Shown: positions 1 to 52,863 of the stretch, in pieces | Layout of the letters: every line of letters starts with the position of its first letter | How positions within the stretch are numbered: position 1 is the first letter of the stretch | DNA from: Deltaproteobacteria bacterium | GTDB lineage: Bacteria > Desulfobacterota > BSN033 > UBA1163 | DNA length: 52,863 nt | Assembly (NCBI GenBank): GCA_018333535.1 | Contig: JAGXTA010000173.1 | Location: 1 to 52,863 of the forward strand | Direction: 5' to 3' | The notes under the pieces: generated by a model | Database searches by the model: none | Seen by the model: the letters and a program-made list of their open reading frames with translations, nothing else | What the model was told of the DNA's origin: nothing | Translations under genes and position numbers: made by a program

Positions 1-1
1 G

Positions 2-70
2 CGTTTCGGGAAAGAAACGGGCGTGCCGCTTCGCGCCGGGGGAACGATTGCTTGGAGACTCGTCGATTGA
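2..70 (+). CDS. C-terminal end of an unidentified protein (partial)
   Basis: Frame 2 is open from the left edge to a TGA at 68-70 and gives 22 residues ending GTIAWRLVD. The residues look protein-like (glycines, a hydrophobic ending), but the piece is too short to place in a family. The gene would begin outside the window. It could equally be a chance open frame. Confidence 0.25.
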   Translation, partial: RFGKETGVPLRAGGTIAWRLVD

Positions 71-336
71 ATGAGCGCGGGCCTCCCCCGCAAAATTCCG
101 CTCCGGTCATCCTTGCCGTGGTCAGATCGATGTCGATGGGTCGATGGGGACGTCCATAAAATTATAATACAACCATCTGTGGCCCCCTGGTGCCGCACGA
201 GGCTTCGGCAGGCGGGGCAACGCGCAGGCAGGTATGAGATTTTCTCCAACATGTCTGCCCGAAGGACGGTGGTTTTCCACGGAAGAGTGACGAATGAACT
301 TGACACCACGGATATTATTAGTTATAAGCATTTCCA
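71..336. other. Stretch with no convincing gene
   Basis: The open frames here on both strands have unnatural composition (many R, P, W and S) and no ribosome binding site. I recognise no protein family, RNA or repeat. Confidence 0.4.
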
Positions 337-579
337 ATGATAAAGTGGAGCCTCAGTGTTTTTGTTTCGATTCTTTTTTTACTGCCTTCTTTCGGTGAAG
401 CGTTTGAGTGCTCTGCTTCATCAATTTCAATCTGCAACGAAAACGATAACCATCTCTTTGAGGAAGGCAGCCCATCTTTGCCTGCACCTATATTCTGTTT
501 GGCATCGATCCACCCAAGAGCCTTGTCCGACCAAGGATTTGTGACATTAATATTCCATCCGCCAACATCCATCCTTTAA
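337..579 (+). CDS. Small putative secreted protein, unknown function
   Basis: This 80-residue frame starts with a textbook signal peptide: positive residues MIK, a hydrophobic core (LSVFVSILFLLPSFG) and a likely cleavage site near AFEC. The mature part holds three cysteines and ends with hydrophobic and proline-rich sequence. No clear Shine-Dalgarno sequence precedes the ATG, which lowers confidence. I recognise no family with certainty; similar short exported proteins can precede metal-efflux operons, but none is visible here. Confidence 0.35.
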   Translation: MIKWSLSVFVSILFLLPSFGEAFECSASSISICNENDNHLFEEGSPSLPAPIFCLASIHPRALSDQGFVTLIFHPPTSIL

Positions 580-683
580 ACAAAATTGAGCTATTCTAAG
601 ATGTTTCGGGAGCTCAACCAATTCGCTATATCCCTGGATGTATAATGTTTCTTGAAGAGTGAGACAAAAGGTGGGATATTTTG

Positions 684-803
684 ATGAGTATGAACTTGCA
701 AAAAGGCGAACATGAAATTATAAACGAAATTGATGAGTGCAGGTTTTCCTTAAAAATGATCGCCTCTATGAAAGAGGATACGAAGACCAAGGTGCGCAAG
801 TAA
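684..803 (+). CDS. 39-residue small protein, translationally coupled to the amphi-Trp gene
   Basis: An ATG at 684 follows a good ribosome binding site (AAGGTGGG about 9 bases upstream) and opens a 39-residue frame (starting MSMNLQKGEHEIINEIDE, highly charged). It stops at TAA 801-803. The stop overlaps the ATG of the next gene in a TAATG junction, which is typical of translational coupling. No family is recognised. It may be a real leader or partner peptide of the amphi-Trp protein, or an older N-terminal part separated by a frame change. Confidence 0.45.
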   Translation: MSMNLQKGEHEIINEIDECRFSLKMIASMKEDTKTKVRK

Positions 804-1036
804 TGGTGCAAGAAAAAAGGGTTGATCGGGACATTGAGAAGACCTATCCTGCAAAACAGTTCGTTAAAAAGTTGCGGCGTCTCGCTGATTGCATTGAACA
901 AGGCCGGCGCTTCCGGATTCAGGTGGCAGGAGAACGAATCTCCATACCACCCAATGCGATCATCAATATCGAACATGAGCGCGGCTCCACGGAGGAGGAA
1001 GTGGAATTTCAGCTCAAATGGCCGCTCGACCAATAA
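803..1036 (+). CDS. Amphi-Trp domain-containing protein
   Basis: The product is a small cytoplasmic protein of 77 residues. The amphi-Trp family pattern is visible: a basic and glutamate-rich start, a YPA..FV.KLR.LAD helix, then FRIQVAGERISIP, an acidic turn, and the ending EVEFQLKWP with the conserved tryptophan. Its biochemical role is unknown. I placed the start at 803 rather than at an upstream in-frame ATG (737) because the family homology begins near here and AAGGTG lies at suitable spacing. The start overlaps the stop of the 39-residue gene by one base. Confidence 0.72.
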   Translation: MVQEKRVDRDIEKTYPAKQFVKKLRRLADCIEQGRRFRIQVAGERISIPPNAIINIEHERGSTEEEVEFQLKWPLDQ

Positions 1037-1132
1037 CTCGGAGACCGGCGGAGGTCATTGATTAGCAAGAGGATGGATAAAAAGGAGTCCCTAGAAATAA
1101 GAAGGCCAAATAACTTTTAAGGAGGTGGATGT

Positions 1133-1426
1133 ATGCAGTGCCCGGCATGCAAAGAGATTTCGCTTGTTATGACAGAGCGGCAAGGCATTGAGGTTGACTA
1201 TTGTCCCCAATGTCGGGGGGTCTGGCTCGACCGAGGCGAACTCGACAAAATCGTCGAACGAGCGGCTCAGGTCAATACAGTATCCGAAAGTCGGATGTCG
1301 CAAGAGCATGATAGGCGGTCAAAAGAGCAACGTGAGTATCGAGACGACGATGACGATAAGTATTATGGCAAAGGTCGGAAAAGGAAAAAGCGTGGATTTC
1401 TTGGCGAGTTGTTCGATTTTGATTGA
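1133..1426 (+). CDS. Zinc-ribbon (TFIIB-type zinc finger) small protein
   Basis: This 97-residue protein has two CxxC knuckles, MQCPACK at residues 1-7 and YCPQCRGVWLDRGEL at about 23-37. That is the hallmark of the zf-TFIIB family (PF13453): zinc is bound by four cysteines, followed by the GVWLDxGEL motif. The C-terminus is hydrophilic, with an acidic run (DDDDD), a basic run (KGRKRKKRG) and a terminal FLGELFDF peptide, as is common in this family. Function is unknown; a nucleic-acid or protein-binding role is likely. An AAGGAGGTGG ribosome binding site lies just upstream. Confidence 0.85.
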   Translation: MQCPACKEISLVMTERQGIEVDYCPQCRGVWLDRGELDKIVERAAQVNTVSESRMSQEHDRRSKEQREYRDDDDDKYYGKGRKRKKRGFLGELFDFD

Positions 1427-1544
1427 CGCAACCGGAATTTTTCCCAACTGTAATAAACAACAGAAAAGAGCCGTCCAGGAAAGTGGGGTCATGCTCTGTC
1501 AATAGAGTGGCCCTGACACTAACTATAATAACAAGGAGGTCATG

Positions 1545-2096
1545 ATGGCTGAAGTGATGAGAATCCCCTTCTTTCATGTCAATGTCTTAACTGGGTTTAA
1601 GGGAGCGAAAGTCATGGAAGACCCGAAGGTATGTGCCGGCATAATTAAAAAAGCAAAGAGACCACTTCTTATCATCGGCCCGCGGGCAGTTGAGCATTAT
1701 ATCGGAGATAAATTGCATCTGGAATATTGTCTGGGATTGGCCAGGGAAGCCGGGCTTCCCGTCTGTGCTACTGCCCATGTTAAAAAGAAGATGCTGGAGT
1801 TAGGAACTATTCCGGATAGCGTATACGATGTCATAGAGATCATCAATCATCTTAAATTCCAGGATTGGAAAGGAGTAAGAAAAGAGGGGAATCATGACCT
1901 GGTGATCTTTTCGGGCGTCAGGTGTGATCTGGCTGAACAGGGGCTTTCTACCCTCAAACATTTCGCGCCCCATCTCAAAGCGATGGCTCTCTGCCGGCAT
2001 AGCCACCCCAATGCCGATTATGCTCTGCCGATACTCAATTCTGAAAAATGGAAGAATTACTGGGATGATCTGCTGGTGGACATAATAAGAGGATAG
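1545..2096 (+). CDS. cdhB: CO dehydrogenase/acetyl-CoA synthase epsilon subunit-like protein
   Basis: The 183-residue product matches the epsilon subunit of the archaeal acetyl-CoA decarbonylase/synthase complex (PF02552). It has a Rossmann-like core: an AKRPLLIIGP strand-loop, an AREAGLPVCATAHV segment, and a HDLVIFSGVRCDLAEQGLSTLK segment near residue 125. In archaea this subunit accompanies the nickel CO dehydrogenase alpha subunit. Here no CODH or ACS gene is in the window, so it is an orphan copy whose partner is unknown. The strong AGGAGGT sits only one base before the ATG at 1542, so I prefer the second ATG at 1545. About 260 bases without a gene follow. Confidence 0.82.
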   Translation: MAEVMRIPFFHVNVLTGFKGAKVMEDPKVCAGIIKKAKRPLLIIGPRAVEHYIGDKLHLEYCLGLAREAGLPVCATAHVKKKMLELGTIPDSVYDVIEIINHLKFQDWKGVRKEGNHDLVIFSGVRCDLAEQGLSTLKHFAPHLKAMALCRHSHPNADYALPILNSEKWKNYWDDLLVDIIRG

Positions 2097-2356
2097 AATG
2101 GGTTTCAGGTCTACGCTCTTCACTTATAATCCGTTTTAGCATACCAATCTTTAAAAACCATATAATGGTTTGCCAAAAGTGTTGATTTGACGCCTCAGCC
2201 ACTTCTTACGAATAATGACACATAAGTCAGAGCCATTGGAGGTAGCTATTTCTTCACGATATGGTTTTTTCATCCACTATACCTTGATAGTTTTGCCGGC
2301 GTACCAGGTTTCAGGTTTAAAAATGAAACTGAAGAAGGCAAGGGAGAGGAGTTTAC

Positions 2357-5044
2357 ATGGAGAAATGGCATAATCTGAGCGCTGAAGAAGCGCTGAAGAA
2401 ACTTGAATCGACTCGTTCCGGACTCTCTCCGGAGGAGGTCAAAAGAAGACTGAACCAATACGGACTGAACGAACTCAGGGAAAAAGGGAAGATTCCCTGG
2501 CCCCTTGTCTTTCTCCGTCAGTTCGCAAGCCCCCTCATCTATATTCTGCTCATTGCCGCCGCCATTTCACTCTTCATCATTCAAAAACCTACCGATGCGG
2601 CGGTCATCTTTGCCGTGGTGCTTATCAATTCTGTGATCGGTTTTATTCAGGAGCATAAAGCGGAGCGGGCCATGGAGGCTCTCAAGCGCCTGACGGTCCA
2701 AAAGGCTAAGGTGTTGAGGCAGGGCGCCACGGATACAATTCCCGCAAGTCGCTTGGTTCCGGGGGATATCATCCTTCTCGAAGCAGGAGACCGAATTCCG
2801 GCGGATGCCAGGCTGGTTGAAGCGGCCAATCTCTCCATAGATGAATCCATCCTCACCGGTGAATCCGTCCCTGTTCAGAAATTAACCGCCCCCATAGAAG
2901 GCGAGGCCACTGTGGCCGATATGGGCAATATGGTTCATACGGGATGCGGTGCGGTCAATGGAAAGGGAGTGGCAGTGATTACTGCCACCGGCATGAACAC
3001 TGAGATCGGGAAGATCACGGCTCAGGTCCAGGAGGTGAAACCTCCGCCCACGCCCCTTCAACAAAATATCGCCAGGCTGGGCCGTTATATTGGCGTGATG
3101 GTCATCGGAATCATCGCCCTCCTTATCGGTGTAGGACTGGCAAAGGGGTATAGATTTGAGGAAATCTTCACGATTGGAGTTGCGGCTTTGGTATCTGCCA
3201 TTCCCGAAGGGATGCCGGTCATGGTGACCGTGGTCTTAGCATTAGGAATGAGACGGATGGCTCAGAGACGCGCCCTGATCAGGAAGCTCCCTGCGGTGGA
3301 GACGATGGGTGCGGTCACCGTGATCTGTTCCGATAAAACAGGGACACTGACCGAAAGCGAAATGACGCTCCGAGAAATCTATGTTGATGGGAGATCCATA
3401 GAGGTCACCGGCGTTGGTTATCGTCCTGAGGGAGGGTTTCTTGAAAACGGTCGCCCGATTGAACCTAATGAAAGCAAAAGCCTTTTCCTGGCGATCAAGA
3501 TCGGTGTCCTGTGTAACGACGCCACTCTTAAGTCAGAGAGTGGCAAGCATCGACTCCTCGGCGATCCCACAGAGGGAGCTCTGCTGGTTGCCGGCCTTAA
3601 GGCCGGACTGAACCAGGAAAGATTACAAAAAGAACATCCCCGATTGGCGGAGCTTCCCTTCGAGAGCGAAAAAAGGTTTATGGCAACGCTCCATCCTCAC
3701 CAAGATGGCAAGGCCGTCGCCTATGTGAAGGGGTCAGTAGATAAGGCACTGGCCATGAGCCGCCATGTTTACGAAGATGGCGTGTCCATGGAAATGTCCC
3801 TGGAGAAAAGATCTGAGATTGAAAAGGCTAATATACAGATGGCGTCAAAGGCGCTCAGGGTGATGGCTCTTGCCTATATGGAATGTCCAGCTTCTCCGGA
3901 ACATCTCTGTTTCAGCCATCTTGACGGATCACTCACCTTTGTTGGCCTCGTGGGGATGATGGATCCTCCTCGCAGAGAAGCCAAGGAGGCCGTCGCTGCC
4001 TGTAAGCGCGCCGGGATCAATGTCGTTATGATCACAGGAGATCAGAAACCAACGGCCGTGGCCATTGCCAAAGAGATCGGTCTTCCTCCAGGAGTGGCAT
4101 TGAACGGCCTGGAATTGAATAAGATAAGCGATGAGGACCTTAAAAACCGGATCGACAAGATATCGGTCTTTGCCAGGGTTGAGCCCCTTCATAAACTGAG
4201 AATTGTTGAGGCATTGAAATCAAAAGGTCAGGTCGTTGCTATGACCGGAGACGGGGTCAACGACGGCCCGGCTCTCAGAAGCGCAGACATAGGGATTGCC
4301 ATGGGAATCAAGGGGACGGACGTGGCCCGGGAAGCCTCGGACATGGTTCTGACGGATGACAACTTTGCCTCTATCGTCGCAGCCGTTGAAGAGGGACGGG
4401 TCATCTTCAGCAATATCCGACGTTGCGTATACTTCCTGCTGAGCACCTGCATGGGAGAACTCTTCCTCTGGACGGCATGCCTTCTGGCAGGCGTTCCCCT
4501 TCCCGTGGTTGCTGTCCAGATCCTCTGGATCAATCTGGTGACCGATGGCATCACCACCATCCCCTTGGGCCTTGAGCCAAAGCATAGTAACGTCATGGAG
4601 GACCCCCCGCGCCGCCCGAAGACCGGAATCATCTACAGCGGAATGATTCTGAGAATTGCTTTTACCGCCCTATGGATGGCCCTGGGAACTTTCCTCGTCT
4701 TTAAATGGGAGTTGCCGAAAGTGGGGCTGGAAGAAGCCCGGACGATCGCCTTCTCCGCCCTTGTCGCCTTCCAATGGTTCAGTGTCCTGAATGCACGTTC
4801 TGATCAGCAATCCCTTTTTAAACTTGGCCTGTTCAGCAATCGCTGGTTGTTAGCTGTGATAGGAGTGGCTATCCTTCTCCAGATGATGGTTATCTATGTC
4901 CCCCTGTTTCAGGGACTGTTTTACACCGTGCCGCTGGGATTAGAGGATTGGGGGATTATCCTTCTGGCGGCGGTTAGTCTTTTTGTGGTCGAGGAGATTC
5001 GTAAAGCAATAGCCCCCAGAATTTTTACCAGAGGGAAAATATAA
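2357..5044 (+). CDS. P2-type cation-transporting ATPase (CtpF/PMA1/SERCA-like), copy 1
   Basis: This 895-residue inner-membrane pump should move a cation (Ca2+, Na+ or similar) at the expense of ATP. In order: a cation-ATPase N-terminal domain (WHNLSAEEAL), TGES actuator loop at 167-170, M4 motif IPEGMP, phosphorylation motif DKTGT with Asp326, nucleotide-binding domain with KGSVDKAL, hinge TGDGVND at about 630-636, and M6 motif NLVTDG. The PEGxP and NLVTD pair is that of P2A/P2B pumps, but the ion cannot be fixed from sequence alone. The AGGAG upstream is well spaced. The stop lies 8 bases before ackA, so the two genes are probably co-transcribed. A second such ATPase follows phosphoketolase. 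Confidence 0.93.
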   Translation: MEKWHNLSAEEALKKLESTRSGLSPEEVKRRLNQYGLNELREKGKIPWPLVFLRQFASPLIYILLIAAAISLFIIQKPTDAAVIFAVVLINSVIGFIQEHKAERAMEALKRLTVQKAKVLRQGATDTIPASRLVPGDIILLEAGDRIPADARLVEAANLSIDESILTGESVPVQKLTAPIEGEATVADMGNMVHTGCGAVNGKGVAVITATGMNTEIGKITAQVQEVKPPPTPLQQNIARLGRYIGVMVIGIIALLIGVGLAKGYRFEEIFTIGVAALVSAIPEGMPVMVTVVLALGMRRMAQRRALIRKLPAVETMGAVTVICSDKTGTLTESEMTLREIYVDGRSIEVTGVGYRPEGGFLENGRPIEPNESKSLFLAIKIGVLCNDATLKSESGKHRLLGDPTEGALLVAGLKAGLNQERLQKEHPRLAELPFESEKRFMATLHPHQDGKAVAYVKGSVDKALAMSRHVYEDGVSMEMSLEKRSEIEKANIQMASKALRVMALAYMECPASPEHLCFSHLDGSLTFVGLVGMMDPPRREAKEAVAACKRAGINVVMITGDQKPTAVAIAKEIGLPPGVALNGLELNKISDEDLKNRIDKISVFARVEPLHKLRIVEALKSKGQVVAMTGDGVNDGPALRSADIGIAMGIKGTDVAREASDMVLTDDNFASIVAAVEEGRVIFSNIRRCVYFLLSTCMGELFLWTACLLAGVPLPVVAVQILWINLVTDGITTIPLGLEPKHSNVMEDPPRRPKTGIIYSGMILRIAFTALWMALGTFLVFKWELPKVGLEEARTIAFSALVAFQWFSVLNARSDQQSLFKLGLFSNRWLLAVIGVAILLQMMVIYVPLFQGLFYTVPLGLEDWGIILLAAVSLFVVEEIRKAIAPRIFTRGKI

Positions 5045-5052
5045 GAAAGATC

Positions 5053-6273
5053 ATGAAGATTCTTGTCATCAACTGCGGAAGCTCGACATTGAAGTTTCAG
5101 GTCATCGAACTCGATGAAAACACTCCTTTGGGCCGGGAGCGGCGTCTGGGGCATGGCCTTGTCGATCGGATCGGTCGCCGGGGGGAGATCAAATTTGTTA
5201 CGGAGAATGGTGAACGTTTTCAGGAAACCGCTGAGATCGCGGATCATGGTATGGCCGCCCGGCGGGTTTTCGAATGGCTTAAATCTCTTGGCCTCATGGG
5301 CCAGGGTGGGATCGAGGCCGTCGGTCATCGTGTGGTTCATGGCGGGCATCGTTTTATAGAACCAACCCAAATTGATGACGGAGTGATCGGTGCGATCGAG
5401 GCATTGCGGTTCCTGGCCCCCTTGCACAACGATCCTTCATTGAAAGCGATTCGGACCGCCCGCACGATCCTGGATGACGTCCTTCCGATGGTGGCTGTTT
5501 TCGACACCGCCTTTCATGTCAACATGCCCAAGCGTTCTTCACATTATGCCATCCCTCGGGAATTAGCCGTGAAGCATCATATCCGGCGTTATGGCTTTCA
5601 TGGATTGGCGCACCGATACATGTTCGAGCGTTACGCCATGATCACAAAAAAAGTTTTGGAGAAGGTGAAGCTTGTCACCGTGCAACTGGGAAATGGCTGC
5701 TCGGCAACAGCAATCAATGGAGGCCGTTCGGTGGATACCTCGATGGGTTTTACTCCTCTGGAAGGGCTCATGATGGGAACAAGATCCGGAGATGTGGACC
5801 CCCACCTCATCGGTTATTTGGTAAACCTCGAAGGGGTGGATATCAGTGAGGTGGAAAAATGGCTAAACACGAAGTCAGGACTACTGGGGGTTTCAGGTCT
5901 CTCGCAGGACATGCGGGAACTGCTAAGGGCAGAAAGTGAGGGGGATAAAAATGCCGCTCTGGCGGTTGAGATGTTCTGCTACCGGGTGAAAAAACAGATT
6001 GGCGCCTACCTGGCTGCTCTCGATGGTGCGGAAGCAGTGATCTTTGGCGGCGGGATCGGAGAGAATTCACCCCCGGTGAGAAGTCGCATCTGTGCGGGAA
6101 TGCAATGGTTTGGAATGGACATTGATGAGAACCGAAATAACACTATGACCGGGATAGAAGGAAAGATCAGCACAGACGATGCAAAGGTGGAAATTTATGT
6201 TATCCCTGTGGATGAAGCGGTCATGATTGCCCGCGATTCCGGCGATTGCCTTCGCAAGCATCACCTGAAATAA
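5053..6273 (+). CDS. ackA: Acetate kinase
   Basis: Acetate kinase interconverts acetyl phosphate plus ADP with acetate plus ATP in the cytoplasm. The 406-residue length is normal. Visible signatures are INCGSSTLKFQV at the N-terminus (the usual third Ser is Thr), GHRVVHGG, VFDTAFH with the catalytic Asp, GFHGLAHRYM, the GTRSGDVDP loop and GGIGENSP near the C-terminus. The gene follows the first cation ATPase by 8 bases and precedes the phosphoketolase-like gene, whose product would supply acetyl phosphate. No pta is in the window, so phosphoketolase is the obvious local source. Confidence 0.96.
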   Translation: MKILVINCGSSTLKFQVIELDENTPLGRERRLGHGLVDRIGRRGEIKFVTENGERFQETAEIADHGMAARRVFEWLKSLGLMGQGGIEAVGHRVVHGGHRFIEPTQIDDGVIGAIEALRFLAPLHNDPSLKAIRTARTILDDVLPMVAVFDTAFHVNMPKRSSHYAIPRELAVKHHIRRYGFHGLAHRYMFERYAMITKKVLEKVKLVTVQLGNGCSATAINGGRSVDTSMGFTPLEGLMMGTRSGDVDPHLIGYLVNLEGVDISEVEKWLNTKSGLLGVSGLSQDMRELLRAESEGDKNAALAVEMFCYRVKKQIGAYLAALDGAEAVIFGGGIGENSPPVRSRICAGMQWFGMDIDENRNNTMTGIEGKISTDDAKVEIYVIPVDEAVMIARDSGDCLRKHHLK

Positions 6274-6293
6274 AAGTCTACCGGTCAGGGTAA

Positions 6294-6310
6294 TCCCGCG
6301 TTTCGCGGGA
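6294..6310 (+). terminator. Perfect GC-rich hairpin after ackA
   Basis: TCCCGCG-TTT-CGCGGGA forms a perfect 7-bp stem with a 3-base loop, 20 bases after the ackA stop. No T-run follows, so it is not a classical intrinsic terminator. It may stabilise the 3' end of the mRNA or be a repeat relic. Confidence 0.35.
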
Positions 6311-6475
6311 CCCGTATCGTTAAAATGAAATGAACGTCTGTCGTTGTCGAAGCTCTTATCGAGGCTCGTTAATAGAAACTGGATACTCGAGCTTCGTTTC
6401 CCGAGCCTTGTGCTTCGATACGAGCGTCGTCACCGATAAACATGGTCAATTAAGGATTACAAAGAGGAGGAACGA

Positions 6476-8962
6476 ATGTCCCGTCGTGAAACCATTGAGA
6501 ACATCCGAATAGAAGAATGGGTGGACCGTTATCGAAGGAAGAATCCGGAGGCAGACCGCTGGGCAAAAGGGTACGGTCTCATTCAGCACACCATGGAGAC
6601 ACAGGCCAGGGTCTTTTCGATGGCCGAACGCATCGCCGTTGACGGCGTGCGGGGAGACGGTGTGTCCCTGCTTGATCTCCTGTGTGCATTGGACAGGGTG
6701 ACCAGCGCGGCCATGTGGATGGTCGTTCACGAGACCTATGTCAGGACCGTTTATCTTGACGGCCGGGAACTTCGCTCCGAAGACTTCAAGCCTAATCCTG
6801 AGGGACACACCGGCGGCGCCCTCAATATGGTTCCTGCCTATGCGGGATACATGGCCATCAATGCAATCACCGGTCACACACGCTCCTGGATCATGGGCCA
6901 GGGGCACTCCGTGGCTGCCATTGATACGGTAAACTTCCTGTTGGACAATATGACCCCTGCCCATGCCGAACGCTACTCTCTCACGGATGAAGGAGTGACC
7001 CGTTACGTCCGTGACTTTTATTCTTACAAGCTACGAACAGACGGCAAACAGGACTCGCCCCTGGGAAGTCACGTGAATGTCCATACGGCGGGCGGCATTG
7101 CTGAGGGCGGGTACCTCGGTTTCACAGAGCTTCAGTATGTTCACATGCCTCTACCCGGGGAGCGTCTGGTTGCCTTCCTGAGCGACGGCGCCTTTGAGGA
7201 GCAGAGGGGAAGCGACTGGATTCCGCGATGGTGGAGAGCCGGGGACAGCGGTCTCGTGGCTCCCATCATGATTAAGAACGGACGGCGTATCGACCAGAGA
7301 ACAACGATGTCCCAGCAGGGAGGAGCAGACTGGTTTGTTGATCATCTGAAGCTCAATGATTTCGACCCAATCGTCTTTGATGGAAGAGATCCGGCCGCTT
7401 TTGCCTGGGCCATCTTTGAAATGGAGTCCAGACTTGAGGCCGGGGCAGAGGCCGTCCGGTCCCGGGGAAGCGGCTATCCGGTTCCCATGCCATATGGCAT
7501 CGCCCTGGCGCCCAAAGGGGCCGGCTTCTATGGTGAAGGGACCAACCTTGCCCACAATCTTCCCCTGATGTCAAATCCTCATATTGATCCTTTGGCGGCA
7601 CACCGTTTCAATGAGAGCGCCCGAAAGCTGTGGGTTGTTCTTCCGGAACTAAAGGAGAGCATCGGCCGATTTCAAAACCATGCAATCTCCGGCCGGCCCA
7701 AGGAGCGTGATCATGCTCTGGTCGACCGGGAAGTGAGATTGGATCAGAATCCACCTCCGATCCTGCGGCCGGTCTCCGGAAACCGGGAGGATCGCTCCAC
7801 ATGGAGAAGAAGCTCTCCCATGGTTGCTGTCGATTCCATGTTTCTGGCAATCCTTCAAGCCAATCCCCATCTTCGACCCAGGGTGGGAAATCCTGATGAG
7901 ATGCGATCCAACCGGTTGATCAAGACGCTCGAATATCTGAAATTCCGTGTCACAGAGCCTGAACCCGGAATTCCGGAAGACACTCATGGTGCGGTCATCA
8001 CAGCCCTCAATGAAGAGGCGGTCGCCTCGGCCGCATTAGCCAATAAGGGAGGCATCAATCTCTTTCATACTTATGAGGCCTTCGGCACGAAGATGCACGG
8101 CGTTGTCCGCCAGGAGATCATCTTTGCCGACCACTGCAATGAGGTCGGTCGGAGGCAGGGCTGGCTTTCTATTCCTCTCATCCTGACCTCCCATACCTGG
8201 GAGAACGCAAAAAATGAACGATCCCATCAGGACCCTTCCATGGCCGAGGCCATGCTGGGTGAACCTTCGGATGTATCGAGGGTGTTGTTTATTCCCGATT
8301 ACAACACTGCTTCAGTGGTTATACAACATCTCTACCAGACCCAGGGGCAGATCTGGACGCTCGTCGTTCCCAAGGCGGATACCATCCCGGAGCTCTTCAC
8401 CTTCGAAGAAGGGTCCACTCTCCTTCAACAGGGGGCGCTTCGGCTGGACTGGACCGGTTATGAGATGGACAAACCACGGGTGATCCTGACCGCGATCGGG
8501 GCCTATCAGCTGGAGGAGGTATTGAAGGCATCGGCCCGCCTGAAGGAACGGCGGATTCCTCATTCCGTGGTCTATATGATTGAACCCGGGAGATTCCGGC
8601 TTCCCCGAAGCGACCGGGAAAAGGCTCATTTGACTCCGGCCCAATTTCTGGCGGAACTCTATCCGAAGGATGTCCCTGCTCGTCTCTTTGTAACGCACAC
8701 GCGACCGGAGGTTCTGCTGGGAATACTCCATCCTCTTAACACAGGGATCTATCAGACCGGCGCACTCGGGTTTATCAATCAGGGCGGGACCTTGAACGTT
8801 CCGGGGATGCTGTTTGTCAATCGATCCACCTGGGCCCACATCCTTCTGGAAGTCACCCGCGTGCTGGGTATGCTCCAGGAGGAACTGCTGACCTCTGAGG
8901 AGCTTGCTGCGTTGAGCGGAAAAGCCTCCCCTGAAGAGATGTCAAGAAAGTTTCCCGGCTAA
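6476..8962 (+). CDS. Phosphoketolase-family TPP enzyme (divergent)
   Basis: The 828-residue product belongs to the thiamine-diphosphate phosphoketolase superfamily, whose classical members cleave xylulose-5-P or fructose-6-P with phosphate to acetyl phosphate plus an aldose phosphate. A GQGHS motif (His144) replaces the classical GPGHG. The TPP/Mg motif is SDGAFEEQ at 236-243, followed by Asn268, at the spacing of a GDG-N motif. The central and C-terminal domains are transketolase-like (FHTYEAFGTKMHGVVRQ; GALGFINQGGTLNVPGMLF). Active-site loops differ from the well-studied bifidobacterial enzymes. Some databases name this branch xylulose 5-phosphate 3-epimerase, so the exact substrate is uncertain. 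AGAGGAGGAAC precedes the ATG. Placement after ackA supports acetyl phosphate as product. Confidence 0.8.
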   Translation: MSRRETIENIRIEEWVDRYRRKNPEADRWAKGYGLIQHTMETQARVFSMAERIAVDGVRGDGVSLLDLLCALDRVTSAAMWMVVHETYVRTVYLDGRELRSEDFKPNPEGHTGGALNMVPAYAGYMAINAITGHTRSWIMGQGHSVAAIDTVNFLLDNMTPAHAERYSLTDEGVTRYVRDFYSYKLRTDGKQDSPLGSHVNVHTAGGIAEGGYLGFTELQYVHMPLPGERLVAFLSDGAFEEQRGSDWIPRWWRAGDSGLVAPIMIKNGRRIDQRTTMSQQGGADWFVDHLKLNDFDPIVFDGRDPAAFAWAIFEMESRLEAGAEAVRSRGSGYPVPMPYGIALAPKGAGFYGEGTNLAHNLPLMSNPHIDPLAAHRFNESARKLWVVLPELKESIGRFQNHAISGRPKERDHALVDREVRLDQNPPPILRPVSGNREDRSTWRRSSPMVAVDSMFLAILQANPHLRPRVGNPDEMRSNRLIKTLEYLKFRVTEPEPGIPEDTHGAVITALNEEAVASAALANKGGINLFHTYEAFGTKMHGVVRQEIIFADHCNEVGRRQGWLSIPLILTSHTWENAKNERSHQDPSMAEAMLGEPSDVSRVLFIPDYNTASVVIQHLYQTQGQIWTLVVPKADTIPELFTFEEGSTLLQQGALRLDWTGYEMDKPRVILTAIGAYQLEEVLKASARLKERRIPHSVVYMIEPGRFRLPRSDREKAHLTPAQFLAELYPKDVPARLFVTHTRPEVLLGILHPLNTGIYQTGALGFINQGGTLNVPGMLFVNRSTWAHILLEVTRVLGMLQEELLTSEELAALSGKASPEEMSRKFPG

Positions 8963-8988
8963 AAAACCAATATCACATGGAGGCATTA

Positions 8989-11694
8989 ATGCGCTGGCAC
9001 CAAAAAACAGTTGAAGATGTTATTGAAGAACTGAACACGTCTTTAAAGGGTCTATCCTCAGAAGAGGCACAGAAACGACTTCTGGAATACGGCCCGAATG
9101 AACTGAAGGAGAAAGAGAAGAGGACCATCTTCATGATGTTCCTTGATCAGTTCAAGGACTTCATGATCCTTGTCCTTATTGCCGCTGCAATCATATCAGG
9201 GATTGTTGGAGACGCTGTAGACACGATTGCGATAATCATAATAGTACTGCTTAATGCAGTGATCGGCTTTGTTCAGGAATACCGGGCTGAAAAGGCCATG
9301 GCTGCCCTTAAGAAAATGGCTGCTCACACCGCCCTTTTATTAAGAAGCGGTGAGCATACGAATATTCCGGCATCAGAGCTCGTTCCGGGCGATATCGTGT
9401 TGCTCGAAGCCGGGAAGGTCGTGCCGGCTGATATGAGACTTACTGAGGCCGTTCAACTAAAAGCTGAAGAGGCTGCGCTTACCGGTGAGTCCGTGCCCGT
9501 TGAAAAGCACGCAAAGGCACTGCATGACGGAAAGCTGCCTATCGGCGACAGAAAGAACATAGTCTACAAGGGGACTGCCATATCATACGGCAGAGGCGCC
9601 GGCATTGTCGTGGCCACCGGCATGAATACAGAACTGGGAAAGATCGCCACCATGCTTCAGGAGGAGGAAGAGGTCAAAACTCCTCTTCAGAAAAGGCTCA
9701 CAACGTTCGGAAAAAATCTTGCCTTTGCCGTACTCGCTATCTGCGCCGTGGTCTTTGCCATAGGGGTTTTCAGGGGCGAATCCGCCCTGTTGATGCTCCT
9801 GACCGCGATATCCCTGGCAGTTGCAGCAATACCCGAGGCCCTTCCGGCGGTAATAACCATCTCCCTTGCGCTGGGGGCTAAAAAGCTTATAAAGCAGAAC
9901 GCCCTCATAAGGAAACTCCCTGCGGTAGAAACCCTCGGATCTGTCACATACATCTGTTCAGACAAGACAGGCACCCTCACACTGAACAAGATGACGGTGG
10001 AAGAGGTTTATCTGGACAGGAAAATAGTGAGGAGTGAAGAGTTAGGAGTCAGGAGTGAGGAATATAACTCCGTACTCCTGACTCCGCACTCCGAATTTTT
10101 TACTGCCTTGGCATTGAGTAACGACGCACAGAAAGACGCGTCCGGAGTTATCATCGGCGACCCTACAGAGACCGCCCTCTATGCCATTGCCAAAGAAAAT
10201 GGTTTTAACAAGAGTGAATTGGAAAAAGAGCACCCCCGTGTGGCAGAAATCCCCTTTGATTCTGACAGAAAATGCATGACGACGTTCCAAAAAACAGGAA
10301 TTAGGGAGAAGGGATTAGTGGTTGGTGAAAATATTACTGAGCTCCGATCCCCAACAGCCAATCCCCAACCACTGGTTTCCTTCACCAAGGGAGCGATGGA
10401 TGTTCTTCTCGAAAAGGCAGACAACATTTTAACCTCTGAAGGGATAAAACCTATTGATCACAACGAAATCATGCAGAAAAACGCAAGGATGGCTGCTGAC
10501 GGGCTGAGGGTCCTCGGCATTGCCGTGAGGAACTGGGATGCACTGCCCGATGATATATCGCCTGAGAATGTTGAAACAGGACTCACTGTTTTAGGTCTGG
10601 TCGGAATAATGGACCCTCCGAGGGAAGAGGCAAAAGAGGCTGTTTCATTGTGTAAGACGGCGGGCATTGTGCCTGTGATGATAACAGGCGATCATCCGAT
10701 CACGGCAATGGCGATAGCCAGAAGGCTCGGCATTATTGAGGATGGATCAAAGACCGTCATCACCGGCCGGGAACTTGAAAGGCTATCCATGGAGGAGTTT
10801 GAAGAAAAAGTTGATCATCTCAGGGTCTATGCGAGAGTAGCGCCTGAGCAGAAACTTAAAATAATCAAAGCCCTTCAGGACAGAGGCCAGTTTGTGGCCA
10901 TGACAGGAGACGGTGTAAATGACGCCCCTGCATTAAAGAGGGCGGACATCGGCGTTGCCATGGGGATCACCGGGACCGATGTCTCAAAAGAGGCAGCCCA
11001 CATGATCCTTCTGGACGACAATTTCGCGACCATTGTGAAGGCCGTGAAAGAAGGCAGGAGAATCTTTGACAATATCCGCAAGTTTATCAAATATACCATG
11101 ACAAGCAATTCGGGCGAAATATGGACCATATTCCTTGCCCCGTTTTTCGGCTTACCGATCCCCCTTCTGCCGATCCATATACTCTGGATCAATCTTGTTA
11201 CTGACGGCCTGCCGGGACTTGCCCTTGCAGCCGAGCCGGCGGACAAGGGGGTAATGAGCAGGCCGCCAAGACATCCGAAGGAGAATATATTCGCACATGG
11301 TCTGGGCACACATATAATATGGGTAGGACTTCTCATGGGATTTGTGTCACTATTTACTCAGGCATGGTCCATCAAGACAGGCCATGCCCACTGGCAGACA
11401 ATGGTCTTTACTGTTTTGTGTTTGAGCCAGATGGGACATGTGCTTGCAATAAGGTCAGACAGGGAATCCCTCTTCAGCCAGGGGTTGTTTTCGAACAAGC
11501 CCCTTCTGGGCGCCTTTGCCTTGACCTTTGTCCTGCAGATGGCAACCATTTACGTGCCGTTTTTAAATCCGATATTCAAGACAGAGCCTTTGACCTTCGC
11601 CGAATTGATGTTTACACTGGTTTTAGCATCCGTAGTGTTTATCGCCGTGGAGATCGAAAAGCTGCTGTTGAAAAGACGGAAAATCACTTCTTAA
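8989..11694 (+). CDS. P2-type cation-transporting ATPase, copy 2, with two inserted palindromes
   Basis: This is a P2-type pump of 901 residues related to, but clearly different from, copy 1. It has WHQKTVEDV at the N-terminus, a TGES loop near 165, M4 IPEALP, DKTGT with Asp325, KGAMDVLL, TGDGVND and M6 NLVTDG. I chose ATG 8989 because GGAGG lies 5 bases upstream; an in-frame ATG at 8977 overlaps that site. The nucleotide-binding domain holds two peptides with low-complexity, inverted-repeat DNA (about residues 346-371 and 441-462) that copy 1 lacks. Codon use is richer in A and T than in copy 1, suggesting a separate origin. It starts 26 bases after the phosphoketolase stop. Confidence 0.92.
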   Translation: MRWHQKTVEDVIEELNTSLKGLSSEEAQKRLLEYGPNELKEKEKRTIFMMFLDQFKDFMILVLIAAAIISGIVGDAVDTIAIIIIVLLNAVIGFVQEYRAEKAMAALKKMAAHTALLLRSGEHTNIPASELVPGDIVLLEAGKVVPADMRLTEAVQLKAEEAALTGESVPVEKHAKALHDGKLPIGDRKNIVYKGTAISYGRGAGIVVATGMNTELGKIATMLQEEEEVKTPLQKRLTTFGKNLAFAVLAICAVVFAIGVFRGESALLMLLTAISLAVAAIPEALPAVITISLALGAKKLIKQNALIRKLPAVETLGSVTYICSDKTGTLTLNKMTVEEVYLDRKIVRSEELGVRSEEYNSVLLTPHSEFFTALALSNDAQKDASGVIIGDPTETALYAIAKENGFNKSELEKEHPRVAEIPFDSDRKCMTTFQKTGIREKGLVVGENITELRSPTANPQPLVSFTKGAMDVLLEKADNILTSEGIKPIDHNEIMQKNARMAADGLRVLGIAVRNWDALPDDISPENVETGLTVLGLVGIMDPPREEAKEAVSLCKTAGIVPVMITGDHPITAMAIARRLGIIEDGSKTVITGRELERLSMEEFEEKVDHLRVYARVAPEQKLKIIKALQDRGQFVAMTGDGVNDAPALKRADIGVAMGITGTDVSKEAAHMILLDDNFATIVKAVKEGRRIFDNIRKFIKYTMTSNSGEIWTIFLAPFFGLPIPLLPIHILWINLVTDGLPGLALAAEPADKGVMSRPPRHPKENIFAHGLGTHIIWVGLLMGFVSLFTQAWSIKTGHAHWQTMVFTVLCLSQMGHVLAIRSDRESLFSQGLFSNKPLLGAFALTFVLQMATIYVPFLNPIFKTEPLTFAELMFTLVLASVVFIAVEIEKLLLKRRKITS
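10027..10099. repeat. Palindromic element inserted in frame in the second ATPase
   Basis: GGAGTCAGGAGT (10045-10056) is exactly complementary to ACTCCTGACTCC (10074-10085), and weaker complementarity continues outward over most of the element. The DNA encodes RSEELGVRSEE and SVLLTPHSEFF, low-complexity sequence typical of intergenic palindromes rather than of a P-type ATPase. It lies between the VEEVYLD strand and the conserved ALALSNDA segment. Confidence 0.7.
10311..10374. repeat. Second palindromic element inserted in frame in the second ATPase
   Basis: AGTGGTTGG (10317-10325) is complementary to CCAACCACT (10365-10373), with further GATT/AATC matches near the arms. It encodes an insertion of about 25 residues (GLVVGENITELRSPTANPQP) between the conserved CMTTFQK and VSFTKGAMD segments. 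Its sequence differs from the element at 10027. Confidence 0.6.
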
Positions 11695-11710
11695 TGTTCA
11701 ATAACGAAAT

Positions 11711-11842
11711 ATGGACTGGCATCGGAAGGTAATTAAAGAAGCCTGTCGTTATCTTGAAACAGATCCTGAAACAGAAATGTCCGCTGAAGATGCGGCAAAA
11801 AGGCTTTCCAGGTACGGACGGAACAGCCTGACAGAAAGGGTG
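11711..11842 (+). pseudogene. N-terminal stump of a third P2-type ATPase
   Basis: About 43 residues, beginning MDWHRKVIKEACRYLETDP and continuing AEDAAKRLSRYGRNSLTE, match the cation-ATPase N-terminal domain, with the usual W-H start and the RL..YG.N.L motif. The homology stops abruptly near 11840 and is replaced by a transposase piece. The remaining 850 or so codons are absent. Confidence 0.75.
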
Positions 11843-11849
11843 AGGATAA

Positions 11850-11960
11850 GCCCTGCTCTTTGTCAAGCATGGTCCTCCGGAACATATCCGCTCAGATAAC
11901 GGCTCCGAGTTCACGGCCAGGGTTGTTCGCCAATTGCTCAAACGGAATTTAAATCTTTGA
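11850..11960 (+). mobile_element. Remnant of an IS3-family transposase (integrase core)
   Basis: The frame at 11850 reads [20 protein letters not shown] and ends in TGA at 11958-11960. The [15 protein letters not shown] segment surrounds the second catalytic Asp of the DDE integrase core of IS3 OrfB. Only about 36 residues remain, with no terminal repeats or OrfA. It marks an old insertion or deletion endpoint. Confidence 0.75.
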
Positions 11961-12214
11961 CCCTGAGGGGAAGGGGAAAGGTAAGGGATATCTATGATAT
12001 TGGAGACAGGCTTCTGATTGTTGCCACCGACCGAATCTCCGCCTTTGATGTGGTCATGCCCAACCCCATTCCGGATAAGGGGAAAGTCCTAAGCCAACTT
12101 TCGAGATTCTGGTTCGATCTTACTGCGGAAATTGTCCCGAACCACATTATCTCCACCCATGTCAAGGGTTTTCCAAAGCCATGGTCCTCATGCAGACATA
12201 TTAGACCAAAGTAG
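11957..12214 (+). pseudogene. purC: Truncated SAICAR synthetase (PurC) fragment
   Basis: The frame encodes [20 protein letters not shown], followed by [17 protein letters not shown] and a [12 protein letters not shown] helix. These are the ATP-binding N-terminal region of phosphoribosylaminoimidazole-succinocarboxamide synthase. Homology runs to about 12175 and then changes to unrelated sequence ([11 protein letters not shown]). The intact enzyme has about 240-300 residues, so only the first quarter survives and the leading ten or so residues are also missing. It follows the IS3 fragment directly, with the TTG overlapping its stop. A functional purC must lie elsewhere. Confidence 0.8.
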
Positions 12215-12261
12215 GTAGACTTAATGTATAAGGCGGTAGAGTTGAAAGGAGCGGGACAGGG

Positions 12262-13551
12262 ATGCGGGAGAAATGGTCCTCCAGTATAGGTTTCATTCTT
12301 GCCAGTATAGGCTCTGCGGTAGGCTTGGGTAATATCTGGCGATTCCCTTATATCGTGGGTCTTAACGGAGGTGGAGCATTTCTAATCCCCTACCTCATCG
12401 CCGTGTTCCTGTGCGGCCTGCCTCTGATGGTGCTCGAGTTTGCCATGGGGCGGAATTCTAAAAACTCCGTGGTAGCAACCTTAAGCGCCATCAGGAAAAG
12501 ATTCAGATTCGCAGGCTTCTTTCTTGTTTTTGTAATGGGGATGATATTAAGCTATTATCTGGTCATCACCAGTTGGGTGCTGGCTTATTCCCTCTTTTTC
12601 ATCTCAGGGGTGACGATTTCTTTTTCTGCGTTCACAGGGTCCTATTATCCCCTCCTATTCTTCTTGATATCAGGGATAATGTCTTTTGTTGTGGTCAGAG
12701 TCGGGGTGAAGCGCGGTATTGAAAAACTTTCAAAGTTGCTCGTCCCTGTCTTGTTCGGAATGTTGTGTATACTGGTGGTTTTTTCCCTTTCGTTGCCAGG
12801 GGCAATGCGTGGGATAGAATTCTATCTCACTCCCGACTTCTCAAAACTGTTCAATCCCTTTGTTTGGACAGCAGCATTCGGGCAGGCCTTTTTCTCCCTG
12901 AGTGTAGGCGTAGGGATTATGCTCACCTATGGCAGCTACATGGGGGAGGAGAGAATCGTTAAAAACGCGGCTATCATTACGGTCGCCGATTTGCTTGTTG
13001 CGATTCTGAGTGGACTTGTGATATTTCCCATCGTCTTTTCCTTCGGGCTTGATCCGGCAGCGGGAGTGAAGCTTGCCTTTGTTACCTTGCCTCCAATTTT
13101 TCAACAAATGAGTTTTGGGAGTTTTTGGGGCGCTGTGTTCTTTTTACTTCTTTTCCTTGCGGCCCTGACGTCCTCAATCTCTATGTTAGAGGTGCCTGTC
13201 GCTGTCCTCATTGATTCCTACGGCTTTAAAAGAAAAAATGCCACGTTGATTGTTTCCTTCATCGTCATCCTGATCGGGTTGCCCTCGGCCTTGAGTTACA
13301 CCACCCTCCAATTGGAACTGTTTGGAAAGCCCCTTCTTGACCTGAAAGACTTTGCCTTCGGCACGGTCGGCATCATTGTGTCTGGATTGGTATTGAGCAT
13401 CATCGCAGGATGGTTTGTTGATCCGGGAGTCATATTCAAGGAGATCAAAGGGGGCAGAAAAATACAGAAACTGTTTCTGCTCATCATAAGATATTTCATC
13501 CCCTTTGTACTTTTCATTAACCTGGTAGCAAGAGTAATTAAACCAGACTGA
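12262..13551 (+). CDS. Sodium-dependent transporter, neurotransmitter:sodium symporter (NSS) family
   Basis: The 429-residue polytopic membrane protein is expected to import an amino acid or related solute together with Na+. TM1 carries the family hallmark GSAVGLGNIWRFPY, which lines the substrate and Na+ sites, and is followed by GGGAFLIPY in TM2. Around 11 hydrophobic segments are seen. Length agrees with bacterial NSS members such as LeuT and MhsT. GAAAGGAGCGGGACAGGG precedes the ATG. The substrate cannot be deduced. Its neighbours are gene stumps on the left and a glgX stump on the right, so it is probably a single-gene unit. Confidence 0.92.
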   Translation: MREKWSSSIGFILASIGSAVGLGNIWRFPYIVGLNGGGAFLIPYLIAVFLCGLPLMVLEFAMGRNSKNSVVATLSAIRKRFRFAGFFLVFVMGMILSYYLVITSWVLAYSLFFISGVTISFSAFTGSYYPLLFFLISGIMSFVVVRVGVKRGIEKLSKLLVPVLFGMLCILVVFSLSLPGAMRGIEFYLTPDFSKLFNPFVWTAAFGQAFFSLSVGVGIMLTYGSYMGEERIVKNAAIITVADLLVAILSGLVIFPIVFSFGLDPAAGVKLAFVTLPPIFQQMSFGSFWGAVFFLLLFLAALTSSISMLEVPVAVLIDSYGFKRKNATLIVSFIVILIGLPSALSYTTLQLELFGKPLLDLKDFAFGTVGIIVSGLVLSIIAGWFVDPGVIFKEIKGGRKIQKLFLLIIRYFIPFVLFINLVARVIKPD

Positions 13552-13587
13552 TACAAACGCAATTATTTCTTTGACATGACGCCCCTT

Positions 13588-13613
13588 CACCCTGCTGGGA
13601 AGCGGGCAGGGTG
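13588..13613. repeat. Hairpin after the sodium symporter
   Basis: CACCCTGC (13588-13595) pairs with GCAGGGTG (13606-13613) across a 10-base loop, and flanking CCCCTT/GAGG extends the symmetry. This resembles dispersed CCCTCACCCTGC-type intergenic repeats. It has no T-tract and could act as a weak terminator. Confidence 0.45.
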
Positions 13614-13651
13614 AGGAGGGACGGAGAAAATGAGTCATCGGAGGTGAGCTT

Positions 13652-13840
13652 ATGATGGAAGGAATGAAGATCTGGCCCGGGAAACCCTTTCCCCTGGGCG
13701 CAAATGATGACCGAAAGGGGACAAATTTTTCGATTTTTTCAGAGGTAGCCGAGCGGGTGGAGCTTTGCCTGTTTGATGAAGGCGGCAATCAGACGAGCAT
13801 CGATCTTCCTGAAGTCACCGCCTTCTACTGGCATGACTCC
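13652..13840 (+). pseudogene. glgX: N-terminal stump of glycogen debranching enzyme (GlgX)
   Basis: Starting at ATG 13652 (or 13664), the frame reads MKIWPGKPFPLGAND, then [20 protein letters not shown] and [10 protein letters not shown]. This is the CBM48/N-terminal domain of bacterial GlgX/TreX debranching enzymes. After about 62 residues homology ends and the frame closes at 13885. The enzyme normally has about 700 residues, so the catalytic GH13 barrel is gone. A good GGAGGTGAGC ribosome binding site is kept, so its promoter may now serve the downstream glycogen phosphorylase. Confidence 0.8.
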
Positions 13841-13952
13841 GGGCACAGAGCTGTGTCGAAGGGAGGATGTCGAGCGGTTTTATGAAAAAATGGTTTCAGA
13901 GTCTGAATCATTTCCCATTTGTCAAAAACAGGAGGACAGGAGGCGGCAAACG

Positions 13953-15653
13953 ATGAACAAGGAACGATCGGTAGCCTATTTCTCGATGGAGATAGGGATT
14001 GATGAGAGAATGTGCACTTACAGCGGTGGCCTGGGGGTGCTGGCGGGGGACACGATCCGCTCCGCGGCCGATCTCAAGGTGCCAATGGTTGCGGTCACGC
14101 TTCTCTACCGCAAGGGGTATTTTCGGCAGAAGCTTCTTGCGGATGGATGGCAGGAGGAAGAACCTGCGGCATGGGCCGTCGAGGAAATGCTTCGGGAGGA
14201 GACACCGCGAACCATGGTCTTCGTGGAAGGACGAAACGTTCATCTGCGAGCCTGGCGGTATGATGTCAAGGGAGTGAGCGGTTACATGGTCCCAATCTAC
14301 TTTCTGGATGCGGACCTCCCCGAAAACTCCGAGTGGGACCGGGGTCTGACTCAATCCCTGTATGGCGGAGATAATCATTACCGGATTTCACAGGAGGTGA
14401 TTCTGGGCATCGGCGGCGTCAAAATGCTCCGCGCCCTGGGTTATCAGGATATTCGGACCTTCCATATGAACGAAGGACATGCGGCGCTTTTGACCCTGGA
14501 ACTTCTGGACGAGGCGGCGAAGAGGACGGGAAGGAAATCGGTGACCCAGGAGGACATGGAAGCCGTTCGGAGCCAATGCGTCTTTACGACCCATACCCCC
14601 GTCCCGGCCGGGCACGATAAGTTCGCCATCGATCTGGCACGAAGGGTGATCGGAGAACGGGATGATTTCTTTGGACTGGAGGGGGTTCTCTACGATGGAA
14701 AAATTCTGAACATGACCTACCTGGCCCTCAACCTGAGCCGTTATATCAACGGGGTTGCCAAAAAACATGGAGAGGTCTCCCGGCTGATGTTCGCTGGCTA
14801 TTCCATCGAGGCCATCACCAACGGAGTTCATGCGGCCACTTGGATATCGGAGCCGTTCCGGAAACTTTTCGACCGGCATATCCCCATCTGGCGACAGGAC
14901 AATTTCAGCCTTCGTTATGCCCTGAACATTCCGAAGCAGGAGGTGTGGGATGCCCATATGCAGGCCAAAAAACGGCTGATTGGCTTTGTCAACCGGGAAA
15001 CCGGCGCCGGGATGGATGAGAACGTCCTAACCATCGGCTTTGCCCGGCGGGCTACGACCTACAAAAGAGCCGACCTTCTGTTTCAGGACCTGGAGCGGCT
15101 AAGGAGGATCTCCGCGGAAACCGGCAAAATCCAGGTGATTTATGCCGGTAAGGCGCATCCCCTGGATCAGGGTGGAAAGGAGCTGATCAAGCGCATTTAC
15201 CGGGCGAAACAAGCCCTCGAGAACGACATCAAGATCGCCTATCTCGAGAATTACAATATGACCCTGGGGGCGATGATCACAGCCGGAGTGGACCTCTGGC
15301 TGAACACGCCGGAACCCTCCATGGAGGTCTCCGGAACCAGCGGAATGAAGGCGGCTCTCAACGGCATCCCCAACCTGAGCGTCCTTGACGGTTGGTGGGT
15401 CGAAGGTCATATCGAGGGGGTGACGGGATGGGCGATTGGCGATATCGTTCAGGGGAAAGGAGAATATCGGCATCATTCACTGGATGCCCCATCCCTGTAT
15501 GACAAGCTGGAGAAGGTCATTGTTCCCCTCTTTTATCACGACCGGGAATGGTTCATCGGCTTGATGATTTACTCCATCGCCATCAACGGTTCGTTCTTCA
15601 ATACACACAGGATGATGCAGGAGTATGTGCTCAACGCCTATTACTCTCGCTGA
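13953..15653 (+). CDS. glgP: Alpha-glucan (glycogen) phosphorylase
   Basis: This GT35 enzyme releases glucose-1-phosphate from glycogen or maltodextrin using phosphate and PLP. The 566-residue length fits the short bacterial alpha-glucan phosphorylases. Landmarks are [20 protein letters not shown] at the N-terminus, [53 protein letters not shown] and the PLP-site segment [12 protein letters not shown]. The open frame extends upstream to 13773, but that part reads junction sequence; ATG 13953 follows GGAGG and begins the conserved domain. A second, truncated copy lies at 49.5 kb. The product feeds phosphoglucomutase and Pgi nearby. Confidence 0.93.
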
Positions 15654-15769
15654 AAAAACCTTTAAGAAACTTTGGCCTCTTAAAAAAACGATAGATCACC
15701 CGTTTCAAATTTTTTGGTTTCGGTGTATGATGGGAGGAATTTTCCAAGGGGGAAAGGAAGGATATCCGT

Positions 15770-17483
<1,714 letters not shown>

Positions 17484-17510
17484 AAAGACAAAGGGAATCA
17501 TTCTGTCTCA

Positions 17511-17539
17511 TTGAAATCGGTAAGGATTTTCATTAAAAT
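17511..17539 (+). promoter_or_regulatory. Sigma-70-like promoter for the universal stress gene
   Basis: TTGAAA (17511-17516) and TAAAAT (17534-17539) are separated by exactly 17 bases, about 55 bases before the ATG of the USP gene. The match to consensus is good (TTGACA/TATAAT). It was found by eye only. Confidence 0.5.
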
Positions 17540-17593
17540 GGTATTTTAACTGCCTCTTATTTCATCAAAAAAGAGAAAGAAGGAGGACCGATC

Positions 17594-18046
17594 ATGGCGC
17601 CATTTAAAAAGATTCTCTGTCCGACGGATTTAAGCGAACCCTCGTACAAGGCCATTGAAAAGGCGAATGCTTTGGCTGCCCTCTGTTCCGCAGATCTGTT
17701 CATTCTTCAAGTCATTCCATCGGTCACGATTCTGCCGGGGGCAACGGTCGATCCCGCCGCCAAAGGATCTGCGCCCCAGGACAGATCCTTTGCTCTTCTG
17801 GAAAGGTCGCTGGGAGCCTTAATCGAGGAGAGAATATCCAAAGGTCTGCGCGTGCATCCCATGGTCCTGACAGGAAGCGATGCGGCAGAACGGATCATCC
17901 GGTTCGCCGATGAGGAAGGGATAGACCTGATCGTCATTGCCAGCCACGGCCAGTCAGGCTGGAAGCGTCTCCTCTTCGGATCGGTAACTGAAAAGGTTCT
18001 GAAGCATGCTTCCTGTTCCGTCCTTCTGATCCAGGCTCCCCACTAA
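17594..18046 (+). CDS. Universal stress protein, single UspA domain
   Basis: This cytoplasmic 150-residue protein has the UspA fold. The N-terminal strand FKKILCPTDLSEPSYKAIEKA carries the early Asp. The C-terminal ATP-binding loop is SHGQSGWKRLLFGSVTEKV, matching the Gx2Gx9G(S/T) pattern of ATP-binding USPs. Such proteins act in starvation, hypoxia and stress adaptation. A strong GAAGGAGGACC site precedes the ATG and a sigma-70-like promoter lies at 17511. It differs from the USP copies at 37.5 and 48-49 kb, which belong to another subgroup. Confidence 0.92.
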   Translation: MAPFKKILCPTDLSEPSYKAIEKANALAALCSADLFILQVIPSVTILPGATVDPAAKGSAPQDRSFALLERSLGALIEERISKGLRVHPMVLTGSDAAERIIRFADEEGIDLIVIASHGQSGWKRLLFGSVTEKVLKHASCSVLLIQAPH

Positions 18047-18075
18047 CAAAAGACAGAACGATAACGGGATTTCCA

Positions 18076-19893
18076 TTGATCTTTTTAAAAGGATCCGAAC
18101 ATCGATGGTTGATCTTCCGCTGTGGAGTCTCCTTTCTCCTGATCCTGGGGACACCGATCCTGATTTTTGGAGCGAAGGCTCAGGCTCAAACGCCGGCAGA
18201 AGCCCAGGAATCTCTTCAAATCATCGTCGAAGGACTGGAGGGAGAGGAATTGAAGAATGTTCAGGCCACCCTCGCGCCTCCGCCTGGGTTAGTGAGGGAA
18301 GGCAAAGTGGATCAATTATGGCTGGAGCGTTTTCAGGCCCAGACTCCCGATAGAGTTCGACAAGCCTTGGAGCCTTTCGGATACTATCACCCCCGGATCG
18401 ACATCTCTCTTGAAACTCCCGGCGTGGGGATATACCGGCTTCATGTCAAAGTGGAGCGGGGAGAACCGGTTCGCATCAAATCGTTAAAGGTCCTGGTCCA
18501 GGGTCCCGGATTAGCGGAGCGAAGGCTCAGAGAACAACTCAAAGGCTTTCCCCTGAAGCAAGGGGATGTGCTCGATCACCGGAAATATGAAGAGGCCAAA
18601 GGAAACCTCAGAACAGAAGCACTCGATCTCGGATATCTCGATGCCGACTTTTCCGCCCATACAATCAGGGTATCCCTAACAGAACATAGCGCCGGGATTG
18701 AACTCGTCCTTGAGACCGGCCCCAGGTATTTTTTCGGAGAGGTGCGCATCGAGGGCGCTCCGGAATACCCTGAAGGCTTTTTAAGGAGATATTTGGCCTT
18801 CCATTCCGGCGAACCCTTTTCTTCTTCAAAAATCTTTCAAACCCAGATCAATTTTAACAATTCCGACCGCTTCCAGGAGGTCATCATCCTCCCTGGCAAG
18901 GAATCTGCCGTAGACTTCAGGGTGCCTGTTCAGATCAAGCTTGCACCTTCGCGTCCAAAACGCTTGCGGTTTGGGATCGGTTATGGGACGGATACGGGGG
19001 CAAGGGGAAAGGCAAATTACCAGGACCTGAACTTCAATCATTGGGGGCATGAATGGCATGTTGAACTGAATCTCTCGGAGCGACTTCAGGGGTTGGTGAC
19101 AAGATATGTCTTGCCCAGCCACTCGGATCTCGGCAGTTTCACCTCTCTTAAGGCAGGGCTTCAGAAAGAGGAGGCAAGGACCTATGATAGCCGGGCCATC
19201 TCGTTCGAATTGGAACATACAAGGAGTCTGGGCAGGGGAAGGCTGGGTTCCGGATATTTCCAGGTGCGGAGAGAGGATTTTGAGGTCGGGTTTCAAAAAG
19301 GACGATCGCGCCTCGTGATGCCCGGTCTCCGGTTTAACGAAAGGCGTTACGACGATCTGGTGCGTCCCAGGAAAGGATACCGGTATGCGCTCGAGCTGAG
19401 GGGGACCGATCAGTTCCTTGGATCGGATACGGGTTTCCTGCAATTTCTGTTCGAGGGAGATTTAATCTTTCCCCTGCCCCTGGAGTTCCTTCTTCTTGCC
19501 CGTGGCCAGGGAGGGTTTACTCTCCTGAGCGATCCCCTCCCGGACATCCCCCCCTCCATCCGCTTCTTTGCCGGCGGGGACCGGAGCGTCCGAGGGTATG
19601 CCTACCAATCCCTCGGCCCTAGGGATGCAAGCAACAAGGTGATCGGCGGCAAGCATCTCCTCGTGGGAAGCGTGGAGCTTGAACGGAGGATTTCAAAAAT
19701 CTGGGGGGTGGCCGCCTTTTACGATGCGGGAAATGCTTTTAATCACTTTGGAAAGATCGATGCTCAACAGGGGGTGGGAATCGGCCTCCGGCTTTATACG
19801 CCCGTGGGCCCTATTAGGTTGGACCTTGCCCGTCAGGTGGGAGTAAAGGACCCTGATTTTCGCATCCATCTGACCGTAGGTTTTGGATTATGA
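18076..19893 (+). CDS. tamA: TamA, outer-membrane Omp85-family translocation module
   Basis: TamA inserts proteins into the outer membrane and works with TamB. The 605-residue product has an uncleaved-looking N-terminal hydrophobic stretch (VSFLLILGTPILIFG) ending in AKAQAQ, consistent with a signal peptide. POTRA-like domains span about residues 48-270 (GYYHPRIDISL; VRIKSLKVLVQG; YFFGEVRIEG). A 16-strand-type barrel covers about 290-605 and ends in an aromatic/hydrophobic terminal strand (HLTVGFGL). The barrel contains the Omp85 RFFAGGDRSVRGYAYQSLGP motif. Translation appears to start at TTG 18076. Its last codons overlap tamB by 4 bases (ATGA). Confidence 0.9.
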   Translation: MIFLKGSEHRWLIFRCGVSFLLILGTPILIFGAKAQAQTPAEAQESLQIIVEGLEGEELKNVQATLAPPPGLVREGKVDQLWLERFQAQTPDRVRQALEPFGYYHPRIDISLETPGVGIYRLHVKVERGEPVRIKSLKVLVQGPGLAERRLREQLKGFPLKQGDVLDHRKYEEAKGNLRTEALDLGYLDADFSAHTIRVSLTEHSAGIELVLETGPRYFFGEVRIEGAPEYPEGFLRRYLAFHSGEPFSSSKIFQTQINFNNSDRFQEVIILPGKESAVDFRVPVQIKLAPSRPKRLRFGIGYGTDTGARGKANYQDLNFNHWGHEWHVELNLSERLQGLVTRYVLPSHSDLGSFTSLKAGLQKEEARTYDSRAISFELEHTRSLGRGRLGSGYFQVRREDFEVGFQKGRSRLVMPGLRFNERRYDDLVRPRKGYRYALELRGTDQFLGSDTGFLQFLFEGDLIFPLPLEFLLLARGQGGFTLLSDPLPDIPPSIRFFAGGDRSVRGYAYQSLGPRDASNKVIGGKHLLVGSVELERRISKIWGVAAFYDAGNAFNHFGKIDAQQGVGIGLRLYTPVGPIRLDLARQVGVKDPDFRIHLTVGFGL

Positions 19894-22800
19894 GACGGTG
19901 GTTCATATTCTTCCTTTTCTTATTCCTGATCGTCGCCGGATTCGCTCTGGCTGCCACTTATCTGTTCAACACCACGGAGGGCGCCCGGTGGCTCATGGGT
20001 GCCATCTCACACCTCACACCCGTTAAGATCGATGCTGAGAACGTTGCCGGCCAATTACGGAAAGAACTCCGGATGGAGAAAGTTCACATCCGCTGGCCCC
20101 AGGGGGAAATGGAAGTCAACTACCTTCAGCTTCGCTGGCAACCCCTTTCTCTGCTCCTGAGAAGATTGGCGGTGAACGATTTGATATTACAGGGACTTCA
20201 GATCAAGAATCATCGGCCTGAGAGCAAAACTCCGCTTGATCTGACATGGCCTAAAATCCCCGGCTCCCTTTTCTGGGTCCATGGGGAGATCAGGAACCTC
20301 AATGTCAGGAATTTTTCGTATCGGCGTGGGAATCACGATCCTTTCAAGGCGGATAGGTTTGTTGCGAAACTCAAGTGGAACCATGGCATTTTAGTCATGG
20401 AAAAGATGAACCTCGAAATCCCTTCCGGAATCGTCAAAGGAAGCTTGGAATTCGGCCTCCTGAGACCCGGCCTTACCCTCGATCTGCATATCTCGCCCTC
20501 CGTGCCTCTTCTCGGTTTGGATCGCTTCGGTTTAAGAACACGGCTCCTTCCGGCCCGGGGGCCGGAACAAGTGGCCGGCAATGTATCCATTGAAGGGGCC
20601 TCCCGTTCGATAAAACAACTGACGATCGAAAGTGAAATCGGAATCGCTCCCGAAGCCCTCGCCCTCCGAAAATTCCTTCTTTCACGGCCTGGCAGGCAGG
20701 GAACGCTAACAGGAGAAGGAAGGGTTGCGTTCACAGGGGATGATCTTCTGATGAACCTGAAGATGAATTTTTCCGATCTCGACATCACACGGGAGTCGGG
20801 CCTCCGGACAACCCTTTCCGGAACCCTTCAGGTTGAAGGCAATCCAAATGATTACAGAGGCAATATCAACATCGAAAATGCCAAAGGAGAATGGTATTCC
20901 GGAAATCTCTCCGGCCATTTCAGAGGATCGCTCAAGAGGCTCCGGTGGACCCTTCTCGACGGCTCGATACTCGATGGAAATGTACGGGGCCATCTGAACG
21001 CAGAATGGGAAGAAGGCCTCTCCCTGAATGGGGCCATTCAGGCTACAAATCTCAATCCGGTGGGTATTGCTCCGGATTGGGATGGAAAGATCAATCTAAA
21101 TCTCGAAGGCTCATTCCGCTTGCCAAAAGGGAAGTCGCCCGAGGGAAGGCTCAAAGCCCACTTCCCCGAAAGCTATCTCAGGGGTCACCAACTCACGGGC
21201 GATATCGATTTGCACCTGGAGAAGTCCCTCCTGCACCTTGTGAGGGCAAATCTCAGGGGGAAAGGATTCGATTTATTCGCAACCGGAGCCATTCCGGAAA
21301 GGGTCGACTTCAAGGCGGAGATCAGCGATCTTTCCGGATTGGTCCCGGGGGTAAGGGGGACCCTTCTAAGCAGGGGCTGGTTCGGTTGGCGCAACGGCCT
21401 CCTGGCCCTGAGCATCGACAGCCAGGGCAAGGGGCTTTTCATCAAGGGAACGGAGGTGGGCAGGCTGGATCTTTCCGCCCGTTTCGATCGAGGCGAGGAC
21501 GCCCGGGTTGAACTGAAAGGAGGTTTCCGGAAGGTGGCCTATCAATCCTTGAGGATCGACTCCGCCTCATTGGATGCGGTGGGCCATCTGACCCGGCATA
21601 AGATTCTCTTTTCCGTCCGCTTTCCCGAGGGTGACGGGATAGACGGTTCTATGGAAGGTGGATATGCGAAGGAGGCTTGGCAGGGGACAATTGTTCATCT
21701 GACGGGAAGGGACAAGAGAGGCTCCCTCAGAATGGAGGCCCCCGCTTCATTGCTTCTCTCATCCCGTCAGGTTGCCCTGAAATCCTTTTCAGTCACCTCC
21801 TCACAGGGGGAAAGGGTGGAACTTTCTGCCGATCTCTCCCTGCGCCCTTTACGGGGGATGGTGCAGGCGGAATGGCACCGGTTTGACCTGGCCCGGATCA
21901 ATCCATGGCTTCGCAATCGCCGCCTTGCGGCGCTGGCGACAGGAGGTTTGAACGTTCAATGGCTGGAAGAAGACCGCATGAAAATGGCAGGCACGGTGAA
22001 TCTAACAGGAACCCATGCAGGCCCGTCTCTGAAAGTGGATCTCTCGCGGGGGTGGGTCCAATTCGACTGGAATGAAAAGAGGCTCAAGGCCACGGGAGAT
22101 TTCGAGTTTGAAACGGGCGGGAAGTTTCGCGCAGACCTTTCATCTCCCCAGCCTGCGCGGATGGCTTTTCCAAAACCGGCCCACCTGGATGTCCGCTGGG
22201 AGGCGATTGACCTTTCCTTCTTTCGCCCCTGGCTTCCCCAAACCGTCGATTTAGACGGCAGGCTCTCGGGCCGTCTCTCCGGACAGTGGCTGCATGGCCC
22301 GCGATTTGATCATACGGGAGAGATCAAGGTTTCTGAAGGAACGTTAAAATGGCAAAATGGGCAGGGGCAAATCGCAACCGATGTGCAAACCCTGGATCTT
22401 CACTGGAGGTGGCGTGACGGGGCTTTAAGGGGACGGTTTTCCCTGGGACTGAACCAGCTTGGCAATCTGAAGGGCAGTTTCGATTTTCCTGTGGCGCCGC
22501 AACTGCCTGTGGCCGTTCAGCGCAAAGGTCCTGTGCAATTCTCTCTCCGGGGGCAGCTCAGGGAAAGAGGGCTGTTGACAGCTTTTTTCCCGGACTTTCT
22601 TCAGGAAAGCCGCGGTCAGGTGGAGCTGGACCTGAGCGCCGAGGGAACATGGGAGAATCCTCGCCTGAAGGGCCTTCTAAAACTGAAAAAGGTGGAGGTT
22701 CATCTGCCGGCAGGCAAAGTCCGGCCAAAAACCGCAAAGGACAATCTTTCTGGAGCCCCCCTGAAATTAGAGTTGCCTCAAGGGCTGTTGAAATTCAATT

Positions 22801-24530
22801 GGGATGAGAAGGAACTGATAATGACAGGGGATTTCGATTTTGTCGATCAGGGCAAAATCCAGGCAAAGATTTCATCGCCTCAATCCGGCCGCATGGCCTT
22901 TCCCGAGCAGGGAACGGTCGAGGCCAAATGGCAGGCGATCGATGTTCACCTGTTTAAGCCATGGTTTCCCGATCAGCTTGTTCTCGAAGGCCAATGGGTG
23001 GGCCGCCTCTCCGGACAATGGTCCAAGACGAAATTCGACACAACGGGTGAAATGAAGATGATGAAAGGCACGGTCGGTTGGCAGCATAAAGAGGGTCTCC
23101 TCCGTGCTTCGGTTCAAACAGCGGACGTAAAATGGGCCTGGCGGGATGAGTGGTTGCGCGGCGAACTCTCGCTTTCACTGGCGGAGTATGGTCATGTCAA
23201 AGGCAATTTTCAACTCCCTATCATCGCCCGTTTGCCTGTGGCCGCTCAGCCTGCCGCCCTTATCCGTCTTTCTCTCCAGGGGCAGTTCCGGGAGAAAGGG
23301 CTGCTTCCTGCCTTCCTGCCGGGAATGATCCAGGAAAGTCAGGGGCAAGTTTACGTAAACCTCACGGGCGGCGGAACCTGGCAGAATCCCCGTTTCGAAG
23401 GCGATCTGAAACTGGAGAAGGCGGGGGGATATCTCCCCACAGCCGGAATTCGCCTGAAAGACCTGGATATCGAGGCCCGATGGATGGGAGATCAGGTTCA
23501 GATTACTTCTTTTCGGACTCGTTCCGGCCCCGGCCATATCGAAGGCATGGCCACGGTCTGGTTGGAGAACTGGAAGGTTTCACGCTACCAGGGCAGTCTT
23601 AAGGGGGACCGTTTCCAAACCATCTATTTCCCGGAGTTGCAGGTTCAGAGCGCTCCCCATCTTCATTTCGAAGGCTCAATGCAAAAGTTATCCGTGAGGG
23701 GTGAGATAAGGTTGCCGGAAGTTTCGATTTTCAGTCCCCAGACAGGAGAAACCATCCGGCCAAGCCCTGATGTCATCGTTATGGACAGGCCCGAAGTCCC
23801 TCAAAAAGGCCTGCCCGTCGCAGTAGATATTCAGGTTCGTTTTCTTCTCGGAGAGAAGGCCTTTGTTAAGGCCGAGGGGATCGAGGCACGGTTGGTAGGA
23901 ACTGTGGGACTTAATATTCAAGATCCCGGGCAGGTCAATGCCGAAGGAGAGATTCGTGTCGCCGAAGGCCATTACAACATCTATGGGCAAAAGCTGGAAA
24001 TTACCAGGGGCCGTCTCATCTTTGCCAGGGGTCCGGTAGACAACTCCGCTCTGGATGCGGTCGCGGTGCGAAAGATCAGGGAGGTGCAGGCAGGAGTCCT
24101 GGTCGCAGGAACCTTGAAATCGCCCGTTGTAAAACTCTATTCACGGCCTTCCATGACGGACACGGATATTCTCTCTTACATCATCCTGGGCCAACCCCTC
24201 GGAACCGGCAAGGAGCAGGCTCCCTCGCTCATGCAGGCTGCCGCAGGACTGCTTTCCGCAGGGGAATCGGTGGTGCTGCAGGGTCGGTTGAAAAAACTAT
24301 TGGGTCTGGATGTACTTGACATACAGACGGGAGGCGATGATCTATCCCGTTCCATGGTCACGGTGGGGAAGTATCTCACTCCCAAACTTTATATCAGTCT
24401 GGGCCGCTCTCTCTTCACGGAAGCGACGTTTGTCACCCTGCGTTATACTCTTTCGAAACGTCTTGAAATCGAAACCCACGCGGGAACAGAGAGCGGTGCG
24501 AGTATCTACTACAGGATCGAATTCAAATAA
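19890..24530 (+). CDS. tamB: TamB, giant periplasm-spanning translocation/lipid-transfer protein
   Basis: The 1546-residue protein has one N-terminal transmembrane anchor (residues 4-25), a long beta-helical AsmA/TamB-like body and the conserved C-terminal TamB (DUF490) domain, with DTDILSYIILGQPLG and a final amphipathic strand region ending YRIEFK. TamB pairs with TamA and bridges the inner and outer membranes; a role in phospholipid transport is known for the family. The middle contains two tandem copies of a module of about 245 residues (about 721-960 and 965-1200). It overlaps tamA by 4 bases, so the pair is an operon. Confidence 0.93.
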   Translation: MRRWFIFFLFLFLIVAGFALAATYLFNTTEGARWLMGAISHLTPVKIDAENVAGQLRKELRMEKVHIRWPQGEMEVNYLQLRWQPLSLLLRRLAVNDLILQGLQIKNHRPESKTPLDLTWPKIPGSLFWVHGEIRNLNVRNFSYRRGNHDPFKADRFVAKLKWNHGILVMEKMNLEIPSGIVKGSLEFGLLRPGLTLDLHISPSVPLLGLDRFGLRTRLLPARGPEQVAGNVSIEGASRSIKQLTIESEIGIAPEALALRKFLLSRPGRQGTLTGEGRVAFTGDDLLMNLKMNFSDLDITRESGLRTTLSGTLQVEGNPNDYRGNINIENAKGEWYSGNLSGHFRGSLKRLRWTLLDGSILDGNVRGHLNAEWEEGLSLNGAIQATNLNPVGIAPDWDGKINLNLEGSFRLPKGKSPEGRLKAHFPESYLRGHQLTGDIDLHLEKSLLHLVRANLRGKGFDLFATGAIPERVDFKAEISDLSGLVPGVRGTLLSRGWFGWRNGLLALSIDSQGKGLFIKGTEVGRLDLSARFDRGEDARVELKGGFRKVAYQSLRIDSASLDAVGHLTRHKILFSVRFPEGDGIDGSMEGGYAKEAWQGTIVHLTGRDKRGSLRMEAPASLLLSSRQVALKSFSVTSSQGERVELSADLSLRPLRGMVQAEWHRFDLARINPWLRNRRLAALATGGLNVQWLEEDRMKMAGTVNLTGTHAGPSLKVDLSRGWVQFDWNEKRLKATGDFEFETGGKFRADLSSPQPARMAFPKPAHLDVRWEAIDLSFFRPWLPQTVDLDGRLSGRLSGQWLHGPRFDHTGEIKVSEGTLKWQNGQGQIATDVQTLDLHWRWRDGALRGRFSLGLNQLGNLKGSFDFPVAPQLPVAVQRKGPVQFSLRGQLRERGLLTAFFPDFLQESRGQVELDLSAEGTWENPRLKGLLKLKKVEVHLPAGKVRPKTAKDNLSGAPLKLELPQGLLKFNWDEKELIMTGDFDFVDQGKIQAKISSPQSGRMAFPEQGTVEAKWQAIDVHLFKPWFPDQLVLEGQWVGRLSGQWSKTKFDTTGEMKMMKGTVGWQHKEGLLRASVQTADVKWAWRDEWLRGELSLSLAEYGHVKGNFQLPIIARLPVAAQPAALIRLSLQGQFREKGLLPAFLPGMIQESQGQVYVNLTGGGTWQNPRFEGDLKLEKAGGYLPTAGIRLKDLDIEARWMGDQVQITSFRTRSGPGHIEGMATVWLENWKVSRYQGSLKGDRFQTIYFPELQVQSAPHLHFEGSMQKLSVRGEIRLPEVSIFSPQTGETIRPSPDVIVMDRPEVPQKGLPVAVDIQVRFLLGEKAFVKAEGIEARLVGTVGLNIQDPGQVNAEGEIRVAEGHYNIYGQKLEITRGRLIFARGPVDNSALDAVAVRKIREVQAGVLVAGTLKSPVVKLYSRPSMTDTDILSYIILGQPLGTGKEQAPSLMQAAAGLLSAGESVVLQGRLKKLLGLDVLDIQTGGDDLSRSMVTVGKYLTPKLYISLGRSLFTEATFVTLRYTLSKRLEIETHAGTESGASIYYRIEFK

Positions 24531-24549
24531 GCGAAGGAGTCCATTTTAA

Positions 24550-26211
24550 ATGTTATCTCACTCTTTAGCGGGAAAACCCGCTCCGAAATCAATGCTGGTC
24601 AACCTTCCCAGGCTGGTGACAGCGTATTATTCAAGGCGCCCCGATGTGAAAGACCCTGCTCAGAGGGTCTCCTTCGGGACCTCGGGACATCGCGGCTCGT
24701 CCTTCAAATTGAGTTTTAATGAGTATCACATCTTGGCGATCGTCCAGGCGATCTGCGACTACAGGAGGGTCAACGGCATTGAGGGTCCTCTCTTTCTTGG
24801 AATGGACACCCATGCCCTTTCCGAACCAAGCCATGCCACGGCCATAGAGGTTCTGGCGGCCAACGGTTGCGAAGTCATGTTCGAAAGGAACTTCGGCTAC
24901 ACCCCCACTCCGGTCATTTCGCACGCCATTCTTAGCTACAACCGGAAAAGGAAGAAAGGGCTGGGAGATGGGATCGTCATTACTCCCTCCCACAACCCTC
25001 CGGAGGACGGCGGGCTGAAATACAATCCCCCTCACGGAGGGCCGGCCGATACGGAGGTCACCCGCTGGATTGAGGGGAGAGCGAATGAGCTGTTGCAGGG
25101 GGATGTGAGAAACATAAAAAGAACCCCCTATGACAAGGCAATCAAGGTTGACACGACGCATCCCTATGACTATATCACCCCGTATGTGGAAGATCTCCAA
25201 AATGTCATTGACATGGAAATGATCCGGTCCGCCGGTTTGAAAATTGGGGTCGATCCCATGGGCGGCTCAACGCTACCCTTCTGGGAGCCCATCGCCCGGA
25301 GGTACGAATTGGAGATGGAGGTGGTCAATCCCGTGATGGACCCCACCTTCGGTTTTATGACGCTGGATAGGGACGGCCAAATCCGGATGGATTGTTCCTC
25401 GCCCCATGCGATGGCCCGCCTCGTCGGGCTCAAGGATCAATACAATATCGCCTTTGGAAACGACCCGGATGGCGACCGGCATGGCATCGTGACGCCAACC
25501 GCGGGTTTGATGAATCCCAACCATTATCTTTCCGTCGCCCTCTGGTATCTTTTTCGAAACCGGCCGGATTGGAAAAGCAACGCAGGAATCGGGAAGACGA
25601 TGGTCACCAGCAGCCTGATCGACCGCCTGGCCCATAGCCTCGGGAAAAAGGTTGATGAGACGCCGGTCGGGTTCAAGTGGTTCGTCAACGGCCTGTTGGA
25701 AGGGTCTTACGGATTTGCCGGCGAGGAGAGCGCCGGGGCTTCATTCCTCCGGAAAGACGGAACGGTCTGGACAACGGAAAAAGACGGAATGATTTTAAAT
25801 CTTCTTGCCGCTGAAATGACCGCCAAAACCGGGCGCGACCCCGGAGAGCTCTATCGAGATCTCATCGAAAAGTTTGAAGAGCCAATTTATGAAAGAATCG
25901 ACGTGCCCGCAACTCCGGAGCAAAAGGCAGTCCTTACGCACATATCGCCCCATCAAATTAAAACAACAACCCTTGCCGGAGAAACGATCCTGGCCAAGTT
26001 GATCAACGCCCCGGGAAATAATGCGCCGATGGGCGGCATCAAGGTGGTGGCGGAAAACGGATGGTTCGCCATCCGGCCCTCGGGGACCGAAGAGGTTTAT
26101 AAGATTTACACGGAAAGTTTTAAAGGCAGAGAACATCTTTCCCGAATCCAAGCGGAAGTCAGGGACATGCTCGAAGCCCTTTTCCGATCGGCCGGAGTAT
26201 CAAACCAATAA
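24550..26211 (+). CDS. pgm: Phosphoglucomutase (alpha-D-glucose-specific)
   Basis: Pgm interconverts glucose-1-P and glucose-6-P. The 553-residue length is standard. Seen in order are VSFGTSGHRGSS, GMDTHALSEPSHATAIEVLA, the phosphoserine loop TPSHNPPEDGG, the Mg loop GNDPDGDRHG, the sugar-specificity region FAGEESAGASFL and the phosphate-binding loop RPSGTEEVYKIY. It links glycogen phosphorylase (glucose-1-P) to Pgi (glucose-6-P), both encoded upstream. GAAGGAG lies about 10 bases before the ATG and 19 bases separate it from tamB, so it may be transcribed with tamAB. Confidence 0.96.
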   Translation: MLSHSLAGKPAPKSMLVNLPRLVTAYYSRRPDVKDPAQRVSFGTSGHRGSSFKLSFNEYHILAIVQAICDYRRVNGIEGPLFLGMDTHALSEPSHATAIEVLAANGCEVMFERNFGYTPTPVISHAILSYNRKRKKGLGDGIVITPSHNPPEDGGLKYNPPHGGPADTEVTRWIEGRANELLQGDVRNIKRTPYDKAIKVDTTHPYDYITPYVEDLQNVIDMEMIRSAGLKIGVDPMGGSTLPFWEPIARRYELEMEVVNPVMDPTFGFMTLDRDGQIRMDCSSPHAMARLVGLKDQYNIAFGNDPDGDRHGIVTPTAGLMNPNHYLSVALWYLFRNRPDWKSNAGIGKTMVTSSLIDRLAHSLGKKVDETPVGFKWFVNGLLEGSYGFAGEESAGASFLRKDGTVWTTEKDGMILNLLAAEMTAKTGRDPGELYRDLIEKFEEPIYERIDVPATPEQKAVLTHISPHQIKTTTLAGETILAKLINAPGNNAPMGGIKVVAENGWFAIRPSGTEEVYKIYTESFKGREHLSRIQAEVRDMLEALFRSAGVSNQ

Positions 26212-26246
26212 AATAGGGCTTCACAAAAATAATTTTTAATATTTTC

Positions 26247-26404
26247 CCTTTCCCCCAATGAGACTGTGTCGTAATTAGCCATTCGCCCTTCGACACGCTC
26301 AGGACGAACGGCTAAGCGATTGATTTTTAATATTCTGTAATCCGTTCGTGGTGAGGTTCTCGAACCATGAACGTGATTACGACACAGTCTCATTGGGGGA
26401 AAGG
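26247..26404. repeat. MITE-like element with 29-bp perfect terminal inverted repeats
   Basis: Bases 26247-26275 (starting CCTTTCCCCCAATGAGAC) are the exact reverse complement of 26376-26404. The total length is 158 bases and no protein is encoded. The interior carries two smaller REP-like units of the TTCGACACGCTCAGGACGAA and GTTCGTGGTGAGGTTCTCGA types. The element sits between pgm and the glucokinase stump, at the point where the glucokinase homology begins. Confidence 0.8.
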
Positions 26405-26424
26405 AAGTTAGGGAGAGTTAAAAA

Positions 26425-26625
26425 TTGCCCTCCATCACACTGAAAGAGGGAGCCTTCATGAAGGCCTTTAAAGAGAAGGGACGGTATGCAAAAATGATGG
26501 AGGGGATCCCTGTGAACGTGATCATGAATGAAGAAACGGCCGTTCTGGGCGCTCTCTCGAATGCCATTGACCTCTTGAATGGTCATGGTCCAGGGAGATG
26601 GATAGAAAAGGAGAACAGAAGATGA
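26425..26625 (+). pseudogene. glk: C-terminal stump of glucokinase
   Basis: The frame reads LKEGAFMKAFKEKGRYAKMM, then EGIPVNVIMNEETAVLGALS. This is the conserved C-terminus of Glk-type glucokinases (GAFM.AF..KGR....; IPV.VI.N..TALLGAA). About 270 N-terminal residues with the ATP and glucose sites are missing, and the homology begins right after the MITE-like element. The tail then runs into the ribosome binding site of the LOG gene. Not expected to be functional. Confidence 0.8.
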
Positions 26626-27494
26626 GAAGCAAAAAGAAGGAGATATTTCCTTCGGCACTGGAGGATGCACGGGCGGCTGAACAGTGCATCCCTTCCCCCC
26701 AAACCCTTTCGCCATCCTACCGGTTGGCCTTCAGGGATCACGACTTTTTACTGTTGGATGAGCTTCGCCCTGTCCGTCTTCAACTTGAATTGCTGAAGCC
26801 GGAGCTGATCCTGCAAGAACATCAAATTGGAAGCACCATCGTCATCTTCGGAGGGACCCGGATCCCGGAGCCGATAGTTGCCCATGAACAGTTGGCAAGG
26901 GCAGAGGCTGCCACGGCTAAAGATCCAACCGATGAATCTCTTGCCCGCAAAGCGAGAATCGCAAACCGGCTCGCCGAAAAATCCAGGTATTATGAAGAAG
27001 CGCGTAAACTTGCTTCCCTGATTTCACAGGCCGGTAAACTCCCCGGCAATTCTAAGGAAGTCATTGTGACGGGGGGCGGCCCCGGAATCATGGAGGCGGG
27101 AAATCGCGGGGCCCACGATGTGGGAGCTGAAAGCATCGGCCTCAATATCGTTCTCCCCTTTGAGCAAAAACCCAATGAGTATATCACTCCCGAACTCTGT
27201 TTTCAGTTTCACTATTTTGCCATTCGGAAGATGCACTTCCTCATGCGGGCCAAGGCCCTGGTCGTCTTCCCCGGCGGGTATGGCACGTTCGATGAACTTT
27301 TTGAAACGCTGACGCTGATTCAAACGAAGAAGATCCATCCCATTCCGGTCCTCATTTTCGGAAAGGATTTCTGGGAGCGGGTCATCGACTTCGAGGCCCT
27401 CGTCGAGGAGGGAACGGTCTCCCCTGAAGACATCCAACTCTTTCAGTACGTCGAAACCGCAGAGGAGGCCTGGGCGATCATCTCGGAAACATAG
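26622..27494 (+). CDS. LOG-family nucleotide-5'-monophosphate phosphoribohydrolase-like protein
   Basis: The 290-residue cytoplasmic protein has the LOG (formerly lysine decarboxylase-like) Rossmann fold. Motifs are TIVIFGGTRIPEP, VTGGGPGIMEAGNRGAHDVG (nucleotide loop) and the family signature PGGYGTFDELFETLTLIQT. LOG enzymes cleave nucleoside 5'-monophosphates such as cytokinin ribotides to base plus ribose-5-P. This is a longer variant with an N-terminal extension of about 60 residues and a charged helical insertion (AEAATAKDPTDESLARKARI), seen in some bacterial paralogues whose substrate is unknown. ATG 26622 follows AAAGGAGAAC; the upstream in-frame codons belong to the glucokinase stump. 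Confidence 0.88.
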   Translation: MRSKKKEIFPSALEDARAAEQCIPSPQTLSPSYRLAFRDHDFLLLDELRPVRLQLELLKPELILQEHQIGSTIVIFGGTRIPEPIVAHEQLARAEAATAKDPTDESLARKARIANRLAEKSRYYEEARKLASLISQAGKLPGNSKEVIVTGGGPGIMEAGNRGAHDVGAESIGLNIVLPFEQKPNEYITPELCFQFHYFAIRKMHFLMRAKALVVFPGGYGTFDELFETLTLIQTKKIHPIPVLIFGKDFWERVIDFEALVEEGTVSPEDIQLFQYVETAEEAWAIISET

Positions 27495-27622
27495 CGGATT
27501 TCCTGAAACTCCCTTTTGGGGAGCAGGGAGGGAATGAGAATCCGGGTCTGGGGTCTTGCTCCTTTTTATTCAAGGAAGGCGGGCTGAAAAGTATTCCCTC
27601 AGTTACGGGGAGATGTTGCCTT

Positions 27623-27789
27623 AAAAGGGTTGGAAGGTCCTCCCTCCAAAACCTTGAATAGCGGGCATTGAGGTTACCCTCATTGGGCTTCATGCCGTTT
27701 GAATCGTGTTCTTTTGAAGCAAGCTTCAGGAGTTTAATGAGTAGAGGTTTCGCTTCAAGGTTTTTCCGGAAGAACCTCCCAACCCTTTT
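27623..27789. repeat. MITE-like inverted-repeat element in the LOG-Na/Pi gap
   Basis: The 36-base arms 27623-27658 and 27754-27789 are imperfect reverse complements (30 of 36 positions agree by eye; both ends AAAAGGGTTGG and AACCTTGAA are conserved). They are separated by 95 bases with no open frame of note. The rest of the 430-base gap (27495-27925) holds no gene that I recognise, only the promoter-like sequence below. Confidence 0.6.
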
Positions 27790-27833
27790 TGTGTTTCCTT
27801 GACCGAGGGGTTACGCTGAAAAACACACGGCCA

Positions 27834-27863
27834 TTGTTTTATAAATATATCCCGGTGTATAAT
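27834..27863 (+). promoter_or_regulatory. Sigma-70-like promoter upstream of the Na/Pi cotransporter
   Basis: TTGTTT (27834-27839) and a perfect TATAAT (27858-27863) are 18 bases apart, 62 bases before the ATG at 27926. The extended -10 context (GTGTATAAT) supports it. Confidence 0.55.
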
Positions 27864-27925
27864 TTTAATCTTTGCGTCGATAGAAAAGCACGCATGAAAG
27901 GAGTTGAGTCGAGCGAGGACTCAAA

Positions 27926-29545
27926 ATGATCAATCTCCTCTTTGGCCTCGTCGGCGGGGTTGGCCTGTTTCTGCTGGGGATGTCTTTGTTAGCCGACGGA
28001 CTCAAGTCTTTTGCCGGCGATGCGCTTCGACGGGCGCTGTTGCGGTTCACGGGGAGGCCGGTCAAGGCGTTCGCCTCCGGCGCGTTAGCGACCGCCCTGG
28101 TGCAATCCTCCAGCGCAACAACGGTGACGGTGATCGGTTTCGTGAGCGCGGGGTTACTGACCTTCCCCCAGGCGGTCGGGGTTGTGCTCGGGGCAAGTCT
28201 CGGCACGACGAGCACGGGATGGTTGGTCTCGGTGCTGGGCCTCAAGGTCAATGTGGGATTCTACGCCTTGCCCCTGGTGGGTATCGGGGCGTTCCTAAAA
28301 TTGCTGGCGCCGGGACAATGGAAATCTTTCGGCCTGGCGCTGGCCGGGTTCGGCCTGATTTTTATCGGTATCCAGACGCTGCAGTCAGGGATGGAGGGAT
28401 TTTCGGGTATTTTCCGGTTCCCGGAGTTTACTTTAGCTGGGTTCATCGGAGACGCCGTCTTTGTGTTGTTCGGCCTGGCGTTGACGGTGGTTCTGCAGTC
28501 ATCAAGCGCAGCCGTGGCTACGACGTTGACGGCGTTGCATACCGGTTCGATCCACTTCGAACAGGCAGCTCTGCTGGTGATCGGCGCGGCCATCGGCACA
28601 ACGGTGACAGGCGCCCTGGCCGCTATCGGCGCCAGCGTGTCAACCCGGCGGACGGCGCTGGCCCACGTCCTGTTCAATCTGGCAACGGGCCTGATCGCGG
28701 TGGGGTTGCTGCCGTTGTTTTTAGGGGGGATCCGGTGGGGACAGGAATTTCTGGGACTGGAACCGGGAGCGGTCAGCCTCGCAGCATTTCACACCTCGTT
28801 CATCGCTCTTGGGGTGTTGTTGTTTCTACCGTTTGTGGATCGGTTCTCTCGATGGATTGAGCGACTGCTGCCCGAAAAGGGGCCGACGTTGACGCGTCAT
28901 CTCGACCCCACGGTACTCAACGTTCCCCCCGTGGCATTGGAGGCAACCCGGCGCGTCTTGAGCGATACGGCGGGCCAGATGTTCCAAATCCTGCACGCCC
29001 GTCTCATGGACCGTCCGGTGGACGCATCTGGAACCCGTCGCCTGGAGCTCCAACATGCGCTCAACCAGACGCAGGAATTCTTTTCCAGGATTCCGCCAGG
29101 GGCCGAGGGACAACCCTTGTCACAGGCACGCGTGGCTCAGGTTCATGCCATTGAGCACATGATGCGGCTCCAGTCAAGGCTTCAACCGCCGCCCTTTTTA
29201 AGACAGAAGGCGGAACATGACCATCTGCACCAAAATGTGACGCTCCTCCGCGAAATTCTGGAGCTGGGGATGTCGGGGTTGCAGGGTTACGCCACGGGGG
29301 ATTGGTTGAAAAGAATGGAGAAAAGTTCGATAGAGTTGTCGGAGCTTCAGCAGAAAGGGCGTCCCACGGTTCTCCTGCAAACCGCGGGCGGCAGCCGGTC
29401 CCCCGCAGCGGCTCTGGATACGCTGGATGCCATGCGATGGCTTGACCGCGCGGGATACCACATCTGGCGCATCTGTAATTATCTGGGCGGAGAAGGGTTG
29501 CCCGAGCCCACTCTCGTGGAAGGACAATCCCATCCGGAGGAGTGA
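27926..29545 (+). CDS. Na+/phosphate cotransporter family protein (NptA/YjbB-like) with PhoU-like tail
   Basis: The 539-residue inner-membrane protein has two inverted Na_Pi_cotrans repeats, each with the hallmark QSSSA motif (QSSSATTVT near residue 60 and QSSSAAVATT near 192), and about 8-9 hydrophobic helices up to residue 320. A soluble alpha-helical C-terminal domain of the PhoU-like type follows (residues 340-520). It should import phosphate with Na+, or export phosphate as shown for YjbB. The ATG follows AGGAGTTGAG, and a sigma-70-like promoter lies at 27834. A stump of a second gene of this family is at 41.0 kb. Confidence 0.92.
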   Translation: MINLLFGLVGGVGLFLLGMSLLADGLKSFAGDALRRALLRFTGRPVKAFASGALATALVQSSSATTVTVIGFVSAGLLTFPQAVGVVLGASLGTTSTGWLVSVLGLKVNVGFYALPLVGIGAFLKLLAPGQWKSFGLALAGFGLIFIGIQTLQSGMEGFSGIFRFPEFTLAGFIGDAVFVLFGLALTVVLQSSSAAVATTLTALHTGSIHFEQAALLVIGAAIGTTVTGALAAIGASVSTRRTALAHVLFNLATGLIAVGLLPLFLGGIRWGQEFLGLEPGAVSLAAFHTSFIALGVLLFLPFVDRFSRWIERLLPEKGPTLTRHLDPTVLNVPPVALEATRRVLSDTAGQMFQILHARLMDRPVDASGTRRLELQHALNQTQEFFSRIPPGAEGQPLSQARVAQVHAIEHMMRLQSRLQPPPFLRQKAEHDHLHQNVTLLREILELGMSGLQGYATGDWLKRMEKSSIELSELQQKGRPTVLLQTAGGSRSPAAALDTLDAMRWLDRAGYHIWRICNYLGGEGLPEPTLVEGQSHPEE

Positions 29546-29568
29546 GGAGATTTCGGAGGAATGTGTTT

Positions 29569-29912
29569 ATGATCGAGACCACCCCCGGCCTGTTGTTCGT
29601 TTTATTCATGCTTCTGGCTTCTTCTGCCTTCTTCTCGGGTTCTGAAACGGCCTTTATGTCCATCAGCAACGGCCTCCTGGCTCTCTTCGGCATCGATGTC
29701 TCGAAAAAGAAGAGACCGGCCATGACGGAAGCGGAGATCCTGACCTATATCAAAATGATGCACAGCTCCTCAGTTTCAAACAGAAGCGGTTCCACCAGGC
29801 GCTGGTGAGAGACGAAGAGGGAAAGGTGATCGGCCTGGTGACGCTCGAGGATATCCTGGAGGAGCCGGTTGGCGAGATCGAAGATGAACATGACGAATTG
29901 GAAAAACCGTAA
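29569..29912 (+). pseudogene. CNNM/CorC (HlyC-type) transporter gene with internal deletion
   Basis: The 5' part encodes [20 protein letters not shown], the start of the DUF21 membrane domain. The 3' part, in another frame, encodes [39 protein letters not shown] and [10 protein letters not shown], the end of a CBS-pair domain. Between them only a few dozen codons remain where about 250 are expected, and the frame is broken. The family (400-450 residues) is involved in Mg2+ or Co2+ efflux, so this copy is dead. Confidence 0.82.
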
Positions 29913-29961
29913 TGACGTTCCAAGAGCCCGGTGGCCGCTGATTCATCCTCTGGGTAAGGGA

Positions 29962-30711
29962 ATGATCCGTCTGATCAATTATCTGGGGGCGGTGTCCATC
30001 TTTATGGGGAAGTCCCTTTTCATGATCTTCCAGCCCAGGCAGGTTCCTCTCATCATTGAACAGGTCTATTCCATCGGAGCCCGTTCGGCGCTGATCGTTT
30101 TGCTGGTGGGGCTCTTTACCGGCATGGTCCTGGGCCTGCAGCTCTTTCACACCCTGGTGAAATTCGGTTCCGCTGGGGTCCTTGGTTCAGCCGTTGCCCT
30201 CTCCCTGGTCCGGGAGCTCGGGCCCGTGTTAACGGCGATCATGGTAACGGCCAGGGCAGGTTCTGCCATGGCCGCGGAGATCGGCAGCCAGAGAATCTCG
30301 GAACAGATCGACGCCCTGGTGACGATGCGGATCGATCCCCTTCGGTACCTGGTCAGTCCGAGGATCGCCGCCTCGATCATCAGCTTCCCCCTGTTGACGG
30401 CCCTGTTCGACATCATCGGGATCATTGGCGGCTACATCACCGGCGTGATGCTCCTGGGGGTCAATGCAGGGGCCTATTTCTACAGGGTCCGGTCGAGCGT
30501 GGAGATGGAGGATATCACGAGTGGCTTCGTCAAGGCGGTGGTGTTCGCCGTAATCGTTTCAACGATCTGCTGTTTCCAGGGATATTTCACCCATATGCAG
30601 AAAGACAGCTATGGCGCCAAGGCCGTGGGACTTTCCACGACCTCGGCGGTCGTATTGTCATGCGTTTTGATCCTGGTGGCAGATTATGTCGTCACCTCTC
30701 TGCTCATGTAG
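29962..30711 (+). CDS. mlaE: MlaE-type ABC permease of a phospholipid transport system
   Basis: The 249-residue product has the MlaE permease fold with five or more hydrophobic helices and the conserved central region SLVRELGPVLTAIMVTARAG, then SAMAAEIGSQRISEQIDAL (the coupling helix). It sits in the inner membrane with MlaF and, through MlaD, moves phospholipids between the membranes. The frame is open upstream to 29869, overlapping the CNNM remnant. I place the start at ATG 29962 because MlaE homology and usual length begin there; ATG 29884 or 29890 remain possible. It is the first gene of mlaE-F-D-C. Confidence 0.9.
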   Translation: MIRLINYLGAVSIFMGKSLFMIFQPRQVPLIIEQVYSIGARSALIVLLVGLFTGMVLGLQLFHTLVKFGSAGVLGSAVALSLVRELGPVLTAIMVTARAGSAMAAEIGSQRISEQIDALVTMRIDPLRYLVSPRIAASIISFPLLTALFDIIGIIGGYITGVMLLGVNAGAYFYRVRSSVEMEDITSGFVKAVVFAVIVSTICCFQGYFTHMQKDSYGAKAVGLSTTSAVVLSCVLILVADYVVTSLLM

Positions 30712-30723
30712 GCGGATGGATCT

Positions 30724-31965
30724 ATGGGAAAGCCACTGATCGAATTCAAGGGAGTCACCAAGCGTTTTAACAGCCATACCGTCCTCGATCAGGTTGATCT
30801 TGAGATCTATGAGGGAGAGGTAGCCACCATCATCGGGAAGAGCGGAGGCGGCAAGAGCGTGCTGCTCAAGCACATTGTCGGGCTCCTCCAACCGGACGAA
30901 GGCATGATTCTATTTGGCGGCCAACCGATTTATAAAATGGGCAAGAAGGAGTGGAACCGGTATATCAGCCAGGTGAGTTACATGTTCCAGAACAATGCCC
31001 TTTTCGATTCGATGACGGTCTTCGATAACATCGCCTTCCCCCTCCGGCAAACGACCCACCTGGGCCGGAGGGCGATCGAGGAAAAGGTCAGGACAAGATT
31101 GGAGCAGATGGAGCTTGGCGACGTGGGGGGAAAATATCCCTCGGAACTCTCCGGAGGCATGCAAAAGCGTGTGGCATTGAGCCGGGCCCTGGTCACGGAT
31201 CCGAGGATTGTGCTTTTTGATGAACCCACTACCGGCCAGGATATGATCCGGAGAAACGCCATATTAAGCATGATTGCACAATACCAGAGACGATTTGGAT
31301 TTACCGCGGTACTGATCAGCCATGACGTGCCGGATGTCTTCTTCATCTCGAGCCGCATTCTTGCTCTCGACGAAGGGAAGATTGTCTTTCAGGGAACGCC
31401 CGAGGCGTTTGAGACGTTTCAACATCCCTTCCAGGACGAGTTCGTCGATAGCCTCGAGGAATTGCAAGAGCATCTGACGGGAATTTATTCAAAACGGCAT
31501 TTTAAGGTCCGATATCAGAAGCTTCTCGGCCGGAAGCGGCCCCAGGAAAGGTTCGTCGTGGGACTCTTCGCTCTCGATCATTTCGAAGATCTCTGCGAAC
31601 ACCTCGGGCATACCGCCGGACAGGAAATTCTTGATTCCCTGGGAAAGTACATCAATAAACACTTTGGGGCCGTGGGAGGATTTTCCGCCCGGCAAAGCAG
31701 AAGTCAATTTTCAATTGTACTCCCTTTTTCAAACCTCCCGGAAGCTGAGCAGATTCTCAGGGACTTCTCCATGGAGCTTCGGGAGGAGGGGTTGCGCACC
31801 ATTCAAACAGAAGCCCGCATCCACCGGGAGGCCTGTTTTGAATTCGCCGTCCTTGCCGGGCTTGCCGAGGGGGAATTCGGCGTCAAAGAAATTGATCGCA
31901 TCCTCGGCCAGGCCCGGAAGAATCAAAGGGAAGTCGCCCGGGTTCATTGTGGAAAACGGAGGTAG
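30724..31965 (+). CDS. mlaF: MlaF-type ATPase fused to a degenerate GGDEF domain
   Basis: Residues 1-245 are an ABC ATPase with Walker A GKSGGGKS, Q-loop YMFQNNALFDSMT, signature LSGGMQKRV, Walker B IVLFDEPTTGQD and switch His in LISHDVPDV. This energises MlaE. From residue 251 a second domain begins with LTGIYSKRHF, continues with FALDHFEDLCEHLGHTAGQE and SRSQFSIVLP, and reaches about residue 360. That is the order of motifs of a GGDEF (diguanylate cyclase) domain with GGDEF replaced by SRSQF and the first metal Asp by Ala, so it should be catalytically dead. Usual MlaF has about 260-270 residues; this has 413. It overlaps no neighbour; mlaD starts 6 bases on. Confidence 0.9.
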   Translation: MGKPLIEFKGVTKRFNSHTVLDQVDLEIYEGEVATIIGKSGGGKSVLLKHIVGLLQPDEGMILFGGQPIYKMGKKEWNRYISQVSYMFQNNALFDSMTVFDNIAFPLRQTTHLGRRAIEEKVRTRLEQMELGDVGGKYPSELSGGMQKRVALSRALVTDPRIVLFDEPTTGQDMIRRNAILSMIAQYQRRFGFTAVLISHDVPDVFFISSRILALDEGKIVFQGTPEAFETFQHPFQDEFVDSLEELQEHLTGIYSKRHFKVRYQKLLGRKRPQERFVVGLFALDHFEDLCEHLGHTAGQEILDSLGKYINKHFGAVGGFSARQSRSQFSIVLPFSNLPEAEQILRDFSMELREEGLRTIQTEARIHREACFEFAVLAGLAEGEFGVKEIDRILGQARKNQREVARVHCGKRR

Positions 31966-31971
31966 AGCGGA

Positions 31972-32424
31972 ATGAAAAAATATCATTATGAAACCGTCGC
32001 CGGCATTTTTGTGCTGGTCGGGTTGTTGTGCGTAGGGTACCTGGTGGTTCAACTGGGAGACGTTCGAATCTTCGGCAAGGATTCCTACACCCTCTCCGCC
32101 CGCTTTACTTCGGTTTCGGGTTTAAGGGTGGGCAATCCCGTGGAGATGCTCGGGATAGAGATCGGACAGGTGGAAAGCCTGGAGATCGATCAGAAAAACC
32201 AGGTGGCCGTCGTGACATTGAGAATCAAGAAGGGGATCAATCTCTACGACGATGCAATGGCCTCCATCAAAACCGCAGGCTTGATCGGCGATCGATACAT
32301 CGGCATCGATCCGGGAGGGGGAGGGGAAATCCTGAAGCCTGGGGAGAGCATCACGGAGACCGAATCGCCGGTGGATATCGAAGAATTGGTCAAAAAATAC
32401 GCTTTTGGCGAGGTGAAAAAATGA
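31972..32424 (+). CDS. mlaD: MlaD-type MCE-domain lipid-binding protein
   Basis: The 150-residue protein has one N-terminal transmembrane helix (VAGIFVLVGLLCVGYLVVQL) and one MCE domain (YTLSARFTSVSGLRVGNPVE, GIEIGQVESLEI, TAGLIGDRYIGIDPGG). MCE proteins form hexameric rings on the periplasmic face of MlaE and pass phospholipids. The length is typical. It overlaps the following mlaC by 4 bases (ATGA), a sign of coupled translation. Confidence 0.93.
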   Translation: MKKYHYETVAGIFVLVGLLCVGYLVVQLGDVRIFGKDSYTLSARFTSVSGLRVGNPVEMLGIEIGQVESLEIDQKNQVAVVTLRIKKGINLYDDAMASIKTAGLIGDRYIGIDPGGGGEILKPGESITETESPVDIEELVKKYAFGEVKK

Positions 32425-33005
32425 GGAGGCGATGGAGGAAATTCGGAGTCCTTCTATTTGCACTGATGACCGTTTCTGCTTCAGCAATGGCGGGAGAAGC
32501 CCTCCGGGCCATTGAAGCGCACGTCAACAGAGTCCTCGAAGTGGTTGACAATCCGGCTTTAAAAGACAAGGCAGTCAAAGAAGAGAAAGTTCAATCGATC
32601 GTCGACGAAATCTTTAACTACGCCGAGCTTTCGAAGAGGGCCCTTGCAATCCATTGGCAATCCTTCAGCCCTGAACAACAGAAGGAGTTCACGCACCTCT
32701 TCGGTAAACTGCTCAGGCAAGTGTACATGGACCGAATTCTTGCACATACGAATGAGAAGGTCGTTTTCGGCAAAGAAACCAGGCTTTCTGAAAACAGAAT
32801 CGAGGTTGAAAGCGAGATCCTGATGCCGACGAAATCGATCCCTGTCCGGTACAGGATGATTCTTCAAAAAGGCCAGTGGAAGATCTACGATGTCGTGGTT
32901 GAAGGAGTCAGCCTGGTCCAGAATTACCGGAGCCAGTTCAGGGGGATTCTATCAAAAGAGACACCCGAGGGACTGTTAAGGATTCTCCGGCAAAAAGTTG
33001 CCTGA
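32421..33005 (+). CDS. mlaC: MlaC-type periplasmic phospholipid-binding protein
   Basis: The 194-residue product begins with a signal peptide (MRRRWRKFGVLLFALMTVSA, cleavage near ASAMAG). It shows the MlaC/Ttg2D pattern: VQSIVDEIFNYAELSKRALA, WQSFSPEQQKEFTHLF, then WKIYDVVVEGVSLVQNYRSQF. It shuttles phospholipid across the periplasm between MlaD and an outer-membrane partner. No MlaA is in the window. The open frame extends far upstream in the mlaD shadow; the real start is the ATG overlapping the mlaD stop. Confidence 0.93.
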   Translation: MRRRWRKFGVLLFALMTVSASAMAGEALRAIEAHVNRVLEVVDNPALKDKAVKEEKVQSIVDEIFNYAELSKRALAIHWQSFSPEQQKEFTHLFGKLLRQVYMDRILAHTNEKVVFGKETRLSENRIEVESEILMPTKSIPVRYRMILQKGQWKIYDVVVEGVSLVQNYRSQFRGILSKETPEGLLRILRQKVA

Positions 33006-33028
33006 AAGATATTGATTCACAGATTAAC

Positions 33029-33838
33029 ATGAAGATCCTATTCAAAAGTTTCGTTGATTACTTCAGGGATGACGGGCCGATGCTTGCCGGGGCGATTTCT
33101 TGTTTTTTCATGCTGGCTTTTATCCCGTTCTTTATCTTCATCGTTTCCATCTTCGGATACGTCCTCGGGCATAACAGCGACTTTTACCATTTTTTTATGT
33201 CCCGGGTAGTCGGCCTCTTCCCGCAGGTCACCCATCAGATCACGAGAGAACTGCGATCGATCGTTCTTTACAGGGAGATTGGCATCGTCACCTTGTTGAT
33301 CTACGGTCTCTTTTCCTATCAGCTTTATGTCTCTCTTGAGACGGCCGTCCACCAAATCTTCAAGGTCAAAATAAAGAGATCGCTGATCTTCTCGGTCCTG
33401 CTGGCTCTTCTGACCGTCACATTGCTGGTCACCTTCACCATTCTCTCCTTTGGAGCCATGGGGATCCTTTCCCTGCTGGAGGAACTTCGCATATACTTCC
33501 CGGGACTGAAAATAGGAGTGGCAGCCGCTTTTCTTTCCCGGTTCGTCCTCTCCCCTTTTCTCGTATTTGTATTCACGACAGCGCTCTACCTGCTTTTGCC
33601 CCGGAAGAAGGTTCGGTTTCCCCATGCCCTCTGGGGCGGTGTTTTTACGGCCGTCTTTCTTGAAGCGGCCAAGCACGTGTTCACTTTTTATATGGCGGTC
33701 AAAATTTCTCAGCTCGGAACCGTCTATGGGTCTCTAACGGCGATCATCACATTCCTGATGTGGCTTTTCTATTCCTCCAGCATCTTTCTGATCGGAGCGG
33801 AATTGGTTCGTCATCTCGGGAATACAAAAGGAAAGTGA
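33029..33838 (+). CDS. YihY/BrkB-family inner-membrane protein
   Basis: The 269-residue polytopic protein has about six hydrophobic helices. Family features include DDGPMLAGAISCFFMLAFIP near the N-terminus, a LYRE-IG segment, and GTVYGSLTAIITFLMWLFYS followed by SSIFLIGAELVRHL near the C-terminus, the conserved YihY end. The molecular function is not settled (formerly misnamed ribonuclease BN). It follows mlaC by 23 bases and precedes mgtE, and may be part of an envelope operon. Confidence 0.9.
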   Translation: MKILFKSFVDYFRDDGPMLAGAISCFFMLAFIPFFIFIVSIFGYVLGHNSDFYHFFMSRVVGLFPQVTHQITRELRSIVLYREIGIVTLLIYGLFSYQLYVSLETAVHQIFKVKIKRSLIFSVLLALLTVTLLVTFTILSFGAMGILSLLEELRIYFPGLKIGVAAAFLSRFVLSPFLVFVFTTALYLLLPRKKVRFPHALWGGVFTAVFLEAAKHVFTFYMAVKISQLGTVYGSLTAIITFLMWLFYSSSIFLIGAELVRHLGNTKGK

Positions 33839-33879
33839 GCTTATTCCTCTGTTCCAGATTCAGGGGGCCATCTTAACCC

Positions 33880-35229
33880 ATGGAACCTGATTTTAAAGGC
33901 TCGGAAATCAAAGAACTGATCAAGGAGCAAAAATGGCATGACCTGAGACAGGTCCTTCGGGAATGGCCTGCTCCGGACATTGCCGAGCGATTGCCCGATC
34001 TCGAAAAAAAGGAACGCGTCTTTGTTTTCCGCCTCTTACCACGCCCCTTATCGTCGGAAGTCTTTTCTTACCTCGAATCGAAACAGCAGGATGAATTGCT
34101 GAGAGATATGACCGACGAAGAAATGCGTCTGCTTCTGTCCAATTTAAGCCCGGATGATCGCACGCAATTTTTAGAGGAACTGCCCGGCCAGGCGACCCAG
34201 AGATTGCTCAATCTCCTGAGTTTCGAAGATCGAAGGAAAACCCTTCAGCTACTTGGTTATCCGGAGGAGAGCGTGGGGAGGCTCATGACGCCGGATTATG
34301 TGGCGATTCGCCCGGAGTGGACCGTTGAACAGGCCTTGGGACACATCCGAAATAAGGGGAAAGACAGCGAAACGATCAACGTCATCTATGTCGTCGATCC
34401 ATCGTGGAAGCTGATCGATGGTCTTGAACTTCGCCGCTTTATCATTGCCCAGCCGTCGCAAACGGTCGAGCAGATCATGGACCACACCTTTGTCAGCATT
34501 TCGGCGTTCGAGGACCGCGAAAAGGCCGTCCAGATGATCCAGCACTACGACCTCGATGCCCTGCCGGTCGTCGATTCGGACGGCATCCTGCTGGGCATCG
34601 TCACCGTCGATGATGTCATGGACGTGGCTGAAGAAGAGGTTACGGAGGATTTTCAGAAAGCAGCAGCGGTTATGCCTCTCAAGATGGGCTATCGGGATTC
34701 GAGTATCTGGCTCCTTTATCGAAGAAGGATCGTATGGCTGGGCGGATTGGTGTTGGTGAATCTTGTCTCGGCAGGAGTTCTCGCCGCCCATGAGGAATTA
34801 TTGATTTCTTCCATTGCCCTGGCCTTCTTTATCCCGCTACTCATCGCCACGGGGGGAAATGCAGGAGCCCAATCAGCCACTCTGATGGTCCGGGCGATCG
34901 CCACGGGCGAACTCCATCTGGGCGAATGGTCCTGGGCCATTAGCAGAGAGATAGGCGTCGGCGCTCTCTTGGGGATGACCATAGGGTTGGCCACCTGGGG
35001 ATTGGGCTTGTTCAAAGGAGGGGGCGAGATCGGGATCGTTGTGGGACTGACGATGATCGCGGTGGTAATCGCTTCAAACTTAATCGGTGTCGTCCTTCCC
35101 TTCCTGCTGACCAGGCTTCGGTTAGACCCTGCTGTGGCCAGCAGTCCTCTGATTACCTCTGTTGCCGATGTGGTCGGTTTGATCATCTATTTTTCTATCG
35201 CCACCCGGATTCTGGGGGCTTGGAGGTGA
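33880..35229 (+). CDS. mgtE: Magnesium transporter MgtE
   Basis: MgtE is a Mg2+ channel gated by cytoplasmic Mg2+. The 449-residue product shows, in order, the N-terminal helical MgtE_N domain (about 10-128, with LPGQATQRLLNLLS), a CBS pair (about 135-255, with VGRLMTP and VEQIMDHTFVSI and the acidic end VTVDDVMDVAEEE), a linking helix, and five transmembrane helices (275-449). These carry GGNAGAQSATLMVRAIATGE near residue 326 and the pore end ITSVADVVGLIIYF. The length is normal. It sits 8 bases before the AI-2E-type permease gene. Confidence 0.95.
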   Translation: MEPDFKGSEIKELIKEQKWHDLRQVLREWPAPDIAERLPDLEKKERVFVFRLLPRPLSSEVFSYLESKQQDELLRDMTDEEMRLLLSNLSPDDRTQFLEELPGQATQRLLNLLSFEDRRKTLQLLGYPEESVGRLMTPDYVAIRPEWTVEQALGHIRNKGKDSETINVIYVVDPSWKLIDGLELRRFIIAQPSQTVEQIMDHTFVSISAFEDREKAVQMIQHYDLDALPVVDSDGILLGIVTVDDVMDVAEEEVTEDFQKAAAVMPLKMGYRDSSIWLLYRRRIVWLGGLVLVNLVSAGVLAAHEELLISSIALAFFIPLLIATGGNAGAQSATLMVRAIATGELHLGEWSWAISREIGVGALLGMTIGLATWGLGLFKGGGEIGIVVGLTMIAVVIASNLIGVVLPFLLTRLRLDPAVASSPLITSVADVVGLIIYFSIATRILGAWR

Positions 35230-35236
35230 GACAAGT

Positions 35237-36286
35237 ATGGCGGTGAACCGATTTTATTTATTGACGCTAATCGTTTTCGTCTTTCTTCTCGGCTATCTCA
35301 ACTACCAGATATGGAAGCCGTTTCTGATTCCGATCGCCTGGGCGATTGTCCTGTCCATTCTCTTTTACCCCCTTTACGCCTTTATTCTCAAACTGATCCG
35401 CCAGAGGGCGCTCTCATCCGCTCTCATCCTCGGCTTGATCCTGATCCTCATCATCGGTCCCTTTTCTTATCTTACCTTCATGCTGATCATGGAGCTAAGA
35501 GATTTTTCCGAGTATATGGCGGGCGGGAAGCTGGAGACCGTCAAAAATCTGCTCCAACATCCCAGCGTGCTGCCTGTTATTGAGAAGGCAACTTCCTTGT
35601 TGAACCTTTCCCCGTCCGAATTGGACAAGACCATTGCCGAAAATCTTTCCAGGTTCGGAAAGGACCTGGCGACCTATCTGACGAAAGGAGTGCGCGAAAT
35701 CCTGACCGTCACCTTCAATTTCTTCATCATGGCATTTTCGATTTTCTTCTTCCTCAAAGACGGGCCCATCATTTTCAATAGGGCAAAAGATTTCTTGCCC
35801 TTTTCGGAGCAGCAGAAGGGAAGACTGGAGAAGCAGATCCGGGACATGATCATCACAACGATCTTTGGAGGGGTGATCGTCGCCATCGTTCAGGGGACAC
35901 TGGGTGGCATCGCCTTTTCCATCGTGGGCATCCCCTCTCCCATCTTGTGGGGAGGCGTAATGGCCATTGCCTCATTTTTACCCCTGATCGGCCCGTTTAT
36001 CATCTGGGGGCCTGCGGCCGTCTTTCTTATTGTGGAGGGGGCGATCCTGAAGGGGGTGGCCTTGATCCTGATGGGAGCTCTGGGGATCAGCATGATCGAT
36101 AATCTCTTGAGACCTTACATCATCGGTAACCGGACGCGAATGCCCTTTCTGGCCATTTTCTTTAGTGTCCTGGGAGGGATCAAATTATTCGGATTGATCG
36201 GGTTCATTTTGGGGCCTCTGGTCCTGGCTATTTTTATCTCGGTGATCGAGATCTTCAGAAGCATCGAAGAATTAAAGCCTACCTAA
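35237..36286 (+). CDS. AI-2E/TqsA-family (UPF0118) membrane transporter
   Basis: The 349-residue product has about 7-8 hydrophobic helices and a central hydrophilic loop (residues 90-155). Family traits are the N-terminal WKPFLIPIAWAIVLSILFYP, FFFLKDGP, and the C-terminal GGIKLFGLIGFILGPLVLAI. The family includes the autoinducer-2 exporter TqsA, but also Na+/H+ antiporters, so the substrate is open. It is tightly spaced behind mgtE (7 bases) and 17 bases ahead of the M50 protease. Confidence 0.9.
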   Translation: MAVNRFYLLTLIVFVFLLGYLNYQIWKPFLIPIAWAIVLSILFYPLYAFILKLIRQRALSSALILGLILILIIGPFSYLTFMLIMELRDFSEYMAGGKLETVKNLLQHPSVLPVIEKATSLLNLSPSELDKTIAENLSRFGKDLATYLTKGVREILTVTFNFFIMAFSIFFFLKDGPIIFNRAKDFLPFSEQQKGRLEKQIRDMIITTIFGGVIVAIVQGTLGGIAFSIVGIPSPILWGGVMAIASFLPLIGPFIIWGPAAVFLIVEGAILKGVALILMGALGISMIDNLLRPYIIGNRTRMPFLAIFFSVLGGIKLFGLIGFILGPLVLAIFISVIEIFRSIEELKPT

Positions 36287-36303
36287 GAAAGGAGAGAGAA
36301 ACC

Positions 36304-37416
36304 ATGAACAGTTCATCATTGAAAGGCGCATGGAAAATTGGCACCATCATGGGAATACCCATACGAATCCATTTTTCTTGGCTGATCGTCTTCGGCCTCC
36401 TCACCTGGCTGTTATCCTCCCGCTACTTTCCACAGGTGACACCTGACCTCCCCTTCGTTTCTTACTGGATCAGCGGTGTTCTGGCGGCATTGCTCCTCTT
36501 TGCCTCTGTGGCATTTCATGAGCTCGCCCATTCCTACGTGGCCCAGAAATACAAGCTCACGATCGAGAGTATCACGCTATTCATTTTCGGAGGGGTGGCT
36601 CAACTGAAGGGAGACCCCCCTCATCCCAGAGCAGAATTCTGGATTGCGATTGCCGGACCACTCTCCAGCTTTTTTCTGTCCGGCCTTTTCTTCTTCCTGA
36701 CGATGAATATGGCGGGAGGGGCCAGGGCCCTCTTCGCCTATCTTGCACAGATCAATCTTATTATCGGCGTGTTCAATCTCATCCCCGGCTTTCCGATGGA
36801 TGGAGGGAGGGTATTGAGGTCAGCCATCTGGGGGAAGAAGAAGGACTATTTTTATGCCACCCAGAAGGCATCCAGTATCGGAAAGGGGATTGCCCTGTTT
36901 TTTATCTTCTTCGGACTGTTCTCGATTTTCACCGGTGGTCCGGGAGGATTGTGGCTGATGTTCATCGGGTGGTTTCTCTATAGCGCAGCACAGGCAAGTT
37001 ATCAACAATCCACGCTTCAGGAGATCCTTTCGGGCATTAAGGTCAAAGATATCGTGGTGAGGGAGATGCAAACAATCGATCCATCGATTTCTCTCGATAA
37101 GGCGGTGGACGAGTATTTTCTCAGATATGGATATGGTGGCTTCCCTGTAATCGACGACGGCAAATTTCTCGGCATCCTCACACTGAAGGAAGTTAAAGAT
37201 GTTCCGAGAGAGAATTGGGGAAAGGTGAAGGTTTCGGAGATATCCATACCTCATGAGAAAAGGTGGGAAGTCTCTTCAGATGTTGATGTCATGAAGGCTC
37301 TTGAATTGATGATCAAAGAGGATAAAGGGCGTATTGTGGTCACTGAGAAGGAAAGGATCATAGGGTTAATCACGCGAAATGGGATTGCCCAATATGTACA
37401 GATCAAAGGGAAATAG
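36304..37416 (+). CDS. Site-2 protease (M50) with C-terminal CBS pair, Rip3-like
   Basis: The 370-residue membrane metalloprotease has zinc ligands in FHELAHSY (His72, Glu73, His76) and NLIPGFPMDGGR (Asp166), and about six transmembrane helices (15-240). A CBS pair follows (about 248-365; VKDIVVREMQTIDPSISLDK and GRIVVTEKERIIGLITRNGI). Such proteases cut membrane-bound regulators; the CBS pair may sense adenine nucleotides. Mycobacterial Rip3, a DosR-regulon member, has the same architecture. AAAGGAGAGAGAAACC precedes the ATG. A near-identical copy of its C-terminal half lies at 50.0-50.6 kb. Confidence 0.93.
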   Translation: MNSSSLKGAWKIGTIMGIPIRIHFSWLIVFGLLTWLLSSRYFPQVTPDLPFVSYWISGVLAALLLFASVAFHELAHSYVAQKYKLTIESITLFIFGGVAQLKGDPPHPRAEFWIAIAGPLSSFFLSGLFFFLTMNMAGGARALFAYLAQINLIIGVFNLIPGFPMDGGRVLRSAIWGKKKDYFYATQKASSIGKGIALFFIFFGLFSIFTGGPGGLWLMFIGWFLYSAAQASYQQSTLQEILSGIKVKDIVVREMQTIDPSISLDKAVDEYFLRYGYGGFPVIDDGKFLGILTLKEVKDVPRENWGKVKVSEISIPHEKRWEVSSDVDVMKALELMIKEDKGRIVVTEKERIIGLITRNGIAQYVQIKGK

Positions 37417-37466
37417 TTCCATTCATAACCCATTCCCAGAAAGAGAATGGTCAGGAGAAGGACATC

Positions 37467-37898
37467 ATGAAATTACTTGAAAAGATCTTAGTGGCAATGG
37501 ATTTTTCACAACCTTCCAGAGATGCGCTTCGAATGGCGATCCTTTTGGCGAAAGCATTCCACTCGGAAATAATCCTGATTCACGTCATCCCTGAAATTAC
37601 GGGCCTAAAGATCGACAGGGGCAAAGTGAGGAGAATCGAAACGCAAAAATTGAGAGAAATAGAGATGGATTTGAAAGCGAAGGGAATTACTTCCGTTGAG
37701 ACTATAGTCCGCTTCGGGACCCCATTTGAACGGATCATTGTCGGAACATTTACCCAGCCCGTGACTCCCTTTCGATCGATCCACCCCACAGGCTTCTGCA
37801 AGCTCACCAGATCCGGATATCCGATCCCCAGGGAATCGGGGGCTGATCTGATCCTCTTCCTTCTTGGTGACAGATTATTGAGGATGACCAGGAAATGA
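37467..37898 (+). pseudogene. Truncated universal stress protein
   Basis: The first 90 or so residues (MKLLEKILVAMDFSQPSRDA and onward) are nearly identical, at the DNA level too, to the start of the 374-residue USP encoded on the minus strand at 48.1-49.2 kb. After PFERII (near 37738) the sequence changes to an unrelated frame (GTFTQPVTPFRSIHPTGF) that runs to 37898. The second half of the first USP domain, the whole second domain and the TPR tail are absent. It follows the M50-CBS gene by 50 bases. Confidence 0.8.
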
Positions 37899-37911
37899 CT
37901 GGGGGTACGGT

Positions 37912-38842
37912 GGGTCGGACCAAGGTAACCATTTGATATTGTGAATGAACCGGCAATTAAGGATGCGTTTTTTTGCCTTAGAACTGCATTTTTGAACCTG
38001 AAATTATACTTTTAAGGAGTTAAGCTTGGCGAGAGCTAATCGACACTACCTTCCCGGATACGTATGGCACATCACCCATCGGTGCCACAAGAGGGAATTC
38101 CTGTTGAAATTTGCCCGAGATCAGCGTCGATGGTTACAGTGGCTCTTTGAGGCAAGAAAGCGTCTCGGGACCTCCATCCTGAACTACGGCATGACCTCAA
38201 ACCATCTTCACCTTGTCATAAGGGATGGTAAAGGGGAGGAGGTCATACCCCAAACCATGCAATTGATCGCGGGCAGGACAGGCCAGGAATATCAGAGAAA
38301 AAGTCGCAAAGGAGCCTTCTGGGAAGATCGTTATCATGCTACCGGCGTGGAGGCGGATTCCCATTTAATCCAATGTCTGGTTTATGTGGATTTGAACATG
38401 GTTCGTGCGGGTGTTGTGAATCATCCTTCGGATTGGCCCTTCTGTGGGTATAACGAAATCCAAAATCCACGTCAGAGGTATTCTATAATTGACTACGAGG
38501 GCTTAATGGATTTATTGAACACAAAGAGTATGGATGAATTGAGGAAGAACTACAGAGGCTTTGTAGAAGAAGCTTTGCAGATGCAGGGCCGAGAACGTGA
38601 GTCACGGTGGACTGAGGGCATTGCTGTTGGGTGCGAAGCCTTCGTGAGAGATACCAAGGAAAGACTTGGGATCAAGGCAGTGGGTCGGCAGGTAGTAGGG
38701 GATAATGGATCTTACGAGTTACGAGAGCCGGAGGTTTCTTACGAGACTAATTTCGGCCCTGAAAATGACGGTCTAAGGCAAGAAAACGCCTTCTATTGGG
38801 ACAAATCTATTTAAAATTCAATCAGTTGGCTTGGTCCGACCC
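37912..38842 (+). mobile_element. RAYT (IS200-like) transposase unit with flanking 13-bp inverted repeats
   Basis: GGGTCGGACCAAG at 37912-37924 and its exact reverse complement at 38830-38842 bracket a single Y1 transposase gene, giving a 931-base unit. Such repeats resemble the REP-like sequences recognised by RAYT proteins. The outer bases differ and no target duplication is obvious. Confidence 0.65.
38026..38814 (+). CDS. REP-associated tyrosine transposase (RAYT, Y1-type)
   Basis: The 262-residue protein has the single-strand HUH transposase core: HITHRCHKREFLLKF, the histidine pair in NYGMTSNHLHLVI (HLH), and the downstream segment CLVYVDLNMVRAG with the likely catalytic tyrosine. RAYTs process REP sequences in bacterial genomes. 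Translation starts at TTG 38026 behind a perfect AAGGAG. The gene appears intact and is flanked by 13-bp inverted repeats. It is inserted just after the truncated USP. Confidence 0.9.
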   Translation: MARANRHYLPGYVWHITHRCHKREFLLKFARDQRRWLQWLFEARKRLGTSILNYGMTSNHLHLVIRDGKGEEVIPQTMQLIAGRTGQEYQRKSRKGAFWEDRYHATGVEADSHLIQCLVYVDLNMVRAGVVNHPSDWPFCGYNEIQNPRQRYSIIDYEGLMDLLNTKSMDELRKNYRGFVEEALQMQGRERESRWTEGIAVGCEAFVRDTKERLGIKAVGRQVVGDNGSYELREPEVSYETNFGPENDGLRQENAFYWDKSI

Positions 38843-39050
38843 CAAAGCACCAAAGCACAATCATGAAGGTTATTCTAGGCGTACAGAGGGCCTCCGGCGA
38901 AACCGATGTGGGCTAACGGGAGACGATATTCGTTTACCTTTGCTCGGAATCGTAGTAAAATACCCTTGGACATACATCTACAAAGGGATCGTTCTTGCGT
39001 CGTTGCGCCGGAAGAATTAAGCGCTCAGTCGTTGTTAGGGGGTGTACACA

Positions 39051-40073
39051 ATGATCGTCAGATTGACGCTGGGGGAGATGGAACGGGCATACCTTGTTCT
39101 GCGGGGCGGGTCCGTGCTCGACTGGCGCCGTCTAAACGTAGCCTCGCGCGCCGAGTGTGAGACAATCCTGCGTGTGAACGGGTTTGATCCGCGGGATGCG
39201 GATGACCGGGTGCGCTTGAACGAGATACGCTTGTCAGCGATCAATTATCTTGAGAGAACTTTCGAATTCGCCTTCGCTTCGGAGATACGTAACGCCGAAT
39301 CCGTAACCGATCTGATGCTCATGGCCGCCGGGAGCGACGTGGTTCTCAGGCGGCAGGCATGTGCCGTGCTCAAGGTCATGCTGGTGGTCCACCATATCGA
39401 GGCCAGGGAACTCAAGTCCCGGCTGAACATCTCGGATCATGCACTCTTCCATCTGCTTGAAGATAAGGCCGCGCGCGTCATCAGTGAGATGCAGGACCAG
39501 GGATATCCGATCATTGACTTCCAGAGCAGCCGCAAGACGCATGACTCCATCATTACCAAATTGCTGAGCAAACGGCACGGCAACCGGGCGATGCTTTATG
39601 ACATGCTGCGCTTTCGTATCGTCACGGCCACCATGGAAGAGATTGTGCCGGTCGTCGCATATCTCAGTCAGCACCTGTTTCCGTTTCACTACACCGTGCC
39701 AGGTGAAAGCCGCAACTCGCTCTTCAATTTACGGGACTATATCCGCCGCCATCCACGCATATCCAAAATTATACCGGAGTTCCAGGTGGACCTGCTGTAT
39801 GAGAACGAGATGCATGCCACGTCCAATCCGGACACGAGCGACACCTTCAAGACCATCAACTTCATCGTCGGTCTTCCCTTGCGGCTGGAAGACCGACAGT
39901 TGGATATCTGGGCGCCTGGCCTCAAGCTCCCTTCACGGGTCGTGCATGTCCTGGCCGAATTCCAGGTTGTGGATCAGGTTTCCTACCGCGGCAATGAACG
40001 GGGTGATGCGAGTCATAAACGGTATAAGAGCCGCCAGCTAACCAAGGTGCGGCAGCGGCTGCTCGGGGCGTGA
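39051..40073 (+). CDS. TIGR04552-like protein with RelA/SpoT-like motif series
   Basis: The 340-residue cytoplasmic protein starts at ATG 39051, 8 bases after GGGGG. The N-terminal half (LGEMERAYLVLRGGSVLDWR and following, with a VHHIEARELKSRL helix) recalls, from memory, family TIGR04552. The C-terminal half shows an ordered motif set like the (p)ppGpp synthetase fold: SRKTHDSIITKL (159-170), DMLRFRIV (184-191), RDYI, TFKTINFIV (265-273), EFQVVDQ (303-309) and SHKRYK (321-326). These match RxKxxxSIxxKL, DlxaiRii, DYI, YxSlHxxv, EiQIRT and HxxYK. Catalysis is not shown. GC content is higher than in the neighbouring transposase. Confidence 0.72.
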   Translation: MIVRLTLGEMERAYLVLRGGSVLDWRRLNVASRAECETILRVNGFDPRDADDRVRLNEIRLSAINYLERTFEFAFASEIRNAESVTDLMLMAAGSDVVLRRQACAVLKVMLVVHHIEARELKSRLNISDHALFHLLEDKAARVISEMQDQGYPIIDFQSSRKTHDSIITKLLSKRHGNRAMLYDMLRFRIVTATMEEIVPVVAYLSQHLFPFHYTVPGESRNSLFNLRDYIRRHPRISKIIPEFQVDLLYENEMHATSNPDTSDTFKTINFIVGLPLRLEDRQLDIWAPGLKLPSRVVHVLAEFQVVDQVSYRGNERGDASHKRYKSRQLTKVRQRLLGA

Positions 40074-40100
40074 TGTCCTGGGACGGAAAGGAGCGCTTGT

Positions 40101-40250
40101 GGCAGGCAGATTGGTCCGGAGGGCGCCGTCATCATAGCCCCGGATGTTTCACAACGGATTGCCAATCGCGGCAGCGACGATCTGATATTTCTGGCCGTCT
40201 GTACCCCGCGATTTACGGAAGCATGTTATGAAGACGTGGAGTCGGATTAG
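40101..40250 (+). pseudogene. C-terminal stump of a cupin-domain protein
   Basis: The frame reads GPEGAVIIAPDVSQRIANRG, then SDDLIFLAVCTPRFTEACYE and DVESD before TAG at 40248. This is the last third of a small cupin (PxGVxQxIxNxGxxDLxFLxVCxPRF). The upstream beta strands with the metal-binding histidines are absent, and no start codon fits. It lies 28 bases after the RelA/SpoT-like gene. Confidence 0.7.
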
Positions 40251-40274
40251 AAAAGGACCCTGGGGTAGAAGACG

Positions 40275-40973
40275 ATGAGGGATGAAAAAACAGCAGCGAG
40301 CGCCGCGTCGCGGATACACAAGTGGATGGTAAGAATCCTCCTGGTCATCATGGCCATTGAATGGGTTCTGCTTATTGTCGAAGAGCAATGGCTGTCCGCT
40401 TTTATGGTTTTTCTGACCATCGCGATCGTCATTTCTCCAGAAATTCTGAGGAAAAGGTTCGATGTGACGATTCCCACGGAGTTTCAGATCCTCACCATCA
40501 TCTTCGTGTTTGCCGCCCTCTTTCTCGGAGAGGTGCGGGGCTTCTATGCGCGTTTCTGGTGGTGGGATATTGTGCTGCATATAAGTTCCGGGCTCCTGCT
40601 GGGTATTGTCGGTTTCCTTCTCGTCTTTGTCCTCAATGAACATCAGCGGATCGATTTCCACATGCATCCGCGTTTCGTGGCGCTGTTTGCCTTTGTCTTT
40701 GCCGTGGCGGTCGGTGCGCTTTGGGAGATCTTCGAGTTCGGCATGGACCAGATATTTGGGACCAACATGCAGAAGCCCATGCTTGGAGATCCTTCCGGTC
40801 TGACGGACACGATGTGGGATTTGATTGTCGATACTCTGGGCGCTTTTGCCATCAGCACGTTCGGCTGGTGGTATATGAAGAAAGGGCAGCGTTCTTTTGT
40901 CGAAAACTGGATTCACAAATTTATCGATAAGAACCGAAGATTGTTCTCTCCGAAGAAACTGTTCCGTAGATGA
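40275..40973 (+). CDS. YjdF/DUF2238-family membrane protein
   Basis: The 232-residue product has about five transmembrane helices and the conserved polar pattern WWWDIVLHISSGLLLG (residues 95-110), LWEIFEFGMDQIFGTNMQ and DTMWDLIVDTLGA. Conserved His, Glu and Asp in membrane segments are typical of DUF2238/YjdF. Function is unknown. A basic C-terminal tail lies in the cytoplasm. The ATG 40275 has only a weak upstream site. Confidence 0.82.
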   Translation: MRDEKTAASAASRIHKWMVRILLVIMAIEWVLLIVEEQWLSAFMVFLTIAIVISPEILRKRFDVTIPTEFQILTIIFVFAALFLGEVRGFYARFWWWDIVLHISSGLLLGIVGFLLVFVLNEHQRIDFHMHPRFVALFAFVFAVAVGALWEIFEFGMDQIFGTNMQKPMLGDPSGLTDTMWDLIVDTLGAFAISTFGWWYMKKGQRSFVENWIHKFIDKNRRLFSPKKLFRR

Positions 40974-41007
40974 AGAGCGACCTTGACAATACCTTTCTAC
41001 GCTGAGG

Positions 41008-41113
41008 ATGTACGAAGAGATGGGAATGAATTTGCAGATTGCGTTGAATGCTATAGATGGCCTGGCGCTGTTCCTGCTTGCGATACTCATGATGACCGAG
41101 GAGCTGAAGGTTT
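41008..41113 (+). pseudogene. N-terminal stump of a Na/Pi cotransporter
   Basis: The 35 or so residues NLQIALNAIDGLALFLLAIL, then MMTEELKVFAVGG, match the first transmembrane helix of Na/Pi cotransporters (LGLFLLGMxLMxxGLKxFAG), as in the intact gene at 27.9 kb. Homology stops near 41113 and the frame closes at 41214. The next gene starts just beyond, so a deletion joined the two. Confidence 0.65.
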
Positions 41114-41200
41114 TTGCCGTCGGCGGGCATCCCCAACTTTCGGGCGCAAACTTTGCAGTGCCGGCATGCGGGTCGGCCAGCGCCCCGGGGAGAGCAGATC

Positions 41201-43051
41201 TTGATCTCTTTTGACGCGACACGAACGATTTATAGCCCTGAGCCTGATTTCACCAGGCCCCTCTTTGAACTGCCCCGTGGGGTGCGCGATCGCATGCTTC
41301 AAAGGCTGAGACTTCTCTATCCTGATCCGGTTACCCAATCCGCCCTGCCCGAGATTGAACGCATTCTGCAGGTTTTCTGCGCCCATAAACCGCTCGATCT
41401 TATTGACCGAGAGCGCGAGTTCAATTCTGCGGATCGGTTCACGGAACGGGATGTGATTCTTATCACCTATGGCGATCTGCTGTACAAGAGACACCAGTCC
41501 CCACTGAAGACCCTTGGAGATTTCTGCGACAGGTATCTCAGAGGGACGATCAATACCATCCACATCCTCCCCTTCTTTCCCTCCTCGTCGGACCGTGGCT
41601 TCTCGATCATCGACTTTGAGACCGTCGATCCTCTGCTCGGATCGTGGCACGATATTGAAGGGCTGGAAGCCCGTTACCATCTGATGTTCGATGGCGTCAT
41701 CAACCACGTCTCATCCAAAAGTCGCTGGTTCATTGAATTTCTGGCAGGCAACCCGGAGTATGAAGATTTCTTCATCTGGTTCGCCGATGAGGACGAACTC
41801 ACGCCCGCGCAGCGTCGCATGATCTTTCGCCCAAGAACCACACCCATCCTCACCCGGTATGAAACCCTCAAAGGACCGCGCTATGTGTGGACGACCTTTT
41901 CGCCCGACCAAATAGACCTCAACTACCGGAATCCCAAGGTTCTTCTGAGGGTCATTGAAATCCTTCTTTTCTATGTCCGCCAGGGAGCAGACATCCTCCG
42001 TCTCGATGCCGTCACTTATCTCTGGCACCAGCCTGGAACACGGTGTGTACACCTTGAGCAGACCCACGAAATCATCAAGCTGGTGCGGGACATTGTCTCG
42101 GTCGCCGCGCCCCATGTGGCGCTCATTACGGAGACCAATGTGCCCCACGAAGAAAACATCGCTTACTTTGGAAACGGCAGGGATGAGGCGCACATGGTCT
42201 ACAACTTTACTCTGCCGCCGCTCGTACTCCATGCCTTTTCCACTGGGGACACGAGGGTCCTCTCCAAGTGGGCTGCCTCCATGACCTCACCGTCCGAAAC
42301 CGCAACCTTTTTCAATTTTCTCGACTCCCACGATGGAATTGGACTTTTGGGGGCCAAAAATATTCTTTCTCATGAGGATATTGATCGGATCTGTCGGGGG
42401 GTAGAGGATCACGGAGGGTATATTTCCTATAAGACCTCGGAGGACGGCACGGAGGTTCCTTATGAGCTCAACATCACCTGGTACAGCGCCCTGAACAAGA
42501 AACAGGACGGCGATTCGCTCAAGATTCAGATCAAACGGTTTCTCGCCTCCCGGGCCATTGCTCTGGTTTTTCAGGGGGTCCCGGGGATCTATCTCCACAG
42601 CCTCTTCGGCACGCACAATGACCATGTAGCGGTCGAGGCGATCCGTGAAAACCGTGTGATCAATCGGGCGATTGTCGATTTCCGCTCCATCATGAGATCC
42701 ATGTCCCATCCCAAGAGCAAGAAATACAGGATCAACAAAGAGCTTGGAAGAATGATCCAAGTGCGGGGAAATCATCGGGCTTTTCACCCCAACGGCTCTC
42801 AAAAGATTCTCTCCCTGTCACCGGCAGTGTTCGCAGTGACGAGAACATCCCCTGAAGGGGACCGGCTTGTTCTGACTCTCACCAATGTGACCAAATTTAA
42901 GCGTAGAGTTGAGATACCGCTCAAAGAGGTGAAAGGGTACAAAGGGCACTGGAAGGATCTCTTGAGTGGAAGGGAGTTTGGTCCTAAAAAGGAGAGCCTC
43001 TCGATCACCCTCCAACCCTACGACGTGCTATGGCTGGTCCCAATGATATAG
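41201..43051 (+). CDS. GH13_18 sugar phosphorylase (sucrose/glucosylglycerate phosphorylase family)
   Basis: This (beta/alpha)8-barrel enzyme of about 616 residues probably splits an alpha-glucoside with phosphate to give glucose-1-P. Seen are INTIHILPFFPSSSDRGFSI, VINHVSSKSRWF, nucleophile Asp269 in ILRLDAVTYLWH, acid/base Glu311 in ITETNVPHEEN, and transition-state Asp378 in FLDSHDGIGL. The acceptor loop cannot be read with confidence, so sucrose, glucosylglycerate or glucosylglycerol remain options. The frame is open to 41114, but that part reads the Na/Pi stump; TTG 41201 has GGGGAGAG 6 bases upstream, and ATG 41294 is another candidate. The 5' end may have been altered by the deletion. 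Confidence 0.87.
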   Translation: MISFDATRTIYSPEPDFTRPLFELPRGVRDRMLQRLRLLYPDPVTQSALPEIERILQVFCAHKPLDLIDREREFNSADRFTERDVILITYGDLLYKRHQSPLKTLGDFCDRYLRGTINTIHILPFFPSSSDRGFSIIDFETVDPLLGSWHDIEGLEARYHLMFDGVINHVSSKSRWFIEFLAGNPEYEDFFIWFADEDELTPAQRRMIFRPRTTPILTRYETLKGPRYVWTTFSPDQIDLNYRNPKVLLRVIEILLFYVRQGADILRLDAVTYLWHQPGTRCVHLEQTHEIIKLVRDIVSVAAPHVALITETNVPHEENIAYFGNGRDEAHMVYNFTLPPLVLHAFSTGDTRVLSKWAASMTSPSETATFFNFLDSHDGIGLLGAKNILSHEDIDRICRGVEDHGGYISYKTSEDGTEVPYELNITWYSALNKKQDGDSLKIQIKRFLASRAIALVFQGVPGIYLHSLFGTHNDHVAVEAIRENRVINRAIVDFRSIMRSMSHPKSKKYRINKELGRMIQVRGNHRAFHPNGSQKILSLSPAVFAVTRTSPEGDRLVLTLTNVTKFKRRVEIPLKEVKGYKGHWKDLLSGREFGPKKESLSITLQPYDVLWLVPMI

Positions 43052-43083
43052 GCAGCATCTGGTAAGATTTTTTTCTTTCTCAT

Positions 43084-43236
43084 TCAAAAAGGTAGGTCAG
43101 GAGTTTTGACCAGGGCTTCTGAGACGAGCGTCACAAGTCCCCACATGGCATCCGCCGACAGATGACTCTCGATGGAGCGGTCAAAGAGCACGGAAATCTG
43201 GGGCTCAAACTCGTCATTCCCCTCCCACAGGAGATA
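43084..43236 (-). pseudogene. C-terminal stump of a DUF3786-like protein
   Basis: On the minus strand the frame reads LLWEGNDEFEPQISVLFDRS, then IESHLSADAMWGLVTLVSEA and LVKTPDLPF before the stop. The LWEGDEEFPP..VLFDRSI pattern resembles the C-terminus of DUF3786 proteins, from memory. A stop lies in frame directly upstream (43237-43239), so the rest is lost or frameshifted. Confidence 0.4.
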
Positions 43237-43286
43237 TTACAGAGGAACCTTGGAAAACGAGCTGATTCTTGCGCCTCAAAGAGTGA

Positions 43287-43420
43287 TTGATCTATGAATC
43301 CAAGGACGGCAAAGAGGAAAAGGTCTTTGATGCCCTCGGTTGGTTTTCGGCCATGACATCGCATGTCTCAAACAAGGGGGGCAAATGGTCCGCTATTATG
43401 GCCACTATAGCAATGCCTCC
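43287..43420 (+). mobile_element. C-terminal remnant of an IS91-like transposase
   Basis: LIYESKDGKEEKVFDALGWF, then SAMTSHVSNKGG, followed after a one-base frame change by QMVRYYGHYSNASR, is the characteristic end of IS91-type (Y2) transposases (VFDALEWLAAM.SHVPN.GEQMVRYYG.YSN). Only about 45 residues remain and the frame is broken near 43383. No terminal signals were found. Confidence 0.72.
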
Positions 43421-43421
43421 C

Positions 43422-43661
43422 GTAGTAGCCATCGGCCCTCGATACACGCTGGTTCACCTGTACTCCGTGCCACTGCGGGGGAGTTTCTTGACGGACGTGC
43501 TGAGAGAAGGGCTGAACGGTTTGGAATACAACAAAAGGGGTGTCATGCCCAGCGGCCATACTCAAATTGCCCTAATGGTCCTATACCTTGCATACCGCTA
43601 TCAAAAAGTTCTTTTTTATTCCTTTCTATTTCTCATCGTTGCCCTTATTGTTTCGACGGTC
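43422..43661 (+). pseudogene. Central fragment of a PAP2-family phosphatase
   Basis: The frame reads AIGPRYTLVHLYSVPLRGSF, LTDVLREGLNGLEYNKRGVM and PSGHTQIALMVLYLAYRY. PAxGPR and the PSGHT motif of the PAP2 active site are clear. The first motif (KxxxxxxRP) and the final catalytic segment (SRxxxxxHxxxD) are both missing: the frame joins the IS91 remnant on the left and an unrelated membrane protein at 43661 on the right. Confidence 0.7.
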
Positions 43662-44284
43662 TCATTCTGCGGTTCACGGCCTACACATTCCTGGTATTGG
43701 CTTTCATGGCTTCGCTTCGCATTATTGTGGGAAAGGGCGACATTGTTATCTTTAAGGAGAACGGTCCGATTGAAAATATCCAGTTCGCCTTAATTGTAGG
43801 AACGGCTGTTCTCTTTTGTGCTGGCGCTGTTAAAATCGCGGAGTGTCGCGAGATCTCTCTTATCTTGGCCCTTTTTGCTGGATGTGCAGCAGTCCGCGAA
43901 TTGGATTCGGTATTGAACAATCTAATTCCGGGAATGGGCTGGAAGCTGCGGGCGATTTTATTTGGTGTGTGCGGAGTCACTTTTGGATGGCGACGACGCC
44001 ACCGCCTCCCAGGCCAGATCGCACTGTTTCTATGTTCTCGTTCGTTTTCTCTTCTATGGTGTGCATCCCTTGTAGTCGTTCCGTTTTCTCAGCTGCTGGG
44101 ACACGGAGCCTTCCTCAAGCAAATATTGGGAGACGACTACAACCGATATTACAAGCGTGTTATTGGAGAAACCAGTGAACTGATAGGTTATTTCTTACTC
44201 TTTTTAGGCAGTGTCGAGTTCCTATTGGAGCGCAACAGGCAGCTAAGTTCTTCCGGTTTGAAAAACGACTGCAATGATAAATAA
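43661..44284 (+). CDS. Hypothetical membrane protein, probably missing its first residues
   Basis: From 43661 the frame encodes LILRFTAYTFLVLAFMASLR and then about 185 more residues with roughly six hydrophobic segments, conserved-looking polar sites (FKENGPIENIQFALIV; CREISLILALFAGCAAVREL) and a charged tail. I do not recognise a characterised family. The frame is open further upstream only through the PAP2 and IS91 remnants, so the native start has been replaced; ATG 43706 could serve. AT content is higher than in the flanking GH13 gene. It may or may not be expressed. Confidence 0.5.
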   Translation, partial: LILRFTAYTFLVLAFMASLRIIVGKGDIVIFKENGPIENIQFALIVGTAVLFCAGAVKIAECREISLILALFAGCAAVRELDSVLNNLIPGMGWKLRAILFGVCGVTFGWRRRHRLPGQIALFLCSRSFSLLWCASLVVVPFSQLLGHGAFLKQILGDDYNRYYKRVIGETSELIGYFLLFLGSVEFLLERNRQLSSSGLKNDCNDK

Positions 44285-44471
44285 CGAGTCACTTCACGTG
44301 GTGACTGATAACCAGCGGCTTATTTCAACCACTACTCTCTCTTTCAATCGGAAATGAACAATCCTTGGTTTAGGTTACCCTCCGTACTTTGTAGATAAGT
44401 TGCAGGAAGGGTTATCTTGACACTGTCCGTCAACTCAAATGCTGTCAGGACATATAAGTCCTGCGTAGTTT

Positions 44472-44557
44472 GTCATGCCGGGCTTGACTTAGCCTGCCCC
44501 GTGCTTGACACGGGGGAATCCAGTGTTTTCATGGATTCCTGCTTTCGCAGGAATGAC
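44472..44557. repeat. REP-like triple-hairpin intergenic repeat
   Basis: Within the 359-base gap 44285-44643, three nested stems occur: CCCCGTG/CACGGGG, AATCCA/TGGATT and CCTGC/GCAGG, bounded by GTCAT and ATGAC. The sequence is of the common dispersed type GTCATGCCGGGCTTGAC...GCAGGAATGAC. I see nothing else of note in the gap. Confidence 0.65.
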
Positions 44558-44643
44558 TTCCTTTTAGATGGGTATTTTCCTGTGTATGAATCAAATGGCG
44601 GGGGCGAATAGATCCGAGATCTCCGTTTGCAGACGGGAAAACA

Positions 44644-46436
44644 TCACGGTTGGGTGATCTGGTCATCCCGCTTGCGCATCCCAAGCTCTCCACGGATTTC
44701 TTGGATCTCTTTCTGAATCCGATTGCCGTCCGCGCCAACCTCCCGTAGAAGCAGAATGGCCAAACCTATTGCGGTTTCCGCTTCCTCAATGCAAATGTCT
44801 GTAGCCCCCATTTCCCCTAACCAGGCTCGTTCCTGGAGGTATCGGGCTCGGGTAAAGACATGTAGCTCAGGGTTTAATTCCCTGGCTGTCACGATCACCG
44901 CCGTACGTGTAAGGATGTCGGGAATTGTGACCCAAAGGTAGTTCGCTTTCTGTATTCCCGCTGCTTTCAAGATGTCGCGCCGGCTGGCATCGCCGTAAAT
45001 GGCAGCCTGCCCTGACTCTATCAGATTTCGAATCGTGTCGACATTCAGATCAATGATCACCAGGGAAATATCAAAATCCTTAAGGATCCGGGATGCGGTC
45101 TGTCCCACGGGGCCATAACCTACGATCACGGCTCTCGTCTTGACTCCAGACTGCTGGCCAGGTTCGGACAATCGGAACCGTTCCTCTTTATTTAACATCA
45201 CCCCTTCATCGTTTGACCTCTGGCTGAGAATGCGCCAGATTCGTTCTTTACTGCGGAGCCACTCTTCAAGGGGAGTGATGGCACGGAATAAAAGGGGGTT
45301 CGCGGCAATTGAGATCAGTGCGCAGGCAACCAGAAGGCTTTGTCCATCTGCCGATAGGAGGCCGAGTCCCATCGCTTCATTCGCCAGCAGAAAGGAAAAC
45401 TCGCCGATTTGAGCCAGTGCTAAGGCGACAGTGATCGCAGTCCGCACCGAGTAACGAAGGAACCAGATGATAAGGAACGCCGTTAGAGGCTTTGCAAGAA
45501 TGACTATTCCGAGAAGTCCCAAGAGGAACCGGGGTTCCTTGATAATGGCTTGCGGGTCGAAGAGCATCCCTACAGACACAAAGAAAAGGACGGCGAAGGC
45601 GTCCCTCATCGGAAGAGCATCAGCAGCCGCTTGATGGCTTACTTCCGTTTGCCCGACGACAATGCCCGCGAGAAATGCACCCAATGCCATTGACACACCG
45701 AATAAAGCCGCCGATCCTGTTGCGATCGCCAGTGCTAAACTGAGGATAGTAAGCGTGAAGAGCTCTCGCGACCGGGTGCGCACCACAAGATTCAAAAGCC
45801 ACGGAATTGCTTTTCGCCCGATAATTACGACAAGGAGGGTCAATCCGGCAAATTTTGCCATCGCCCAAGCCAATGTCATGAGCAGGCCTTCTCCACCTCC
45901 CTCGGATTGCCCCCAAATACTGGCCAGACCAGGCAGGGCCACTAAGACAAAGACCGTGAAAATGTCCTCCAGGATAAGCCATCCGATTGCAATATGGCCT
46001 TGGTTGGTCTGAAGCAGGTCGTTGTCAGCGAGGACACGAATTAGGACAACTGTGCTGGCCACGGATATGGCAATCCCGAGCACAATGCCTGCTCCCGCAC
46101 CCATACCAAATGAGATCGCAACAATTGTGCCCAATGCCGAAGCCACCAGGATCTGGCCAACGCATCCTGGTATTGCGATTCTCCTAACGCCAAGTAGGTC
46201 ATTGAAATTAAAATGTAGTCCAACCCCGAACATTAAGAGAATAACGCCAACCTCTGCAAAGTCATGGGCCATTTTGGGGTCGGCGACAAAACCGGGAGTG
46301 CGGGGCCAAGAGCAATTCCCGCCAGCAAATATCCGATGATCGGTGAGAGGCGAAGTCGCTGAGCAACAAGGCCCAGCGCAAGGGCCAGAACCAAACTCAC
46401 CGATAAATTGACGAGAAATCCTAATCCGTCTTGCAT
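44644..46436 (-). CDS. CPA2-family cation/proton antiporter with TrkA-N domain (Kef-like), one frameshift
   Basis: The membrane domain (about 380 residues; ending region LRYSVRTAITVALALAQIGE FSFLL) is followed by a TrkA-N/RCK Rossmann domain (RAVIVGYGPVGQTASRIL, LVIIDLNVDTI, YGDASRRDILKAAGI). This is the architecture of Kef/YbaL-type K+/H+ antiporters. The N-terminus (MQDGLGFLVNLSVSLVLALA, LSPIIGYLLAGIALGP) is in another frame. One base seems missing in the G-run at 46302-46305; restoring it gives GPRTPGFVADPKMAHDFAEV. The total of about 597 residues is normal. It follows nhaP2 on the same strand. Confidence 0.88.
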
Positions 46437-46516
46437 CTATTCCCCACGGTAAAATGGTATAAACTCATTTTATGCGATTGCTGTAGAAATGCTTTCGTAG
46501 ACTCTACCGAGGAATG

Positions 46517-47980
46517 TTACCTCGAAGACCCTTCCAAAATCGAACGGATACTCGCTATATCTTCTCTTTCTGCGAGCAGAAGCACTGCATCATTCTCAGC
46601 GAGAACCGTCCCTCCACCAGGAGCAAAACACTCTCCACTTTTGCTCATCAAAAGGATCAATGTGCCCGGAGGCAGTCCGAGTTCCACGATCTGTTTCCCC
46701 ACCACGGCTGAGTGAGGGGGAATCGTTATTTCGACCAATTCATTCTTAAGATTGCACGAAGGTCCGATCTCCACGGGAAGCTGAGGTTTTGGAGGAAGCG
46801 GAGCGTCCACCCTGAGCCACCTTGCCATCATTGGAATCGAGGTTCCCTGCAGAAGGACAGAGGTGAGGACGATAAAGAAAACGATGTCAAAGATCATCCC
46901 TGCATTGGGAACCCTGGCAAGAAGAGGGAAGGTGGCTAAAACAATGGGCACAGCCCCACGCAAGCCCACCCAGGATACCATTGTCTTTTCCCGAAAACTC
47001 ATCTTCCCCAAAAGGAGGATAGCCAGAATGCTGACAGGACGGGCGACAAACATCAGGAAGAGAGAAACCAGCAAACTAACCCCTGCAATCGGAATGAGAC
47101 GAGAAGGGAAGACCAGTAACCCCAGGGTCAGGAACATGGTAATTTGCATGAGCCAGGCAAGGCCATCATGAAAGCGCATGATGCTTCTTTTGTGGATGAA
47201 ATCGCTGTTTCCCATGACCAGCCCTACGAGATAAACCGCAAGAAATCCATTCCCTCCCAGGGATGCCGTGACCCCGTAAGTGAGCAAAACGAGCGTCAGT
47301 GTAAAAACGGAATAGAGGCCTTCATATTCAAGCCTCAAGTGGTTGGTTACAAAAACGGCGGCTCGCCCAATTCCATAGCCCAAAGCTGCGCCTAAGACCA
47401 TCTGTGAGAAAAACATCGGAATAAAATCGATCAGGGAAGCGCCGGGATGAGTGAGCAGATGGATAAAACCAATGGTCAGGAAAACAGCCATTGGATCATT
47501 GCTGCCGGATTCCAACTCAAGAAGAGGCTTAAGAGATCCTTTCAGACTAACCTTTTTGGATCTTAATATGGAGAAGACCGCGGCGGCATCGGTTGAGGAA
47601 ACAATAGCGCCCAGCAAAAGACCCTCGAAGATGGAAAGATTGAGAAGCGTGGCCGAAAACCATCCCACCAGACAGGCCGTTCCCAGGACTCCCAGGGTGG
47701 ATAGGGCAACCCCTTTCCAGACGACCGGCCTTACCATCCTCCAATCCGTGTCCAGCCCGCCTGAATAGAGGATAAAAGCCAACGCCAATACACCAAGAGA
47801 TTGAGCCAGCCATGGATCATCAAAATGGATTCCCCCAAGGCCCTCTGATCCGGCAAGCATCCCGATGATGAGAAAGAAAAGAAGAGCAGGGACTCCAAGC
47901 CTGCCGGAGGTCTTGCTGGCGATGATGCTCAGAAGCAAAAGACCAGCCGCTCCGACGAAAATGTATTCAACACTAATCAT
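46517..47980 (-). CDS. nhaP2: Potassium/proton antiporter of the CPA1 family (NhaP2/CvrA-like)
   Basis: The 487-residue protein has about 12 transmembrane helices (residues 5-390) with [20 protein letters not shown] and [20 protein letters not shown] (the CPA1 ion-site TD and ND motifs), and a [17 protein letters not shown] segment. A C-terminal TrkA-C/RCK_C domain (about 400-485) reads [20 protein letters not shown]. NhaP2 exchanges K+ or Na+ for H+. It lies between the USP-TPR gene (upstream) and the CPA2 antiporter, in one direction. An N-terminal fragment of a paralogue is at 49.46 kb. Confidence 0.92.
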
Positions 47981-48066
47981 AGTTTCGTTCCAGGAAGATG
48001 CGCAGGCTTTGTGAGCTCAATTTTAATTATAAGTTAGAACACTCACTACCTGCAAACACAACCGAG

Positions 48067-49191
48067 TCAGCTTTTTTGTTGCCCATCCTCATTTTCCCAG
48101 AGGTGTTTGCGAATATGTGCGGCCATTTCGTCACATCTCTCTGCCTCTTTTTTCTTGCCCATATTGCGATAGGCAACGGCCATCCCCGCCCATGCGGGAA
48201 TGAAAAGGACATCCTTCCTAATGCAATACTCAAACTGAGCAACTGCCCCTTCCATCACCTGTTTCTCCAGAAGTTCTTTTCCCTTTCTGAAATGGGTCTC
48301 TATGTTGGCGAGGTCCTTTTCCAGAGGGAATCGGATTACGTGTTCTTGTTTCAAGGTAATCACTGAACAGGGCATTTCTCGAACCACCCTCTCCGTAGTG
48401 CTCCCCATGAGGAAACGCGAGAGTCCTGTTCTACCCTGGGACCCCATCACAAGCAGATCCGGCTGCACTTTACGAATAACCCTCAGAATTTCTTCATAGG
48501 GTTTCCCCCTTAGGATAGTCTTGGTCCAATTAAGATTTTCCGATTCGAATCCCCGAAGAAACCTATCAAACTGATACTGCTGCCGTTTCACCAAAGCCTT
48601 CTCTTTTGACTCTCCGGGTGTTCTGCCCGGTCCCAAAAGGCTGCTCAGCAGAGGCTCATACACGGTCAATGCGGTGAGATGGGCTTCAAAAGTTCTGGAA
48701 AGATGAGTCGCGTTGATGAGGGCCCGTTTAGATGCCTCTGAAAAGTCCACAGGGCAAAAAATCTTTCTAATGAGCGGGCGAGAACCCGGCTTTACCGCCA
48801 AGACCGGTTTGTCAGCATAGAGCATCACTCTTTCAGCAGTAGTTCCCAACGGAAACTTCCTTTCCCTTTTACCGGACCCTACCACGATGAGGTTGACATC
48901 TAATTCATCCGAATGTTCGATAATCCTTTCAAACGGAATCCCAAAGCGGACGAGGATCTCAACAGAAGAGACTCCCTTCTTTTTCAGATCCATCTCCATT
49001 TCTCTCAGCTTCTCTGTTTCCATTCTCCTTATTATACCCTTGTCGATCTTAAGTCCGCTCATTTCAGGGATGACGTGAATCAGGATGATTTCCGAGTGGA
49101 ATGCTTTCGCCAAAAGAATCGCCATTCGAAGCGCATCTCTCGAAGGTTGTGAAAAATCCATTGCCACCAGAACCTTTTCAAGTAATTTCAT
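48067..49191 (-). CDS. Tandem universal stress protein with C-terminal TPR-like tail
   Basis: The 374-residue cytoplasmic protein has two USP domains: residues 1-142 (MKLLEKVLVAMDFSQPSRDA; degenerate ATP loop VVGSGKRERKFPLGTTAER) and about 148-285 (intact loop MGSQGRTGLSRFLMGSTTER). The tail (about 290-374) contains YCIRKDVLFIPAWAGMAVAY and RNMGKKKEAERCDEMA, the pattern of a tetratricopeptide repeat. Double USPs are common; the TPR extension suggests a partner protein. It leads a minus-strand group with two cation/proton antiporters. Its first 270 bases are almost identical to the truncated copy at 37467. Confidence 0.9.
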   Translation of the reverse strand: MKLLEKVLVAMDFSQPSRDALRMAILLAKAFHSEIILIHVIPEMSGLKIDKGIIRRMETEKLREMEMDLKKKGVSSVEILVRFGIPFERIIEHSDELDVNLIVVGSGKRERKFPLGTTAERVMLYADKPVLAVKPGSRPLIRKIFCPVDFSEASKRALINATHLSRTFEAHLTALTVYEPLLSSLLGPGRTPGESKEKALVKRQQYQFDRFLRGFESENLNWTKTILRGKPYEEILRVIRKVQPDLLVMGSQGRTGLSRFLMGSTTERVVREMPCSVITLKQEHVIRFPLEKDLANIETHFRKGKELLEKQVMEGAVAQFEYCIRKDVLFIPAWAGMAVAYRNMGKKKEAERCDEMAAHIRKHLWENEDGQQKS

Positions 49192-49456
49192 GACACTCCC
49201 CCCTCACGATGATTCTCTTTCTAAAATTGCTTTCAGAATTGGGAAAATAGGCCTCCATGGCCGCTAATCGCTCGTAGTCGTTGGTTTGCTCTCTGCCCAG
49301 TGTAGTTTCTTATAGAATCCCCCAAAGGTTAGTGGAAGGTTGGATTAAAAAACTGTAGTTTGATAAAAGTCTACTAATTTTGAGTGGAAATATCAATAAG
49401 GATTATCGATTTCCCGGGGATGTCAGCCGAAACGCGCGTCCAATTTTGAAAAGGTA

Positions 49457-49521
49457 CTGGCGATGATGCTCAGCAGCAAAAGAATCGAAGCTGCGAGAAG
49501 AAGATATTCAATCGAAATCAT
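49457..49521 (-). pseudogene. N-terminal stump of a second nhaP2
   Basis: On the minus strand the start codon at 49521 opens [21 protein letters not shown], matching the first 21 residues of the intact NhaP2 ([20 protein letters not shown]). The homology then stops. The 265-base gap before it (49192-49456) holds no gene that I recognise. Confidence 0.7.
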
Positions 49522-49529
49522 AGACCTAT

Positions 49530-50003
49530 GCATATGTCAACCGGGAAACAGATGTTGAAATGGATGCGAATATCCTGACTGTCGGATTTGCCCGTCGTGC
49601 GACGACCTATAAAAGAGGCGACCTGCTCTTTACAGACATCGAGCGTCTCAAAGGTATTTCTTCAAGGGTGGGTTCTTTCCAGGTCATCTACGCCGGAAAA
49701 GCTCATCCCAAGGACCAGGGCGGCAAGGAATTAATGAAGCGGATATTTCAGGCCAAAGAGCAACTGAAACACGATGTCAAGATAGCTTATCTTGAGAATT
49801 ATGACATGAAACTTGGGATGATGATCACCTCAGGAGTTGATCTCTGGCTGAATACCCCTCAGCCCCCTATGGAGGCTTCAGGAACAAGTGGGATGAAAGC
49901 AGCGCTCAATGGCGTTCCGAGCCTCAGTGTTCTCGATGGGTGGTGGATAGAAGGGCATATTGAGGGAGTGACCGGATGGTCCATCGGAGAAACCAACAGG
50001 AGG
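49530..50003 (+). pseudogene. glgP: Internal fragment of a second glycogen phosphorylase
   Basis: The frame reads [60 protein letters not shown] and [20 protein letters not shown], matching residues about 345-500 of the intact enzyme at 13.95 kb at roughly 70-80 percent identity by eye. It begins in mid-gene next to the nhaP2 stump and ends after GVTGWSIGE, where M50-CBS sequence takes over. Both ends are lost, though the PLP-site segment is present. Confidence 0.85.
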
Positions 50004-50004
50004 A

Positions 50005-50586
50005 ATGAAGAAGGACTATTTTTATGCCACCCAGAAGGCATCGAGTATCGGAAAGGGGATTGCCCTCTTTTTTATCTTCTTCGGACTCTTCTCGATCTTT
50101 ACCGGCGGTCCGGGAGGATTATGGCTGATGCTTGTAGGTTGGTTTCTTTATAGCGCCGCGCAGGCCAGTTACCAGCAGTCCACGCTTCAGGAAACCCTTT
50201 CGGGGATTAAGGTGAAAGATGTCATGATTAGAGAGATACAGACCGTCGATCCCTCGATTTCTCTTGATAAGGCGGTGGATGAATATTTTCTAAGATACGG
50301 ATATGGTGGCTTTCCGGTTCTCGATAATGGTAAATTTCTCGGCATCCTCACCCTGAAGGAAGTTAAAAATATTCCCAGAGAGGATTGGGGGAAGGTAAAG
50401 GTCTCGGCCGTCTTCGTCCCCCACGACAAGAAGTGGGGGGTCTCTCCGGATGCCGACGTGATCAAGGCCCTCGAATTGATGATCAAGGAGGATAAAGGAC
50501 GGATTGCGGTTACAGGAAAGGGTCAGATCATCGGGCTCATCACAAGAAACGGCATCGCCCGATATGTGCAAATCAAAGGGAAATAG
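50005..50586 (+). pseudogene. C-terminal half of a second M50-CBS protease
   Basis: The 193 residues, starting [20 protein letters not shown], are almost identical to residues 180-370 of the protease at 36.3 kb: two transmembrane segments plus the whole CBS pair. The HExxH and Asp zinc sites are missing. By chance the junction places AGGAGG 4 bases before an in-frame ATG, so a small membrane-anchored CBS protein could be made. It joins the glgP fragment with no gap. Confidence 0.8.
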
Positions 50587-50711
50587 CCTGATGAAGTCAT
50601 GGTTTTTAATGCCCCTTTAATTAACCCGAACGGTAAGTTTTTTTCTTTCTCAAAGGCGGTCCGAATCCTACAGAGGGAAGCTTATAGAGGGCAGATTCAA
50701 TGGGTTTTCTG

Positions 50712-51935
50712 TCAGAGCGCAGCTACCGGGATGGATTGAACGGGCGGCGTAAGTGGTAAGTGTTGTTCTGTGAGACAGATGATGCCGCCAGGGCCGATAG
50801 GCATCTTCAGCTTTTCCAGCACCTGGAAGTGCCTGACATCCTTCTTCTCGGGCGAAGCGCTTTTTTTAATTTCCAGAGGATAGGCAGTGCCATCTTGGAG
50901 GATAAGAAGGTCGATCTCTTTCTGGTCCTTATCGCGATAGAAGTAAAAAGGGGCGTGTCGGCCATTGTGCCAATAGCTTTTCAGGAGTTCCCCCATGACC
51001 CAGGTCTCCAGGATTGGGCCGGACATGGCCCCTGCCTCAAGTGTTTCCGGGCCTGACCATTCCGTGAGATAGGCACATAGTCCGGTGTCGAGGAGGTAGA
51101 GTTTCGGGGCCTTCACTAAGCGTTTTGTCACATTTGTATGGTAGGGTTGCAGCAGGTAAGCAATCCCGGAGGCTTCCAGGATCGAAAGCCAGCTCTTTGC
51201 CGTGTTAGGGGCGATGCCGGCATCCCGGGATAGTTCTGCAAGTTTTAGCATCTGCCCTGTTCGTGCCGCAGCTGCCCGGAGGAAGCGTAGGAAGGCCATC
51301 TCATCACCGACCCGGGCAAGATCTCGGATGTCGCGCTGGAGATAGGTCTGGACATAAGAGCCGTAGAAAAAGTCGCGATCCATTTCCTCATTCAAGGCGA
51401 TCCCGGGAAAGGCTCCTCGCCAGATCAGCCGGTACAAATCTTTCAATGAGAGGTTATCCCCTGCCTTGATTCGTCTCCGGACTTGCAGCGATTTAGGCAG
51501 AAAGGGATGTGATTCCCGGCTTTGCCCCGCCAGTTCCCGTCTGGAAAGCCCCAGCAACTGAATAACGCCGACACGACCCGCAAGAGATTCGGATACCCCC
51601 TTCATCAGATGAAAATGCTGAGAACCAGTGAGCCAGAACAAACCGTGTTTTCTGTTTTTGTCGACCTCCATTTTGATATGGGGCAGTAATTCCAGTGCGT
51701 ACTGGATTTCGTCGATGAGCAGCGGTGGCAGAAATCGCTGTAAAAAGAGGGCCGGGTCTTCTTTGGCCAGAGTCAACACCAGCGGATCATCGAGTGTAAC
51801 ATAGGTCCGATCTGCTTGAGAGATGTGTTTTAGAAGCGTAGTTTTGCCCACCTGTCTGGCCCCGGTGACCAGCAGCACAGGGAACTGCTTTGTTGCAGCG
51901 CTTACAAACGATTCAATGGTTCGCGGAACATACAT
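50712..51935 (-). CDS. AAA+ ATPase with DUF4143 C-terminal domain
   Basis: The 407-residue protein has Walker A GARQVGKTTLLK near residue 25, Walker B PPLLIDEIQYALEL, sensor segment FWLTGSQHFHLM, and the DUF4143 part with YVQTYLQRDIRDLARVGDE and EIDLLILQDGTAYPLEIKKS (a restriction-endonuclease-like strand, D..E.K). Such ATPases are frequent in accessory DNA and their cellular role is unknown. I use ATG 51935: the longer open frame (to 52091) reads through the CRISPR remnant and has no family support. Confidence 0.88.
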   Translation of the reverse strand: MYVPRTIESFVSAATKQFPVLLVTGARQVGKTTLLKHISQADRTYVTLDDPLVLTLAKEDPALFLQRFLPPLLIDEIQYALELLPHIKMEVDKNRKHGLFWLTGSQHFHLMKGVSESLAGRVGVIQLLGLSRRELAGQSRESHPFLPKSLQVRRRIKAGDNLSLKDLYRLIWRGAFPGIALNEEMDRDFFYGSYVQTYLQRDIRDLARVGDEMAFLRFLRAAAARTGQMLKLAELSRDAGIAPNTAKSWLSILEASGIAYLLQPYHTNVTKRLVKAPKLYLLDTGLCAYLTEWSGPETLEAGAMSGPILETWVMGELLKSYWHNGRHAPFYFYRDKDQKEIDLLILQDGTAYPLEIKKSASPEKKDVRHFQVLEKLKMPIGPGGIICLTEQHLPLTPPVQSIPVAAL

Positions 51936-52017
51936 TGAGTCAATCCATACATCGTCCAGAATGCAATTCGATTGCAATATAGACGATAATTTTCGTGTTG
52001 TCAAGAAGCTACATCCA

Positions 52018-52110
52018 AAGCAAAGGCACGCTCCCGCGCGGGGAGCGACCCGACTCCCCGACTGATTGCAACACAATGCGATCTGTTTCAATCCACGCTC
52101 CCGCGCGGGG
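52018..52110 (-). CRISPR. Degenerate CRISPR remnant: two partial type I-C-like repeats and one spacer
   Basis: GTTTCAATCCACGCTCCCGC continues with GCGGGG at 52085-52110 and lacks the final AGCGAC. ACGCTCCCGCGCGGGGAGCG AC at 52028-52049 is the other repeat, whose first 10 bases (52018-52027) are degenerate. Together they give the 32-base repeat typical of type I-C arrays (GTTTCAATCCACGC...GCGAC). The spacer between them (52050-52084) is 35 bases, the usual I-C size. No cas gene or further repeat is in the window. The transcribed strand of I-C arrays corresponds to the minus strand here, so the degenerate repeat would be the trailer end. Confidence 0.75.
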
Positions 52111-52184
52111 TTTGTGCCAATCTTCGGGGGGGTTGCCTTCTTTGGAGTGGGTGTGGAATTGGTTTTTTATGGATTACGACTTTT

Positions 52185-52721
52185 CTAATCGTTGGCGTCT
52201 CCAGGCCGAAACCCGATGGGGCGGCGCTTGGACTCAGGAGGTGTCATGAGCTGGCGGATAGCAACCACGAGCGATTGGATTGATTCGTCATGGTTTTGCA
52301 GTTTTCTCTCCAGCGCGGCAAGCTTATGGGCTAACTCTTTATGTGTTGATAACATTTCCCGAAGCTTGACAAATGCCCGGACCACAAATACGCTGATTTG
52401 TATGGCCCTCTGGGTGTTTAGAACGCTGGCCGCCATAATCGCCCCATGTTCAGTGAATGCGTTGGGCAAGGCTTTAGCATATTTGAGGTTTTTGAGGTGA
52501 TCACAAATTGTGATCACCTCATTCTTCTCAGGTTGAGTAAGTTTAAACATAAAGTCTTGAGGGAAGCGCTTTTGATTTCGTCTCACCGCCTGGTTAAGGA
52601 CACGGGTTGACACACCATATAGCATTGCAAGATCAGCATCCAGCATGATCTTTTGTCCCCGGATGATTAAAATCCGCTGCTCGATCTGCCCTATTGGGAT
52701 GATAGCTTTCTGACCTGCCAT
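52185..52721 (-). CDS. ORF6N-domain DNA-binding protein
   Basis: The 178-residue protein has the ORF6N domain of phage antirepressor-like proteins: IEQRILIIRGQKIMLDADLA, MLYGVSTRVLNQAVRRN, RFPQDFMFKLTQPEKNEVIT and the segment LPNAFTEHGAIMAASVLNT. A C-terminal coiled coil follows (LREMLSTHKELAHKLAALER), then a PPES-rich tail. ATG 52721 follows GAGGTGAAGAAA; a GTG at 52730 is a less likely start. Such genes occur in prophages and genomic islands. Palindromes lie in the 5' region and inside the gene. Confidence 0.88.
   Translation of the reverse strand: MAGQKAIIPIGQIEQRILIIRGQKIMLDADLAMLYGVSTRVLNQAVRRNQKRFPQDFMFKLTQPEKNEVITICDHLKNLKYAKALPNAFTEHGAIMAASVLNTQRAIQISVFVVRAFVKLREMLSTHKELAHKLAALERKLQNHDESIQSLVVAIRQLMTPPESKRRPIGFRPGDAND
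52493..52521. promoter_or_regulatory. Perfect 29-base palindrome inside the ORF6N gene
   Basis: TGAGGTGATCACAA (52493-52506), one centre base, then TTGTGATCACCTCA (52508-52521): 14-base perfect arms. It encodes EVITICDHL on the minus strand. The half-site AGGTGATCACAAA resembles the upstream palindrome (AGGTCACAAA), which suggests an intragenic operator for the product itself. Confidence 0.45.
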
Positions 52722-52749
52722 TTTCTTCACCTCATTTCTGTTTGCGCAA

Positions 52750-52796
52750 TAAGGTCACAAACGGTGACCTTAAACTGGATCCTTTGATTCCAGTTT
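52750..52796. promoter_or_regulatory. Two palindromes upstream of ORF6N (possible operator)
   Basis: TAAGGTCAC-AAACG-GTGACCTTA (52750-52772) has 9-base arms and lies 29 bases before the ORF6N start. AAACTGGA (52772-52779) pairs with TCCAGTTT (52789-52796) beside it. The position fits autoregulation of a DNA-binding protein. Confidence 0.5.
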
Positions 52797-52863
52797 GCCA
52801 AACTCTTGCCTCATCCATAGTCAATTGGAACATAAAACCTTTGGAAAATCTTTCAGCACTCCT

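Follow-up and report, generated by a model that had tools for sequence, protein, structure and literature searches.

A degenerate GGDEF domain fused to an MlaF-type ABC ATPase in an mla-type operon

An mla-type operon in the 52,863-nucleotide stretch of DNA analyzed here (the window) was found to encode an MlaF-type ABC ATPase, whose C-terminal part has the GGDEF fold. By alignment, this domain was shown to be without the residues for making c-di-GMP by known chemistry. Both halves of the protein are of known kinds, and what appears to be new is their combination, in a large family that probably had a single origin. The author of an earlier note on this DNA knew of no description of such a link. 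In line with it, no description of an MlaF-GGDEF fusion, or of GGDEF as a control domain of an ABC ATPase, was found in the open-access literature searched, which does not prove its absence elsewhere.

The fused ATPase and its operon

The operon has the order mlaE > mlaF-type > mlaD > mlaC, as assigned by Pfam (Table 1). An ordinary ABC domain spans the first ~237 residues of the mlaF-type product; its Walker A (GKSGGGKS), Walker B (VLFDEP), and signature (SGGMQKR) motifs are intact, and the switch histidine is found in SHD. The best Mla model, the NCBI MlaF equivalog model NF008809, gave 181.6 bits, short of its cut-off of 441; the protein is therefore classified as MlaF-type, and not as an equivalog of E. 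coli MlaF. Like the MlaF of the E. coli MlaFEDB system, it has an ABC domain, the partners MlaE, MlaD, and MlaC, and a methionine in the signature SGGM. The naming of the host protein as an MlaF ATPase in the earlier note is upheld at the level of MlaF-type, with MlaE, MlaD, and MlaC as its neighbors. Three mlaE loci are present in the source genome: that of the window, a canonical mlaEFDCA locus on contig C23, with an MlaF of 248 residues, and a divergent locus on contig C59.

Table 1. Coordinates of the mla-type operon in the window, and of domains and motifs within the fused ATPase.
Feature	Positions	Strand	Basis or remark
mlaE permease	29869-30711	+	PF02405, E=3.1e-76; without N-terminal STAS domain
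mlaF-type gene, ABC ATPase and pseudo-GGDEF, 413 aa	30724-31965	+	PF00005 and PF00990, single ORF
ABC nucleotide-binding domain	30724-31434	+	Pfam ABC_tran, residues 21-170 (E=1.6e-33), and motifs
Linker helix and LTG cap, residues 237-253	31432-31482	+	Conserved in 60 fusions; helix in models
Pseudo-GGDEF domain	31474-31965 (linker included, from ~31432)	+	PF00990, solved-domain matches, predicted structure
GHTAGQ replacing GHxxGD	31606-31623	+	Alignment, census
KHFGAVGGFSAR, residues 312-323, near-invariant motif replacing I-site RxxD	31657-31692	+	Conservation in 60 fusions
SRSQF replacing GG(D/E)EF	31696-31710	+	Alignment
mlaD (MCE domain)	31972-32424	+	PF02470, E=1.6e-21; TIGR04430 above cut-off
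mlaC-type periplasmic carrier	32421-33005	+	PF05494, E=4.6e-44; start overlaps mlaD end

The GGDEF fold of the C-terminal domain was confirmed by profile, sequence, and structure comparisons. A search with the whole protein matched residues 250-372 to PF00990 (E=1e-12, 48.6 bits against a curated cut-off of 23.8), and the C-terminal part searched alone covered profile positions 5-157 of 161 (51.1 bits, E=1.6e-13). The solved GGDEF domains of SadC, WspR, and PleD were matched by plain sequence search, with a best E of 4.6e-7. An AlphaFold2 model of the domain, made with a 60-sequence alignment of natural sequences, reached a pLDDT of 88 and a pTM of 0.80, and the first 46 Foldseek matches of this model in the PDB were all GGDEF proteins, PleD included. 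The full-length monomer prediction had a pTM of 0.65, which leaves the placement of the domain unsure. The earlier note had placed a GGDEF fold after the ABC domain, at an interval that proved correct apart from a slightly earlier start when the linker helix is counted, and had proposed an HMM search and a structure prediction as checks; the former scored above its cut-off, and the latter returned the palm-like cyclase fold. Across 60 fusions, the linker has the consensus DExxxSLExLQxELTG.

Other genes in the neighborhood were also inspected. The MlaC-type protein scored higher with the HpnM model TIGR03481 (78.8 bits, below cut-off) than with the E. coli MlaC model (NCBIfam). Just upstream of mlaE lies an 88-residue frame (29542-29808, + strand), whose start is similar to the N-terminal domain of CNNM/CorC (PF01595, 27.7 bits, slightly under the cut-off), and which is probably left over from a longer gene. 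Adjacent frames that by eye are TamA-like (BamA-like) and TamB-like (AsmA-like, 1546 aa) lie ~5-6 kb upstream of the operon (18076-24530, + strand); TamA/TamB is another system linked to phospholipid transport. A frame at 15770-16978 (+ strand), which by eye is glucose-6-phosphate isomerase-like, ends early after an unrelated-looking tail, and a frameshift before ~16770 is suggested.

Lost and newly conserved residues of the domain

The residues of the domain were compared in an alignment to PleD-type GGDEF domains, using PleD numbering. The window segment ARQ-SRSQF-SIVLP aligns with ARY-GGEEF-x-x-LP, in agreement with the catalytic changes that the earlier note had read at this site. C and Q take the places of the guanine contacts N335 and D344, S takes that of the metal ligand E370, and RxxD is missing from the I-site. 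D327 is retained, at a variable position where family members have D, E, K, S, N, or yet other residues. Among the hallmarks of an active cyclase (GG(D/E)EF, D327, N335, and D344), the window protein has D327 only. An active cyclase fused to MlaF was sought among 101 fusions and in a wider set, and GG(D/E)EF was found to be lost in every member inspected.

Residue censuses were taken for the 101 fusions, and then for 85 non-redundant members of group I, to which the window protein belongs. D344 is Q in 74 of the 85, and E370 is N in 59. The I-site aspartate is G in 99/101 fusions of the undivided census; its reading as G in 85/85 group I members holds by construction, since group I is defined by that G. 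Within the motif that occupies the place of RxxD, G319 and R323 were conserved in 60/60 fusions, F314 and G318 in 59/60, and S321 in 58/60. Residues invariant in all 60 are E239, S243, F260, F282, G319, R323, P334, G379, and A397; LTG, KHFGAxGGFS(T/A)R, and NE(F/I) are nearly invariant, and GHxAAQ is a further family motif. The near-invariant residues cluster at the former I-site and at the active-site hairpin. Read from these sequences, the degenerate domain is a case of conserved repurposing, not of decay. The domain gave dN/dS estimates (Nei-Gojobori, against close relatives, and only where synonymous sites were unsaturated) of 0.06-0.18, and the ABC part gave 0.04-0.12; by this measure the fused domain was shown to be under purifying selection.

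Distribution and origin of the fusion

With a profile spanning the junction of the two domains (E<=1e-30), the fusion was detected in 52 of 395 sampled genomes of the phylum, belonging to 33 of 245 genera. This distribution rules out an oddity of one single genome and, with the same open frame present in many independent genomes, an artefact of frameshift or misassembly. In a species-wide scan that listed the best 80 of 282 relatives, the bearers of the 80 named loci included Syntrophaceae, Smithellaceae, Desulfobacterales, and Desulfamplus magnetovallimortis. In another class of the phylum, 84 of 291 genomes matched a profile built mostly from group II, the sister set of group I; some group I members are among these matches. 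The order E > F-fusion > D > C > A was seen in 52 of about 95 fusion loci, most of the remainder being interrupted by contig ends or by the limits of the span examined.

Group II is also without GG(D/E)EF, and typically reads GMNKI at this position. RxxD is kept in 26/38 members, exactly five residues before the GGDEF position, and N335 is kept in 22/38; Q at 344, and often N at 370, are common to both groups. The RxxD-bearing group II fusions are candidate c-di-GMP-binding transporter ATPases. Among the group II fusions (loci L153-L158, L166-L195), RPNDTCSRYGMAKI is an example of RxxD at the exact I-site position without GG(D/E)EF. At another locus (L152, 477-6829), a group I fusion lies within mlaEFDCA and is directly followed by a second MlaF-type gene, a group II fusion, which gives two fused ATPases in one cluster; this gene order was found at four fusion loci in the operon census.

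A quick tree was built from the ABC columns only; it contained 52 fused rows and, from the same genomes, 18 MlaF proteins without the fusion, among which the root was assumed. All fused rows fell on one side of one branch (SH-aLRT 100), requiring a single label change, and because all fusions lie beyond this branch, a single fusion event is probable. In the same tree, group I branches from among group II, suggesting that the loss of catalysis preceded that of the I-site. In a tree of the domain, the fused domains were separated from 19 genuine GGDEF domains with a support of 99.

Relation to STAS proteins and possible roles

For E. coli MlaF to remain in its complex, both MlaB, a STAS protein, and a tail of ~25 residues that clasps the other MlaF are required, and MlaF without its tail is largely rescued by a forced-dimer GCN4 tag (PMC7367683). 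The window protein instead has a pseudo-GGDEF domain of ~165 residues, with no STAS partner nearby; a conserved helix (residues 237-250) leads into the fused domain at the point at which the handshake tail of E. coli MlaF would begin. No STAS_2 match at E<=0.001 was found anywhere in the source genome. Among 40 fusion-linked mlaE genes (44 genomes with the fusion), none had STAS_2 within 5 kb, and none encoded an MlaE with an N-terminal STAS domain or a long STAS-MlaE frame. STAS was present at 30 of 70 other mlaE loci of the same genomes (Fisher p=8e-8 against the fusion loci, a value that overstates independence, as the contrast rests on related loci of shared ancestry). Strict complementarity is ruled out by 33 other short-frame MlaE loci of these genomes with neither STAS nor the fused domain, the canonical mla locus on C23 among them. 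The fused domain and STAS are mutually exclusive, but not strictly complementary. Many genomes with the fusion also have a second Mla-type system with STAS fused to the N-terminus of MlaE (e.g., L221-L227), a counterpart to the MlaF fusion.

The chances are about even that the dead GGDEF-fold domain is a fixed C-terminal regulatory or assembly domain of an Mla-type ATPase, standing in for MlaB and the handshake tail. It would then do the job that is split in E. coli between these two elements. Like the C-terminal domains of MetN and MalK, it might hang beneath both nucleotide-binding domains, and it might pair with its twin, or bind the ATPase directly, to hold or tune the ATPase dimer. MetN and MalK likewise have a folded domain after the ABC domain, expected in that position, although their regulatory C-terminal domains have folds unrelated to GGDEF. 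In other ABC ATPases, C-terminal domains associate with one another beneath the ATPases (PMC7367683), and in the BcsE-BcsQ pair a dead GGDEF domain binds an NTPase via a face separate from its nucleotide site (PMC7439463). A partner or ligand at the KHFGAxGGFS(T/A)R face could set activity, and we think that a protein or intramolecular contact there is more likely than a guanine nucleotide, although the strongly conserved new motif could equally be a ligand site. Against a stand-in for MlaB are the 33 loci lacking both STAS and fusion, from which it follows that such a stand-in is not strictly needed.

Sensing of GTP or c-di-GMP by the window domain, coupling lipid transport to nucleotide levels as the earlier note had proposed, is improbable. 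The fold is present, the source genome encodes other, higher-scoring GGDEF proteins, and RxxD persists in most of the sister group, but N335, D344, E370, and RxxD are all gone from the window protein, and the I-site stretch of group I has been exchanged for an invariant motif of another kind. BcsE and PelD, which are likewise non-catalytic GGDEF folds within envelope transport or secretion systems, bind c-di-GMP via RxxD (PMC7439463), and neither has an ABC ATPase joined to it; the window protein is without this motif, whereas most of group II has it. It is possible, though less likely than not, that one GGDEF-ATPase fusion founded the family, that RxxD-bearing group II members are still switched by c-di-GMP at the old I-site, and that the KHFGAxGGFSTR face of the window group is a new regulatory site, which would link the second messenger to outer-membrane lipid balance.

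It is unlikely that the domain is instead a docking site for a separate signaling protein, such as an active diguanylate cyclase, placing the transporter under local c-di-GMP machinery. GGDEF domains function in pairs, dead GGDEF proteins frequently act through protein contacts (as BcsE does with BcsQ), and other GGDEF proteins occur in the source genome, but no gene for a GGDEF protein was seen next to mlaEFDC in the window, and no partner was predicted. It is likewise unlikely that the KHFGAxGGFSTR / Q300 face binds some other small molecule, for instance a lipid or a nucleotide of a different kind: the grouping of near-invariant residues at the former I-site and the active-site hairpin, and the Q344 and frequent N370 shared by both groups, are consistent with it, but conserved faces are equally often protein contacts, and we know of no ligand site with the KHFGAxGGFSTR motif. 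That the domain is a functionless vestige is hardly credible, for although its catalytic residues are gone, dN/dS is low, the family has invariant residues of its own, and the fusion extends over the 33 genera noted above.

The regulation of the Mla transporter, and what MlaB senses, are open questions (PMC7367683), and a large natural family, in which a regulator of well-understood fold is fused to the ATPase, would offer a handle on them. If the RxxD-bearing members of group II do bind c-di-GMP, phospholipid transport would be under direct second-messenger control, and GGDEF would join the folds used for the control of ABC ATPases. A transporter with a C-terminal GGDEF domain was also matched by sequence search in the ammonium transporter of PDB 8qj3, which is a channel-type transporter of another family than the window MlaF. 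Elsewhere in the source genome, a frame at 5680-6066 of contig C6 (L005) was found to match GGDEF with one in-frame TGA.
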